From: an uncultured Cellulophaga sp.
GTDB taxonomy: Bacteria; Bacteroidota; Bacteroidia; Flavobacteriales; Flavobacteriaceae
Length of the DNA: 64,000 nucleotides
Direction of reading: 5' to 3'
Assembly (NCBI GenBank): GCA_947492955.1
Contig: CANLOV010000007.1
Location: forward strand, 186,001 to 250,000
Positions within the stretch are counted from its first letter, which is position 1; each line of letters begins with the position of its first letter. The notes under the pieces are model-generated. The model made no database searches. It saw nothing but the letters and a program-made list of their open reading frames with translations, and had not been told where the DNA came from. Below, piece after piece: positions 1 to 64,000 of this stretch. Position numbers and translations under genes: made by a program.

Positions 1-3000
1 ATCGTTATCGCCATCTAAATCTAAATGATTTGGTACGCCATCGCTATCTGTATCATATACATCTGGTATACCATCGTTGTTACCATCTGGCAAGTCTGCG
101 ATTCCATCATTATCAGTATCGGTATCCATGTAATTTGGAATACCATCATTATCATCATCTCCACTTGGGGTTGGTGTTCCTGCTGGTACTTCCTCTGTAT
201 CTGGAATACCATCATTATCATCATCTAAATCTACCAAGTCTGAAATACCATCCATATCTGCATCCATGATTTCTCTAAAGTCTACTTCTGTTGTAGCTGA
301 GTTATCATCATTGTTTGTTCCTGCTGCTCCTGTGTCTAAATTATCATTGACATCAAAGGCTGTTCCGATTGGAGTTATGTTAGCATCGAAAATATCTAAC
401 AAGCCATCATTATCTACATCTTCTGTTAATGGTTTACCATTTATTAAGTCTTGACCTGCTTCTAATACATCTGTTACACCATCATCATCACTATCATTAT
501 CCAAGTAATCTGGTGTTCCTGTACCATCTGCATCACTTGTATCTACTGGTGTGATTCCTGCATTTGTTGCTAAGAAGTCTGCATCATAAGCATCATCGAT
601 TCCATCGCCATCACTATCATTACCGATTGGTGCAATGTAATCGGCCGTAGTTTGTCCTTCTACATTATCTGGAATACCATCGTTATCCGCATCGATATCT
701 AAGAAGTCTGGTAAGGTATCCGTATCACTGCTTGGTATCATCGTTGTTGGTGCTCCTCCTTCTGTTCCGCTTTCTGCTGCATCCGGTAAGCCGTTAGCGC
801 CTACTGCTCCATCTACTTCTCCATCTCCGTCTGGGTCTAATGCTCCATTGCCTGTTTCTACTACATCGTAGATACCATCGTTATCGCCATCTAAATCTAA
901 ATGGTTCGGTACGCCATCGCCATCGGTATCGTATACATCTGGGATACCATCGTTGTTGCCATCGGCTACATCTGGGGTACCATCATTATCACTATCCGTA
1001 TCCATATAATTTGGAATACCATCATTATCATCATCTCCACTTGGGGTTGGTGTTCCTGCTGGTACTTCTTCTGTATCTGGAATACCATCATTATCATCAT
1101 CTAAATCTACCAAGTCTGAAATACCATCATTATCTGCATCCATGATTTCTCTAAAGTCTACTTCTGGCGTAGATGAGTTATCATCGTTATCTGTATCTTC
1201 TGCTCCTGTATCTAAATTATCATTCACATCAAAGGCAGTTCCGATTGGAGTTATGTTAGCATCGAAAATATCTAACAAGCCATCATTATCTACATCTTCT
1301 GTTAATGGTTTACCATTTATTAAGTCTTGACCTGCTTCTAATACATCTGTTACACCATCATCATCACTATCATTATCCAAGTAATCTGGTGTTCCTGTAC
1401 CATCTGCATCACTTGTATCTACTGGTGTGATTCCTGCATTTGTTGCTAAGAAGTCTGCATCATAAGCATCATCGATTCCATCGCCATCACTATCATTACC
1501 GATTGGTGCAATGTAATCGGCCGTAGTTTGTCCTTCTACATTATCTGGAATACCATCGTTATCCGCATCGATATCTAAGAAGTCTGGTAAGGTATCCGTA
1601 TCACTGCTTGGTATCACCGTTGTTGGTGCTCCTCCTTCTGTTCCGCTTTCTGCTGCATCCGGTAAGCCGTTAGCGCCTACTGCTCCATCTACTTCTCCAT
1701 CTCCGTCTGGGTCTAATGCTCCATTGCCTGTTTCTACTACATCGTAGATACCATCGTTATCGCCATCTAAATCTAAATGGTTCGGTACGCCATCGCCATC
1801 GGTATCGTATACATCTGGGATACCATCGTTGTTGCCATCGGCTACATCTGGGGTACCATCATTATCACTATCCGTATCCATATAATTTGGAATACCATCC
1901 ATATCATCGTCTCCACTTGGGGTTGGTGTTCCTGCTGGTACTTCTTCTATATCTGGAATACCATCATTATCATCATCCAAGTCTACTACATCTGGAATAC
2001 CATCCATATCTGCATCCATGATTTCTCTAAAGTCTACTTCTGTTGTAGCTGAGTTATCATCATTGTTAGTACCCTCTGCTCCTGTATTTAAATTATCATT
2101 CACATCAAAGGCTGTTCCGATTGGTGTGTTGTTGTCATCAAAGGCATCATCTAATCCGTCACCATCGGTATCTATTCCTGTTGGTACTAAATTAGTTCCT
2201 AACAATTGTCCGGATTCTAACATATCACTAATACCATCATCATCACTATCATTATCCAAGTAATCTGGAGTACCTGTGGCATCTGCATCACTAGTATCTA
2301 CTGGAGTAATTCCTGTATTTGTTGCTAAGAAGTCTGCATCATAAGCATCATCGATACCATCGCCATCACTATCGTTACCGATTGGCGCTACGTAATCTGC
2401 CGTAGTTTGTCCTTCTACATTATCTGGGATACCATCGTTATCAGCATCAATATCCAAGAAGTCTGGTAAAGTATCTCCATCACTTGATGGTATCACCGTT
2501 GTTGGTGCGCCACCATCGATGCCACTCTCTGCCGTATCTGGTAATCCGTTTGTTCCTACTGGAGCATCGGTAGTTCCATCGGGCTGAGTTGTGCCGATTA
2601 TACCATCATTATCTGGGTCTAAAGCGCTATTTCCTGTTTCTACTACATCGTAGATACCATCATTATCGCCATCTAAATCTAAATGGTTCGGTACACCATC
2701 ACCATCGGTATCGTATACATCTGGGATACCATCGTTGTTACCATCTGGCAAGTCTGCGATTCCATCATTATCACTATCAGTTTCCATATAATTTGGAATA
2801 CCATCATTATCATCGTCTACACTTGGGATTGGTGTTCCTGCTGGTACTTCTTCTGTATCTGGAATACCATCATTATCATCATCCAAGTCTACCAAGTCTG
2901 TAATACCATCCATATCAGCATCCATGACTTCTCTAAAGTCTACTTCTGGTGTAGCTGAGTTATCATCGTTATCTGTATCTTCTGCTCCTGAATTTAAGTT

Positions 3001-6000
3001 ATCGTTCACATCAAAAGCTGTTCCGATTGGAGTTATGTTAGCATCGAAAATATCTAACAAACCATCATTATCTACATCTTCTGTTAATGGTTTACCATTT
3101 ATTAAGTCTTGACCTGCTTCTAATACATCTGTTACACCATCATCATCACTATCATTATCTAAGTAATCCGGAATACCTGTGGCATCTGCATCACTGGTAT
3201 CTACTGGTGTGATTCCTGCATTTGTTGCTAAGAAGTCTGCATCATAAGCATCATCGATACCATCGCCATCACTATCGTTACCGATTGGTGCTACGTAATC
3301 TGCCGTAGTTTGTCCTTCTACATTATCTGGGATACCATCGTTATCCGAATCAATATCCAAGAAGTCTGATAAGGTATCCGTATCACTGTTTGGTATCATC
3401 GTTGTTGGTGCTCCTCCTTCTGTGCCACTCTCTGCTGCATCTGGTAAACCGTTTGCGCCTACTGCTCCTTCTATTACACCATCTCCATCTATATCTAAAG
3501 CGCTATTTCCTGTTTCTACTACATCGTAGATACCATCGTTATCGCCATCTAAATCTAAATGATTTGGTACGCCATCGCCATCGGTATCGTATACATCTGG
3601 GATACCATCGTTGTTACCATCTGGTAAGTCTGCGATTCCATCGTTATTGGTATCCTTATCCATGTAATTTGGTATACCATCATTATCATCGTCTCCACTT
3701 GGGGTTGGTGTTCCTGCTGGTACTTCTTCTGTATCTGGAATACCATCATTATCATCATCCAAGTCTACTACATCTGGAATACCATCCATATCAGCATCCA
3801 TGATTTCTCTAAAGTCTACTTCTGGCGTAGCTGAGTTATCATCATTGTTTGTTCCTGCTGCTCCTGTGTCTAAATTATCATTCACATCAAAAGCTGTTCC
3901 GATTGGAGTTATGTTAGCATCGAAAATATCTAACAAACCATCATTATCTACATCTTCTGTTAATGGTTTACCATTTATTAAGTCTTGACCTGCTTCTAAT
4001 ACATCTGTTACACCATCATCATCACTATCATTATCTAAGTAATCCGGAATACCTGTGGCATCTGCATCACTGGTATCTACTGGAGTAATTCCTGCATTTG
4101 TTGCTAAGAAGTCTGCATCATAAGCATCATCGATACCATCGCCATCACTATCATTACCAATTGGTGCTATGTAATCGGCTGTAGTTTGTCCTTCTACATT
4201 ATCTGGGATACCATCGTTATCCGCATCGATATCTAAGAAGTCTGGTAAGGTATCCGTATCACTGCTTGGTATCACCGTTGTTGGTGCTCCACCTTCTGTG
4301 CCACTCTCTGCTGCATCTGGTAAGCCGTTAAGACCAACTGCTCCTTCTATTGCACCATCTCCATCAGTATCTAAAGCGCTATTTCCTGTTTCTACTACAT
4401 CGTAAATACCATCGTTATCGCCATCTAAATCTAAATGGTTCGGTACACCATCGCCATCGGTATCGTATACATCTGGAATACCATCGTTGTTGCCATCTGG
4501 CAAGTCTGCGATTCCATCGTTATTGGTATCCTTATCCATGTAATTTGGTATACCATCCATATCATCATCTCCACTTGGGGCTGATGTTCCTGCTGGTACT
4601 TCCTCTGTATCTGGAATACCATCATTATCATCATCTAAATCTACCAAGTCTGAAATACCATCATTATCTGCATCCATGATTTCTCTAAAGTCTACTTCTG
4701 GCGTAGCTGAGTTATCATCATTATTAGTACCCTCTGCTCCTGTATCTAAATTATCATTCACATCAAAGGCAGTTCCGATTGGTGTTATGTTAGCATCGAA
4801 AATATCTAACAAACCATCATTATCTACATCTTCTGTTAATGGTTTACCATTTATTAAGTCTTGACCTGCTTCTAATACATCTGTTACACCATCATCATCA
4901 CTATCATTATCCAAGTAATCTGGAGTGCCTGTGGCATCTGCATCACTCGTATCTACTGGTGTGATTCCTGCATTTGTTGCTAAGAAATCTGCATCATAAG
5001 CATCATCGATACCATCGCCATCACTATCGTTACCGATTGGTGCAATGTAATCTGCCGTAGTTTGTCCTTCTACATTATCTGGAATACCATCGTTATCCGC
5101 ATCGATATCTAAGAAATCTGGTAAGGTATCACCATCACTGCTTGATATCACCGTTGTTAGTACTCCACCATCTGTTCCGCTTTCTGCGGCATCTGGTAAG
5201 CCGTTTGCGCCTACTACTAATCCATCTACTTCTCCATCTCCGTCTGTATCTAAGGCTCCGTTTCCTGTTTCTACTATATCGTAGATACCATCGTTATCAC
5301 CATCTAAATCTAAATGGTTGGGTACACCATCACCATCCGTATCGTATACATCTGGGATACCATCGTTGTTACCATCTGGCAAGTCTGCGATTCCATCATT
5401 ATCACTATCCGTATCCATGTAATTTGGTATACCATCATTATCATCGTCTTCACTTGGGGTTGGTGTTCCTGCTGGTACTTCTTCTGTATCTGGAATACCA
5501 TCATTATCATCATCTAAATCTACCAAGTCTGTAATACCATCTTCATCTGCATCCATGATTTCTCTAAAGTCTACTTCTGCTGATAATGGTGCATCGTTAT
5601 TATCTGTTCCTGCTGCTCCTGTATCTAAATTATCATTCACATCAAATGGAGTACCTAAAGCTGTATTGTTATCATCGAAGGCATCGTCTAATCCGTCACC
5701 ATCGGTATCTACTCCTGTTGGTACTAGGTTAGTCCCTAATAATTGTCCTGCTTCTAGCATATCACTAATACCATCATCATCACTATCATCATCCAAATAA
5801 TCTGGAGTGCCTGTGGCATCTGCATCACTCGTATCTACTGGTGTGATTCCTGCATTTGTTGCTAAGAAATCTGTATCATAAGCATCATCGATACCATCGC
5901 CATCACTATCATTACCAATTGGTGCTATGTAATCGGCTGTAGTTTGTCCTTCTACATTATCTGGGATACCATCGTTATCCGCATCGATATCTAAGAAGTC

Positions 6001-9000
6001 TGGTAAGGTATCCGTATCACTGCTTGGTATCACCGTTGTTGGTGCTCCACCTTCTGTGCCACTCTCTGCTGCATCTGGTAAGCCGTTAAGACCAACTGCT
6101 CCTTCTATTGCACCATCTCCATCAGTATCTAAAGCGCTATTTCCTGTTTCTACTACATCGTAAATACCATCGTTATCGGCATCTAAATCTAAATGGTTGG
6201 GTACACCATCACCATCCGTATCGTATACATCTGGGATACCATCGTTGTTACCATCTGGCAAGTCTGCGATTCCATCATTATCAGTATCTGTATCCATATA
6301 ATTTGGAATACCATCATTATCATCGTCTCCACTTGGGCTTGGTGTTCCTGCTGCTACTTCTTCTGTATCTGGAATACCATCATTATCGTCGTCTAAATCT
6401 ACCAAGTCTGAAATACCATCATTATCTGCATCCATGATTTCTCTAAAGTCTACTTCTGGCGTAGCTGAGTTATCATCGTTATCTGTATCTTCTGCTCCTG
6501 TATCTAAATTATCATTCACATCAAAGGCTGTTCCGATTGGTGTGTTGTTGTCATCAAAGGCATCGTCTAATCCATCACCATCAGTATCTACTCCTGTTGG
6601 TACTAAATTAGTTCCTAACAATTGTCCGGATTCTAACATATCACTAATACCATCATCATCACTATCATTATCCAAGTAATCTGGAGTACCTGTGGCATCT
6701 GCATCACTCGTATCTACTGGTGTGATTCCTGCATTTGTTGCTAAGAAGTCTGCATCATAAGCATCATCTATACCATCGCCATCACTATCGTTACCTATTG
6801 GTGCTACGTAATCTGCCGTAGTCTGTCCTTCTACATTATCTGGGATACCATCGTTATCCGCATCGATATCCAAGAAGTCTGGTAAGGTATCACCATCACT
6901 TGTTGTTATCACTGTAATTAATGCATTTCCGTCAGTACCTCCTTCGGCATCATCAGGAATACCATTTAAACCAACTGCCCCATCTACCAGACCATTTCCA
7001 TCTGGATCTAATGCTGTATTTCCTGTTTCTACTATATCATAAATACCATCGTTATCCGCATCTAAATCAAAATGATTTGGTACGCCATCGCCATCTGTAT
7101 CGTATACATCTGGGATACCATCATTGTTACCATCGGCTACATCTGGATTACCATCATTATCACTATCCGTATCCATATAATTTGGAATACCATCCATATC
7201 ATCATCATCACTTGGTGATAAGCCTTGTGCTTCATCTGTATCTAAAATACCATCGTTATCATCATCTTCATCAACTAAATCAGGGATACCATCCATATCA
7301 GCATCCATGATTTCTCTAAAGTCTACTTCTGTTGTAGCTGAGTTATCATCATTGTCTGTTCCTGCTGCTCCTGTATCTAAATTATCATTGACATCAAATG
7401 GAGTACCTATTGGTGTATTGTTAACATCGAAGGCATCGTCTAAGCCATCACCATCCGTATCTACTCCTGTTGGTGTTAAATTAGTTCCTAATAATTGTCC
7501 AGATTCAAACATATCTAATACACCATCATCATCACTATCATCATCCAAGTAATCTGGAATACCTGTGGCGTCTGCATCACTCGTATCTACTGGTGTGATT
7601 CCTGCATTTGTTGCTAAGAAATCCGCATCATAAGCATCATCGATACCATCGCCATCACTATCATTACCAATTGGTGCTATGTAATCTGCCGTAGTTTGCC
7701 CTTCAATATTATCTGGAATACCATCGTTATCTGCATCGATATCTAAGAAATCATCAAACGCATCTAAATCAGTATTTGATATAACTGCTGTTTGTATACC
7801 ACCATCTGTTCCACTCTCTGCTGCATTTGGTAATCCGTTAGCACCTACTGCTCCATCTACTACTCCATCTCCGTCTGGATCTAATGCTGCATTTCCTGTT
7901 TCTACTACATCGTAGATACCATCGTTATCGGCATCTAAATCGAAATGATTTGGTACGCCATCACCATCCGTATCGTATACATCTGGGATACCATCATTAT
8001 TACCATCGGCTAAGTCTGGATTACCATCATTATCAATATCAGTATCCATATAATTTGGTATGCCATCCATATCATCATCTTCACTTGGTGGAGTTCCTAA
8101 TGGTGAATCTGTTAAATCTAGAATACCATCATTATCATCATCATCATCGACTAAATCAGGGATGCCATCCATATCATTATCCTGTATCTCTCTAAAATCT
8201 ACTTCTACGGTAGCTGTATCATCATCATTGTCTGTTCCTGCTGCTCCTGTATCTAAATTATCATTCACATCAAATAGGGTACCTGCAGCTGTGTTGTTAT
8301 CATCGAAGGCATCATCTAAACCGTCACCATCGGTATCTACTCCTGTTGGTACTAAATTAGTTCCTAATAATTGTCCTGCCTCTAACATATCACTGATGCC
8401 ATCATCATCACTATCTATATCTATATAATCTGGCTCTGATGTAAGATCTGTATCACTTGTATCTACTGGCGCAATTCCTGTATTACCTACAATATCAGTA
8501 TCATAAGCATCGTCTATACCATCTCCATCACTATCGTTACCAATTGGTGCTACGTAATCTGCCGTAGTTTGCCCTTCAATATTATCTGGAATACCATCGT
8601 TATCAGCATCGATATCCAAGAAGTTTGGTAAAGCATCCGTATCGCTGTTTAATACTTCCGCAGTTATAGCCCCTCCATCTGTGCCACTTTCAGCATCATC
8701 TGGTAACCCATTTAAACCAACTGCTCCATCTACTACACCATTACCATCTGGATCTAAAGCTCCATTTTCTGTTTCTACTACATCGTAAATACCATCGTTA
8801 TCAGCATCTAGATCAAAATGATTGGGTACGCCATCACCATCGGTATCGTATATATCTGGAATACCGTCATTATTACCATCTGCTAAGTCTGGTGTTGTTG
8901 CTCCTCCATCTCCATCTGGATCTACATCGGCATAATTTGGTATACCATCATTATCAGCATCTCCACTTGGATTTGGTGTTCCTAATGGATATTCATCAGT

Positions 9001-10990
9001 ATCTGGAATACCATCGTTATCATCATCTATATCTGTAAAATCAGCGATACCATCCTCATCATTATCTATTAAGTCTCTATAATCTAAATCGCCTCCTGTT
9101 AAATAATCACCATCTACATCTCCTAATTCAACATCCGTTGGTGGGTTTATACCATCATTTACTGTTGAGCCAGGGATTAAACTATCATCATTATCATCAA
9201 AGGCATCATCTAAGCCATCGCCATCCGTATCTACTCCTGATGGTACATTATCTGTATCTCCATTCTCAAAAATATCTGGCACACCATCATTCTCTGCATC
9301 TGTATCTACATAATCTGGTAAGAAATCTCCATCCATATCTGTATCCACTGGGTCTATTCCTGTATTACCTGGTATATCTGAATCATAAGCATCATCGATA
9401 CCATCACCATCACTATCATTACCAACTGGTGGTACATAACCAAGCGTTGGTTGCCCTTCTATATTATCTGGGATACCATCTCCATCGGCATCTATATCTA
9501 GGAAATCAGGATTTCCAATACTATCTGAATTTGGTAAATTTGAGAAGGTTATTCCGTTCGATTCTATAATATCTTCATAACCATTACCATTAGCATCTGG
9601 ATCTAGAGCATTTATAATTCCATCGCCATCGGTATCTGCCCCTGGTGTCTGGTCTATATCTGCTATATTATCTATACCATCACCATCGGTATCTGTACCT
9701 CCTGTTTGATCTACATCTACACTATCTGGAATACCATCGTTATCTGAATCTAACATAAGATCGACAACTCCATCTCCATCGCCATCTATTTGATCAAATT
9801 CTGTATGGTCTAAAATACCATCGTTATCTGAATCTAGATCAAAATGGTTTGGTATACCATCGTCATCAAAATCATATATATCTGGGATACCATCGTTATT
9901 GATATCTGCAATATCTGGAGTACCATCATTATTACTATCCGTATCTGCATAGTTAGGAATTCCATCATTATCATCATCTGCCCCTGGTGCCGTTGTTCCT
10001 GTTGGAACTTCTAATGTGTCTAAAATACCATCATTATCATCATCTAAATCTACTACATCAGGAACTCCATCATTATCAGCATCCATTACTTCTCTAAAAT
10101 CTACTTCTGCTGTTAATGGTTCATCTTCATTATCTGTAGCATTAGCTCCAGTATCTAAATTATCGTTAACATCAAAAGTAGTTCCGATTGGTGTATTGTT
10201 GTCATCAAAGGCATCGTCTAATCCATCACCATCCGTATCTATTCCTGTTGGTGCTAGATTAGTTCCCAATAATTGTCCTGCCTCTATCATATCACTTACG
10301 CCATCATCATCACTATCATCATCTAAATAATCTGGAATACCTGTTACATCTACATCACTCGTATCTACTGGAGTAATTCCTGCATTTGTTGCTAAGAAAT
10401 CTGTATCATAAGCATCATCAATACCATCGCCATCACTATCGTTACCGATTGGTGCTACGTAATCTGCCGTGGTTTGTCCTTCTACATTATCTGGGATACC
10501 ATCGTTATCTGCATCAATATCTAAGAAGTCTGGCAATGCATCAGTATCATTACTTGGTATTACCGTTGTTGGTGCTCCTCCTTCTGTGCCACTCTCTGCG
10601 GCATCCGGTAATCCGTTAGCGCCTACTGCTCCATCTACTTCTCCATCACCATCTGGATCTAATGCGCCATTTCCTGTTTCTACTACATCGTAGATACCAT
10701 CATTATCACCATCTAAATCGAAATGATTAGGTACGCCGTCGCCATCTGTATCATACACATCTGGAATACCATCATTATTACCATCGGCTATATCTGGAGT
10801 ACCATCATTATTACCATCCGTATCTGCATAGTTAGGAATACCATCATTATCATCATCGGCTCCTGGTGCTGCTACGCCTAATGGAACTTCTGAAGTATCT
10901 GGGATACCATCATTATCATCGTCTAAATCTACTAGGTCTGGGATACCATCTTCATCGGCATCTAGCAATTCTCTCCAATTTGGTTCTACA
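1..10990 (-). repeat. Long-period tandem repeat array inside the giant CDS, about 13 modules of about 292 aa
   Basis: Anchor motif atgrttnggtacncc (antisense of VPNHxD) at 25, 901, 1777, 2683, 3559, 4435, 5314, 6193, 7072, 7945, 8818, 9844, 10723; spacings 876, 876, 906, 876, 876, 879, 879, 879, 873, 873, 1026, 879, all divisible by 3. Confidence 0.93.
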
Positions 10991-13900
10991 TTACTAGTAT
11001 CGTCTGTATTAGGGAAACTACCTAATGCCGTTTGTCCATTATTTGTTGGGTTTGTTAATGGTGTTACTGCTACATCTATAGCATCAAAATTATCATCTAA
11101 ACCGTCTCCATCATCATCCATACCTGCTGGTATTGTATCTGCTACACCATTATCATCGGTATCGTATGCCTCTATGGTATCACTCTCTCCATCAGCATCA
11201 CTATCTAAATCTAAATAATCTGGTGTTACATCTCCTGTAGCAGCATCGGTATTTACTGGTACTATTGCTACTGAAGTTGTTGCCACTGGTGCTGCTATAT
11301 TAGTATCATCAAATGGATCATAGGCATTATCTATACCATCGCCATCGGTATCTACCCCGCTTGGTGGTATATAGCCTGTTGATGGTTGTGCTTCTATAAT
11401 ATCTACAATACCATCATTATCGGCATCGATATCTAAATAATCTGGGCTTAATTCATTGGTTGGATCATCTGTATCTAAAGGTTGTATTGCTGTTGTTGAG
11501 AATGCATCGTTATCACTATCTACTTCATCTGGAACTCCGTTTAACCCTACTGGTCCATCTATTCTACCATCATTATTTATATCAGTAATTGGTGTTCCAC
11601 TTTCTACTACATCGTAAATACCATCATTATCACTATCTAAATCTACACTATTTGGTATACCATCGCCATCAAAATCAGAGGCGCTACATAATAAACTTCT
11701 AAATGCTATATTATCTATGGTAATAGACCCTGCATTTGCAACAGGATTGTTATATAAATAGAATCTAATTTTATAAAACTTGTTAGGTAACAATTGTAGG
11801 TTTGTTGTTGCTGGTCGTCTAAATGATGAAGCATTTACTGTGGCTTCATCAAACAATACTACGCTGTTTACAAAATTATCCCCAGAAATTTCTACCTGGT
11901 ACTGGTATCCTGATCTAAAATCTAATGCTGGTACGCTTACTGGTTCTGCAAAGAAAAATAGTTGAGATATACTATAAGGATTTGCTCCTGTTGTAAATGC
12001 AATTTCTAAATAATCATTATCCGCTTTAGCTGTTGCTAAATCTGCTTGATTTACTCCTTGTAAATCTATATATCCTCCTCCTGCATTATTTGCGTCTTCT
12101 GTATAACTTAGTCCTGATCCAAATACTTGTGCGTAAGCTGTACCTGTAGCTATAAAATCGGTTTCTGCTGTTGTAGCCGATAAGTCTGCTGATAAATTAT
12201 CGTATAATAACATTAATGGTAATGGTGATGCTCCGTTAGGTGCACATGCACTCTCTGTTACATCCAATATACCATCATTATCATCATCTAAATCTACTGC
12301 ATCTGGGATACCATCACCATCTGTATCTACTGGTACTGGTGGCTCTCTATAATCTACCTCTGCTGTACTAGACTCCTGATTATTTGGTAAGCTATCTGAT
12401 CCTGTATCTAAATCATCATTTACATCAAATGGATCTCCTACTGTTGTATTTACATCATCGTAAGCATCTAATAAACCATCTCCGTCTATATCGGTATCTG
12501 TAGGTGCTAAAGCTAATTGTGCTTCCTGTGTATCTAATATTCCATCACCATCTGAATCTGTATCTAAATAATCCGGAATTGTATCGCTATTAGTAAGTGT
12601 ATCATCTGTATTTTGAGGTGTAATACCTGCTGCTGTATTATCATCGATAGTTTCATATACATTATACAGACCATTGTTCCCTACAGCTCCTGTTGGTGCT
12701 ATATATCCAACTGTAGGTTGTGCTTCTACATTATCTGGAATACCATCGTTATCCGAATCGATATCTAAATGGTTTGGAATACCATCATCATCTGTATCTG
12801 GACAATAATTCATACTAAAAATGAATGAATTGTAATCTCCGAATGTTGCCGGATTGTTATCTCCAACTGTTGTATCTAAATTTATATAAGTAACCAGTAC
12901 ATCAGAAACTGGCTCACTTGGAGAAATATTAAACTCTACATAAGGTGCATTTCCTTGAATACCAGAAGTAGGTGCTCCTGTAATAGTTATGGTATTTCCT
13001 GAATTGGTAATTATTGCTTCGGAAGTAGAATTTACAATCCACTCGAAACTCGCACTAACTCCAACTGCTTGGAAAGTTACTTGGTCTGTTCTATTTAAAG
13101 CTGTAACACTACCATCTGGAGTTGAAAATGATAAAAACTCCGGATTAACTAATGTAATATTAGTACTAAATCCTTCATTTAATGTATATCCATTGTCATC
13201 AACAAATCGAATTGCATTTGCTCCATTAGCTAAAATCTCAACTCCTGTAGAAGATCCTATTGGCGTTGGTGCTGCAATAGAAATATTAGAAGTCAATGGA
13301 TTTCCTGCCGTATCGTTTGTTAAAGTTGCACTACCTCCTGATACTTCTGTTAAGGGACCACCAAAGTCTGTACCAATTCGTACATCTACATCTGGACACT
13401 CAACAGAATCGATAATACCATCATTATCATCATCAATATCTGTTAAATCATCGATACCATCATTATCTGTATCTTGCAACTCTCTATAATCTACTTCTGC
13501 TGTGCTAGGCGATTCTGTATTTGGTAAATTTTGTGGATCGTTACTAGGATCTAAAACATTACCATTCGTATCTGTATAATCATCTGTATTTTCATAGCTT
13601 CCATACAATCCATTTGTTCCTACGGTTCCCATTGGAGAAGAAAGCCCTGCTTCTTGTGTATCTAATATTCCATCACCATCTGAATCTGTATCTAAATAAT
13701 CCGGAATTGTATCGCTATTAGTAAGTGTATCATCTGTATTTTGAGGTGTAATACCTGCTGCTGTATCATCATCGATAGTTTCATATACATTATACAGACC
13801 ATTGTTCCCTACAGCTCCTGTTGGTGCTATATACCCAACTGTAGGTTGTGCTTCTACATTATCTGGTATACCATCGTTATCCGAATCGATATCTAAAGCA

Positions 13901-16900
13901 TCTGGAATACCATCATCATCTGTATCTGGACAATAATTCATACTAAAAATGAACGAATTGTAATCTCCGAATGTTGCTGGATTGTTATCTCCAACTGTTG
14001 TATCTAAATTTATATAAATAACCTGTACATCAGAAACTGGCTCACTTGGAGAAATATTAAACTCTACATAAGGTGCATTTCCTTGGATACCAGAAGTAGG
14101 TGCTCCTGTAATAGTTATGGTATTTCCTGAATTGGTAATAATTGCTTCGGAAGTAGAATTTACTATCCACTCGAAACTCGCACTAACTCCAACTGCTTGG
14201 AAAGTTACTTGGTCTGTTCTATTTAAAGCTGTAACACTACCATCTGGAGTTGAAAATGATAAAAACTCCGGATTAACTAATGTAATATTAGTACTAAATC
14301 CTTCATTTAATGTATATCCATTGTCATCAACAAATCGAATTGCATTTGCTCCATTAGCTAAAATCTCAACTCCTGTAGAAGATCCTATTGGCGTTGGTGC
14401 TGCAATAGAAATATTAGAAGTCAATGGATTTCCTGCCGTATCGTTTGTTAAAGTTGCACTACCTCCTGATACTTCTGTTAAAGGACCACCAAAGTCTGTA
14501 CCAATTCGCACATCTACATCTGGACACTCAACAGAATCGATAATACCATCATTATCATCATCAATATCTGTTAAATCATCGATACCATCATTATCTCTAT
14601 CTTTAGTATTGTCTCTGAAATCGACTTCTGCGGTATTAGGGTTTTGAATGTTAGGTGTATCTATCGCTCCATTATCTAAATCATCGTTTACATCAAATGG
14701 ATCTCCTGCTACTGTATTTACAGCATCGTAAGCATCTAATAAACCATCTCCATCTATATCATTAGCAGAACTTGCTTGTGTTTGTCCAGATTCTATAACA
14801 TCTAATATGCCATCATCATCACTATCTGTATCTCTAAAATCTGGCATTGTATCAGCATCACTATTTTCTGGCGTAGCTATACCATCGGTAGGGAACCCAC
14901 CTGCTGTGGTATATACGGTTGGTATACCTTGTCCGTTTACATCTGTTGTTCCTACTACTCCACCAGTACCAGGGGCTATATACCCTATTGTTGGTTGTGC
15001 TTCTACATTGTCTGGAATACCATCGTTATCGGCATCTATATCTATATGGTTAGCTATACCATCACCATCTGAATCGTATGCTGGTTCTACCGCATCATTA
15101 TCATCTCCGATTGCAGGGTCGTTTGGATCATCATCGGCATAATTTGGCACACCATCGTTATCATCATCTTCACTTGGCACTAATAAACCAGTTGGGTATT
15201 CGTCTTCATCTAAAATACCATCATTATCATCATCTAAATCGGCTAAATCGTTTACACCGTCATTATCACTATCGGTTGCTATTGCAGGTCCTGTTGGATC
15301 TATAATTTCTGCATCTACATCCGAATCGTCTCCAAATAAATCATCTGTTAATGTATAGGTAACCGTTAATACATCTGTAGTAATATCTGGCGTATTTATA
15401 TCATCATCATCATCATAGCTTATTGTTTCTATGGCTTCTACTGTTGTAAATTTTCTATAACTTTTATTTACTGATCCCGGTGTATCTGCTCCAAATTTAC
15501 GGTATGCATCTAATTGATCTAAACTTGTAACACCATACCAATAGAATTTAATTTCTGCTACTTGCCCTGGTGCTCCACATTGTAATGTAAAATCTACCAA
15601 ACCAAATGGGTACTCATAAAAGTCATCTAAAGAAGCTAAATCTGCTTCTTGTACCATTTCCATTCTTGTAATTTGATTACAAGCTCCTGTTACTTCTAAG
15701 GTTACATAACTACCTGTAATACCTGGTATAGATGCTACACTTGGTTGTGAGCTATCTAAAACACCATCTCCATTACCATCTCCGCCACTTGGCGCACCAT
15801 CTTCTATAGTTTCGGATACATTATCTAAATCGTCTTGTGGTGCACAATTACCATTGTCTATACCATCTATAACTGGTGCATAGTCTAATACATAATTTAC
15901 TGTTCCTGCCAATGTTGGGTTCTCTGCTTCATCTGCTAATCCATTTCCATTAGTATCTCCATTTCCTGACCCTTGACTTATTGTAAATTCAAATTGGTCA
16001 TTAGCATCTCCTAATGCTGCTGCAACACCCGCTTCTGCTGCATCTGAACAACCATCTCCATCACTATCTAAATCTAAATAATTTGGATCCGTATCTCCAC
16101 TTGCTGCATCTGAATTTATAGATTCGCACAGGCTTACTTTTACACTATAACCTTCGTTACGTAAATCTCCTGTAGTTGCTGTATGCGTTGTTGTTAATTC
16201 AAAATCTACTTTTATTAATCGGGTATCAAAAACTATTTTCCATGTTGGTGGTGTGGCACTTGTAAAACTATTTGTTTGTACTAGCGTTTGACCTGAACTT
16301 ATAATAGTACCATCTGCTAAATTTAACTCTCCGTTTGGATCTACTACTGTTGCCGTAAATAAACTTGGCGACCAATCTAATGTTATATTTTGTGCTGCAT
16401 TTTGATTTTTAGTACTCGTACTTCCTACTAAATTTGGCCCCCATTCTACATTACCTAAAGGTACCTCTGCTTCTCCTGCTAATATTCTAATATTAGCTGA
16501 GTATGTTCCGTTTGAAGCATCATCACTCACGTTATAATGTAAGCCATTTCCTGTTGTTGTAAAATCTCCTGTTATTAAATTTGTTGTTAAATTATTGTAG
16601 GCTAATGTAAAGTCTACTATTCCTTGTGCACTTGCAAAATTACCTGTAGATATTTTTGCCGCTGTAGATACTATATCAACCGTTGGTGTTACTACACCAC
16701 ATTCGTGCTCATCTATATCTAAAATACCATCGTTATCAGAATCTATATCTGCAATATCTGGTATACCATCCGTATCACTATCTGTACACGCATTTAAAGT
16801 AAGGTCATCTATAAAAAATAGACTTGGCTCGTAGTTTAATACGCCACTATCTGCACCACCTTCTTCTAAGCTATCTACTAAACCATTATCACCTACATTA

Positions 16901-19900
16901 GAGGTATTTGTAATTACTATTCCATGCCCTGCTTCTAATGCATCTGGACAGCCATCGTTATCACTATCTGGATCTAAATGATCTGGTAAAAGATCGCCAT
17001 CTATATTACAAGAAGTTAATGGGTTTAAAGATGCAAAATTTACTACTATACGACTACAATCATATGTTGCTCTATTTGCTATTGTTCCGTCACCAAAACC
17101 ACCTCCTGCATTATGCCCAACATTACAATACAAGCCATCTGCTGTGGATGGTGTTATATGCCCTCCGTTTTCTACATAATTAAATACCTTACCTGAACTA
17201 CCACTTGGTGCTGTTGGTCTATTGCCTATAGGAGTAACTCCTATCATACTAGTATTATTATTACCCCAACTTAATAAAGTACCGTCTTCTAATATTGCTG
17301 ATGCTGATCCATATATATTATCGTTATCCATTGCTGATATAAAGACTACATTCTCTAAATCTACTCCTGCCGATGCTTCTACATTTTGCCAGGTAATTTG
17401 TTCTGTTGTAGATCCTATACCTAATAAACCTGCTCCATTGTTTCCTAATGCATATATTTTACGATCGCTACCCAACACAAAATAAGATGGTACTGTTCCA
17501 TTCCCTGATATCGTTAATTGTACTGGTGTTACAGCTGGTGGTAATGGGTTTGTCACTTGTATTGGTACTAATGCCTGTACATCTTGGTTAACACCATCAT
17601 AGGCATTACTACCCCAACTGTAGAAGTTTCCTATATTAGATACTGCAAAAGCGTTCCCATTCCACATTCTTACTCTTTTAACAGATTCTGGTATTTGTAC
17701 TTGGTGCCAATTGGTATCGGCAACTGTACTTCCATCTCCATAAATAGTGAAATTTAAACCATAAGCCCATATATTACCATCTACAGTAAGTAGTAGTAAT
17801 CCTCCTGTAGATGCCGTCATTGATTTTACATCTCTTACTGTTACCCCAGAAGGCATTGTTATCTGTTCGGTTGTAGTTGAAGAAGTAATACTGTTATTAA
17901 TTACGACGCCCTCATTACCATACACAAATAAACCTGTAGAAGTTAATAAAAAAGTTTGCTGGTGAGCAGCTCCTGTAAACCCTCCTGTAGTTGCCAATAA
18001 CAAAGCTCCTGTATATGAAAAACCATTTTCTGGTGTAATATCTATAGGTACTAATTGTTGCGTAGCTGTTGGACCATAAAAAGCTCCATTAGCTGTATAC
18101 CCCGTTTCTGTACGTGCTAATACGCCATGGAAAGTTGCTTGTAATAAATCTTCTGCAAAACCAAAATCTGTTACTTGTAATGCTAATGCAAAACATTCGT
18201 CTGTATCTGGGATACCATCATTATCATCATCTATATCTACTACATCTGGTACACCATCGTCATCGGTATCTAAACATACATTTAAAGTATCGTCTAAGGC
18301 ATAAAAATTAGTAGCTGTATAGGTTATGGTTCCTGGTGCTGTACTATTTTCTATCTCGTCTGCTAATCCGTTTCCGTTTTCATCGCCATTCCCTAGGCCT
18401 TGTGATGTAATAAATGCAAAATCTGTTGTTGTTTTATCTGTTGTTGCTCCTACCTCAAAAGCATCTGAACAACCATCACCATCAGAATCTGGATCTAAAT
18501 GGTTTGGAAAACTATCTCCATCTATATTATCTAAACAAGTAAGTTTAGGATTTGCTAATGGGTTATACCCTGTCGCTAGTACATACGTAATTTCTCCTAT
18601 TGTATTTCCTGCAGCAGAAACTCCAGTTACTGTATTTTGTATTTGGTAAAATTTATATGCTGCTGCATTTTGTTCTACCGGGAATGCAATATTAGTAGCT
18701 GTTTGTATATTAACATCTGTATTAGATAAAGGTTTATATATAATACCATCTACAGAACCATATAATTGTGCTCTTGCAGTTGTTGTTGCTGTTGGATTGT
18801 GCGATAATGTTAACGATGTTAACTCTACCAATCCTTCGAACTCTACCGTAAATATATTATCCTGTGGGTAAAAAGTTTGAGAAGCATTAAAATTAAATGT
18901 TGCTATAGTTGCGCCATCACCTAACACACTAAAATCGTCTGGTGAAGAAAATTGTGAACTTATATTTACAATAGTACTTGCCTCTGCTTCTGTATAAAAA
19001 CAATTTGGAGATTCTACAATATCTAAAATACCATCGTTATCATCATCTATATCTGCATAATCATCTATACCATCATTATCTAGGTCTTCACATAATTTTA
19101 TAAGGTCTGATGTTGCATAAGCATAGGTTGCATCATAATTAACAGTACCTGTTGTACCTTCTTCTACAATATCTGCTAAACCGTTACCATTAGTATCTTC
19201 TCCGTTGGTTGCTGTATTTGTAAATTCAAAATCTGTTGTTTTATCTGTTGTTGCTCCTGCTTCAAAAGCATCGCTACATCCATCGCCATCGGTATCTGGA
19301 TCTAAATGCGGTGCAATATTATCTCCGTCTATATTAGCATCTACACATAATTCTGTTCTAAGCGAATAACCATCTTGTCCAAAGTTAGCGGTATCGGTAT
19401 GTATTGTTGTTAAAGTAAATGCTGCTAAATTTATATTTAATGGAAATTCTATATACCAATCTCCGGTACCATCTAACTCATCTGCTAACTGAATAATTGT
19501 ATCTCCTGAATTTAAAGAACTACCGTCTGCTACATTTAATTGGTTTGCAGGATCGTGTACAACAGCGGGTATTGCTGGTGACCATGTTATAGTTATTTCT
19601 TGCGAATTGTTATCGTAATTTGCATCGTTTACCTGTAGCACATCTGGCCCCCAATGTATCGTATTTACAAAAGTGCCTGCTGCTGGTGTTATGGTAATGG
19701 TTGATGTAAATGATGGAGATGCATCATTCCATAAATACGAAACTCCATTACCATCAAACTGATCTGCTGTTGTTAATGCTAAACTAGCATCTGATAAATC
19801 TATAGTATAAGTTGCACTAGCATCACCATCTGTAAAAGTACCCGAAACTTCTTGTGAGCCTATTGCCGTTACTGGTGCATCATTTGTTGCTATTGTTCTA

Positions 19901-22900
19901 AAATCGCAACCTAATTCTATTACATCTAATATACCATCATTATCATCATCTATATCTACAATATCGCTAATACCATCGTTATCATTATCTGCACATGCAT
20001 TAATTGTAGCATCTGCAACTGCATAGTAATTAGGGGTATAATTGGTTGTTCCTGTTGTACCTTGTTCTACCTCATCTGCTAAACCATTTCCGTTTACATC
20101 TTCACCATTTAATAAAGTATTGGTAAATGCAAAGTTTGTAGTATCATCTGTGGTTGCATTTGCTTCTTTAGCATCTGAACAGCCATCATTATCAGAATCT
20201 GTATCTAAATGGTTTGGTAATGCATCGTTAGCACTATCTGTATTTTCTAAATTACATACATTGGCTACAAAACTAAATCCTTCGTCTGCTAAATTCCCTA
20301 CAGGATTGGCTATATGTGATGTATTTATTGTAAATGGAACAGCTAATAAATTGGTATTAAATACTATTTTCCATGTTGGTGGTGCTATATTTTCAAACTC
20401 AGCTACTTGCTCTATAGTTGTTCCTGATGTTATTACAAGTCCGTCTACCAAATCTGTAGCTCCTACATCTAATTGATTGTCTGGATCTATAATGGTAGCA
20501 CTAATTGTTGGACTCCAATTTAATGTTATATATTGTTCATCATTATCATTTTCTGCATGAGTATTCCCTACTAAATCTGGTCCCCATTCTACGGTATTTA
20601 GTACTGCATCTGCTTGGGGTGTAAACGTCATGGTCATTTCATAACTTCCTAAATTTATATCATCTATGGTATAGTGCATACCACTAGTATTTGTACTTAT
20701 TTTAGTTGCAACTAAAGCTGCTGCCAAATTCTGGAAGGTAAGATCGTAATTAACTACCGCATTTTCTCTTGTAAACGCCCCTTGTACTTGTTGGCTACCT
20801 ACTGTTGTTACGATATTGGTATCACTAGCAATTGCTACACCACATGCTAATTCTGTTATATCTAAAATACCATCATTATCATCATCTATATCTGCAAAAT
20901 CTGGTACGCCATCGGTATCGTTATCTGTACACGCAACTAATGCTGCCGAGTACGCTAAATAATCTGTAGAGCTATAATTTATTTGTCCTGGATTTGCTGG
21001 TAAATCTTCTACACTATCTGCTAATCCATTTCCGTTTGCATCTTCTCCGTTTAGTAAGGTATTGGTAAATACAAAGTTTGCTGTTTTATCTGTTGTTGCT
21101 CCTGCTTCAAAAGCATCACTACATCCATCGTTATCAGAATCTGCATCTAAATGATTTAGGAAAGCATCGTTAGTACTATCCGTATTTAATTTTTCGCAAA
21201 GGCTTACGTTAAACCCGTAAGATTCAAATGCAATGGTACTTGCCGTATTATGATCATGTGTTACTGTTAAATTAAAACTACTTAACATGTTTACATGAAA
21301 TTCTATACGCCATGTTGCTACTGTATTTAATAAATCTATGGTTTGTACAATAGTACTGCCCGAAGTTAGTGATGTACCATCTGCAACATCTAACTGATTG
21401 TCTGGATCTATAATAGTGGCTGGTACTCCTGGATTCCAGGTTAACACCATGGTTTGCTGATCGTTATCTTTATTGGCTACTGCCGCTGGATTTATAGGTG
21501 CTTCTGGCCCGTATAGTACTGTGTTTAAGGTACTGTTAGCATCTGCTGTAATGCTTATTTCTTCGCTAAAATCACCATCTGCATCAGTATCATTTAAGAT
21601 ATAGTGTATACCATTACCTGCCAATACATTATTAGTTGCACTAAAGCTTGCATTTACATCTGTAAAGTTAATGGTATAATCTGCTATACTATTTCCTTTT
21701 ATAAATTGACCTGAAGCACTTTGTGCATTTGCCGTATTAATTCGGTTTGTTATGGTACTATAGCCTATGCCACAATTTAATTCTGTAGCATCTAAAATAC
21801 CATCATTGTCATCATCTATATCTGCTAAATCTGGTACACCATCATTATCAAAATCTGAACATGCATCTATAGTATCATCTAAGGCATAGGTACTGTATGA
21901 AGAAGTATAATCTGGTCTTCCATCTCCATTGGCATCTACACTATCATTTAATCCATCTTCTGGTGAACTATCAGTACCACTGGTATCTAATTGCGCATTG
22001 GCTGTACTTACTGTTGAAGTCACCGAACCTCCACTACCGTTTTCTACATTAGCGGCTCTTAAATCCCCATTATTTAAAGCTATACCTGCCTCTACCGCAT
22101 CTGGACAACCGTCACCGTCACTATCTAAATCTAAATGATTAAATAATCCATCATCATCTAAATCTTCTGCGCAAGTAGTTTTAAAGTTTTTACTTGCTAC
22201 ATAAGCACCCGATTTTATAATAACTGTTATTTCTGCTATTGCAAGTGTATTAGAAGTAGTTGCTGCTGTTGTAGCTCGAATCTGATAATATTTATAAGCA
22301 TCGGCATTTTGATCTACTACAAATGTGATATTTGTAGTTGGTGTAGCATTACTTTGTGTATTAGCAGATGAGGTTAACTGTACAAAATTTGAATTATCGT
22401 TAGACCCCCATAAATCTGAAGTACCCGTAGTAGCAAAACGATTACTTACCACTAGGGTTTCTAATTCTATTGGTGCTGTAAGATTAAGAGTAAACCAATT
22501 ATCTCCAACATTTACCGTTTGAGCATTTATGAAATTAAACGTAGCTGTGGTAGATCCGTCAAATAATAAATCTAAACTTTCTGTTAGTTGTGGTGCAAAA
22601 TCTGAGGTCATTAATGAAATAGTAGCTGCTTCTGCTTCTGTAAAGAAACAGGTAGGCGACTCTTCGGCATCAACGACACCATCGTTATCATCATCTATAT
22701 CTGCTACATCTGGAACTCCATCATTATCAAAATCTGCACAACCATTTAGGCTATTTGACAAGGCAATTTGAAGGTATGTAGAAGTATAATCTGGGAGTCC
22801 ATCACCATTAGTATCTACACTATCATTTAATCCATCTTCTGGTGAACTATCAGTACCATTTATATCTAACTGCGCATTAGCAATGGTGGTCGTGGTATTC

Positions 22901-25900
22901 GCTGTAGCATCTACACCATTTCCATTAATTACGGACGCAGAAACTAAATCAGCATTACCTAAAGGCAACCTTGCTTCTACTGCATCGGGACAACCGTCTC
23001 CATCACTGTCTAAATCTAATCTATTTGGTATGCCGTCTCTATCATCATCTGCCTCTGGAAATGAGCACGATTGTTTCGTTATATTTTGAACATCTATTCC
23101 ATCTATTGCCAAATAATTACCATCATTCGTACTTGATGGAACTATATCTAGAACAATGTCAGGACTTGTAGTTGTTGCTGTAAACTCTATAAAATCAGAT
23201 TCCCATGTTTTCGGATTGTTTCCATTGTAGGTTAACAAATTAGCTAAATAAGGCACTCCATCTATTGTCCATCGAAAACGCGCTTGTGCATTTAGTGGTG
23301 TAATCCCGTTGGTTCCTCCAAATACTTGAATAAATTCTATTCGAATAACATCTCCTACCTCAACCCCTGCTGATTCTGGAATTTCTGTAGAAGTAGCTTC
23401 ATCTGTAAAACCATTATATATGGCCATAAATACTTGCCCATCTGGAGTTGCTGGAACACCATTTAATGCTCCTGACCAAAAACCTGCTCCTGATAAAGAA
23501 AAGGAACCTTGCCAAGTATCTGGAGAACCTGCAGCAGTATTCCACCCCGTTGCTCCAACTGTAGAGTTTAAAGAAAATGTATTGGTACTTTCGGACCACG
23601 AAACATTTAATGCTCCTTCTAATGATCCATCTACTACTCCATCTAACAATGAAACACAATTTCTAGCATTTTCAACACTATCCAAAACACCATCATTATC
23701 ATCATCTATATCTACTACATCTACAATACCATCAAGATCACTATCTAAACAAGCATCTACTGCAGCATTTAAAGCATAGTTAGTATAGGTAGAAGTATAA
23801 TCTGGTACGCCATCTCCATCGGCATCTACACTATCATTTAATCCATCTTCGGGTGTGGTATCTGTACCACTGGTATCTAATTGTGCATTGGCAATCGTAG
23901 TTGTTGTATTGGCTGTAGCATCTACTCCGTTTCCGTTGGTTACCGATGCAGAAGCTAAATCTGCATTACTTAAAGATATCCCTGCTTCTACAGTATCTGG
24001 ACAACCATCGCCGTCTGAGTCTAAATCTAAATGGTTTGGTATAGCATCCAGATCATCATCATCTGTACAGGTAGGTTTTGGGTTTGCACTAGCTTTGTAA
24101 TTCCCTGATGTTACCCATGTTATTTCTCTTATTGTTGTAGTGGTTACAGACTCTAAATTATTACCATCTGATACTCCTACAATTCTATAAAACACATTAC
24201 TATTTCCTGTTTGTGTGTTTGTAAATACTTTATTCGCATTTGTAGCTATGCTATTTATAGTACTGGCATCTACCCAATTATAACCATCATTAGAAACCTG
24301 TAATTTTGCAGTTGTTGCCGCTCCAAATGTAGTGTTGTTATTTATGGTAACCGATGTTAAATCTACTGCTGTTGGGAATTCTATTTTAAATAATTCGGCA
24401 AACTCTATAGCTTGTCCTGCATTAAAATTAAATGTTGCCGTAGTAGTATTACCATCGCTTAATAATTGAATATCTCCATCGGTTTGGTCGTCATCCGGAC
24501 TGGTTAATACAGAGGTGATTTTTACCAAATCGTTTCCTGTAGCTTCTGCTTCTGTATAAAAACAATTAGGGCTTTCTTCTACATCTAATATTCCATCATT
24601 ATCATCATCGATATCTGTAAGATCGTTTAGGCCATCATTATCGTTATCTGGACATGCATTTAAGGTACTATTGATTGCTAAAGGAGCGTAAGTATTGGTA
24701 TATTCTGTATTTCCGTCGATAGTAGTACCGTCTACACTATTTAATAAACCATCGCCACCTGGCTCTGTAAAACTAAATTGTGCATTTGCTGTTGCTGTTG
24801 TTGTATTGGTAGTTCCGTCTCCGTTTATTACATCTCCACTTCCTATTCCTGTTGTTGGGCTTACTCCTGCTTCTACCGCATCTGGGCAACCATCACCATC
24901 GCTATCTAAATCTAAACGCGCTGGTATTCCATCGCCATCAAAATCACAAGCAATTACATCGAATACTGAAAAATTCATATTCCAATATTGTTCAAAAACA
25001 TCTACCGTAAAGCTTATAGTTGTAAAAGTTCCCGGAATTTCTATAGTACCATTACCGCCTATAGAGTCGCTATCATCATTAGATCTAACTGCATTTGCTG
25101 CTGTTAAATATAACGAATTGGTAGTACCATCTGTACCGGTTGTATTTAATGTTCTAGAAGAAATTACAGTTATGTTTGTATCAAATGTAAAAGTTGGCTG
25201 TAGCGGCGCAGCTCCTCCTGAGAAAAAACCACCGTCTCCTAAAGACCAAATATTCATACGAGGATTCGTAATTGGCTGATCAAACACTATAGTATAAGTA
25301 CCTGTAGTACCAAATTTTGGGTGTTCAAAAATACCTATAGGATTTGGTGGACTGTAAATACTTGGATCACTAAAAAGTCCTTCTAATGCTCTTGTATCTG
25401 CCGAATATTGATTATCAAAAGGATTTATCTTAGCTGGGTGTGTTATGGTAAAATTAATTAATTTACCATCTTGCATAATTATACCTGTAGTACTTGTTCC
25501 TGGTGCATTTAATATACCTGTAAATTGTGAAAAGTTAGCGTTTGCTCCTTGAGGACATTCATCTTCATCTAACACCCCATCGTTATCATCATCTATATCT
25601 GTGCTATCTGGTACATCATCATCATCGCTATCTACATCACAAGCTGTAGCATCTCCCGAATTTTGGCTAGCACCTGCACTTTGAGGTATAGCTGTTGAAC
25701 TTGGTGCTACAATTGGCACCCCTAAAGTAGCTTCATTTACCGTATCTGATGTTGTCCCTAAATTGGTAGTTACCATATTAGCATTACCATCGGATAAATT
25801 GGTACTTGCTGTTTGGCCATGAGCTGCTAAAGTATAACTCCCTGCTCCTTCTATAAAATCTGCACAACCATCGTTATCGCTATCTAGATCGAAAGCATCT

Positions 25901-28482
25901 GGAATGTTATCATTATCCGTATCAAAAGAATCACAGGTACTGGTATAAAACTGAAAATTATCGAAGGTTACAAAACGGTTTCCTGTAGTTACATCTTCTG
26001 ATGCAAATAAGTATAAACGTATTTTATAGGTTGTTTCCGATTCTAATAAATAACCATTTGCTCCAAAATTATGAAACTCGTCATGACCTGTATCAAAAGG
26101 GCCTGGGGAAAGATTTGAAAACGCAGAACCATCTGTTGTTCTTATAGTAGCTCTACTACTTACCAATACTCTTGATGTTGTAAAATCATCTGCACTAATT
26201 TCTATTTGAAAAGAGAAATCTGCATAAATAGGTCTTATAGCATCTGTTGAAATATTAGTTCCTCTTGGTCCATAATTACCATTTATATTAGTAGTAACAT
26301 CGTGCATTCCCATAAAACGTGCTAAGGTTGCTTTATCTGGTAAAGAGGTAAACTGAAATTCTACATAATCGCCATCTGTTTTTGCTCCTGCAACATCTGC
26401 CTGATCTACGCCACTTAAAAAATAATAACCATGCCCATCTACAAAGTTAGCCGTATTTGTTGGGTCAGATTCATCTGTAATACCAACACCGAAACTTGCC
26501 GCTGCTACTGTTGTTTCATAAACTGTATTATCTACAATATTAGGTTGGTATCTATCTGTTTTTAATGTACCTGTATTTCCGTTATAACTAGATGGGTCTG
26601 TACCATCTATTAAATTTGGATCCCAAATTGCGGTATGGGTCTGTGCATTTGCCAATGCACAATCGTACTCTATAATATCTAAAATACCATCGTTATCATT
26701 ATCTAAATCGGCACTATTTATTACGGAGTCTCCATCTGCATCAAAATCTGCTGCTTCAGCTGGTCCTGCTGGATCTAAAATTTGTGTGGCAACATCACTA
26801 TCATCTCCTGGTAAATTATCTGTAACACTATAACTAGAACTTCTTACTAATCTGCTACCCACCATTTTTGAACCTAATGAATAGGGTAAACTCTTATATG
26901 TAAAATCGGATAATCCAGGGGCAGAGTTTCCATATTTTCTATAACTTTTTATAGATGATAAACCATGCCAATAAAATGTAATATTAGCCGTTTCACCAGC
27001 TGATGCACATTCTGCCGTAAAATCTACTAAACCTACAGGGTACTTATAATTAGGGTCATCATTTCCTATTTCTTCTTCTGTTACTACTCGTACATTGGTT
27101 AACACTGCGCAATCTGATGATGTAATCTCTACGGTAACATAACTCCCAGATCCAGATGCATCTGGTAAGGATGTTACATTATTTTGTTCCGAATCTGGAA
27201 TTCCGTCTCCATTACCATCGCCATTATTAGGCCCTGCATCTTCTATTGCCGCTGCTACTCCATCGTTATCATCTGCACTATTTATTGTAATTGTTGCGCT
27301 TGCTGTTGCTAATTCTGTACTATTACAATCTACAGGTGCTGTATCATTTATTGCGGTATAGGTTATGGTATGTATGCCAGAATCTGCAAAATTAATTGCT
27401 CCTGTACTATTACCCGACCCATTAGTTGGACTAACACCTGTTACTGGTTCTACTTGCCATGACAAAACACCTGGCGATCCTCCTGTAACTGCAAAAGAAG
27501 TATCTTCTCCCTTATTAATAGTTACATTAGATAAACCAGCTATTGCAGTAGGTGTTGTACAATCTGTTATTGATGCAACTGGTGCTTCTGCTAAAGGACA
27601 ACCTGCTCCATCATTTTCTGTTGTAAGTTCTGTATCTATAATCCAAGTAGCTACAGGGTTACCTGATCCTTCAAAATCTGTAATTTGCCAAAGTGCTGCT
27701 CTTCTTGTTGGATTTGCTCTGCCATTATTTGCAAAAAATAAATTTCCATTTAAATCTGTCCATCCAGCACCAAAAGCTTGTCCCGTTATATTCGATGGGT
27801 TAACTCCTGCACTAGCTGTTCCATATGCAAATCCTGTAATAGGTTTTGTTGTTACTGTTTTTGCAGCTACATTCCAAATAATTAAACTTAGTGTATTTCC
27901 ACTAAGTGCATAAATATAATCTCCTGTTGTTGTTACATCGCCACCATCAATGTAAACTATATCAGTTATATTTTCTGCCGAAAGGTCTGGTCCAGAAAAT
28001 TCTATTCTGGTAACCGTATACGGTGCTTTTAAAGAAACTGTTTTTAAATTTCTATTAGAACCACCTCCACCAGATATCCATAATTGGTCATTTTCATCTA
28101 CATCACCTGCTACAGAATTTTCTCCTACATTAGCTACTGTAGTTACTGTACCATCAGCAGCGATTCTGTAAAGATTTCCTGAACTTGTACCTGCACCTCC
28201 TGGTGCTGCACCTAGACAATAAATGTAGTTATCACTTCTGTTATACCCAGCCGCATTAACGGACTCTGAAAAAGAAGCCTCATCATCATAAACCCCATTA
28301 GTTACATTTAGTAATTTTAAATCGGAGGATATTGTTTGATAAAACGCGGGTTCACACGTATATTGCGAATAAACTTGCAAACTAGTTATAAGCAATAGTA
28401 TGACCGTAAATAAATAGGCGTGTTTTTGTTTCTTAAACAGGACAATGTCCTTGCTTTTAAGGAAGGGTAATTTTTTTTCCAT
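1..28482 (-). CDS. Giant multidomain secreted/surface protein with thrombospondin type-3-like (DxDxDG) repeats; C-terminus outside window
   Basis: ATG at 28482-28480; N-terminus MEKKLPFLKSKDIVLFKKQKHAYLFTVILLLITSLQVYSQYTCEPAFYQT (signal peptide). 28482 = 3 x 9494 and the same frame was checked at about 25.2, 20.9, 17.6, 15.0, 11.6 kb and at position 1 (DTDSDGVPNHLDLDGDND). Spot checks only, not every codon. Absent from ORF track because no stop lies in the window. Confidence 0.93.
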   Translation of the reverse strand, partial: MEKKLPFLKSKDIVLFKKQKHAYLFTVILLLITSLQVYSQYTCEPAFYQTISSDLKLLNVTNGVYDDEASFSESVNAAGYNRSDNYIYCLGAAPGGAGTSSGNLYRIAADGTVTTVANVGENSVAGDVDENDQLWISGGGGSNRNLKTVSLKAPYTVTRIEFSGPDLSAENITDIVYIDGGDVTTTGDYIYALSGNTLSLIIWNVAAKTVTTKPITGFAYGTASAGVNPSNITGQAFGAGWTDLNGNLFFANNGRANPTRRAALWQITDFEGSGNPVATWIIDTELTTENDGAGCPLAEAPVASITDCTTPTAIAGLSNVTINKGEDTSFAVTGGSPGVLSWQVEPVTGVSPTNGSGNSTGAINFADSGIHTITYTAINDTAPVDCNSTELATASATITINSADDNDGVAAAIEDAGPNNGDGNGDGIPDSEQNNVTSLPDASGSGSYVTVEITSSDCAVLTNVRVVTEEEIGNDDPNYKYPVGLVDFTAECASAGETANITFYWHGLSSIKSYRKYGNSAPGLSDFTYKSLPYSLGSKMVGSRLVRSSSYSVTDNLPGDDSDVATQILDPAGPAEAADFDADGDSVINSADLDNDNDGILDIIEYDCALANAQTHTAIWDPNLIDGTDPSSYNGNTGTLKTDRYQPNIVDNTVYETTVAAASFGVGITDESDPTNTANFVDGHGYYFLSGVDQADVAGAKTDGDYVEFQFTSLPDKATLARFMGMHDVTTNINGNYGPRGTNISTDAIRPIYADFSFQIEISADDFTTSRVLVSSRATIRTTDGSAFSNLSPGPFDTGHDEFHNFGANGYLLESETTYKIRLYLFASEDVTTGNRFVTFDNFQFYTSTCDSFDTDNDNIPDAFDLDSDNDGCADFIEGAGSYTLAAHGQTASTNLSDGNANMVTTNLGTTSDTVNEATLGVPIVAPSSTAIPQSAGASQNSGDATACDVDSDDDDVPDSTDIDDDNDGVLDEDECPQGANANFSQFTGILNAPGTSTTGIIMQDGKLINFTITHPAKINPFDNQYSADTRALEGLFSDPSIYSPPNPIGIFEHPKFGTTGTYTIVFDQPITNPRMNIWSLGDGGFFSGGAAPLQPTFTFDTNITVISSRTLNTTGTDGTTNSLYLTAANAVRSNDDSDSIGGNGTIEIPGTFTTISFTVDVFEQYWNMNFSVFDVIACDFDGDGIPARLDLDSDGDGCPDAVEAGVSPTTGIGSGDVINGDGTTNTTTATANAQFSFTEPGGDGLLNSVDGTTIDGNTEYTNTYAPLAINSTLNACPDNDNDGLNDLTDIDDDNDGILDVEESPNCFYTEAEATGNDLVKITSVLTSPDDDQTDGDIQLLSDGNTTTATFNFNAGQAIEFAELFKIEFPTAVDLTSVTINNNTTFGAATTAKLQVSNDGYNWVDASTINSIATNANKVFTNTQTGNSNVFYRIVGVSDGNNLESVTTTTIREITWVTSGNYKASANPKPTCTDDDDLDAIPNHLDLDSDGDGCPDTVEAGISLSNADLASASVTNGNGVDATANTTTTIANAQLDTSGTDTTPEDGLNDSVDADGDGVPDYTSTYTNYALNAAVDACLDSDLDGIVDVVDIDDDNDGVLDSVENARNCVSLLDGVVDGSLEGALNVSWSESTNTFSLNSTVGATGWNTAAGSPDTWQGSFSLSGAGFWSGALNGVPATPDGQVFMAIYNGFTDEATSTEIPESAGVEVGDVIRIEFIQVFGGTNGITPLNAQARFRWTIDGVPYLANLLTYNGNNPKTWESDFIEFTATTTSPDIVLDIVPSSTNDGNYLAIDGIDVQNITKQSCSFPEADDDRDGIPNRLDLDSDGDGCPDAVEARLPLGNADLVSASVINGNGVDATANTTTTIANAQLDINGTDSSPEDGLNDSVDTNGDGLPDYTSTYLQIALSNSLNGCADFDNDGVPDVADIDDDNDGVVDAEESPTCFFTEAEAATISLMTSDFAPQLTESLDLLFDGSTTATFNFINAQTVNVGDNWFTLNLTAPIELETLVVSNRFATTGTSDLWGSNDNSNFVQLTSSANTQSNATPTTNITFVVDQNADAYKYYQIRATTAATTSNTLAIAEITVIIKSGAYVASKNFKTTCAEDLDDDGLFNHLDLDSDGDGCPDAVEAGIALNNGDLRAANVENGSGGSVTSTVSTANAQLDTSGTDSSPEDGLNDSVDANGDGRPDYTSSYSTYALDDTIDACSDFDNDGVPDLADIDDDNDGILDATELNCGIGYSTITNRINTANAQSASGQFIKGNSIADYTINFTDVNASFSATNNVLAGNGIHYILNDTDADGDFSEEISITADANSTLNTVLYGPEAPINPAAVANKDNDQQTMVLTWNPGVPATIIDPDNQLDVADGTSLTSGSTIVQTIDLLNTVATWRIEFHVNMLSSFNLTVTHDHNTASTIAFESYGFNVSLCEKLNTDSTNDAFLNHLDADSDNDGCSDAFEAGATTDKTANFVFTNTLLNGEDANGNGLADSVEDLPANPGQINYSSTDYLAYSAALVACTDNDTDGVPDFADIDDDNDGILDITELACGVAIASDTNIVTTVGSQQVQGAFTRENAVVNYDLTFQNLAAALVATKISTNTSGMHYTIDDINLGSYEMTMTFTPQADAVLNTVEWGPDLVGNTHAENDNDEQYITLNWSPTISATIIDPDNQLDVGATDLVDGLVITSGTTIEQVAEFENIAPPTWKIVFNTNLLAVPFTINTSHIANPVGNLADEGFSFVANVCNLENTDSANDALPNHLDTDSDNDGCSDAKEANATTDDTTNFAFTNTLLNGEDVNGNGLADEVEQGTTGTTNYTPNYYAVADATINACADNDNDGISDIVDIDDDNDGILDVIELGCDFRTIATNDAPVTAIGSQEVSGTFTDGDASATYTIDLSDASLALTTADQFDGNGVSYLWNDASPSFTSTITITPAAGTFVNTIHWGPDVLQVNDANYDNNSQEITITWSPAIPAVVHDPANQLNVADGSSLNSGDTIIQLADELDGTGDWYIEFPLNINLAAFTLTTIHTDTANFGQDGYSLRTELCVDANIDGDNIAPHLDPDTDGDGCSDAFEAGATTDKTTDFEFTNTATNGEDTNGNGLADIVEEGTTGTVNYDATYAYATSDLIKLCEDLDNDGIDDYADIDDDNDGILDIVESPNCFYTEAEASTIVNISSQFSSPDDFSVLGDGATIATFNFNASQTFYPQDNIFTVEFEGLVELTSLTLSHNPTATTTARAQLYGSVDGIIYKPLSNTDVNIQTATNIAFPVEQNAAAYKFYQIQNTVTGVSAAGNTIGEITYVLATGYNPLANPKLTCLDNIDGDSFPNHLDPDSDGDGCSDAFEVGATTDKTTTDFAFITSQGLGNGDENGNGLADEIENSTAPGTITYTATNFYALDDTLNVCLDTDDDGVPDVVDIDDDNDGIPDTDECFALALQVTDFGFAEDLLQATFHGVLARTETGYTANGAFYGPTATQQLVPIDITPENGFSYTGALLLATTGGFTGAAHQQTFLLTSTGLFVYGNEGVVINNSITSSTTTEQITMPSGVTVRDVKSMTASTGGLLLLTVDGNIWAYGLNFTIYGDGSTVADTNWHQVQIPESVKRVRMWNGNAFAVSNIGNFYSWGSNAYDGVNQDVQALVPIQVTNPLPPAVTPVQLTISGNGTVPSYFVLGSDRKIYALGNNGAGLLGIGSTTEQITWQNVEASAGVDLENVVFISAMDNDNIYGSASAILEDGTLLSWGNNNTSMIGVTPIGNRPTAPSGSSGKVFNYVENGGHITPSTADGLYCNVGHNAGGGFGDGTIANRATYDCSRIVVNFASLNPLTSCNIDGDLLPDHLDPDSDNDGCPDALEAGHGIVITNTSNVGDNGLVDSLEEGGADSGVLNYEPSLFFIDDLTLNACTDSDTDGIPDIADIDSDNDGILDIDEHECGVVTPTVDIVSTAAKISTGNFASAQGIVDFTLAYNNLTTNLITGDFTTTGNGLHYNVSDDASNGTYSANIRILAGEAEVPLGNVEWGPNLVGSTSTKNQNAAQNITLDWSPSLFTATVVDPNGELNLADGTIISSGQTLVQTNSFTSATPPTWKIVFDTRLIKVDFELTTTHTATTGDLRNEGYSVKVSLCESINSDAASGDTDPNYLDLDSDGDGCSDAAEAGVAAALGDANDQFEFTISQGSGNGDTNGNGLADEAENPTLAGTVNYVLDYAPVIDGIDNGNCAPQDDLDNVSETIEDGAPSGGDGNGDGVLDSSQPSVASIPGITGSYVTLEVTGACNQITRMEMVQEADLASLDDFYEYPFGLVDFTLQCGAPGQVAEIKFYWYGVTSLDQLDAYRKFGADTPGSVNKSYRKFTTVEAIETISYDDDDDINTPDITTDVLTVTYTLTDDLFGDDSDVDAEIIDPTGPAIATDSDNDGVNDLADLDDDNDGILDEDEYPTGLLVPSEDDDNDGVPNYADDDPNDPAIGDDNDAVEPAYDSDGDGIANHIDIDADNDGIPDNVEAQPTIGYIAPGTGGVVGTTDVNGQGIPTVYTTAGGFPTDGIATPENSDADTMPDFRDTDSDDDGILDVIESGQTQASSANDIDGDGLLDAYDAVNTVAGDPFDVNDDLDNGAIDTPNIQNPNTAEVDFRDNTKDRDNDGIDDLTDIDDDNDGIIDSVECPDVDVRIGTDFGGPLTEVSGGSATLTNDTAGNPLTSNISIAAPTPIGSSTGVEILANGANAIRFVDDNGYTLNEGFSTNITLVNPEFLSFSTPDGSVTALNRTDQVTFQAVGVSASFEWIVNSTSEAIITNSGNTITITGAPTSGIQGNAPYVEFNISPSEPVSDVQVIYINLDTTVGDNNPATFGDYNSFIFSMNYCPDTDDDGIPDALDIDSDNDGIPDNVEAQPTVGYIAPTGAVGNNGLYNVYETIDDDTAAGITPQNTDDTLTNSDTIPDYLDTDSDGDGILDTQEAGLSSPMGTVGTNGLYGSYENTDDYTDTNGNVLDPSNDPQNLPNTESPSTAEVDYRELQDTDNDGIDDLTDIDDDNDGIIDSVECPDVDVRIGTDFGGPLTEVSGGSATLTNDTAGNPLTSNISIAAPTPIGSSTGVEILANGANAIRFVDDNGYTLNEGFSTNITLVNPEFLSFSTPDGSVTALNRTDQVTFQAVGVSASFEWIVNSTSEAIITNSGNTITITGAPTSGIQGNAPYVEFNISPSEPVSDVLVTYINLDTTVGDNNPATFGDYNSFIFSMNYCPDTDDDGIPNHLDIDSDNDGIPDNVEAQPTVGYIAPTGAVGNNGLYNVYETIDDNTAAGITPQNTDDTLTNSDTIPDYLDTDSDGDGILDTQEAQLALAPTDTDIDGDGLLDAYDDVNTTVGDPFDVNDDLDTGSDSLPNNQESSTAEVDYREPPVPVDTDGDGIPDAVDLDDDNDGILDVTESACAPNGASPLPLMLLYDNLSADLSATTAETDFIATGTAYAQVFGSGLSYTEDANNAGGGYIDLQGVNQADLATAKADNDYLEIAFTTGANPYSISQLFFFAEPVSVPALDFRSGYQYQVEISGDNFVNSVVLFDEATVNASSFRRPATTNLQLLPNKFYKIRFYLYNNPVANAGSITIDNIAFRSLLCSASDFDGDGIPNSVDLDSDNDGIYDVVESGTPITDINNDGRIDGPVGLNGVPDEVDSDNDAFSTTAIQPLDTDDPTNELSPDYLDIDADNDGIVDIIEAQPSTGYIPPSGVDTDGDGIDNAYDPFDDTNIAAPVATTSVAIVPVNTDAATGDVTPDYLDLDSDADGESDTIEAYDTDDNGVADTIPAGMDDDGDGLDDNFDAIDVAVTPLTNPTNNGQTALGSFPNTDDTSNVEPNWRELLDADEDGIPDLVDLDDDNDGIPDTSEVPLGVAAPGADDDNDGIPNYADTDGNNDGTPDIADGNNDGIPDVYDTDGDGVPNHFDLDGDNDGIYDVVETGNGALDPDGDGEVDGAVGANGLPDAAESGTEGGAPTTVIPSNDTDALPDFLDIDADNDGIPDNVEGQTTADYVAPIGNDSDGDGIDDAYDTDFLATNAGITPVDTSDVDVTGIPDYLDDDSDDDGVSDMIEAGQLLGTNLAPTGIDTDGDGLDDAFDDNNTPIGTTFDVNDNLDTGANATDNEDEPLTAEVDFREVMDADNDGVPDVVDLDDDNDGILDTLEVPTGTTAPGADDDNDGIPNYADTDSNNDGTPDIADINNDGIPDIYDFDDDGIPNHFDLDSDNDGILDHTEFDQIDGDGDGVVDLMLDSDNDGIPDSVDVDQTGGTDTDGDGIDNIADIDQTPGADTDGDGIINALDPDANGNGYEDIIESNGITFSNLPNSDSIGNPDFLDIDADGDGIPDNIEGQPTLGYVPPVGNDSDGDGIDDAYDSDIPGNTGIDPVDTDMDGDFLPDYVDTDAENDGVPDIFENGDTDNVPSGVDTDGDGLDDAFDDNDDSLIPGSTVNDGINPPTDVELGDVDGDYLTGGDLDYRDLIDNDEDGIADFTDIDDDNDGIPDTDEYPLGTPNPSGDADNDGIPNYADVDPDGDGGATTPDLADGNNDGIPDIYDTDGDGVPNHFDLDADNDGIYDVVETENGALDPDGNGVVDGAVGLNGLPDDAESGTDGGAITAEVLNSDTDALPNFLDIDADNDGIPDNIEGQTTADYVAPIGNDSDGDGIDDAYDTDIVGNTGIAPVDTSDTDLTSEPDYIDIDSDDDGISDMLEAGQLLGTNLVPTGVDTDGDGLDDAFDDNNTAAGTLFDVNDNLDTGAAGTDNDDDTATVEVDFREIQDNDMDGIPDLVDDDDDNDGILDLTDSPLGTPPSEDDDMDGIPNYMDTDIDNDGNPDLADGNNDGIPDVYDTDGDGVPNHFDLDADNDGIYDVVETGNAALDPDGDGVVDGAVGANGLPNAAESGTDGGIQTAVISNTDLDAFDDFLDIDADNDGIPDNIEGQTTADYIAPIGNDSDGDGIDDAYDADFLATNAGITPVDTSDADATGIPDYLDDDSDDDGVLDMFESGQLLGTNLTPTGVDTDGDGLDDAFDVNNTPIGTPFDVNDNLDTGAAGTDNDDNSATTEVDFREIMDADMDGIPDLVDEDDDNDGILDTDEAQGLSPSDDDDMDGIPNYMDTDSDNDGNPDVADGNNDGIPDVYDTDGDGVPNHFDLDADNDGIYDIVETGNTALDPDGNGLVDGAVGLNGIPDDAEGGTDGNALITVITTSDGDTLPDFLDIDADNDGIPDNVEGQTTADYVAPIGNDSDGDGIDDAYDADFLATNAGITPVDTSDADATGTPDYLDNDSDDDGISDMLESGQLLGTNLVPTGVDTDGDGLDDAFDDNNTPIGTAFDVNDNLDTGAEDTDNDDNSATPEVDFREIMDADNDGISDLVDLDDDNDGIPDTEEVAAGTPSPSGDDDNDGIPNYMDTDTDNDGIADLPDGNNDGIPDVYDTDGDGVPNHLDLDADNDGIYDVVETGNSALDTDGDGAIEGAVGLNGLPDAAESGTEGGAPTTVIPSSDTDTLPDFLDIDADNDGIPDNVEGQTTADYIAPIGNDSDGDGIDDAYDTDFLATNAGITPVDTSDADATGTPDYLDDDSDDDGISDMLEAGQLLGTNLVPTGVDTDGDGLDDAFDDNNTALGTPFDVNDNLDTGAAGTDNNDAPLSAEVDFREIMDADEDGITDLVDLDDDNDGIPDTEEVPAGTPTPSEDDDNDGIPNYMDTDSDNDGIADLPDGNNDGIPDVYDTDGDGVPNHLDLDGDNDGIYDIVETGNGALDTDGDGEVDGLVVGANGLPDAAESGTDGGVLTTVISSSDGDTLPDFLDIDADNDGIPDNVEGQTTADYIAPIGNDSDGDGIDDAYDADFLATNAGITPVDTSDADATGTPDYLDNDSDDDGVTDVLEAGQDLINGKPLTEDVDNDGLLDIFDANITPIGTAFDVNDNLDTGAEGTNNDDNSATPEVDFREIMDADNDGISDLVDLDDDNDGIPDTEEVPAGTSAPSGDDDMDGIPNYMDKDTNNDGIADLPDGNNDGIPDVYDTDGDGVPNHLDLDGDNDGIYDVVETGNSALDTDGDGAIEGAVGLNGLPDAAESGTEGGAPTTVIPSSDTDTLPDFLDIDADNDGIPDNVEGQTTADYIAPIGNDSDGDGIDDAYDADFLATNAGITPVDTSDADATGIPDYLDNDSDDDGVTDVLEAGQDLINGKPLTEDVDNDGLLDIFDANITPIGTAFDVNDNLDTGAAGTNNDDNSATPEVDFREIMDADMDGIPDVVDLDDDNDGIPDTEEVPAGTPTPSGDDDNDGIPNYMDKDTNNDGIADLPDGNNDGIPDVYDTDGDGVPNHLDLDGDNDGIYDVVETGNSALDIDGDGVIEGAVGANGLPDAAESGTEGGAPTTMIPNSDTDTLSDFLDIDSDNDGIPDNVEGQTTADYVAPIGNDSDGDGIDDAYDADFLATNAGITPVDTSDADATGIPDYLDNDSDDDGVTDVLEAGQDLINGKPLTEDVDNDGLLDIFDANITPIGTAFDVNDNLNSGAEDTDNDDNSATPEVDFREVMDADMDGITDLVDLDDDNDGIPDTEEVPAGTPIPSVDDDNDGIPNYMETDSDNDGIADLPDGNNDGIPDVYDTDGDGVPNHLDLDGDNDGIYDVVETGNSALDPDNDGIIGTTQPDGTTDAPVGTNGLPDTAESGIDGGAPTTVIPSSDGDTLPDFLDIDADNDGIPDNVEGQTTADYVAPIGNDSDGDGIDDAYDADFLATNTGITPVDTSDADATGTPDYLDNDSDDDGISDMLESGQLLGTNLVPTGIDTDGDGLDDAFDDNNTPIGTAFDVNDNLNTGAEGTNNDDNSATTEVDFREIMDADMDGIPDVVDLDDDNDGIPDIEEVPAGTPTPSGDDDMDGIPNYMDTDSDNDGTPDVADGNNDGIPDVYDTDGDGVPNHLDLDGDNDGIYDVVETGNGALDPDGDGEVDGAVGANGLPDAAESGTEGGAPTTVIPSSDTDTLPDFLDIDADNDGIPDNVEGQTTADYIAPIGNDSDGDGIDDAYDADFLATNAGITPVDTSDADGTGTPDYLDNDSDDDGVTDVLEAGQDLINGKPLTEDVDNDGLLDIFDANITPIGTAFDVNDNLDTGAEDTDNDDNSSTPEVDFREIMDADNDGISDLVDLDDDNDGIPDTEEVPAGTPTPSGDDDNDGIPNYMDTDSDNDGTPDVADGNNDGIPDVYDTDGDGVPNHLDLDGDNDGIYDVVETGNGALDPDGDGEVDGAVGANGLPDAAESGTEGGAPTTMIPSSDTDTLPDFLDIDADNDGIPDNVEGQTTADYIAPIGNDSDGDGIDDAYDADFLATNAGITPVDTSDADGTGTPDYLDNDSDDDGVTDVLEAGQDLINGKPLTEDVDNDGLLDIFDANITPIGTAFDVNDNLDTGAAGTNNDDNSATTEVDFREIMDADMDGISDLVDLDDDNDGIPDTEEVPAGTPTPSGDDDNDGIPNYMDTDTDNDGIADLPDGNNDGIPDVYDTDSDGVPNHLDLDGDND
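12521..14596 (-). repeat. Near-identical in-frame duplication, 1128-bp (376-aa) offset, inside the giant CDS
   Basis: 12521-13468 matches 13649-14596 with few substitutions; antisense ORFs 12989..13489 and 14117..14647 give the same peptide over about 160 aa. Confidence 0.92.
15890..25960 (-). repeat. Diverged about 1-kb modules, each with a Cys-containing DSDGDGC(P/S)DAxEA motif plus an interspersed beta-sandwich/lectin-like domain
   Basis: Antisense motif gcatctgracarccatc or close variants near 16.05, 16.94, 18.46, 19.27, 20.17, 21.11, 22.10, 22.98, 23.99, 24.88 and 25.86 kb. Confidence 0.75.
17040..18180 (-). other. RCC1-like/beta-propeller-like segment within giant protein
   Basis: Minus-frame translation includes VQIPESVKRVRMWNGNAFAVSNIGNFYSWGSNAYDG, YFVLGSDRKIYALGNNGAGLLGIGS, AILEDGTLLSWGNNNTSMIG, resembling RCC1 repeats. 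Confidence 0.6.
27610..28360 (-). other. N-terminal propeller-like region of giant protein
   Basis: Translation YNRSDNYIYCLGAAPGGAGTSSGNLYRIAADGTVTTVANVGENSVAGDVDENDQLWISGGGG ... DLNGNLFFANNGRANPTRRAALWQITDFEGSGNPVATWIIDTE. Confidence 0.5.
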
Positions 28483-28995
28483 GGTGGTGGATATTAATTT
28501 GTGAAAACTGGTTAGAGATTTTATTTTTAAAGCTAATTTTTGAGTTCTTAAACTCCCTAAAAAGCTAATTTTTAAATTGAAAATATCTGGTAAATGATGT
28601 TTCATGAAATGAATTAATCAGCAATTATTTTGTAATATTTTTCTTATTTAATAAAATCAAATGTAAGTTTTTACTTTCTTTTAACATAAATTTTTGTTGT
28701 AAAATCGTACAAAAGTGATGTGAAAATTTATTAACAATAGGCTTAACAACTACCGTTCGTCTATATTTTATTGCGGTTCACCTATTTTTTAGAAGAAAAA
28801 ATGAAAATGAGGTATTTGTAGTATTTTTATGTATGCGAACGTTTTAATAAAACATTCAGACATAAAATTTAGATGCAAAGAAGTAATAAAGTGATAAAAA
28901 AATTGAAGCGTTTATGATTAGCAAAAAGCTCAAATACAAGATTTATAAATGTTATATGAAGTTTAAAATTGAAGATATGATTGTAAAAAAATAAA

Positions 28996-29019
28996 GGTTG
29001 ATGTAAACAAACATCAACC
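28996..29019 (-). terminator. Intrinsic terminator downstream of dsbD-like gene
   Basis: GGTTGATGT-N6-ACATCAACC followed on the minus strand by T-rich TTTATTTTTTTAC. Confidence 0.65.
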
Positions 29020-29045
29020 CTATAAAAAAGTATAATAGAATTTAA

Positions 29046-31016
29046 TTAGTTATTAAAAGTATGCAAGCCTTTCATTAACCATTGTTTATAGCTTTCTTTA
29101 TCTGTAACAGAAATTGAGCTATTTAAAACTTCTAATTCTGGAGATAATAAAACATAGTAGGGTTGCGATGCAACATTAAAATTTATGGTTTGAAAAGTGC
29201 CCCATTTTTCTCCTTCAGAATCTATTCTTTTAACTCTACCAGACGGATATTTAAAGTCAAATTTTTGATTTTCTTTTAGCTCTTTTCTATTATCATCTGT
29301 ATATAATGATATTAATACATACTCTTCATTTATTAGCTTAAAAATAGCTGGGTCACTCCAAACATTTTCCTCCATTTTTCGGCAGTTAACACATGCCCAA
29401 CCCGTAAAATCTAATAGTATTGGCTTGTGTACGTCTTTTGCATAAGCCAAACCTTCATCAAAATTTTTAAAACAATTTAAACCTAAAGGGCAATTGTTTT
29501 TTTGCTGAAAAATACTATAAAAATCTGGTGGAGGAAAACCACTTAAAGCTTTTAGGTTAGTTACTTTTACTAATCCTAACAGTAAATAAATGGCAAATGC
29601 CGCACTTAATAATCCTGTAATTTTTCTTGTCCCAGATAGTTTTTGCTTTGGAGCATCGTGCGGGAACTTATATATGCCAAATAGATATAGGGCTAGTAAT
29701 ACAAAAAGTAAAATCCAAACTCCTAAGAATATTTCTCTTTTTAAGAGTCCCCAATGCCCTACTAAGTCAGCATTTGATAAGAACTTTAATGCTAATGCTA
29801 ATTCTAAAAAGCCCAAAACGACCTTTACCGTTGTCATCCATCCGCCAGATTTTGGTAATGAATTTAACCATGCCGGAAATAAGGCAAATAAAGCAAAAGG
29901 TAAGGCTAAAGCAGCGCCAAAGCCTAGCATTCCTGTAGATAAATTGGTAGCTACATCGCCTTCGGCTAATGCTGTGCTCCCTAATAAACCTCCTAATATA
30001 GGCCCTGTACAAGAAAAGGATACTATAGCTAGGGTTACTGCCATAAAAAATATACCTATGGCTCCTCCTGCTTTGTACGATGCTTCGTCCATTTTATTTG
30101 CCCAAGATGCTGGCAATGTTAGCTCATAATATCCAAAAAAGGAGAAAGAAAAAAACACAAAAATGATAAAGAAAAACAGGTTTAACCATATGTTGGTTGC
30201 TATAGTATTTAAAATTTGTGAGTCTACAGAATCGAATAAATGAAAGGGTAAACTCAATAAAAAATAAATTAAAATTATAAAAAAGCCATACAATAAAGCA
30301 TTCCTTATTCCTTTAGATTTTGTTCCCGATTGTTTGGTAAAAAACGATACTGTTAAAGGAATCATTGGAAATACACATGGCGTTAATAAAGCTATAAGTC
30401 CGCCTAAAAAACCTAGACCAAAAATCATCCATAAACTAGAGTTCTTAGCTATTTCTGCTGTTTTGCCTTCTGTAAGTCGCTCTTTATTTTTTAAATCTAA
30501 TTGCAAAGCATTACTTAAAAGCTTACTTCTTTCGTCTATCCTTTTTTCTTCTAATACTACTGCTTGCCCATCTAATGAGAAAATAAAATCTTTATCGGCA
30601 GGAATACACACTTCTTTACATACCTGATAAAATATGTTTACTTCCACTTGTTTTATTGTTGGGTCTAGTAATTTTATCTTTTGTGTAAATACCGCCTCAT
30701 CTTTAAAAAAAGTCTCATCTACCTCAAAAACATCACTATATTGAGTGTAGGTTTTACTTTCTTTAGATTTACCCTCTAACTCATAATTCTGCCCTAGGTT
30801 TTTATACGTAAACTGACTTGGCATAGAACCACCCTCCTGTGTATATTGAGAATAAATATGCCAATCTTTAAAAATTTTAGCTTTAAAAATAAGTTCGTAC
30901 TCGGTTTCCGAAAGCTTATTTACTTCTTGTTTCCAAATAACTGGTTCTTCATTAGTTTGGGAGTATCCAAAGAAATTTAAAAAAAATAACGCGATTACTA
31001 CTAAAAAATATCTCAT
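29046..31016 (-). CDS. dsbD: DsbD-type protein-disulfide reductase / cytochrome c biogenesis transmembrane protein
   Basis: 656 aa; N-terminal periplasmic domain, TM core LLTPCVFPMIPLTVSFF, thioredoxin-like C-terminus with WACVNCRKME. Confidence 0.85.
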   Translation of the reverse strand: MRYFLVVIALFFLNFFGYSQTNEEPVIWKQEVNKLSETEYELIFKAKIFKDWHIYSQYTQEGGSMPSQFTYKNLGQNYELEGKSKESKTYTQYSDVFEVDETFFKDEAVFTQKIKLLDPTIKQVEVNIFYQVCKEVCIPADKDFIFSLDGQAVVLEEKRIDERSKLLSNALQLDLKNKERLTEGKTAEIAKNSSLWMIFGLGFLGGLIALLTPCVFPMIPLTVSFFTKQSGTKSKGIRNALLYGFFIILIYFLLSLPFHLFDSVDSQILNTIATNIWLNLFFFIIFVFFSFSFFGYYELTLPASWANKMDEASYKAGGAIGIFFMAVTLAIVSFSCTGPILGGLLGSTALAEGDVATNLSTGMLGFGAALALPFALFALFPAWLNSLPKSGGWMTTVKVVLGFLELALALKFLSNADLVGHWGLLKREIFLGVWILLFVLLALYLFGIYKFPHDAPKQKLSGTRKITGLLSAAFAIYLLLGLVKVTNLKALSGFPPPDFYSIFQQKNNCPLGLNCFKNFDEGLAYAKDVHKPILLDFTGWACVNCRKMEENVWSDPAIFKLINEEYVLISLYTDDNRKELKENQKFDFKYPSGRVKRIDSEGEKWGTFQTINFNVASQPYYVLLSPELEVLNSSISVTDKESYKQWLMKGLHTFNN

Positions 31017-32320
31017 TTATCTATTGTAAATTTTAAAACCTGTTGTCCTTTTTGAGTCACTTTAAAACGATTATCTGATCTTCTACCTATAATCCATATA
31101 ATATCATCACCAGAACACAACAACCATTGTTCTTCTTTTGCGATAGCATTTAGTTTTTCATCTTTAAAAAACTTAGCTACTCGTTTTTTTCCTCGCATAC
31201 CAAAAGGGTAAAAATAGTCGCCTTTTCTCCATTTTCTTACAATTAAAGGAAATTTTAACGTTTCTCTACTTACATATATAATATCCTTTGACTTCTCTTC
31301 TATAGCTGCTACTGAACTTATTTTTAATGATATAGGTTTTGCTAAAAATGTATCGCTCTCTTGTATTAGATAGGTTTTTTCTTGTTTTATTTTAATAGGT
31401 TGAAGTAATAAATGAGACCTATCCTTTACCAAACGATGTGTTTTAGAATACACTTCTTTACCACTACTTGCTATTAATAAAGAAACAATATCTTCCCAGG
31501 CAGTAAATCCATAACTTTTAAACAAACCATATATATATCCTTTCTGAGGGCTTAATACTGCTAAGTCTGCTATACTAATTTTAACAATTTCTTTTTCCTT
31601 ATTAAATAACTCTTGCTTTAATTTTTGAATAGACTGCTCTGATATCTCTGCGGTTTGCCCCAAAAAATGCTGTGTCTTCTTAAAATTATCTAGAAAAGAG
31701 GGGTGTAATTCCTTTAACACTGGCATTATTTTATGCCTTATTTTATTTCGTATATACTTTGTTTCCGCATTACTTATATCTTCTCTCCACTGTATGTTTT
31801 CTTCAGAAGCATAAGCATTAATCTCTTCTCTAGAAAAATTAAGTAACGGTCTTGCTAGTGTTTCTGTGTGTTCTGGAATACCTATTAAACCATCTATTCC
31901 TGTTCCTCTAGATAAGTTTATTAAAAAAGTTTCTACTGCATCATCTGCATGATGAGCGGTTACTATGTAACTTAATTTATGTATGCTCAATAATTCTAAA
32001 AACCATGCATAACGGAGTTCTCTTGCGGCTATTTGAGTAGATGTTTTTTTCTCTGCTACATATTTTTTAGTATCGAAATGAGTAACAAAAAAAGGTTTGT
32101 TTAATTGCTTGGCTAAATCTTTTACAAAAGCTTCGTCCTTATTACTATCTTCTCCTCTTAAGTTAAAATTACAATGTGCAATTGAAAAATCTAAATTGCA
32201 TTTAGCACATAAATATGCCAATACCACACTATCTAAACCACCACTACAAGCCAGTAAAAATTTGGTTTGTTGTAATAATGGAAACTTAATATCTATATGT
32301 TTTTTAAACGATTCTAACAC
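31013..32320 (-). CDS. tilS: tRNA(Ile)-lysidine synthase
   Basis: 435 aa; PP-loop LLACSGGLDSVVLAYL, TAHHADDAVETFLINLSRGTGIDGL; 4-bp overlap with dsbD. Confidence 0.93.
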   Translation of the reverse strand: MLESFKKHIDIKFPLLQQTKFLLACSGGLDSVVLAYLCAKCNLDFSIAHCNFNLRGEDSNKDEAFVKDLAKQLNKPFFVTHFDTKKYVAEKKTSTQIAARELRYAWFLELLSIHKLSYIVTAHHADDAVETFLINLSRGTGIDGLIGIPEHTETLARPLLNFSREEINAYASEENIQWREDISNAETKYIRNKIRHKIMPVLKELHPSFLDNFKKTQHFLGQTAEISEQSIQKLKQELFNKEKEIVKISIADLAVLSPQKGYIYGLFKSYGFTAWEDIVSLLIASSGKEVYSKTHRLVKDRSHLLLQPIKIKQEKTYLIQESDTFLAKPISLKISSVAAIEEKSKDIIYVSRETLKFPLIVRKWRKGDYFYPFGMRGKKRVAKFFKDEKLNAIAKEEQWLLCSGDDIIWIIGRRSDNRFKVTQKGQQVLKFTIDK

Positions 32321-32503
32321 TTTGCTGTAAAAAATTGTAATGCGAAATTAGAAATTAATAAATTGAAATTTATAATAAATAGTTGATTTTACTATAATTA
32401 ACGAATTATACTTCCTTAACATAGCTATTATAATTACTTATTGTCGTAAGCAAACAATATGTGTAGCCATTCTTCGTTGCTAATACACTAAAACCCCCAA
32501 CTT

Positions 32504-32884
32504 ATGCATAAATTATATTTAATTTTATTTTCCTTATTATTTACTATCAATACTACTGATAATGATTGTGATCTAGCGTATACCAATGCTACATACGCTT
32601 TATCGCACGCTAAAAAAGCTTTTAAAGCTAATAATTTTGACCACCAAAAGTTTTATTCTGAGAAAGTTTTAGACTCTTACCAAAAAATTACCAAGTATTT
32701 AGAAAATTGTGATTGTGGCGATTTACCGGAAAAAGTGCGCGATGCTATGGATGCTGTGGAAAATGCTGCTGATCCAGTAGATTGGGATAGAGGACGCTAC
32801 TACAGTAAAAAAACATACAATAGCACTATAGATTTAATTACTGCTCTAGATATGCTTTCTTCTTCTGAAACTGTTACTGAATAA
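32504..32884 (+). CDS. Conserved hypothetical protein with signal peptide
   Basis: 126 aa ORF, N-terminal hydrophobic segment; resembles small secreted flavobacterial proteins. Confidence 0.7.
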   Translation: MHKLYLILFSLLFTINTTDNDCDLAYTNATYALSHAKKAFKANNFDHQKFYSEKVLDSYQKITKYLENCDCGDLPEKVRDAMDAVENAADPVDWDRGRYYSKKTYNSTIDLITALDMLSSSETVTE

Positions 32885-32922
32885 TATTTTATAATAAAGC
32901 TTATATTCTCTTAAATTACAGA

Positions 32923-32966
32923 AAAAAATATGCCTATTTACTCAAAAGTAAATAGGCATATTTTTT
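32923..32966. terminator. Bidirectional terminator between 32504 ORF and hisIE
   Basis: AAAAAATATGCCTATTTACT-CAAA-AGTAAATAGGCATATTTTTT, perfect 20-bp stem with A/T flanks. Confidence 0.85.
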
Positions 32967-32980
32967 ATATTACTATTATC

Positions 32981-33595
32981 TTAATGTCTGTTCTTTAAAA
33001 CTTCTACTATATCATTTAATTTAAAGCCTTTTGCTTGTAATAAAATAAGGTAATGAAATAATAAATCTGCACTTTCATCTAAAAACAGTTTATCATCGTT
33101 GTCTTTCGCTTCTATTACTACTTCAACAGCTTCCTCTCCCACTTTCTGAGCTACTTTATTAATTCCTTTTTGAAACAAAGATGATACATAGCTCATTTTT
33201 TCATCAATATTAGCTACATCTTCTGCTTGCTGTTTTCTATGGGTAATAACGCCTTCTAAAGTTGATAAAAAACCAAAATCATTTTCATTCTTCTCATTCC
33301 AACATGTATCACTTCCTGTATGGCAAGTTGGTCCTACAGGGTTTACTGTAATTAGTAGCGTATCATTATCGCAATCGTTCTTAATAGCTACTAAGTTTAA
33401 AAAGTTTCCGCTCTCTTCTCCTTTGGTCCACAAACGATTCTTTGTTCTGCTATAAAAAGTTACTTTTTTAGTTTCTTTTGTTTTCGCAAAAGCTTCCTCA
33501 TTCATATACCCCAACATTAAAACACTTTTTGTAGTTGCGTCTTGAATAATAGCTGGTACTAATCCATCATTATTTTTATTAAAATCTATTTTCAT
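32981..33595 (-). CDS. hisIE: Bifunctional phosphoribosyl-AMP cyclohydrolase / phosphoribosyl-ATP diphosphatase
   Basis: 204 aa; VLMLGYMNEEAF, RLWTKGEESGNFL, GPTCHTGSDTCW, C-terminal VGEEAVEVVIEAK. Confidence 0.95.
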   Translation of the reverse strand: MKIDFNKNNDGLVPAIIQDATTKSVLMLGYMNEEAFAKTKETKKVTFYSRTKNRLWTKGEESGNFLNLVAIKNDCDNDTLLITVNPVGPTCHTGSDTCWNEKNENDFGFLSTLEGVITHRKQQAEDVANIDEKMSYVSSLFQKGINKVAQKVGEEAVEVVIEAKDNDDKLFLDESADLLFHYLILLQAKGFKLNDIVEVLKNRH

Positions 33596-33645
33596 AATCT
33601 TAGTTATTCGTTGATGGTTCTGTTATCCATCAGAAAAAATATGTA

Positions 33646-34401
33646 TTATAGCCTAACTGGTATTCCTTTTTCTTGTAATGCTTCTTTTAAATCTTTAATC
33701 TCTATTTCTTTAAAATGAAACACACTTGCCGCTAAGGCTGCATCTGATTTTCCGTACACAAAGGTATCAATAAAATGCTGCACATTCCCTGCTCCGCCAG
33801 ATGCAATTATAGGAATATTTAATTCGGTAGATAATTTATACAAAGCTTCATCTGCAAAACCATCTTTTGTACCATCATTATCCATAGATGTAAATAATAT
33901 TTCTCCGGCTCCTCTTTGTTCTACTTCTTTAGCCCAATCGAACAAATTAAGTTCCGTAGGTACTTTACCACCTACCAAATGTACTATCCATTCGCCATCT
34001 ATTTGTTTTGCATCTATAGCTACAACTACACATTGCGAACCAAATTTACCTGCTAAATCGTTTATTAATTGTGGATTTTTAACTGCCGATGAATTAATAG
34101 AGACCTTGTCTGCTCCGTTTTGCAATAAAATATCTACATCTTCAATAGATGAAATTCCGCCACCTACTGTAAATGGTATGTTTACTTTTTCTGCCACACG
34201 TAGTACTAAGTCTGCCAATGTTCTTCGCCTTTCTTCTGTAGCCGATATATCTAAAAACACCAGCTCATCTGCTCCTGTTTCTGCATATATTTTTGCTAAC
34301 TCTACCGGGTCACCTGCATCTCTTAAGTCTACAAAATTAACGCCTTTAACGGTTCTTCCGTTTTTAATATCTAGGCAAGGAATTATTCTTTTTGTAAGCA
34401 T
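33646..34401 (-). CDS. hisF: Imidazole glycerol phosphate synthase cyclase subunit
   Basis: 251 aa; [42 protein letters not shown]. Confidence 0.96.
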
Positions 34402-34404
34402 AGC

Positions 34405-34746
34405 TTATCCTATTTTTGTTCCGTTTTTTACTTTACGTTCTGGTTGCATTAATATTACCTCTTTATCTTCTCCTAAACCTCCTAGTATTAAACATTCACT
34501 CATTATATTCGCTATTTGTTTAGGAGGAAAATTTACAACTGCAACTACTTGTTTTCCAATAATTTCTTCGCAAGTGTACAATTTTGTAACCTGAGCCGAT
34601 GTTTTTTTAATTCCCAAATCGCCAAAATCTATAGTAATTTTATACGCTGGATTTCTAACCTCTTTAAACACCTCTGCTGAAATAACAGTTCCTATTCGCA
34701 TTTCTACTTTAGAAAAATCTTCCCAGCTTAAACTATTGGCTTTCAT
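34405..34746 (-). CDS. CsaA-like tRNA-binding domain protein
   Basis: 113 aa; SWEDFSKVEMRIGTVISAE, KTSAQVTKLYTCEEIIGKQVVAVVNFPPKQIANIMSECLILG (CsaA/EMAP-II OB fold). Confidence 0.85.
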   Translation of the reverse strand: MKANSLSWEDFSKVEMRIGTVISAEVFKEVRNPAYKITIDFGDLGIKKTSAQVTKLYTCEEIIGKQVVAVVNFPPKQIANIMSECLILGGLGEDKEVILMQPERKVKNGTKIG

Positions 34747-34747
34747 A

Positions 34748-35476
34748 TTAACTATTTAATATAAAATCTTCTAATTGTTTTAAACTAATTCTATTTTCAT
34801 AAATAGCTTTACCGATAATAGTTCCTTCGCAACCTAATTCTGCTAATTTTGGCAACTCATCAAAAGTAGATATACCTCCACTAGCAATTAGTTTTAATCC
34901 TGAAGCTGTTTCTGATAAAATCTTTTTGTACAAATTAAAAGATGGGCCTTCTAACATACCATCCTTACTAATATCTGTACAGATTACATAGCTTACTCCT
35001 TCTTTTTGGTAGGTTTGAATAAAAGGAATTAATTCTTCCTTAGACTCTTCTAACCAACCAGAAACTGCTACTTTTTCATCTTTAGCATCTGCTCCCAGAA
35101 TAATTTTATCTGCTCCAAACTTTGCTAACCAATTGGTAAATGTTTCTTTATCTTTTACAGCAATACTACCTCCCGTAATTTGGTTGGCTCCACTTTCAAA
35201 AGCAATACGTAAATCATCATCCGTTTTTAATCCGCCACCAAAATCAATCTTTAAACTTGTTTTTTTAGCTATCTGCTCCAATACTTTATGGTTTACAATA
35301 TGTTTAGACTTGGCACCATCTAAATCTACCAAATGCAAATGTGTAATTCCATGTGCTTCAAACTGTTTTGCTACTTCTAAAGGGTTTTCATTATATATTT
35401 TCTTAGTATCGTAATCTCCCTTAGAAAGCCTTACACATTGTCCTTCTATAATATCTATTGCTGGTATAATTCTCAT
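34748..35476 (-). CDS. hisA: ProFAR isomerase
   Basis: 242 aa; [43 protein letters not shown]. Confidence 0.95.
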
Positions 35477-35591
35477 TGTTTAAGTTTTATATTAGAAATT
35501 AAAGTTTAGAAGTTTATTTTATTCTTCCTGGGTGTATTAATTGAAGAAACAATAATTGATAATATTTGATTTGCTTTATCATGAATTCTTT

Positions 35592-36188
35592 TTAGTAATC
35601 GAATATTTTATTTTCATCGGTTTCTTTAATCAATATATTACCTTTCAAATCTGTAATCTCTAATTTTATAAATTTTCCCTTTGTATAGTATATTTTTTTT
35701 AAATCGTTTTTTCTTTTATAAACAATGAAACCTTGTCTTAATCCATTTTCGTCATCATATCCAGTGGTGTCATTTTCAAATACAAAATATCTCTTTTCAT
35801 ACATTTTTAATTTAGAAATATCTTTATTCAATTCTTTGTTCTTTACATAGAATTTTGTTGCTAAATTAAATGGTTCTTCAAATTGAACTACAAAATCATA
35901 TGCACAAATACAGTCACATGGAGTCCCTATTTCTTTTAAATCAATCTTAACAATATTATCAATCTTGTTACTTTCCAATTTAAATTCAACACAGCAAGTA
36001 GCTTTAGTTGAAAAATGAATTATTCTAGCATTTTCAGTTATAGAGTCTTTCACAAGTCTTGTATTAAACCTATGAGCATCAATATTTTCATCGCACTTAA
36101 CACTAAGAATTTTAGATTTAACTTTAAATTCTTGTCCAAAAATTAAATTTGAAAAAAAAATTAACAATATAAAACTCAATTTATTCAT
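35592..36188 (-). CDS. Hypothetical secreted protein, inserted in his operon
   Basis: 198 aa; N-terminal signal peptide MNKLSFILLIFFSNLIFGQ. Confidence 0.75.
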   Translation of the reverse strand: MNKLSFILLIFFSNLIFGQEFKVKSKILSVKCDENIDAHRFNTRLVKDSITENARIIHFSTKATCCVEFKLESNKIDNIVKIDLKEIGTPCDCICAYDFVVQFEEPFNLATKFYVKNKELNKDISKLKMYEKRYFVFENDTTGYDDENGLRQGFIVYKRKNDLKKIYYTKGKFIKLEITDLKGNILIKETDENKIFDY

Positions 36189-36237
36189 TATGAATACACT
36201 AAAATCTATTTAACAAGTATTTTGATTTATAATTAGT

Positions 36238-36822
36238 TTACACTATTTCTAAAAAATTCTTTAAAATTTTCTCCCCCACACTACTACTTTTTTCTGGATG
36301 AAATTGCGTTCCGTAAAAATTATCTTTCTGCAAAGCTGCACTATAACTAATATCGTACTCTGCTTCTGCAATAGTTTCTTTACATAAAGGCGCATAAAAA
36401 CTGTGTACCAAATAAATATACTCTTTCTCTGCTATCTCTTTAAATAGGTTAGATTTTAGATTGGTAATTTGATTCCAACCTATCTGGGGTACTTTTACTC
36501 TATTAGAAAACTTTATAACATCTACATTAAAAATTCCTAAGCCTACAGTATTTCCTTCTTCCGATGAATTACACATGAGTTGCATTCCTAAACAGATACC
36601 AAAAACAGGTTGCTTTAAGGTCGGTACTAACTTATCTAGTCCACTTTCTCTAAGCTTTTTCATGGCACTGCTAGCTTCCCCTACTCCTGGAAATATTACT
36701 TTATCAGCAGCTTTTATTTCTTCTACATTATCACTTAAAACAGCCTCATAGCCTAAACGTTGTATCGCAAATTTAATACTCTGTATGTTTCCTGCTCCGT
36801 AATTTATGATTACTATTTTCAT
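36238..36822 (-). CDS. hisH: Imidazole glycerol phosphate synthase glutaminase subunit
   Basis: 194 aa; MKIVIINYGAGNIQSI, VFGICLGMQLM, YGTQFHPEKSS. Confidence 0.96.
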   Translation of the reverse strand: MKIVIINYGAGNIQSIKFAIQRLGYEAVLSDNVEEIKAADKVIFPGVGEASSAMKKLRESGLDKLVPTLKQPVFGICLGMQLMCNSSEEGNTVGLGIFNVDVIKFSNRVKVPQIGWNQITNLKSNLFKEIAEKEYIYLVHSFYAPLCKETIAEAEYDISYSAALQKDNFYGTQFHPEKSSSVGEKILKNFLEIV

Positions 36823-36897
36823 TTTTATATAAGTAGTTAAGGAGTTAAGAATGTAAGTAGTTAAAAAACATCAACGCCATAATTCTTAACCACTTAA

Positions 36898-38037
36898 TTA
36901 TAACATTCCTTTTGTACTTGGTAAAAACATTTTATTAGCATCGCGTTTTACTGCCATTTTCATTGCTTTTGCAAATGCTTTAAAAATACCTTCTATTTTA
37001 TGGTGCTCGTTGTCTCCTTCTGCTTTTATATTTAAATTACATTTTGCGCCGTCTGTAAACGATTTAAATAAGTGTAAAAACATTTCTGTTGGCATATCGC
37101 CTATTTTTTCTCGTTTAAAATCGGCTTCCCAAACCAACCAAGGGCGACCACCAAAATCTACCGCTGCTTGCGCCAAACAATCATCCATAGGTAAACAGAA
37201 TCCGTAACGTTCTATGCCTAGCTTGTTTCCTAATGCTTTAGAGAATAATTCTCCTAAAGCTATCATCGTATCTTCTATAGTATGGTGCTCGTCTACCTCT
37301 AAATCTCCATCTACCTTTACCGTTAAATCCATTGCTCCATGGCGACCAATTTGATCTAACATATGATCAAAGAAATGTAAACCAGTAGCTATATCGTTTT
37401 TACCAGAACCATCTAGATTTAGTTTAATATATATCTTAGTTTCATTGGTATTTCTTGTTATTTCTGCTACACGGTCTTCTAATTTTAAAAACTCATAGAT
37501 TGCTGCCCAATCTGTAGATGTTAGGGCTATACAATCTAGAATAGCTTGTTTATCTGTTTCTATTTCATCTGCTCCTAACTCAGGGTCTTCTGATAAAAAA
37601 ATACCTTTAGCTCCTAAATTCTTTGCCAATTCCATATCAGTAATACGGTCTCCCAAAACAAATGAATTTTCTAAATCGTATTGTTCTTTATCAAAATACT
37701 GCGTTAACAATCCTGTTCTAGGTTTGCGAGTATCCGCATTTTCATGCGGAAAAGTTTTATCTATATGTATAGCACTGAATACTACTCCTTCTTTTTCAAA
37801 AGCTGAAATAATCTTATGCTGAGGTGGCCAAAACGTATCTTCAGGGAAAGAGTCTGTCCCTAAACCATCTTGATTTGTTACCATCACCAATTCATAATCT
37901 AATTCAGCGGCAATTTTTGCCATATATTGGAATACTTTTGGGTAGTATTCTAACTTTTCTAAACTATCTAATTGATAATCTACTGGTGGCTCTAATACCA
38001 GTGTACCATCTCTGTCTATAAATAATACTTTTTTCAT
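36898..38037 (-). CDS. hisB: Bifunctional histidinol-phosphatase / imidazoleglycerol-phosphate dehydratase
   Basis: 379 aa; HAD motif [13 protein letters not shown] plus IGPD motifs [39 protein letters not shown]. Confidence 0.96.
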
Positions 38038-38187
38038 AATGCTGAACTTGTTTCAGTATCTGTTCGTTATAAAACCCTAAACTCATTGAGGGCTTACTAT
38101 TTTATTTCTAATATTTTTGATTTAGGATTTAACTCTTTAATCAAATTCCATTTCCAATCTGCTCATTCAACCGTTCCTGAATCAAGT

Positions 38188-39234
38188 TCAGGATTTCGAA
38201 ATAGATTGCAATACTGCAATCAATTTCTCATTCTCCCCAGGTGTTCCTACTGTAAAACGCAAGGTGTTTTCACATAAAGCCTGCGTTGTTCTATTACGAA
38301 CCACTATTCCTTTTTCTAATAACTGATTATACCTTTTTGTTGCGTTATCTACTTTTGCTAGTATAAAATTAGCATCGGAATTATAAACTTTAGTTACATA
38401 GCTAACCTGTGCTAATGTTTTAGATAATTTTTCTCTTTCTTCTAAAATAACAGCTATTTCTGTAGCTACAGATTTTGTATCTATAACACGTTCTAATGCT
38501 CTTTGTTGCGTAAGCTCATTTACATTATAAGGTGGTTTAATTTTATTTAAAACAGTTATAATCTCTTCTGAGGCATAACACAAGCCTAAACGTATACCTG
38601 CCATTCCGTATGCTTTAGATAAAGTTTGTGTTACTATAAGATTTGGGTACTTTTCTAATTGATTAATCCAAGTATTTGTTTTAGAAAAATCTATATATGC
38701 TTCATCTATAACCACTAAGCCATTAAAACTTTCTAATATTTTTATGATACTATCTTCTGAAAAACTGTTTCCCGTAGGGTTATTAGGTGAGCATAAGAAT
38801 ATAAACTTTGTATGAGTAGTTACTGCATCCAATATTTTGTCTACATTGGGTTCAAAATCATCTGTTAGTACTACTTCCTTGTTCTCTACCGTATTTATAC
38901 CACATAACACTTTATACATGCCATAAGTTGGTGGTAGCGTTATAATATTATCTTTTTGGGGTTCACAAAAAGCTCTAAATAATAGGTCTAAAACCTCATC
39001 GCTACCATTACCTAACAAAATATTTTCTGTCTTTACACCTTTTTGCTTTGCTAAAACCGCTTTTAAATTGCGTTGCTGAGGGTCTGGATACCTATTTACT
39101 CCATTCTCGAACGGATTTTCATTTGCATCTAAAAACACCATAGCAGAACCATCTGACACATATTCGTCTCTTGCAGAAGAATAGGGTTGTAAAGCCTTTA
39201 CATTTTCTCTTGTTATATTATCTAAACTAAACAT
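38188..39234 (-). CDS. hisC: Histidinol-phosphate aminotransferase
   Basis: 348 aa; DANENPFENGVNRYPDP, CSPNNPTGNSF, TLSKAYGMAGIRLGL. Confidence 0.95.
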   Translation of the reverse strand: MFSLDNITRENVKALQPYSSARDEYVSDGSAMVFLDANENPFENGVNRYPDPQQRNLKAVLAKQKGVKTENILLGNGSDEVLDLLFRAFCEPQKDNIITLPPTYGMYKVLCGINTVENKEVVLTDDFEPNVDKILDAVTTHTKFIFLCSPNNPTGNSFSEDSIIKILESFNGLVVIDEAYIDFSKTNTWINQLEKYPNLIVTQTLSKAYGMAGIRLGLCYASEEIITVLNKIKPPYNVNELTQQRALERVIDTKSVATEIAVILEEREKLSKTLAQVSYVTKVYNSDANFILAKVDNATKRYNQLLEKGIVVRNRTTQALCENTLRFTVGTPGENEKLIAVLQSISKS

Positions 39235-40529
39235 TATTCTAAACTCTTTAAACGTAATGTTACTGCATTTTTATGTGCTTGTAATCCTTCTGCTTCTGCC
39301 ATTAACTCAATAGCCTTTCCTATTTCTTGAATACCTGTTTCTGATATTTTCTGAAATGTCATGCTCTTCATGAAACTATCTAAATTAACCCCACTATACT
39401 GTTTGGCATAGCCATTTGTTGGTAAGGTATGGTTAGTTCCAGATGCATAATCGCCCGCACTTTCTGGCGTATAATTCCCTATAAAAACAGAGCCTGCATT
39501 TTCTATACTATTGATATATTTTTCTTCATTAGCTACACATACAATATAATGCTCTGGGCCGTATTCGTTAATTAAATCTATAGCTATTTCATCATTGGCT
39601 ACGTAAATTAATTTGCTGTTAGCTATCGCTTTTTCTGCAATATCTTTTCGTGGTAGATCATTTATCTGTTTTGTTATTTCATTCTCTACTTTTAATATAA
39701 ACTCTTTTGAAGTAGAAACTAATATTACCTGACTATCTACGCCATGCTCTGCTTGGCTTAATAAATCTGATGCTACAAAAGCTGCATTTGCTGTATCGTC
39801 TGCAACCACTAATAACTCACTTGGGCCAGCAGGCATATCTATAGCTACACCGTGTTTAGTTGCTATTTGTTTTGCTACTGTTACAAACTGGTTTCCTGGT
39901 CCAAATATTTTATATACTTGTGGTATACTTTCTGTTCCAAACGTCATCCCTGCAATAGCTTGTATGCCACCTACTTTAAATATTTTAGTAACTCCACATA
40001 AATTAGCGGTATACAATATTGCTGGGTGTATTTTTCCTTCCTTATTTGGTGGAGAACATAATACAATTTCTTTACAACCCGCAATATTCGCTGGTGTTGC
40101 TAACATTAATATGGTAGAAAATAAAGGAGCCGTTCCTCCTGGTATATATAAGCCTACTTTTTGGATTGGTCTTTTTTCTTGCCAGCATAAAACACCATTA
40201 GCTGTTTCTACCTCAACTTTAGTAGTTTTCTGAGCTGCATGGAAAACTTCAACATTTTGCTTTGCTACTGCTATTGCTTCTTTTAAGTCATCTGATACTA
40301 AAGCTTTTGCTTCTTCTATCTCTACTGCATTTACTAAAAAATCAGTTATTAAAACGCCATCAAATTTTTCAGTGTACTTTTTTAATATGATATCTCCTTC
40401 TGCTTCAACTTCTTTAAAAACTGAATTTACTGTTGCTTCAATATCAGCAACGGTTTGTGTTGGTCTTAAAAGAACCTCTTTCCAACTTTCTTTTTCCGGA
40501 TTATATATTTTATTCATTATTTCTATCAA
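39234..40529 (-). CDS. hisD: Histidinol dehydrogenase
   Basis: 431 aa; VGLYIPGGTAPLFSTILMLATPA, FGPGNQFVTVAKQ, MPAGPSELLVVAD. Confidence 0.96.
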   Translation of the reverse strand: MIEIMNKIYNPEKESWKEVLLRPTQTVADIEATVNSVFKEVEAEGDIILKKYTEKFDGVLITDFLVNAVEIEEAKALVSDDLKEAIAVAKQNVEVFHAAQKTTKVEVETANGVLCWQEKRPIQKVGLYIPGGTAPLFSTILMLATPANIAGCKEIVLCSPPNKEGKIHPAILYTANLCGVTKIFKVGGIQAIAGMTFGTESIPQVYKIFGPGNQFVTVAKQIATKHGVAIDMPAGPSELLVVADDTANAAFVASDLLSQAEHGVDSQVILVSTSKEFILKVENEITKQINDLPRKDIAEKAIANSKLIYVANDEIAIDLINEYGPEHYIVCVANEEKYINSIENAGSVFIGNYTPESAGDYASGTNHTLPTNGYAKQYSGVNLDSFMKSMTFQKISETGIQEIGKAIELMAEAEGLQAHKNAVTLRLKSLE

Positions 40530-40956
40530 AAACGTTTCTCATATGGTAACCTTCGGCAACATAACCTTGGTTTTCCCAGAATTTAATACCTTTTTTATTA
40601 TCTACATAACAATTGATCTCTGTGCTATTACAACCAATTTCTTTAGCATAATTATAAACCCAATCTAACATTAACTTACCAACACCATAGCTTCTATATT
40701 CTTTTGCTATAAAAACATTATCGGCTTCAATATGCTTTCCGATGTAGAATTTGTTTAAAATCCAGATACCACAAATTCCTATTAGCTTATTATTTATATA
40801 TGCACCTATACATTGATAATTATTTGCATGCTTAATACTTTCTAGCCTTTCTAAAAGTACTCCTTTAGATAACTTACCGTTATTTAACTCGTATACTAAC
40901 GGCAAAATAGTGTGTAACTCTTGTTTAGGAATTAAAACTATTTTGGGATTTTCCAT
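40510..40956 (-). CDS. GNAT-family N-acetyltransferase
   Basis: 148 aa; VFIAKEYRSYGVGKLMLDWVYNYAKEIGCNSTEINCY, GIKFWENQGY; overlaps hisD start. Confidence 0.85.
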   Translation of the reverse strand: MENPKIVLIPKQELHTILPLVYELNNGKLSKGVLLERLESIKHANNYQCIGAYINNKLIGICGIWILNKFYIGKHIEADNVFIAKEYRSYGVGKLMLDWVYNYAKEIGCNSTEINCYVDNKKGIKFWENQGYVAEGYHMRNVFDRNNE

Positions 40957-40967
40957 AATAATTTAGG

Positions 40968-41825
40968 CTACAAAACCATTTTTTCTATTGGGCAAACTAA
41001 AATACCTTCTGCTCCTGCCTGCTTTAACTCATCTATAACTTCCCAAAATTTATTTTTATCTATTACCGTGTGTACAGAACTCCAACCTTCTTCAGCCAAT
41101 GGCAATACCGTTGGGCTTCGCATACCTGGTAACAATTTTGTAATAGTAGCTAACTTATCATTAGGGGCATTTAAAAGTATATATTTAGATTGTCTGGCTT
41201 TTAATACCGACTGTATTCTAAATACTAATTTTTCTAAAATTGCTTTTCTTTCTTCTGATATTTTAGGAGATACTGCCAGTACTGCTTCACTTTTAAGCAT
41301 TACCTCTACTTCTTTTAACCCATTTTTAAATAAAGTACTACCACTAGAAACAATATCACAAATACCATCTGCCAAACCTATATTTGGAGCTATTTCTACA
41401 GAACCGTTAATAATATGCAAATCTGCATTTACTCCTTTTTCTTTTAAATATTGTTTTACGGTATTAGGGTAAGATGTTGCTATACGTTTACCTTCAAAAA
41501 ATGTTACAGAATTATATTCCGTAGCTTTAGGTACTGCTAAAGACACTTTACATTTAGAAAACCCTAATTTTTCTGCTATAGCTATGTCTTCTCCTTTTTC
41601 TACTAAAACATTTTCTCCGATAATAGCAATATCTACTACGCCATCTCTTAGATACTGTGGTATATCTCCGTTTCTAAGGAAGAAAGCTTCTAAAGGAAAT
41701 TTACGTGCCGAAGCTTTTAATTGGTCTTTACCATTCTCTATAGAAATTCCACAATTTTTTAATAATTCTAAGGAGTCTTGGTTTAATCTTCCAGACTTCT
41801 GGATGGCAATTCTAATTTTAGTCAT
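40968..41825 (-). CDS. hisG: ATP phosphoribosyltransferase (long form)
   Basis: 285 aa; IRIAIQKSGRLNQDSLELL, DIAIIGENVL, GLADGICDIVSSGSTL; C-terminal GAEGILVCPIEKMV. Confidence 0.95.
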   Translation of the reverse strand: MTKIRIAIQKSGRLNQDSLELLKNCGISIENGKDQLKASARKFPLEAFFLRNGDIPQYLRDGVVDIAIIGENVLVEKGEDIAIAEKLGFSKCKVSLAVPKATEYNSVTFFEGKRIATSYPNTVKQYLKEKGVNADLHIINGSVEIAPNIGLADGICDIVSSGSTLFKNGLKEVEVMLKSEAVLAVSPKISEERKAILEKLVFRIQSVLKARQSKYILLNAPNDKLATITKLLPGMRSPTVLPLAEEGWSSVHTVIDKNKFWEVIDELKQAGAEGILVCPIEKMVL

Positions 41826-41869
41826 TTTATATTATTTAATGTTTGATAACCAAACAAGGTTAAAAACAA

Positions 41870-41895
41870 AACCCGCTTGATTTCTCAAACGGGTT
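41870..41895 (-). terminator. Terminator hairpin in hisG leader (candidate attenuator)
   Basis: RNA AACCCGUUUGA-GAAA-UCAAGCGGGUU-UUGUUUUU: 11-bp stem with one G.U, GNRA-like loop, U tract, upstream of hisG ATG. Confidence 0.85.
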
Positions 41896-41927
41896 AGATA
41901 TATATGTTTAAACACGACAATACATTT

Positions 41928-41981
41928 CTAGCTCGCTTGATAGCAAGTATTGAAATGATGATGTGTATTTTTATTTCTCAT
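41928..41981 (-). CDS. hisL: Candidate his leader peptide MRNKNTHHHFNTCYQAS
   Basis: ATG AGA AAT AAA AAT ACA CAT CAT CAT TTC AAT ACT TGC TAT CAA GCG AGC TAG; three consecutive His codons, followed by terminator and hisG. Confidence 0.8.
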   Translation of the reverse strand: MRNKNTHHHFNTCYQAS

Positions 41982-41988
41982 TATGCGA

Positions 41989-41996
41989 CAAAAATA
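41989..41996 (-). promoter_or_regulatory. Possible Bacteroidota -7 element (TATTTTTG) upstream of his leader
   Basis: Matches TAnnTTTG; upstream -33 element is weak, and the implied 5' UTR before the leader ATG would be only a few nt. Confidence 0.3.
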
Positions 41997-42037
41997 AAAA
42001 TTTAATTCAAATTGAAAAAAACTTTCTTTAACTATTT

Positions 42038-42853
42038 TTAGTTGTTTCCTAATATTAATGGTAAGCCAGAGTCTCCACTACCCACAACTATTACTTTAGC
42101 ATTTGGAGAATCTGATAGTTTTAGCGTTGCTTCTATACCTTTATCCTGTAAAATTTTATCGGTTAACGAGGCACTTAATATTTTATTTGCATCTGCTTTA
42201 CCTTGTGCTTCTATACGCTGTTTTTCTGCTTCTTTTTGAGCGGTTACTAACCTAAACTCATATTCTAAAGATTCTTGTTCTTGTTTTAATTTACGCTCAA
42301 TTGCTTCTTTAATTGTATTAGGTAATGTTACATCTCTTACTAATATTTCATTTAATTGAATATATTGCCCGTCTACAATCTTTTTTGTTTCTTCATAAAT
42401 TTCTGCTTGTATAGCATCCCTTTTACTAGAGTATAATTGTTCTGGTGTATAACGCCCAACTACACTTCTTGCTGCTGACCTAATGGTTGGCAATAATACA
42501 CGTTGTATGTAATCTTTCCCTTTTTCTTGGTGTAACTTTCCTAAAAATTCTTGCTTTGGCTGAAACCATGCAGAAGCATCTAATTTAATCTCTAATCCGT
42601 TAGAAGATAATACTTGCATTCTTTCAAAAACTTCTTGCTGTCTTACTTCATACACAAAAACATCATTCCACGGGGCTACTAAATGAAATCCTTCTCCCAT
42701 TGCAGGCTTATCTGTTACTACACCTCCACCAAAAGTCTTATATAACACACCAGCTTCACCGGAATTTATTGTTACAGCTGACTTAGATATTAAAATAAAT
42801 AATAGTATAGCTCCAAAAACTATAGGTACTGCAATCTTAGGTAATTTATCCAT
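42038..42853 (-). CDS. Prohibitin/SPFH-domain membrane protein
   Basis: 271 aa; N-terminal TM, INSGEAGVLYKTFGG, VVGRYTPEQLYSSKRDAIQAEI. Confidence 0.88.
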   Translation of the reverse strand: MDKLPKIAVPIVFGAILLFILISKSAVTINSGEAGVLYKTFGGGVVTDKPAMGEGFHLVAPWNDVFVYEVRQQEVFERMQVLSSNGLEIKLDASAWFQPKQEFLGKLHQEKGKDYIQRVLLPTIRSAARSVVGRYTPEQLYSSKRDAIQAEIYEETKKIVDGQYIQLNEILVRDVTLPNTIKEAIERKLKQEQESLEYEFRLVTAQKEAEKQRIEAQGKADANKILSASLTDKILQDKGIEATLKLSDSPNAKVIVVGSGDSGLPLILGNN

Positions 42854-42871
42854 TTTGCTTCAAATTTGTTT

Positions 42872-44899
42872 TTAAATTAATCCGTTGTATTTTCTAATAA
42901 ACCACTCTGTAACTAATGCAATTATAATAATAGCCAAGAGTAATTTAAAATCAATCAAAGATACAATATTTTCTTTGCTCCTTTGGACAGGAACATATTG
43001 TTTATCCAGAGCTAAATCCTTTAACAAGGTACTTGTCTGATCTATAAAATACAATTGTCCTTGGGTATCATCTGCTAATCTTCCTAACTTTTTATAATTA
43101 CTAGATAGGAATTGTTTTTCTACATCAAAATCTAAGATTGTAAAGGTTCCCGTTTTTGTAGTTTGCTTATTTTTAACTCCTACTGTAAACCTATAAGTAC
43201 CTGCTGTTAAATTACTAATATCAACTTCGTAATTAGTTCCTTTTAATAGCATTGGAATCTTAATATCATTTTTAAGCACATCGCTTTTTAAATTTATATA
43301 TACCGATGCATCTGGATCAAACACAAAAGCTTCATCAAAATAAGCTGCTGTTATTTTAGTGTCATTATTACCTTCATAAATAGGTTTATAATCTACTACT
43401 AACCTATTTTTAGGTTTTGTAGTTGCTAAAAACAATACTAATTTTCCTAAAAAATTATCAAAAGCAGCAAAACTCTGTGTTGCTCTATAAGTTTGCGCTC
43501 TCCATTTCCATATATTTTCACCAAAAAGAACAGCCTCTTTTATTTCGTTATCGTTAACTATACTCAATAAGGGGTCTTTTAATGCTATTCCTTTTATTTG
43601 CTGAGTTAATAGAACTTCATTAGATTTTAAAAATGTAATATTCCCTAAATTATTCTCTAATGGAGGAAAATCTGATACCGAAAAATCGGCTATATCAAAA
43701 GTAGTAAAGCCATCATTTACAACAGGAATAATTTCTTCTGATTGGTTATAACTCTTCTTTGAATATGTGTTTTGAATTCTACTTAAAAAGTTCCAATCGG
43801 TTTTTGTTCCTGTAATTGTAAAAAGACTTGTTCTTTTTTGTTCAATGTATTTATATATTGCTGTAAAAGAAGTATTAGGTTGGTATAAAATAAATAAATC
43901 TACCTTATCTAACACACTTTTTTGCGCACTAGGTTTTATAATAGATACCGAACGTTGTTCGTTACTTTCTATTGCTTTTTTTAATGCTCCAATATCTGGA
44001 TGAAGCATACTACTTACTATAGCAATATTTGTTTTTTCATTAATAACTTCTATGGCAACATGCTTTTGATTATTCACCCTATTTTTTTCGTTCTCTAAAA
44101 TAGAAACTGCTACTTTAATATTTTTTACACCAACAGATTTAGCCTCTAATAAAGTACTAATAAGCTTTGTATTATTAGCTTTAGATAAGTTAATTGCATT
44201 TGTTGCTACTAGTTTTCCGTTTACCGTAACACGTACATTAGCAGATACAGGTTTATCTCCGTCGTAAGTTATATAAGTTTCTAATGGGTATTTATTTTTT
44301 AGGAAAGCATATTTATTTACGTTTACCTGTGCTACGCGTATATCTTCATACTTAGTGGTATCTCCCACCACTACAGGGTATATAGCAAAATCTTGATTTC
44401 TACCATAAAACTCATAATCTGTTCCTACAGTTTGGTTACCGTCTGTTAATAATACAATAGCTGTATTGGTTTTAGAATATATTTCTTTTACACTAGAAAG
44501 TGCTTGGGTAATATTTGTATTTTTCTCTGCTAACGAAATCTTATCCTTATCATTTAGATGATTACCAAATGTATATTGCTTTGTATTAAATTTTTCTGAA
44601 ACCTTGGTTTCTTTTTCTATAGCATCTAAGGCCCTTTTTATTTCTTTTTCTGTTTTAGCTATAGAGGAGGAATTATCTACTAAAACAACTAAGTTCGCTT
44701 TTTCTATAGAATATTCGTTTTTCTTAAATTTTGGGTTAATTAACAACAAAAACAGGCCAAAAATCGCTAAAAAACGTAAAAAAGAGAGTATTAATGCTAG
44801 TTTATTATTCTTTTTTGCTTTATAAAAATACTGAAACACAACTATACCAATAGCTACTATTGCGGCAAGTATTATGTATAAATACGTTTCTGTTTCCAT
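42872..44899 (-). CDS. Membrane protein with VWA-like domain
   Basis: 675 aa; two N-terminal TMs, LVVLVDNSSSIAKTEKE (MIDAS-like DxSxS), TAIVLLTDGNQTVG, C-terminal TM. Confidence 0.75.
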   Translation of the reverse strand: METETYLYIILAAIVAIGIVVFQYFYKAKKNNKLALILSFLRFLAIFGLFLLLINPKFKKNEYSIEKANLVVLVDNSSSIAKTEKEIKRALDAIEKETKVSEKFNTKQYTFGNHLNDKDKISLAEKNTNITQALSSVKEIYSKTNTAIVLLTDGNQTVGTDYEFYGRNQDFAIYPVVVGDTTKYEDIRVAQVNVNKYAFLKNKYPLETYITYDGDKPVSANVRVTVNGKLVATNAINLSKANNTKLISTLLEAKSVGVKNIKVAVSILENEKNRVNNQKHVAIEVINEKTNIAIVSSMLHPDIGALKKAIESNEQRSVSIIKPSAQKSVLDKVDLFILYQPNTSFTAIYKYIEQKRTSLFTITGTKTDWNFLSRIQNTYSKKSYNQSEEIIPVVNDGFTTFDIADFSVSDFPPLENNLGNITFLKSNEVLLTQQIKGIALKDPLLSIVNDNEIKEAVLFGENIWKWRAQTYRATQSFAAFDNFLGKLVLFLATTKPKNRLVVDYKPIYEGNNDTKITAAYFDEAFVFDPDASVYINLKSDVLKNDIKIPMLLKGTNYEVDISNLTAGTYRFTVGVKNKQTTKTGTFTILDFDVEKQFLSSNYKKLGRLADDTQGQLYFIDQTSTLLKDLALDKQYVPVQRSKENIVSLIDFKLLLAIIIIALVTEWFIRKYNGLI

Positions 44900-44904
44900 A
44901 ATTT

Positions 44905-46200
44905 TTAATTTTCTAAAACTTGTCTCATTGCTTTAGCCTTTAACAAGCATTCTTCGTATTCCTTTTCTGGTGATGCTTTTGCTGTAATAGCACTACCTAC
45001 CGAAAACGAAACATATTTTTCTGTTTTATTATACAATATACTGCGTATTACTACATTAAAATCAAAATCGTTTTCTGGTGTAAAATAGCCAACTGCACCG
45101 CTATACAAACCTCTTTTGGTTGCTTCTAAGTCTTCTATTATTTTCATTGCGGAAACTTTAGGAGCCCCAGTCATGCTTCCCATAGGAAAGGTTTCTCTAA
45201 TAATTTCTACAGGATTTTTATCTATTGCTACCTTGGCCGTTACTGTAGATACCATCTGGTGTACTTGTTCGTAAGTATACACTTTACACAATTCGGCTAC
45301 AGAAACACTCCCCTTTTCTGCACTCTTAGACAAATCGTTACGTACCAAATCAACTATCATAATATTTTCGGCACGTTCTTTTTCATCTTTCTCTAATTGT
45401 TGTTTTAAGCGTATATCTTCATTAGTATCTACTGCTCTTTTAGCTGTACCTTTTATAGGTTGCGATATTACTTGTGTTCCTATTTTCTTTATATAGCGTT
45501 CTGGTGATGCTGATAACAAATACTTATCGTCCAATTTGAAAAAAGTAGCAAAAGGTGGATGCGATATTTTATTTAGTTTCTTATAAACTTCTAATGGATT
45601 TATTTCTGTATTTTCTGCATAAAATTCTTGACAAAAATTAGCTTCATAAATAGCTCCATGATGAATATGTTGTAGCATTTTATGAACGCGTTTAAAATAT
45701 TCATCCTTAAAAATACGAAGCTTTATCTTTATGGCTTCACATGATTCTTCTATAGTATTTAAAACAATTCCGTTAGAAATAACTTTAAAATCATCTTCTA
45801 ACTCATCATCTACCATATTTAAATATATAAAATCAATGGTATTACCTTTAATTCTTATAATTTTTTTAGGTTGAAAAAAACAAAGTTCAGGAAAATATAA
45901 ACCATCATGGTTTAATGATGATAATTGCTCTACATCATTCTTAACATCATAGGATAAATAGCCAAAAATCCAATCCTTAACAGATTCTTGATACTCTTTT
46001 AATTTATCAAAAGCATTTTCGCTATCCGTTACCAAAGAAGTAAGTGCATCTACAGCTAAGAGAGCATCAAAAGAACCATAACTATCTTTATGGGTATTAC
46101 TATCTAACCAAACAACTTCGTTATATTGCTGAGACCATTGTTGTAGCGACTTTTTAAAATCTACTACATTAGAAATAGTATAAGAAACTGTTTTACGCAA
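44905..46200 (-). CDS. pabB: Aminodeoxychorismate synthase component I-like / anthranilate synthase component I family
   Basis: 431 aa; PIKGTAKR, DLVRNDLSKSAEKGSV, FPMGSMTGAPKVSAMKIIEDLE. Confidence 0.87.
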   Translation of the reverse strand: MRKTVSYTISNVVDFKKSLQQWSQQYNEVVWLDSNTHKDSYGSFDALLAVDALTSLVTDSENAFDKLKEYQESVKDWIFGYLSYDVKNDVEQLSSLNHDGLYFPELCFFQPKKIIRIKGNTIDFIYLNMVDDELEDDFKVISNGIVLNTIEESCEAIKIKLRIFKDEYFKRVHKMLQHIHHGAIYEANFCQEFYAENTEINPLEVYKKLNKISHPPFATFFKLDDKYLLSASPERYIKKIGTQVISQPIKGTAKRAVDTNEDIRLKQQLEKDEKERAENIMIVDLVRNDLSKSAEKGSVSVAELCKVYTYEQVHQMVSTVTAKVAIDKNPVEIIRETFPMGSMTGAPKVSAMKIIEDLEATKRGLYSGAVGYFTPENDFDFNVVIRSILYNKTEKYVSFSVGSAITAKASPEKEYEECLLKAKAMRQVLEN

Positions 46201-46205
46201 GCTAA

Positions 46206-46739
46206 TTATATTTTGTCTAAAAATTGACTTAATACTTCTTGGTGTGCTTTAGCTAAAGCCTCTTCTTTTATTCCTTCTTTCTCATCAAAAGAATCGTGAA
46301 ACGATGGTAATGAAAAAGTAATTATCTCTGCTGCTCCAAATCTAGGTAATACATCTTTTGTAATATCTAAAGCTCCTATCCCCCCTCTTTTACCTGGAGA
46401 AGTAGCCATTAATAATACCTTTTTACCATCTAAAAACTTTCTATCGAACCTAGAAAGCCAATCTAATACATTTTTAAAAAAAGCTGAAATATTACTATTA
46501 TGCTCGTTAACTGATATAATAACAGCTATAGACTCTTTAATATCACTTGCCAACTCCATTAGAGAATTAGAAAAACCATTGGTTTTCTCTGCATCTTCAC
46601 CATACATAGGAAATGGAAAATTTGCCATGTTTAAAAGCTGTACTTCATGTTCATTAATGAGTGATGCAGTATATTTTACTAATTTGTAATTAATTGAAGT
46701 AGTTGAATTACTCCCTGCAAATGCGATTATAGATGCCAT
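46206..46739 (-). CDS. NAD(P)H-dependent FMN reductase family protein
   Basis: 177 aa; IIAFAGSNSTTSINYKLV, LLMATSPGKRGG. Confidence 0.85.
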   Translation of the reverse strand: MASIIAFAGSNSTTSINYKLVKYTASLINEHEVQLLNMANFPFPMYGEDAEKTNGFSNSLMELASDIKESIAVIISVNEHNSNISAFFKNVLDWLSRFDRKFLDGKKVLLMATSPGKRGGIGALDITKDVLPRFGAAEIITFSLPSFHDSFDEKEGIKEEALAKAHQEVLSQFLDKI

Positions 46740-46861
46740 AGAATATAATTTTTAGTACGAAAATACCCAAATATGAATTAATTGCATCTATTTTGTATAA
46801 TTTTGCTGAAATAAAAGTCCAAACTTGTTGTTTTACAAGTATATACTAGTGACCTAATTTT

Positions 46862-48058
46862 ATGAGAAGCAAAACAAACAGACTCTATTTTATAGATGCT
46901 ATACGTGCTTGGGCTATTTTAATGATGCTTCAAGGACATTTTATAGATGGTTTGTTAGACCCTGTATTTAAAGACCAATCTAGTATTACCTATAATATTT
47001 GGTTATATTTTAGGGGCGTTACAGCTCCTGTATTTTTTACAGCTTCTGGTTTTATATTTACGTATTTATTAATAAAAGGAAATACATATGGTCCTGAAAA
47101 CCCAAGAATAAAAAAGGGCACAAAAAGAGGTTTAGAACTTATATTCATTGGTTATTTATTACGTTTAAATTTACTAGGGCTTTTAATAGGAGAAGTATAC
47201 GGCGCTTTTTATATTGTAGATGTATTACATTGTATAGGGTTTTCTCTTTTAGGGATTATAGCTCTATATAGTTTAAGTAAACAAAAGAGCACCTATTTAT
47301 TTCCTTCTATATTATTAGCAATAACAGTTATTTTATTCTTATTTGAACCTTATTACAGTAAACTAAGTTTTTCTTTTTTACCTAATTTTTTAGCCAACTA
47401 TTTTACTAAAATAAACGGTTCTGTATTTACTATTTTCCCTTGGTTTGGCTACACAACTTTTGGTGGTTTAATAGCTCTACTATTTAATAAATATAAAAAT
47501 CATAAATACTTATACCCTGTAGCAATTGCATCTTGTATTAGTACAGGTTTAGGGCTAATATTTTACTCTTCTCCTATTTTTGTAAAATTATCTCACATAA
47601 CAGGAGTTGAGTTATTTATGCAAGTTTTTTATAATAACTACTTATTTATTCGCTTAGGTGATGTATTAGTAACTTTTGGTGTTTTTATGTTGCTAAGACG
47701 CTATTTAATAAATAAAACTTTCCTTAACATTGGTAAAAGTACCCTATCCATATATATTATTCATTTTGTTATTCTCTATGGAAGTTTTACTGGTTTAGGA
47801 TTATACTCCTTTTTACACCACTCTTTAAATCCATATGCTGTAGCTTTAGGAGCTATATTATTTGCTATAACTACTACTACATTAGCATTACGATACGAAA
47901 AAAACAAAGCTTATATACATAACATTGTATATATTAGATATAGATGGGTTAAACTAAAATTAAACCCATGGAAAACATTTACCTATAACCTACTAAAAGT
48001 ATATTTAATTAAGACTAAACTATTTCTTTTAAAGCTATTTAGATTAGTTAAGAATTAA
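46862..48058 (+). CDS. Multi-TM acyltransferase-like protein (heparan-alpha-glucosaminide N-acetyltransferase-like)
   Basis: 398 aa; RLYFIDAIRAWAILMMLQGHFIDGL plus many TM helices. Confidence 0.75.
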   Translation: MRSKTNRLYFIDAIRAWAILMMLQGHFIDGLLDPVFKDQSSITYNIWLYFRGVTAPVFFTASGFIFTYLLIKGNTYGPENPRIKKGTKRGLELIFIGYLLRLNLLGLLIGEVYGAFYIVDVLHCIGFSLLGIIALYSLSKQKSTYLFPSILLAITVILFLFEPYYSKLSFSFLPNFLANYFTKINGSVFTIFPWFGYTTFGGLIALLFNKYKNHKYLYPVAIASCISTGLGLIFYSSPIFVKLSHITGVELFMQVFYNNYLFIRLGDVLVTFGVFMLLRRYLINKTFLNIGKSTLSIYIIHFVILYGSFTGLGLYSFLHHSLNPYAVALGAILFAITTTTLALRYEKNKAYIHNIVYIRYRWVKLKLNPWKTFTYNLLKVYLIKTKLFLLKLFRLVKN

Positions 48059-48113
48059 GCTTGTCCCTTTTTAAACCGTTTGCTTTACGCTAAATTAGCC
48101 CTAAAAAATTATT

Positions 48114-48350
48114 ATGAGCGAAAATAAAGCCTTTAGCCCTGTAAAAGTAGATTTAGAAAAAGATAGAAAATACGGATGGTGTACTTGTGGTAAATCTGCA
48201 AATGAGCCATTTTGCGATGGAGCACATAAAGAACATAAAGCCGGACCTTCTTTAAAATTTTCTGTAGAAGAAGATAAAACCGCACACTTATGTACTTGTA
48301 AACAAACAAGTAATCCTCCATATTGCGATGGATCGCATAAGAATTTATAA
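48114..48350 (+). CDS. CDGSH iron-sulfur domain protein with two motifs
   Basis: 78 aa; YGWCTCGKSANEPFCDGAHKEH and HLCTCKQTSNPPYCDGSHK. Confidence 0.92.
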   Translation: MSENKAFSPVKVDLEKDRKYGWCTCGKSANEPFCDGAHKEHKAGPSLKFSVEEDKTAHLCTCKQTSNPPYCDGSHKNL

Positions 48351-48378
48351 ACAATAACAGCAATGAATAAAAAAAAGG

Positions 48379-48404
48379 CTGTCTAAAAAGTAATTTTTAG
48401 ACAG
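48379..48404. repeat. IS terminal inverted-repeat region / terminator-like hairpin
   Basis: CTGTCTAAAAA-GTAA-TTTTTAGACAG followed by a T run; ggctgtctaaaaag (48377-48390) matches ggctatcttaaaag (55124-55137) at 12 of 14. Confidence 0.65.
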
Positions 48405-48468
48405 TTTTTTTATACCCAAAGTTAAGTTTGTATTCAGCTATATATTTCTATTTACCTAAAAACAGCCT

Positions 48469-49857
48469 TTATTGTGCCATTTTCAAAGTGTATTTGTTAT
48501 TATTATAAGCTAAAGCAATCAATCCAGTTTCAACTTTTACTTTTTCTAGTCCTATAAACATAAATCTTTTAAAGTTTTTATTGTGTTTTATGTTTCCAAA
48601 AATTGCTTCTACATCCCAACATCTTTGTTTTCGATGTTTAATTCCTTTTTCTGATGTGAGTAGTTCTTTAGCTTTTTTCTTATGAGCTATAAGTCTATGA
48701 TTTCTTGTGATAATTTGATTACCTTTAGGTTTATGGCAACTCCCTCTAAGTGGTCAACCTTGGTAGTTTTTAGCTTGGTATTTTGTGAGAGTTTGTGTAA
48801 ATCCTGAGGAAATATTTTACTGTATTTCTGATATTTTTTCCATATGCTGCCCCATAGGGCATACATAATAATCTTCGGATTCGTTATAATATAAATGGTA
48901 AGCTATAAATGAGTTTTCTCTGTGTTTTTTACTCTTTTGCTCTTTATGGAAGTAAGGGTACACAAAAGCTTCAATTCCTTTTTCATTTTAGTCTTGGTAA
49001 TTTTCTTCACTGCCATAACTTGCATTGGTAATTAAGATTTCTAGTGTTTGACCGTACTGTGCTATCAAGTCCTTTACATGATTTTTTAACAAGCTAGTGT
49101 CCGCTGTAGTTTACCCTAAACTATAATTTAAAATATATTGATTGTTACTGGGTAACTGAAGATTATAACCTGGTTTTAATTGACCGTTTTTCATGTAATC
49201 GTCCTTCATTCTCATAAACGTAGCATCGGTATCTGTCTTACTATAACTCCCTCTACCTATAAATATAGTCTCTTGCTGCTCGTATTTTATGAGATTACTA
49301 GACCAGTTCTTTTTGTCATAAGTGAGTTTACGTTTAATTTTTGTGTCTACCGATTTTTCACCAAGGGCTTGGTTGATATTCTCAATAGCCTGTTCTACTT
49401 TTTTAGCAGTAATATGTTCGATATTAGGAGAAGTGATTTCCTGATTATCTTCTTTATAAATCTGATCAACATAAGCCCATAACTCTTTTAGTTGTCTTTC
49501 TATTTTTGATTTATGATGGGCAATAGACTTTGCCTATACAAAGGTAAACTTATTAGCATTTGTCTCTAACTTGGTGCCATCTAAATAAGCCTCTTTCAAA
49601 CTTAAAACACCTTGTGAATTTAAAAACAAAACCACTTGATTGAATATAGGTTACAACAAACCTTTTTACTTTTTCCCTCTAAAATCATTAATCGTATTAT
49701 GGTCAGGCTTATTATCTGCACTTAGCCAAATAAAATGAACATTCTCTTTGAGAGCTTGTTCTATTTTTCTAGAAGAATAAATATTACGCAAGTAGGCATA
49801 AACTAAAACCTTGAGCAACATACGTGGATGATAGCTTGAAGTTCCTCCTAATACTAA
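48469..49857 (-). pseudogene. Decayed IS1182-like transposase, C-terminal majority, N-terminus missing
   Basis: Minus-strand fragments [136 protein letters not shown]; interrupted by stops/frameshifts. Confidence 0.88.
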
Positions 49858-49981
49858 CTACACTCACTTTTTCAACTTATAAATCTACATTATTTTAGTT
49901 ATTGTTTTTTAAGAAAAAAGAATATAAAAATTAACATAAATCTTAATTACAATTTCGTAATTATACTACATATTTGTAGGT

Positions 49982-51148
49982 ATGAAAAGATTTGTATTCA
50001 ATACCATTTTAACTTTCTTTATATTATTATCTGCATGCAGTTCTAATGATAATTCAGGTTCAGATTCCGAAGAAAGTATTAACCTTGAAACAGCTAAACT
50101 AACCGATTTTCCATTTGAAGAAATTGATTATACAAATATCAAAATTACTCAGCCAGTTATAAGCAATAATGAGGAAACAACGGAAGGCGAAATTATTATT
50201 ACATTACCACATACGGTAACTTCTTTATCTCTTTCTTTAAAATCTGTAAATATAGATACAGAAAAATTTAACGTGTTTCCTTCTGTTGGTAATAAGGAGC
50301 TATTTTCAGAAACCGATTTTATAAAATATACAATTACATCAAAAAATAATCCTGATAAAACACTGCATTATAATGTAAAAATAATTATCGAAGAGAACCC
50401 AAAAGAAGAAATCCTTTCCTTAACAAATTTTGAATTATTAGCAAATGATAATTCTGCCTTCACAGATATTGATTTAATTAAAAAATCGAAACTACAAACA
50501 ATAGACTCTCTTATTATTTGTTTATTTCCTGCTTCCATTAATTTTTCGGAATTAGCACCTGCAATAAAATATAAAGGCTCTAATATTGAGTATAGAATAA
50601 ATGATAACGATTTTAAAAAATACCCTGTTGATACTGGAGAAACTATCAATTTTAAATACCCAAATACTGTTGATTTTAAAATTAGTAATTCTACTAATTC
50701 AACATCAACAACCTACAGAATAATTGTTGATACAAAACATCCTATTTCTTTTAATGAAGCAGAAATTACTATACCAGATTTACTAATAGGAAATACTTAT
50801 AACGGTACAGGAGTAGCCACATGGGTTAATCAAGGAAATTATCCTATAACTACTATGAGCCCTAATGAATATACTAACGTTGTAACACCTGCGACAGGAT
50901 TAAACAACATTTTTGCAGTAACATTATCTAAGAATAGTGGTGGAAACATTAATCCAAACGAAGAAGGAACCGTAAATATTACTATAACTGAAACTCCTTT
51001 AATTGGAGAATACAAGGTATCAGCTATATATCATTTAAATTTTAATCAAAACTCTTGGATTCTCGTTAATTCACCTACTGATAGTTTTATTGGAAATTTT
51101 GGTTATAGCAACGTAGAATTAAACGTTAAAGGAAATATTATAGAATAA
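49982..51148 (+). CDS. Lipoprotein of unknown function
   Basis: 388 aa; lipobox-like FFILLSACSSNDNSGS; beta-rich. Confidence 0.75.
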   Translation: MKRFVFNTILTFFILLSACSSNDNSGSDSEESINLETAKLTDFPFEEIDYTNIKITQPVISNNEETTEGEIIITLPHTVTSLSLSLKSVNIDTEKFNVFPSVGNKELFSETDFIKYTITSKNNPDKTLHYNVKIIIEENPKEEILSLTNFELLANDNSAFTDIDLIKKSKLQTIDSLIICLFPASINFSELAPAIKYKGSNIEYRINDNDFKKYPVDTGETINFKYPNTVDFKISNSTNSTSTTYRIIVDTKHPISFNEAEITIPDLLIGNTYNGTGVATWVNQGNYPITTMSPNEYTNVVTPATGLNNIFAVTLSKNSGGNINPNEEGTVNITITETPLIGEYKVSAIYHLNFNQNSWILVNSPTDSFIGNFGYSNVELNVKGNIIE

Positions 51149-51163
51149 TAATTTGTAACAAAG

Positions 51164-52747
51164 TCATTTCTTCTTAAACTTAGTATAAATTAGATAAGTT
51201 AATAAAACTATTACAAAATAAAGAAGATATGACTTTGGTTTACCATCTGTTCCTATTGTAGATAACACCCTTTCCCATCTAATTTTATTAAAACCTTTAT
51301 TAAGAGTTTCCCAACTAAACCATATTAATACAGGTTTGCCTACTACATGATCAAAAGGAACATAACCCCAAGCTCTGGCATCAATAGAATTATGGCGATT
51401 ATCTCCCATCATCCAATAATAATCTTGTTTAAAAGTATAGTTAATTGCTTCTTTTCCGTTAATACTGATTTTGTCTCCATCTACTATTAAATCATTCTGC
51501 TCATACTCTTTTATAATACGCTTATAAAATGGTAAGGACTGTTTATTAATTTTAATAGTTTCTCCCTTTTTAGGGATATAAATAGGTCCAAAATTATCTA
51601 CATTCCACCCCAATGATGATATATAAGGGAACACGCTACCATATTCTCCTTTTGTAGATATTATTTTTGTTACATTATTAACCGATGGATGCTTGGCAAT
51701 TTTTGCTGCCTCATTATCTGTTAAGTTTAAAACATAGCCCCCTTGTTTATGTATAGCAAAATTCCCATTTTTATAACTAAGTCCTTCTCTTGCCCCATAT
51801 CTATTTTTTAATAATGATTGATTGATTTGTTTCCCTTCTGTATTAATAAAAAAACGATATTGTGGTTTTGCACTTCTAGGTAGTTTTGTACGTTTATTAT
51901 TAATATAAATATATCCGTTTCTTATTTCTAAGGAATCTCCTGGCATACCAACACATCTTTTTACCAAATTTGTTTTCTTATCTATTGGTTTATAATAATT
52001 CCTATCCGGGTTAAAATCATTCATATCCAATAAAGTATCTGCTGGCTGATTAAATACTACAATATCATTTCTCTTTATCTTCTGAAATCCAGGAAGTCTT
52101 AGATATGGAAGTTGAAATTTATTAAGAATCGAGGTCTCTTTTTTTGTTATGTCATCATCAAAAACATAAGATTTTACATTTAATAATGGAATTGTATCAT
52201 GTACCATTGGCATTGCTATCGGAGTTATAGGCACTCTAGCTCCATAATGTATTTTACTTACAAATAAAAAATCTCCTACCAATAATGTTTTCTCCAATGA
52301 ACTTGTTGGTATAATATAAGGTTGTATAAAATATGTGTGTACAATAGTTGCTGCTACAATAGCAAATAGAATAGAAGAAACCCATTCTCCAAAAGAAGTT
52401 CTTGGTTCTAAACTTCTATTCTCTATATATGATAATTCACTATAGTTTACATAAGCAATATAGAGCCCAAATGTTACAAGTATTAAACAAGTATCTTTTG
52501 ATGTATTTTTACCAAAACTTCTTATAATTTCTACACATACAACAAAGTATACTATTAAACTTATAATAGGAATAAAAAGCAATATCACCCACCATTTAGG
52601 TCTATTTATTAATTGCATTAATACAAACAAGCTGTAAATAGGTATTAAAGCTTCCCACGCTTTTCTTTTTGCGCTTAGGTATAATTTCCACGTAGCTAAA
52701 AAAAATAAAATTTGAATAAGTAATAAGCTTAAAAAAAATTGTAACAT
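51164..52747 (-). CDS. lepB: Signal peptidase I (long form with N-terminal membrane extension)
   Basis: 527 aa; PTSSLEKTLLVGDFLFVSK, VKRCVGMPGDSLEIRNGYIYIN, YWMMGDNRHNSIDARAWGYVPFDHVVGKP. Confidence 0.93.
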   Translation of the reverse strand: MLQFFLSLLLIQILFFLATWKLYLSAKRKAWEALIPIYSLFVLMQLINRPKWWVILLFIPIISLIVYFVVCVEIIRSFGKNTSKDTCLILVTFGLYIAYVNYSELSYIENRSLEPRTSFGEWVSSILFAIVAATIVHTYFIQPYIIPTSSLEKTLLVGDFLFVSKIHYGARVPITPIAMPMVHDTIPLLNVKSYVFDDDITKKETSILNKFQLPYLRLPGFQKIKRNDIVVFNQPADTLLDMNDFNPDRNYYKPIDKKTNLVKRCVGMPGDSLEIRNGYIYINNKRTKLPRSAKPQYRFFINTEGKQINQSLLKNRYGAREGLSYKNGNFAIHKQGGYVLNLTDNEAAKIAKHPSVNNVTKIISTKGEYGSVFPYISSLGWNVDNFGPIYIPKKGETIKINKQSLPFYKRIIKEYEQNDLIVDGDKISINGKEAINYTFKQDYYWMMGDNRHNSIDARAWGYVPFDHVVGKPVLIWFSWETLNKGFNKIRWERVLSTIGTDGKPKSYLLYFVIVLLTYLIYTKFKKK

Positions 52748-52835
52748 GTTTTATTTGTATTATAAATCTGAAACAAAAATCGTTTTTGTTATTCAGACTT
52801 ATTACCAAAATCATGATTCTGGCATACAAAAAACA

Positions 52836-53879
52836 TTACTTTTCTATTACAGATGTCCTATAAGCCATTGCTGTTTTTTTCGTTTGCTTTTTAAAAGCTA
52901 AATTGAATGAAGAAATACTGTTAAAACCACTTTCATAAGCTATAGCTGCTATCTTATAATTTTTATATGCTGGGTCTGCTAAAAGCCTTTTTGCTTCCTC
53001 TACCCTATATGCTGCTATATATTCCGAATAATTTTTATTCTCTATTTGATTTATTACTTGAGAAAGTTGTTTTGAAGAGATACCCACTATACTACTTAAT
53101 TTTGCTAGTGTTAATTCCGGATTTAAAAAAACTTTTTCTTTTTCCATTAACAAATTAAGCTTTTGCATATATACACTACCATCATTTACACTTAAGTTAG
53201 AGTTAGAATATTTTATACTCCCTTTCTCGAATAACCATAAATTTTTAGGCGCCCATATAACAAAGAATAGCATAAAAATAGTGAATATAGAAGCCCCACT
53301 TGGATAATAAGGAACAACATTAAAAAGTATTAATATTGCATTTATAAAAAACACAACTGTAGCAAAAATTATAGCTAATAACCAATTTCTTTTTTCTTTA
53401 TCATTAAACAAATTAGCTCCCTCTCCCGTAGCTTTTAAAACAATATTTAAGGTAAAAAAACAATACACCAATCCGTGTAAAAAGAAAGTAAAATAAATGA
53501 TTTTTAATGCTATTCCGTATGTATTAGGTAAAAACCAATACACGCAAATAAGTAATATAAAAGGGATATAGTGTTTGTAATATTTTACAATGTAATTGGT
53601 TTTACTTAAATTATTAGCATAATAAAATAATGACGGACCTACTACTAATAATACCCCTAAAAATAAGGTAAGTACTTGTGTAGATATAGTATAATAATTA
53701 TGAAATAAAGATTTCATAATTCGTATACTCAAAGCTAATACATATACAGCTAAAAATACATTTGCTTTTTTATACCTATACACCAATAGAAAAACTCCAG
53801 AAAAAAAACCTAGAATAACTCCTATACTCGATAAAAAAAATTCTAAACGATTAAAAAAATCTATATCAAAATTCATCAA
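52836..53879 (-). CDS. AraC-family transcriptional regulator with N-terminal multi-TM domain
   Basis: 347 aa; C-terminal HTH LTLAKLSSIVGISSKQLSQVINQIENKNYSEYIAAYRVEEAKRLL, IAYESGFNSISSFNLAFKKQTKKTAMAYR. Confidence 0.9.
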   Translation of the reverse strand: MMNFDIDFFNRLEFFLSSIGVILGFFSGVFLLVYRYKKANVFLAVYVLALSIRIMKSLFHNYYTISTQVLTLFLGVLLVVGPSLFYYANNLSKTNYIVKYYKHYIPFILLICVYWFLPNTYGIALKIIYFTFFLHGLVYCFFTLNIVLKATGEGANLFNDKEKRNWLLAIIFATVVFFINAILILFNVVPYYPSGASIFTIFMLFFVIWAPKNLWLFEKGSIKYSNSNLSVNDGSVYMQKLNLLMEKEKVFLNPELTLAKLSSIVGISSKQLSQVINQIENKNYSEYIAAYRVEEAKRLLADPAYKNYKIAAIAYESGFNSISSFNLAFKKQTKKTAMAYRTSVIEK

Positions 53880-53958
53880 AACAAAGAAAGTAAAATATTA
53901 TATTTAATGCTAAAACCAAAAATAACTTTCTTTAATATTTTATTACGTATATATTTCA

Positions 53959-54528
53959 ATGCTAAATTTTAAACATATTACTGTTTATCAAGTTCTTAAA
54001 ATTATTTTTTATCTATTTATATGCTATGCTTGTATTGATGTTGTTTATAAAGTAATCGAATTAAAAAAGTATGATACTGAAAAATTATTATTAGATATTC
54101 AAAAAAAATATCCTAAAGCTACACTCACCTTTCAAAATATAGCTATTGAGGGCAACCACCTAAAAGAACACTCTTACGAAGAAAGGTATGATGAAACTTA
54201 TTTTGAATCTACTAATATTTATGTGAGAAATAACAAACTACATAAGGAGCCGAACTTTTTGTGGGTTTTATACGGATTTGCTCCTTTACTTTTTCTAACA
54301 ATTTTTCATCAGGACCCAAGAACCTTAAAAATAAAAGATTTAAATAAAGTTAGTTTACATACCTCTGCTTGGATTTTTGGAAGTATCTTTTTCAGCATTA
54401 TAATTCATTTTACTAGTGAAGATGAGTATTACATTAGTAATCGCCCTCGTAATGAGTTTAACTATGAAACTAAAGCTTTAATTGAAAAAACAAACCTAGA
54501 TGATTACAAATACAAGATAAATGAATGA
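53959..54528 (+). CDS. Hypothetical membrane protein
   Basis: 189 aa ORF with predicted TM segments; 8-bp overlap with next ORF. Confidence 0.65.
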   Translation: MLNFKHITVYQVLKIIFYLFICYACIDVVYKVIELKKYDTEKLLLDIQKKYPKATLTFQNIAIEGNHLKEHSYEERYDETYFESTNIYVRNNKLHKEPNFLWVLYGFAPLLFLTIFHQDPRTLKIKDLNKVSLHTSAWIFGSIFFSIIIHFTSEDEYYISNRPRNEFNYETKALIEKTNLDDYKYKINE

Positions 54529-55084
54529 TATGTACCGACGTATTAATGCTAAAAAAGTAGACTCTAATTTTGTTATCCTAAACCATACAGATGCTAGAGT
54601 TTTAAATTTTGATATTTGGTTTACCTTAAGCTTTGGTTCTCTACTTATAATACAAGTATTTAGTTATAACAGACATACTCTTATAGAGTTATTCTTTACT
54701 ATTTTTTTAATTATAGTAACATTACTTATACCTATTTACAAAAAAATGATATGGTATAAATTAGTTGTATTTAATAGAGCTAAAGGAACTATAACTTTAA
54801 AACGAAATTTACCCTATACTCGTGAAACATTTAATTACTCTAAAATTGAGTTTATTGCTAAAAATAAAATTATAAGTGATGATGATTCTACGTACGAATA
54901 CATATCATATTACATAAAAAGAAAATATAATGATACTAAATATAAGATATGTGAAACTGATACTAACCATAACTTTAAGCGCTTTATTACAAAATATATG
55001 AACTCTAATGAATATCTACTTAATAATTTAGTAGAATATGATAAAGAGAAAGATGAAGAACTAAAAAAAGTATACCATATGTAG
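54521..55084 (+). CDS. Hypothetical membrane protein
   Basis: 187 aa ORF, two hydrophobic segments; overlaps preceding ORF. Confidence 0.65.
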   Translation: MNDMYRRINAKKVDSNFVILNHTDARVLNFDIWFTLSFGSLLIIQVFSYNRHTLIELFFTIFLIIVTLLIPIYKKMIWYKLVVFNRAKGTITLKRNLPYTRETFNYSKIEFIAKNKIISDDDSTYEYISYYIKRKYNDTKYKICETDTNHNFKRFITKYMNSNEYLLNNLVEYDKEKDEELKKVYHM

Positions 55085-55177
55085 TTTTTTACTTTACAAA
55101 ACTTGTTACAAACAAAAAAAAGAGGCTATCTTAAAAGGCAGTCTTTTTTTGTTTGTTAGATTTTGTATTTTAAAGGT

Positions 55178-55338
55178 ATGAAATCTCGAGTAGTTTATAA
55201 GCCTTATGATCAGCATAGCATTCATTTGTTTCCTCCAAGTTATGATGATTATGTAGCAGGCAACCATCCGGTTCGTATAGTGAGTCATATTCTTAACTCT
55301 ATTGATATTAGAGCTATAGAAGCCACTTATAAATTAGT
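55178..55338 (+). pseudogene. N-terminal fragment of IS1182-like transposase
   Basis: MKSRVVYKPYDQHSIHLFPPSYDDYVAGNHPVRIVSHILNSIDIRAIEATYK, typical IS1182-like N-terminus, then truncated. Confidence 0.82.
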
Positions 55339-55358
55339 GTTTACAATTAAAAACCTAT

Positions 55359-55829
55359 TTAGTTATTAAAATTCTTTTTAATACGGTCTAGGTTTCTTTT
55401 GTTATCTCTGTCTTTTATATTTTCTCGTTTATCGTATAATTTTTTACCTTTTGCAAGTGCTATTTTTATTTTAGCAAGTCCATTGTCATTTACAAAAAGA
55501 TTTAAAGGTACTATTGTAAGTCCTATATCTTTAACTTGGCGTTCTAATTTTTTTAATTCGCCTTTGTTTAATAATAATTTTCTTGAGGCTTTTGGTTTGT
55601 GGTTATAATGCGTACCATGAGAATACTCATCTACCTGCATATTAATTACAAAGAGCTCTCTACGGTCATTAAATTCACAAAAACTCTCAGAGATAGAAGC
55701 TTTCCCTAAACGAATAGATTTTATTTCTGTACCAGAAAGAACAATACCAGCTATGTAAGTATCTAGAAGTTCATATTCGAACTTTGCTCTTTTATTTTTA
55801 ATATTAATATTCTTCTGCATATGTAGCAC
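55359..55829 (-). CDS. smpB: SsrA-binding protein
   Basis: 156 aa; [57 protein letters not shown]. Confidence 0.96.
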
Positions 55830-55903
55830 AAAAATAGGAACAAATATGCGATATGCAATTCGTAAGAAATTTAATAATTAGAATGTTATTAATATAATTG
55901 TAT

Positions 55904-56428
55904 TTAATCCATTTTTAAATGAATCTCGCTAGGTGTATCTCCAATGTAACGAACAATAAATAAACTACTATTGTTGTAATCATCTAAGGTTTCATATTTA
56001 TCTTCTCCTATCATTTTATTTACAAAATCTGGCGTGGAATTAGAATGTCCAATTACAAGTACATTTTTACCTTTATGATCTTGAAAAAATTGTTTAACAT
56101 TTATATCTTCTGGAGTATAATATTTAGTTTCTAATTCTTTTTTTATTGCAATAGGAGCTGCCGTCATAGAAGTTCTTTCGTAGTCTGTAATATAAATTTC
56201 ATCCAAGGTAATGGGGTCAAAAACTTCTGCCCATCTAATAGCTCTTCCTAAACCATCTTGATTTAATTCTGGGTCTTCATTTTCTAGGTCACTTCTATCT
56301 TTTTCGGCATGCCTTATAAAATAAAAAGTAGAGACAGTGCTGTCTTTTTGCGGCGGAATATCTTCTTTGCAACTTAGTATTGTAGAAGCAATTGAAACAA
56401 CAAAAAATAAAATTTTTAATGTTTTCAT
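55904..56428 (-). CDS. Histidine phosphatase superfamily (SixA/PGM-like) lipoprotein
   Basis: 174 aa; signal plus STILSCKED, FYFIRHAEKDRSD, VLVIGHSNSTPDFV. Confidence 0.85.
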   Translation of the reverse strand: MKTLKILFFVVSIASTILSCKEDIPPQKDSTVSTFYFIRHAEKDRSDLENEDPELNQDGLGRAIRWAEVFDPITLDEIYITDYERTSMTAAPIAIKKELETKYYTPEDINVKQFFQDHKGKNVLVIGHSNSTPDFVNKMIGEDKYETLDDYNNSSLFIVRYIGDTPSEIHLKMD

Positions 56429-56503
56429 AACTATAGGTTTTTATAGGAACTTAAATAACATATTCAAGTAACTATAAAATTAGTAAAAAAGTATATGAAA
56501 TAG

Positions 56504-57100
56504 TTATTTTTTAATTTCTTTACTTATTAATAAATTTAAATAAGCAACGGTGTTTACAAGGTATTTTTTATCTTGAGTAATTGTAGCCATAGCAATTGCT
56601 CCTTGTAACATAGTATATAATTGCTTAGCAAATTGTAATGGTGTTACAGGAATACTTAGTTCATTATTATGTGTTCCTTTTTCTAAAACTAAAGCTATTT
56701 TTCCTTCTATGGTTTTTACAAGTTCTTTTGTAGCTGCTGCTAATAATTTATTGTTGTATTGTGCATCTACACCTATGTTTAGAACCGGGCATCCGCCTAG
56801 TTGTTTTGTAAAAACATCATACTCTTTATAGAAGTTTGTAAGGGTGTATATTTTATCAAGAGAGGTGCCTTCTACATTTAATTGCTCATCTACTTTATTA
56901 AGTAAAAGCTTGCTATTATACTCAAAAGCAGCTAATGCTAATGCTTCTTTATTTTCAAAATTACCATATAAAGATCCTTTTGTAAGTCCAGTAGCTTCTG
57001 TTAAATCACTCATGCTAGTTGCTGCATAACCTAATTTGTTAAAAATTGGGGCAACAGTTTTTATGATATACGCAGCGGTTTTTTCAGCTTTCGTAGACAT
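56504..57100 (-). CDS. TetR/AcrR-family transcriptional regulator
   Basis: 198 aa; N-terminal HTH FNKLGYAATSMSDLTEATGLTKGSLYGNFENKEALALAAFEY. Confidence 0.92.
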   Translation of the reverse strand: MSTKAEKTAAYIIKTVAPIFNKLGYAATSMSDLTEATGLTKGSLYGNFENKEALALAAFEYNSKLLLNKVDEQLNVEGTSLDKIYTLTNFYKEYDVFTKQLGGCPVLNIGVDAQYNNKLLAAATKELVKTIEGKIALVLEKGTHNNELSIPVTPLQFAKQLYTMLQGAIAMATITQDKKYLVNTVAYLNLLISKEIKK

Positions 57101-57198
57101 GTTTTATAGTTTAGTGCGGTTTAGTATTGTGCGAATATAAAAAATCTATATTGCTACTTTATATTTTTTACGTAAAAAAGACTATTGTAGACAGAAAA

Positions 57199-57219
57199 AA
57201 CGCTCTAAATAAGAGCGTT
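57199..57219 (-). terminator. Intrinsic terminator after clpB
   Basis: Minus-strand AACGCTC-TTATTTA-GAGCGTT followed by TTTT. Confidence 0.8.
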
Positions 57220-57237
57220 TTCAACTATTTTGTAATC

Positions 57238-59826
57238 TTATTTTTGATTTCTAAATACTAATGCATCATTAAAACTGTCTATTAACACAATACTTTCTGT
57301 ATCTAAACTTCCACTAAGGATTTCTTTAGATAAACTATTTAAGACTTCTTTTTGAATAACTCTTTTTACAGGTCTGGCACCGTATTCTGGATTAAACCCT
57401 TTTTTTGTTAAATAATTAATAGCTTCATCTGTAGCATCTATTGTAATATGCTGCTTTGTTAACATTTTCTTCAATTGATTTAATTGAATTTTGACTACTT
57501 GCGTAATATTGTTAATGTTTAATGGTGTAAACATTACAATATCGTCTATTCTATTTAAAAACTCTGGACGTATTGTTTTTCTTAATACAGACAAAACTTC
57601 TTTTTTTGATGTTTCTGTAGCAAGTTCTATATCGGTGTTTTTTTCAAAATTTTCCTGAATAATATGGCTACCCATATTACTGGTCATAATTATAATACTA
57701 TTTTTAAAATCTGCTACGCGACCTTTGTTATCTGTTAACCTACCTTCGTCTAATACCTGAAGTAAGATATTAAAGGTGTCTGGGTGTGCTTTTTCTATTT
57801 CGTCTAATAAGATAACTGAATAAGGTCTACGGCGCACAGCTTCTGTTAATTGTCCGCCTTCATCGTATCCTACGTATCCGGGAGGTGCACCAACTAATCT
57901 GCTAACAGAATGACGTTCTTGATATTCACTCATATCTATACGAGTCATAGCATTTTCATCGTCAAAAAGATAGGCAGCAAGTGTTTTAGCTAGTTCTGTT
58001 TTACCAACTCCTGTAGTTCCTAAAAAAAGAAAAGAACCAATAGGGCGTTTGGTATCTTGTAAACCAGCTCTACTTCTTCTAATGGCATCTGATACTGCTT
58101 GTATAGCCTCTTCTTGTCCAACAACACGTTTATGCAATACGTTTTCTAATTGTAATAGTTTTTCACGCTCACTTTGCATCATTTTAGTTACAGGTATACC
58201 CGTCCATTTAGCCACGACCTCAGCAATATCTTCATTGGTAACTTCTTCTTTAATAAGGGTATCTCCCTTTTGTTGTTCTGCGAGTTGTTTTTCTAATTTT
58301 TCTAGACTTTCATGTGCATCTTTTATTTTTCCATAGCGTAGCTCTGCTACTTTACCATAATCGCCATTACGTTCTGCTTTTTCGGCTTCGAGCTTATAAT
58401 CCTCAATATTTTGTTTTGTTTTTTGAATATTATCTACAACTGTTTTTTCACTTTCCCATTTTGCAAATATTTCATTTCTTTCTTCTTTAAAATTAGCAAG
58501 GTCTACGTTTAAAGTTTTTAGCTTTGTAGCATCGTTTTCCCTTTTTATAGCTTCAATTTCAATTTCTAACTGCATTATTTTACGGTCAAGAACATCTAAT
58601 TCTTCTGGCTTAGAATTAATTTCCATTCGTAATTTAGAAGCAGCTTCATCTATTAAATCAATAGCTTTATCTGGTAAAAACCTATTGGTAATATATCGTT
58701 GCGATAGTTCTACTGCCGAAATTATGGCTTCATCTTTTATACGTACTTTGTGGTGAGTTTCGTATTTATCTTTTATTCCTCTTAAAATAGAGATAGCACT
58801 CTCTGTATCTGGTTCATCAACTATAACTTTTTGAAATCTACGTTCTAATGCTTTATCCTTTTCAAAATACTTTTGGTATTCGTCTAATGTTGTAGCTCCT
58901 ATAGCGCGTAGTTCACCTCTTGCTAATGCTGGTTTTAGTATGTTAGCAGCATCCATAGCTCCTTGTCCACCGCCAGCGCCTACTAGTGTGTGTATTTCAT
59001 CAATGAAAAGAACAATGTCTCCGTCCGATGCTATTACTTCTTTAACGACAGCTTTTAAACGTTCTTCAAATTCTCCTTTATATTTTGCTCCTGCAATTAG
59101 AGCGCCCATATCTAATGAGAAAATTACTTTTTCTTTTAAGTTTTCTGGTATATCTCCCTGAACAATTCTGTGTGCTAAACCTTCTGCTATAGCTGTTTTA
59201 CCAACGCCAGGTTCACCTACTAACATAGGGTTATTTTTTGTTCTTCTAGATAGTATTTGGAGGATTCTTCTTATTTCTTCGTCTCTACCTATAACTGGGT
59301 CTAGTTTTCCATTATCTGCTAGCTCATTTAAATTTTTAGCGTATTTATTTAAAGAGTTATAGGTTTCTTCTGCGTTTTGTGATGTTACTTTATCTCCTTT
59401 TCTTAATTCTTTAATTGCTGTTTTTATTTCTTTTTCTGTTGCTCCTTGGTCTTTTAAGATTTGAGCAATTTTACTTTTAGATTTAAATATAGCAAGTAAT
59501 AGGTGTTCTGTGGAAACATATTCGTCTTCCATTTTTTTAGCAATATTGCTAGCTTCGTTTAAAGTGCTACCTGCTTTAGGAGAAAGCATTATATCTGCAC
59601 TAGTAACTTTTGAGAAACTTTCTAGCTCTTTTTCTACTATTTTATTTAATAGAGAGTTGTTTATCCCTATTTTCTTAAGAATATATGGTAAAACATTTTC
59701 ATCTACCGTTGTAAGGGCTTTAAATAAATGTTCGTTTTCTATTTGTTGATGCCCTAATTCCTGAGCTATTTGCTGCGCTTGCTGCAATGCCTCTTGCGAT
59801 TTTATAGTGAAATTATTAAAATTCAT
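57238..59826 (-). CDS. clpB: ATP-dependent disaggregase ClpB
   Basis: 862 aa; two Walker A motifs ([30 protein letters not shown]), middle coiled coil, [37 protein letters not shown]. Confidence 0.96.
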
Positions 59827-59991
59827 TAGGTATATATATTATTGTTAATGTTTATTTTTGAAAAGATAAATTCAATAATCTTACCAGTATACTAAAACAG
59901 ACAAAATGTCTTGTAAACGCAATAATAACAAGACATTTAGACAGTTTGTAAGTATCTGATTTTAGTTCGACTTAATTATAAAAATATAAAT

Positions 59992-60384
59992 ATGGGTATA
60001 TTCGGAAATCTCTTTGGAGGAAATGATGATAATAAAAAAGAAGAAAAAGTACTTCCTTGGATTCCTTTAACATCTTTAGACCAATTAGATGTAATAAAAG
60101 AAAAATCTAAAACTAAAACACAATTTATTTATAAACATTCTACCACATGCGGAATTAGTAGGATGGTTATGAATACAGTAATATCTAGTTATCCTTTAAC
60201 CGAGGAAGAAGCCGATTTATATTATTTAGATTTGCATTCTTATAGAGAAGTGTCTAATGAAACGGGAATTCGTTTTCAGGTAATGCACGAGTCTCCTCAG
60301 CTTTTGGTAATTAAGAATGGAATTACCGTGGCACATGCATCACATGGAGCAATAAATGAAATAGATTTTAATAAGTTTCTGTAA
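59992..60384 (+). CDS. ytxJ: YtxJ-like bacillithiol-system redox protein (thioredoxin fold)
   Basis: 130 aa; QFIYKHSTTCGISRMVMN, ESPQLLVIKNGITVAHASHGAI. Confidence 0.8.
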   Translation: MGIFGNLFGGNDDNKKEEKVLPWIPLTSLDQLDVIKEKSKTKTQFIYKHSTTCGISRMVMNTVISSYPLTEEEADLYYLDLHSYREVSNETGIRFQVMHESPQLLVIKNGITVAHASHGAINEIDFNKFL

Positions 60385-60485
60385 GCTTATAAAAGCTACA
60401 ATTAACTTTCATGGGGCAAGAAAGAAACCAGAAAGAATTGTTTGGAATTTCTGATAGAGAATCAAATTACTTATGATATAAACTA

Positions 60486-60523
60486 AAAACTGGTAATAAT
60501 TAATAAAATTATTACCAGTTTTA
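60486..60523. terminator. Bidirectional terminator
   Basis: AAAACTGGTAATAAT-N8-ATTATTACCAGTTTT. Confidence 0.75.
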
Positions 60524-60553
60524 TTATCCTGTTTTTTAGAGAAATAGAATATA

Positions 60554-61735
60554 TTAAAAGTGCTGTTGTGTTATAATTCCTTTTAGTTTGGCTTTTAAAT
60601 CTTCACCAGAATCATAAACCATATTTTCATTTGTAGGGAATGGTACTGCTGCTAAATTTAAAAGAGAAACTAAATCATTATCTAAAGCTCTTTTATCACC
60701 ATCATAATTAGCATATATATGTTCAAATATAAATTCACTTGCTAGTGGGTAAGAGTTTATTAATTGTTTTGTATTTAAATCGGTGAAACTAACGTTTCCG
60801 GTTACTTGTGCAGCTTTAAACTGTGTAAATTGATAAAAATTACATTTTACAGTTTTAAATTTATCTATTTTAATTTTATTTCCTAAGCTGTCTTTTACCA
60901 CATTTCCGTTAGTATCTACAGCATATCTATAACCATCTTTGATTTGCTTTTCTTTAATAATTTGTTTTTCTTTTACCTGTTCTGGTGAAACATTAATGTT
61001 TCTAAAAGCAACCTGCATTTCGTAATCATAACGAACCTTATTGATAGGTTTTGTATGGTATTCTGTCCATAAATTATTTAATCCGTAAGTGTCAAAATTT
61101 AATAATTCTTCTTCTAAACGAGCAGGAATAATTTTTTCAGTATCATTTAATAGGCTTACTTTAACATAATCTATCCCTTTAGCATGCGCTTCTTCCATTT
61201 TACTTCTACAATCAGAGTAGCCAGGACTTATTTTATTTAAATAGCTAAAATCTTCATAGGCTTTTCTGTAATCTTCTTTCTGTAAAGCATTAGATAGTAA
61301 TGACGATGCATTTGTGTATAAATAATCAGAAAGTTTATTTTTACTAGTAATTATTTTTGCATCATAATTATTAAAAGAAAATTGTGCATTTCTATTTTCA
61401 TCGTAAATACGTAATGGCAATAATGGTTTTATGCGTTCCTGTATTGTTTTTAGATTGTTATAGGTATTATAAATTTTCTCATAATTAGAAGGGTTACCTT
61501 CTTTTTCTAAGTATGATATTTCATTTAATTCACGTTCTGTATTTTTAAGAAAGGCTTCTTCTAGTAGCGCTATATAAGGCTGGTTCCCTTTTTTAGTTTT
61601 ATTATCTGCAATATTTTTAATAGCCTTATTTATAGCATTGTGGTAGTTTCCTGTATTTAAAGCTTCTTGTGTTTTTTTAACTCCTCCGCAAGAAATTAGA
61701 AAAAGAATACTTATTCCGAGTAAAGATTTTTTCAT
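60554..61735 (-). CDS. Lipoprotein of unknown function (helical/TPR-like N-terminus)
   Basis: 393 aa; lipobox ISILFLISCGG; ALNTGNYHNAINKAIKN. Confidence 0.75.
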   Translation of the reverse strand: MKKSLLGISILFLISCGGVKKTQEALNTGNYHNAINKAIKNIADNKTKKGNQPYIALLEEAFLKNTERELNEISYLEKEGNPSNYEKIYNTYNNLKTIQERIKPLLPLRIYDENRNAQFSFNNYDAKIITSKNKLSDYLYTNASSLLSNALQKEDYRKAYEDFSYLNKISPGYSDCRSKMEEAHAKGIDYVKVSLLNDTEKIIPARLEEELLNFDTYGLNNLWTEYHTKPINKVRYDYEMQVAFRNINVSPEQVKEKQIIKEKQIKDGYRYAVDTNGNVVKDSLGNKIKIDKFKTVKCNFYQFTQFKAAQVTGNVSFTDLNTKQLINSYPLASEFIFEHIYANYDGDKRALDNDLVSLLNLAAVPFPTNENMVYDSGEDLKAKLKGIITQQHF

Positions 61736-61864
61736 AATATTTTGATTTAAAAGGTTTGTTGAAGCTATATTCCAATAGCCATGCCAAAAATCATATAAAT
61801 AACGAATTATTACTGCTTTTCGTATAATTAGAGACTCTTATGCGATGATAAGTATTAGTATAAT

Positions 61865-63739
61865 TTACCTCTTTAATGCAATATGTCCTGTTAATACAGT
61901 TGTATTATTTAGTGTTATTTTGTACCAATAATCAGAGGCAGGTAGGGGAAAACCATTAAAAGTACCGTCCCAAAAGAAGTTAGCTCCATTATCAGATATA
62001 ATTAATCTTCCAAAACGATCAAATATACTTACTCTTGATAAAGCATAGTTTTTTATGCCATAGATAATAAGGTTATCATTAGCATTATCACCATTTGGAG
62101 TAATAAAAAAAGGAATTTCTAAATGAATATATTCTTGTGATATTGGATTACATCCATTTCTGTTTCGGACAAATATTCTATATAGACCTCCTCTAACATT
62201 TTTGAATGTATTAGAGTTTTGATATGTAAAACCATCTAAAGAATATTCAAAATCTCCTTGTTCTTCTAAATTAACAATGATATCTGTTCTATTAGAAGTT
62301 ATTGTTTGTATTATAGGATGTTCATTATATGTTGTAGTGATAGTTTTTATTACAGGGCAACCTTCTGGAGATGTTACGGTAACTGTATATATTCCAGGAC
62401 TATCTATAGTTATATCTTTTGTAGTAGCACCAGTAGACCATAAGTATGTTGCGTTATCTACATCTGCACTAATAGAGAAGGGCTGTTCTTGGCAAAATTT
62501 TAAATCTTCATCAGATACATTTGGAATTTCATTTATAATTAACGTAACTGGGGTACGTGTAACACTGGTACATGCTACTAATGGGTGCGTTGCTTCTACA
62601 TAATAAGTACCTGCTACAGAAGTGTTATAGCTTGTACTTTCTTCTAGGACTGGCGTTCCCCCCGTAGCACTAGTGTACCAATTAGCAGTATAACCAGGCT
62701 CTACACTTATGCTTAATGGAGTTATATTTTCTTCTTCACAAATAGTTACGTTTACGGGGTTGCTGGGCTCAGAGGGTATTTCCACAATATTAACTTTATA
62801 AGGAGTAGAAAAGCTACTGCATTCTAGAGTGTTTAAATCTGTACTATTTTCGGCAACTCTTACTCTGTAATAAGTATCTGTGGTAATGTTCGTAACAGCA
62901 TATGTATTAGACATTACAGTTGTGTTTGCCCATGTTACACCATCACTGCTTTCTTGCCATAAATATTCTGGAGAATCATAAACTGGGATATCTACAATAG
63001 CTTCTAAATTAATATTTGTTGGTCCTTGATCTTCACAAATATTATAATCTTCATTACCACTTAAGTTAGAAGTTATTGTAGTTAAATCTCCACAAGATCT
63101 AAAGACAATATCATCTATCCCTAAATCATTGCCGCAACCACCAGTACCATTGTTTATCATTTTTAGAGTTACCTCAGTTTCATTTGTTGTCGTAAAAACC
63201 AATCCATATTGTTCCCAATTAGGAGTATTGATTGCGGGGATATTACCCGTGTCTCCAGAAGCTAAAACGTCTCCGCCTGAATCTAAAATTTGAAAAGTTA
63301 CATTAACAGGGTTATGTGGGTTTCCACCACAAGATGAGCTATTAGCACTAGAGGAAACATTAATTAGCCATGAGGAAAATTCGTAGGTTGTATTGGCGCA
63401 TAAACCACTTACTTCTATGGAGTAAAATTCTCCTGCTGTAAAAGCAGCATTTACAATTAACATTTTCCCGTTAGTGTCATTAAGAGTGTGGTCTTCAATA
63501 TTGTGCCAATCAAACCAATTATTAATTTGAGAGCTTATTGTATATTCTCCGTCTATAGGAGGTCCTCCTGTTGCTATATAATTGTAATTGGTTGTACCTG
63601 TAGATAATTGTGGACCAAAGTCAGTACCTGTACCAAAGTTTTCTTCAAAAATGGGATCTCCTTTGCTTCCCTCACAGAAACCCAATTGACTATAAATAGT
63701 ATTGGAAATAAGGAAGCATAATAATAGAATTTTTTTCAT
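61865..63739 (-). CDS. Secreted protein with Ig-like repeats and type IX secretion (gliding-type, type B) C-terminal sorting domain
   Basis: 624 aa; signal peptide; C-terminus PFFITPNGDNANDNLIIYGIKNYALSRVSIFDRFGRLI...WDGTFNGFPLPASDYWYKITLNN...GHIALKR. Confidence 0.9.
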   Translation of the reverse strand: MKKILLLCFLISNTIYSQLGFCEGSKGDPIFEENFGTGTDFGPQLSTGTTNYNYIATGGPPIDGEYTISSQINNWFDWHNIEDHTLNDTNGKMLIVNAAFTAGEFYSIEVSGLCANTTYEFSSWLINVSSSANSSSCGGNPHNPVNVTFQILDSGGDVLASGDTGNIPAINTPNWEQYGLVFTTTNETEVTLKMINNGTGGCGNDLGIDDIVFRSCGDLTTITSNLSGNEDYNICEDQGPTNINLEAIVDIPVYDSPEYLWQESSDGVTWANTTVMSNTYAVTNITTDTYYRVRVAENSTDLNTLECSSFSTPYKVNIVEIPSEPSNPVNVTICEEENITPLSISVEPGYTANWYTSATGGTPVLEESTSYNTSVAGTYYVEATHPLVACTSVTRTPVTLIINEIPNVSDEDLKFCQEQPFSISADVDNATYLWSTGATTKDITIDSPGIYTVTVTSPEGCPVIKTITTTYNEHPIIQTITSNRTDIIVNLEEQGDFEYSLDGFTYQNSNTFKNVRGGLYRIFVRNRNGCNPISQEYIHLEIPFFITPNGDNANDNLIIYGIKNYALSRVSIFDRFGRLIISDNGANFFWDGTFNGFPLPASDYWYKITLNNTTVLTGHIALKR

Positions 63740-63897
63740 TTAGAATATAGACTTGGCACTTGTTGGTATCATTTTATAAATATAACAAAGTTTTTACTTC
63801 TATTTTGTACCTCTATTCTTACATGAAAGCACTTGTATTAGAAATATGATTGTTAATTTTTATTTGATAAATTATTAATCTAAATGTTTTTTTTGTG

Positions 63898-63926
63898 TTG
63901 ATTAATAAAGTCAATTTGTATTTTTG
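63898..63926 (+). promoter_or_regulatory. Bacteroidota-type promoter upstream of glyA
   Basis: TTG (63898-63900), 18-nt spacer, TATTTTTG (63919-63926), matching TTG/TAnnTTTG consensus, about 30 nt before ATG. Confidence 0.6.
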
Positions 63927-63955
63927 CAACTTATTTTTAATGCAATAATTTAACT

Positions 63956-64000
63956 ATGCAACGCGACAATCAAATTTTTGAATTAATAGCTGAAGAAGCT
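63956..64000 (+). CDS. glyA: Serine hydroxymethyltransferase, 5' end only
   Basis: MQRDNQIFELIAEEA, matching typical flavobacterial GlyA N-terminus; truncated by window end. Confidence 0.7.
   Translation, partial: MQRDNQIFELIAEEA

Follow-up and report, generated by a model that had tools for sequence, protein, structure and literature searches.

Histidine attenuators described to date

The histidine attenuator of Enterobacteriaceae (RF00514, His_leader) combines a His-rich leader with mutually exclusive helices and a terminator before hisG, and it shares these features and its switch logic with an element located upstream of hisG in an uncultured Cellulophaga sp. Compared with the enterobacterial family, the Cellulophaga element stays below the cut-off, has a shorter His run and differs in sequence. 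The histidine attenuators of Firmicutes possess a run of three to five His codons and a terminator/antiterminator arrangement, and are missed by RF00514 [PMC9413887]. All three properties recur in Cellulophaga; however, the Firmicutes attenuators are found in a few lineages only, whereas the Bacteroidota element is near-universal in its family and common in its class. The authors of a broad attenuator survey in 2010 had known of leader peptides in Proteobacteria and Actinobacteria only, and added Firmicutes to these.

For the Flavobacteriaceae, the main text of a 2021 transcriptome study of Flavobacterium psychrophilum reports a structured 5' element upstream of hisG, which is conserved in the family and has no Rfam hits, as well as clues for leader-peptide attenuation upstream of amino-acid operons [PMC9723704]. 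This is very probably the same element as the one in Cellulophaga. The original prediction for the present locus had left aside whether the flavobacterial form had already been described, and the study answers this in part: a conserved hisG 5' element and attenuation clues are on record, while anatomy, helices and covariation of the hisG element are absent from its main text, whose scope stops at the family. Anatomy, covariation and the spread over the phylum are described here, the spread being possibly new.

The leader region of hisG

The window, that is the whole stretch of 64,000 nucleotides that was analysed, contains a his operon on the minus strand. Its first gene is preceded by a 17-codon ORF that carries a codon run (HHH) for the operon's own amino acid, and an intrinsic terminator lies between this ORF and the first structural gene:

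41981-41928, minus strand: leader peptide ORF MRNKNTHHHFNTCYQAS, ATG to TAG (sequence and relatives)
41963-41955, minus strand: sensor codons CAU CAU CAU, three consecutive His (sequence; 3 to 6 His in relatives)
41895-41870, minus strand: intrinsic terminator hairpin, 11 bp (terminator scan and family alignment)
41861..41869, minus strand: U-rich tail of the terminator (sequence)
40968-41825, minus strand: hisG, first gene of the controlled operon (PF01634 and PF08029)
32981..40956, minus strand: remaining his operon with inserted non-his genes (ORFs and Pfam)

The leader ORF agrees base by base with the His-run ORF first proposed on this strand, and the terminator and U tract likewise lie where they had been placed ahead of hisG, the hairpin being the only site of terminator type within the 900 bases that were scanned (shuffles would give 0.3). 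The 136-nt leader folds with -34.9 kcal/mol (z = -4.5 against dinucleotide shuffles). Within the operon, hisF and hisIE were named from their own sequence and not by Pfam scan. The non-his genes encode a tRNA_bind domain protein (34405-34746), a protein without Pfam match (35592-36188) and a GNAT acetyltransferase (40510-40956), all on the minus strand, and the last of these genes adjoins hisG directly downstream.

Conservation in Bacteroidota

hisG was located in genomes at the genus, family, order, class and phylum levels, with taxonomy used for kinship levels only, and the sample within the class amounts to 170 hisG-upstream loci (30 loci and 140 stretches). A leader was recorded where an ORF with an ATG start, 50-350 bases upstream of hisG, has at least three His in six codons, a pattern seen in 0-2% of dinucleotide-shuffled DNA and in about 1% of the shuffled upstream regions of the genus. 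Such leaders are present at 18/18 loci of the genus, 95/98 in the rest of the family, 10/10 in other families of the order and 34/44 in other orders of the class. Of the three family loci without a hit, two start with GTG and one has no more than two His side by side; with the ATG start required, no leader is recognisable in the remaining 10/44 loci from other orders. The leader is followed by a terminator hairpin at 162 of the 170 loci in a permissive scan, which includes a few weak hairpins. In the family alignment the His run differs by whole codons, and in the Cellulophaga genome itself the model match is unique (E=1e-19 versus 0.09 for the next). Outside the class, a His-rich ORF, in some cases with a GTG or TTG start, occurs at 12/15 loci with a clearly related HisG, a count that carries no shuffle control. 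No His leader was found at the 5/5 phylum loci with a divergent HisG (L202-L206, about 31% identity), a hint that the attenuator goes with a single lineage of hisG.

This conservation bears on two other explanations. A Band_7 gene (42038-42853) lies on the same strand and ends 142 bases ahead of the hairpin, which might merely be the terminator of that gene, the short ORF being incidental. We regard this as exceedingly unlikely: chance falls far short of accounting for the conservation of the His leader with its start and location, the sequences of leaders and terminators vary in concert over the class, and a promoter-like box separates the leader from the Band_7 gene. Structure and a terminator in the 5' region of an amino-acid operon would also suit a riboswitch or T-box, in which the leader RNA directly senses histidine or uncharged tRNA. 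Here, the T-box covariance model matches neither the window element nor any of 20 relatives, Rfam gives no riboswitch match for the same set, and the start codon, the frame and the whole-codon His insertions are conserved, all of which makes direct sensing by the RNA extremely improbable. No Rfam family reaches its cut-off on the element. RF00514 does not match it and, among the 20 relatives, scores only L092, weakly, at 34.2 bits versus a gathering cut-off of 49 bits. SSRC10 and RcsR1 were rejected as its identity, as their Rfam matches are at chance level only.

Mutually exclusive helices

A ribosome-mediated attenuator depends on alternative pairings, and the leader RNA provides an antiterminator and an anti-antiterminator (1:2) helix that exclude each other:

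41943..41957, minus strand: 5' side of the 1:2 (anti-antiterminator) hairpin, CAUUUC and CUUGC (covariation)
41923..41936, minus strand: 3' side of the 1:2 hairpin, GCGAG and GAAAUG (covariation)
41940-41934, minus strand: antiterminator segment 2, UCAAGCG (own-versus-swapped-arm pairing, family alignment, folding)
41891-41885, minus strand: antiterminator segment 3, CGUUUGA, in the 5' arm of the terminator (own-versus-swapped-arm pairing, family alignment, folding)

The outer stem of the 1:2 hairpin joins CAUUUC (41957-41952) to GAAAUG (41928-41923) and the inner stem joins CUUGC (41947-41943) to GCGAG (41936-41932). The UCAAGCG of the leader is identical to part of the 3' arm of the terminator.

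All column pairs of an alignment of 79 family leaders were scanned without a prior structure and ranked by two-sided changes. The outer 1:2 stem, from the last His codon onward paired with the bases around the stop, came first and the antiterminator, with 9 bp, second; the inner 1:2 stem ranked fifth and the terminator, the longest helix of all, eighth. The 1:2 hairpin is 84% paired and has 58 cells changed on both sides versus 19 in shuffles, and the terminator is 97.5% paired with 12 versus 0.8. The antiterminator is 93% paired with 34 two-sided changes versus 16, but these fall mostly in the outermost pair and the core seven pairs are nearly invariant, so that within the family this helix is supported mainly by its persistence. 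Pairing drops sharply for all three helices when the partners are slid by 1-3 columns. RNAalifold returned the terminator only from the family alignment and not the alternative helices, presumably because these exclude each other.

A stronger test of the antiterminator than family covariation is offered by exchanging arms across the class, where terminator sequences often differ (GGCUUACC, CCUACCUG, GCCCACCC and others). The leader segment behind the His run complements its own terminator arm with a mean of -14.0 kcal/mol, versus -10.0 kcal/mol when the arms of different species are exchanged (47 sequences, p=4e-11); this p value is optimistic, as species are not independent, while shared terminator types make the swap control conservative. 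In one family member (L026, 2366-2501, minus strand), which has a different terminator (GUCCUUCCUGA...) and the leader MYNLIHHTHHFFSDQHRVS, pairing is still possible between UCGGG of the leader segment and CCUGA of the locus's own terminator. Both pairings in Cellulophaga had been proposed beforehand and their coordinates hold: CAUUUC/GAAAUG with the inner CUUGC/GCGAG covaries in the family alignment, and the 7-bp UCAAGCG/CGUUUGA helix emerged from the structure-free scan and the own-arm test. The accompanying expectation that relatives would keep the His codons and the stems was borne out: relatives share the His run as well as the terminator and the two alternative helices, with compensatory changes.

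Most family leaders end in a C-terminal Gln-Ala (CAA GCG or similar) plus one residue; the two conserved residues are what the antiterminator segment encodes when read as codons. In L029, L030, L031 and L036 a stop codon falls inside the segment and the following bases are still GCGA or ACGA; the segment is constrained as RNA. Whole-codon variation of the His run, together with RNA kept past an early stop, fits a translated sensor that overlaps an RNA switch. The same observations weigh against the view that the ORF is there for its product, a small peptide with a function such as metal binding by its His residues, with the RNA structure being secondary. While the His run is conserved and some leader peptides do act in trans (peTrpL of S. 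meliloti), the peptide outside the His run is not conserved over the class, the four loci above keep the RNA sequence beyond the end of the peptide, and the Gln-Ala is accounted for by the antiterminator; a functional peptide is hence very unlikely.

Predicted switch

Partition-function folding was carried out with the polymerase at the terminator loop and an assumed ribosome footprint. In the truncated transcript without a ribosome, the 1:2 hairpin has P=0.95 and the antiterminator P=0.04, whereas the antiterminator reaches P=0.97-0.98 once a ribosome is stalled on one of the His codons, whichever of the three it is. With the ribosome at the stop, neither of the two helices is formed (antiterminator P=0.00) and the terminator then forms. 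In 112/115 family and 40/41 other sequences, the terminator 5' arm pairs more with upstream bases under a His stall than when the ribosome sits at the stop; its pairing under a His stall also exceeds that with shuffled spacers in 103/115 and 34/41, respectively. The ensemble thus behaves as the classical switch that had been read from the alternative pairings in the original prediction. At equilibrium, the fully transcribed terminator wins in every folded state, including that with a stalled ribosome, and control therefore has to be kinetic. The classical trp attenuator behaves likewise: its complete terminator wins in every state and its control is kinetic.

Taken together, we consider the element, with a probability of roughly 0.93, to attenuate transcription of the his operon by way of a translating ribosome, and very probably to turn the operon on when histidine is low. 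In the mechanism that we infer, including its start site, ribosome stalling, His-dependent termination and kinetic control, transcription would begin some 3 nt ahead of the leader ATG, and a ribosome following the RNA polymerase would translate the 17-codon leader. When charged tRNA-His is plentiful, the ribosome would reach the stop and cover UCAAGCG, and transcription would terminate before hisG. When it is scarce, the ribosome would stall at the three His codons and block the 5' side of the 1:2 hairpin, leaving UCAAGCG to pair with CGUUUGA and allowing read-through into hisG. A leader that is not translated would form the 1:2 hairpin, and termination would follow.

A probably near-leaderless leader mRNA

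The proposed start follows from a putative promoter box close to the leader:

41989..41996, minus strand: putative promoter -7 box TATTTTTG, Bacteroidetes consensus TAnnTTTG (sequence and genus comparison)
41982..41984, minus strand: putative 3-nt 5' UTR, start at about 41984 (box position)

The box ends 7 nt from the leader ATG, and TAnnTTTG or TAnnTTTA is found at exactly this distance in 18/18 genus members, the last position being mostly A, not G. A box 6-9 nt from the ATG occurs at 66/116 family loci, versus 1.9% in shuffles. In other family members it is 17-21 nt away, and the predicted near-leaderless layout is thus a feature of a clade. In F. psychrophilum the promoter box occupies -12 to -5, which puts the expected 5' end of the leader mRNA about 3 nt ahead of the ATG; judged by box position, this mRNA is probably near-leaderless. 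Leaderless mRNAs make up only 5.5% of mRNAs in F. psychrophilum. The leader mRNA of the S. meliloti trpL attenuator has a mapped start at the leader ATG and undergoes leaderless translation [PMC7298713]. That attenuator is Trp-sensing and alphaproteobacterial, whereas the start in Cellulophaga would lie about 3 nt upstream of the ATG, as deduced from the box.

Other candidate amino-acid leaders in the same genome

Upstream of a chorismate-binding gene (253255-254007; L180, own genome C3), the leader ORF MINENANTWWWSNLRKKS is followed by a strong terminator (fold z = -5.2), and TATATTTG is found 8 nt before the leader ATG. This is likely a Trp attenuator of trpE in the same style as the hisG element. 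Similarly, the leader ORF MKATQKYFWNGFNFYFFFKRSMGLF and then a strong terminator (fold z = -6.9) precede a prephenate dehydratase gene (349489-350025; L183, own genome C1), likely forming a Phe attenuator of pheA. pheA is also among the conserved 5' elements reported in the F. psychrophilum study [PMC9723704]. The ilvD upstream region has no convincing leader.

Implications

The element represents a textbook mechanism in a poorly covered phylum, in most of which it is kept. Some attenuators in Bacteroidetes/Chlorobi were reportedly included in an attenuator survey of 2004. We see even odds for a wider proposal, in which the His attenuator would be an ancestral, near-universal device of Bacteroidota his operons that does not derive from the proteobacterial His_leader, that is translated, in a large part of the Flavobacteriaceae, from a near-leaderless mRNA in a phylum without reliance on Shine-Dalgarno sites, and that has like attenuators at trpE and pheA of the same genome. 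Covariation indicates a wide occurrence in Bacteroidota of classical attenuation by leader peptides at the level of histidine synthesis; no Rfam family reaches it there, and the alignment could serve as the seed for one. The leader, if near-leaderless, would also provide a handle on the coupling of translation and transcription in a phylum where initiation does not depend on Shine-Dalgarno sequences.
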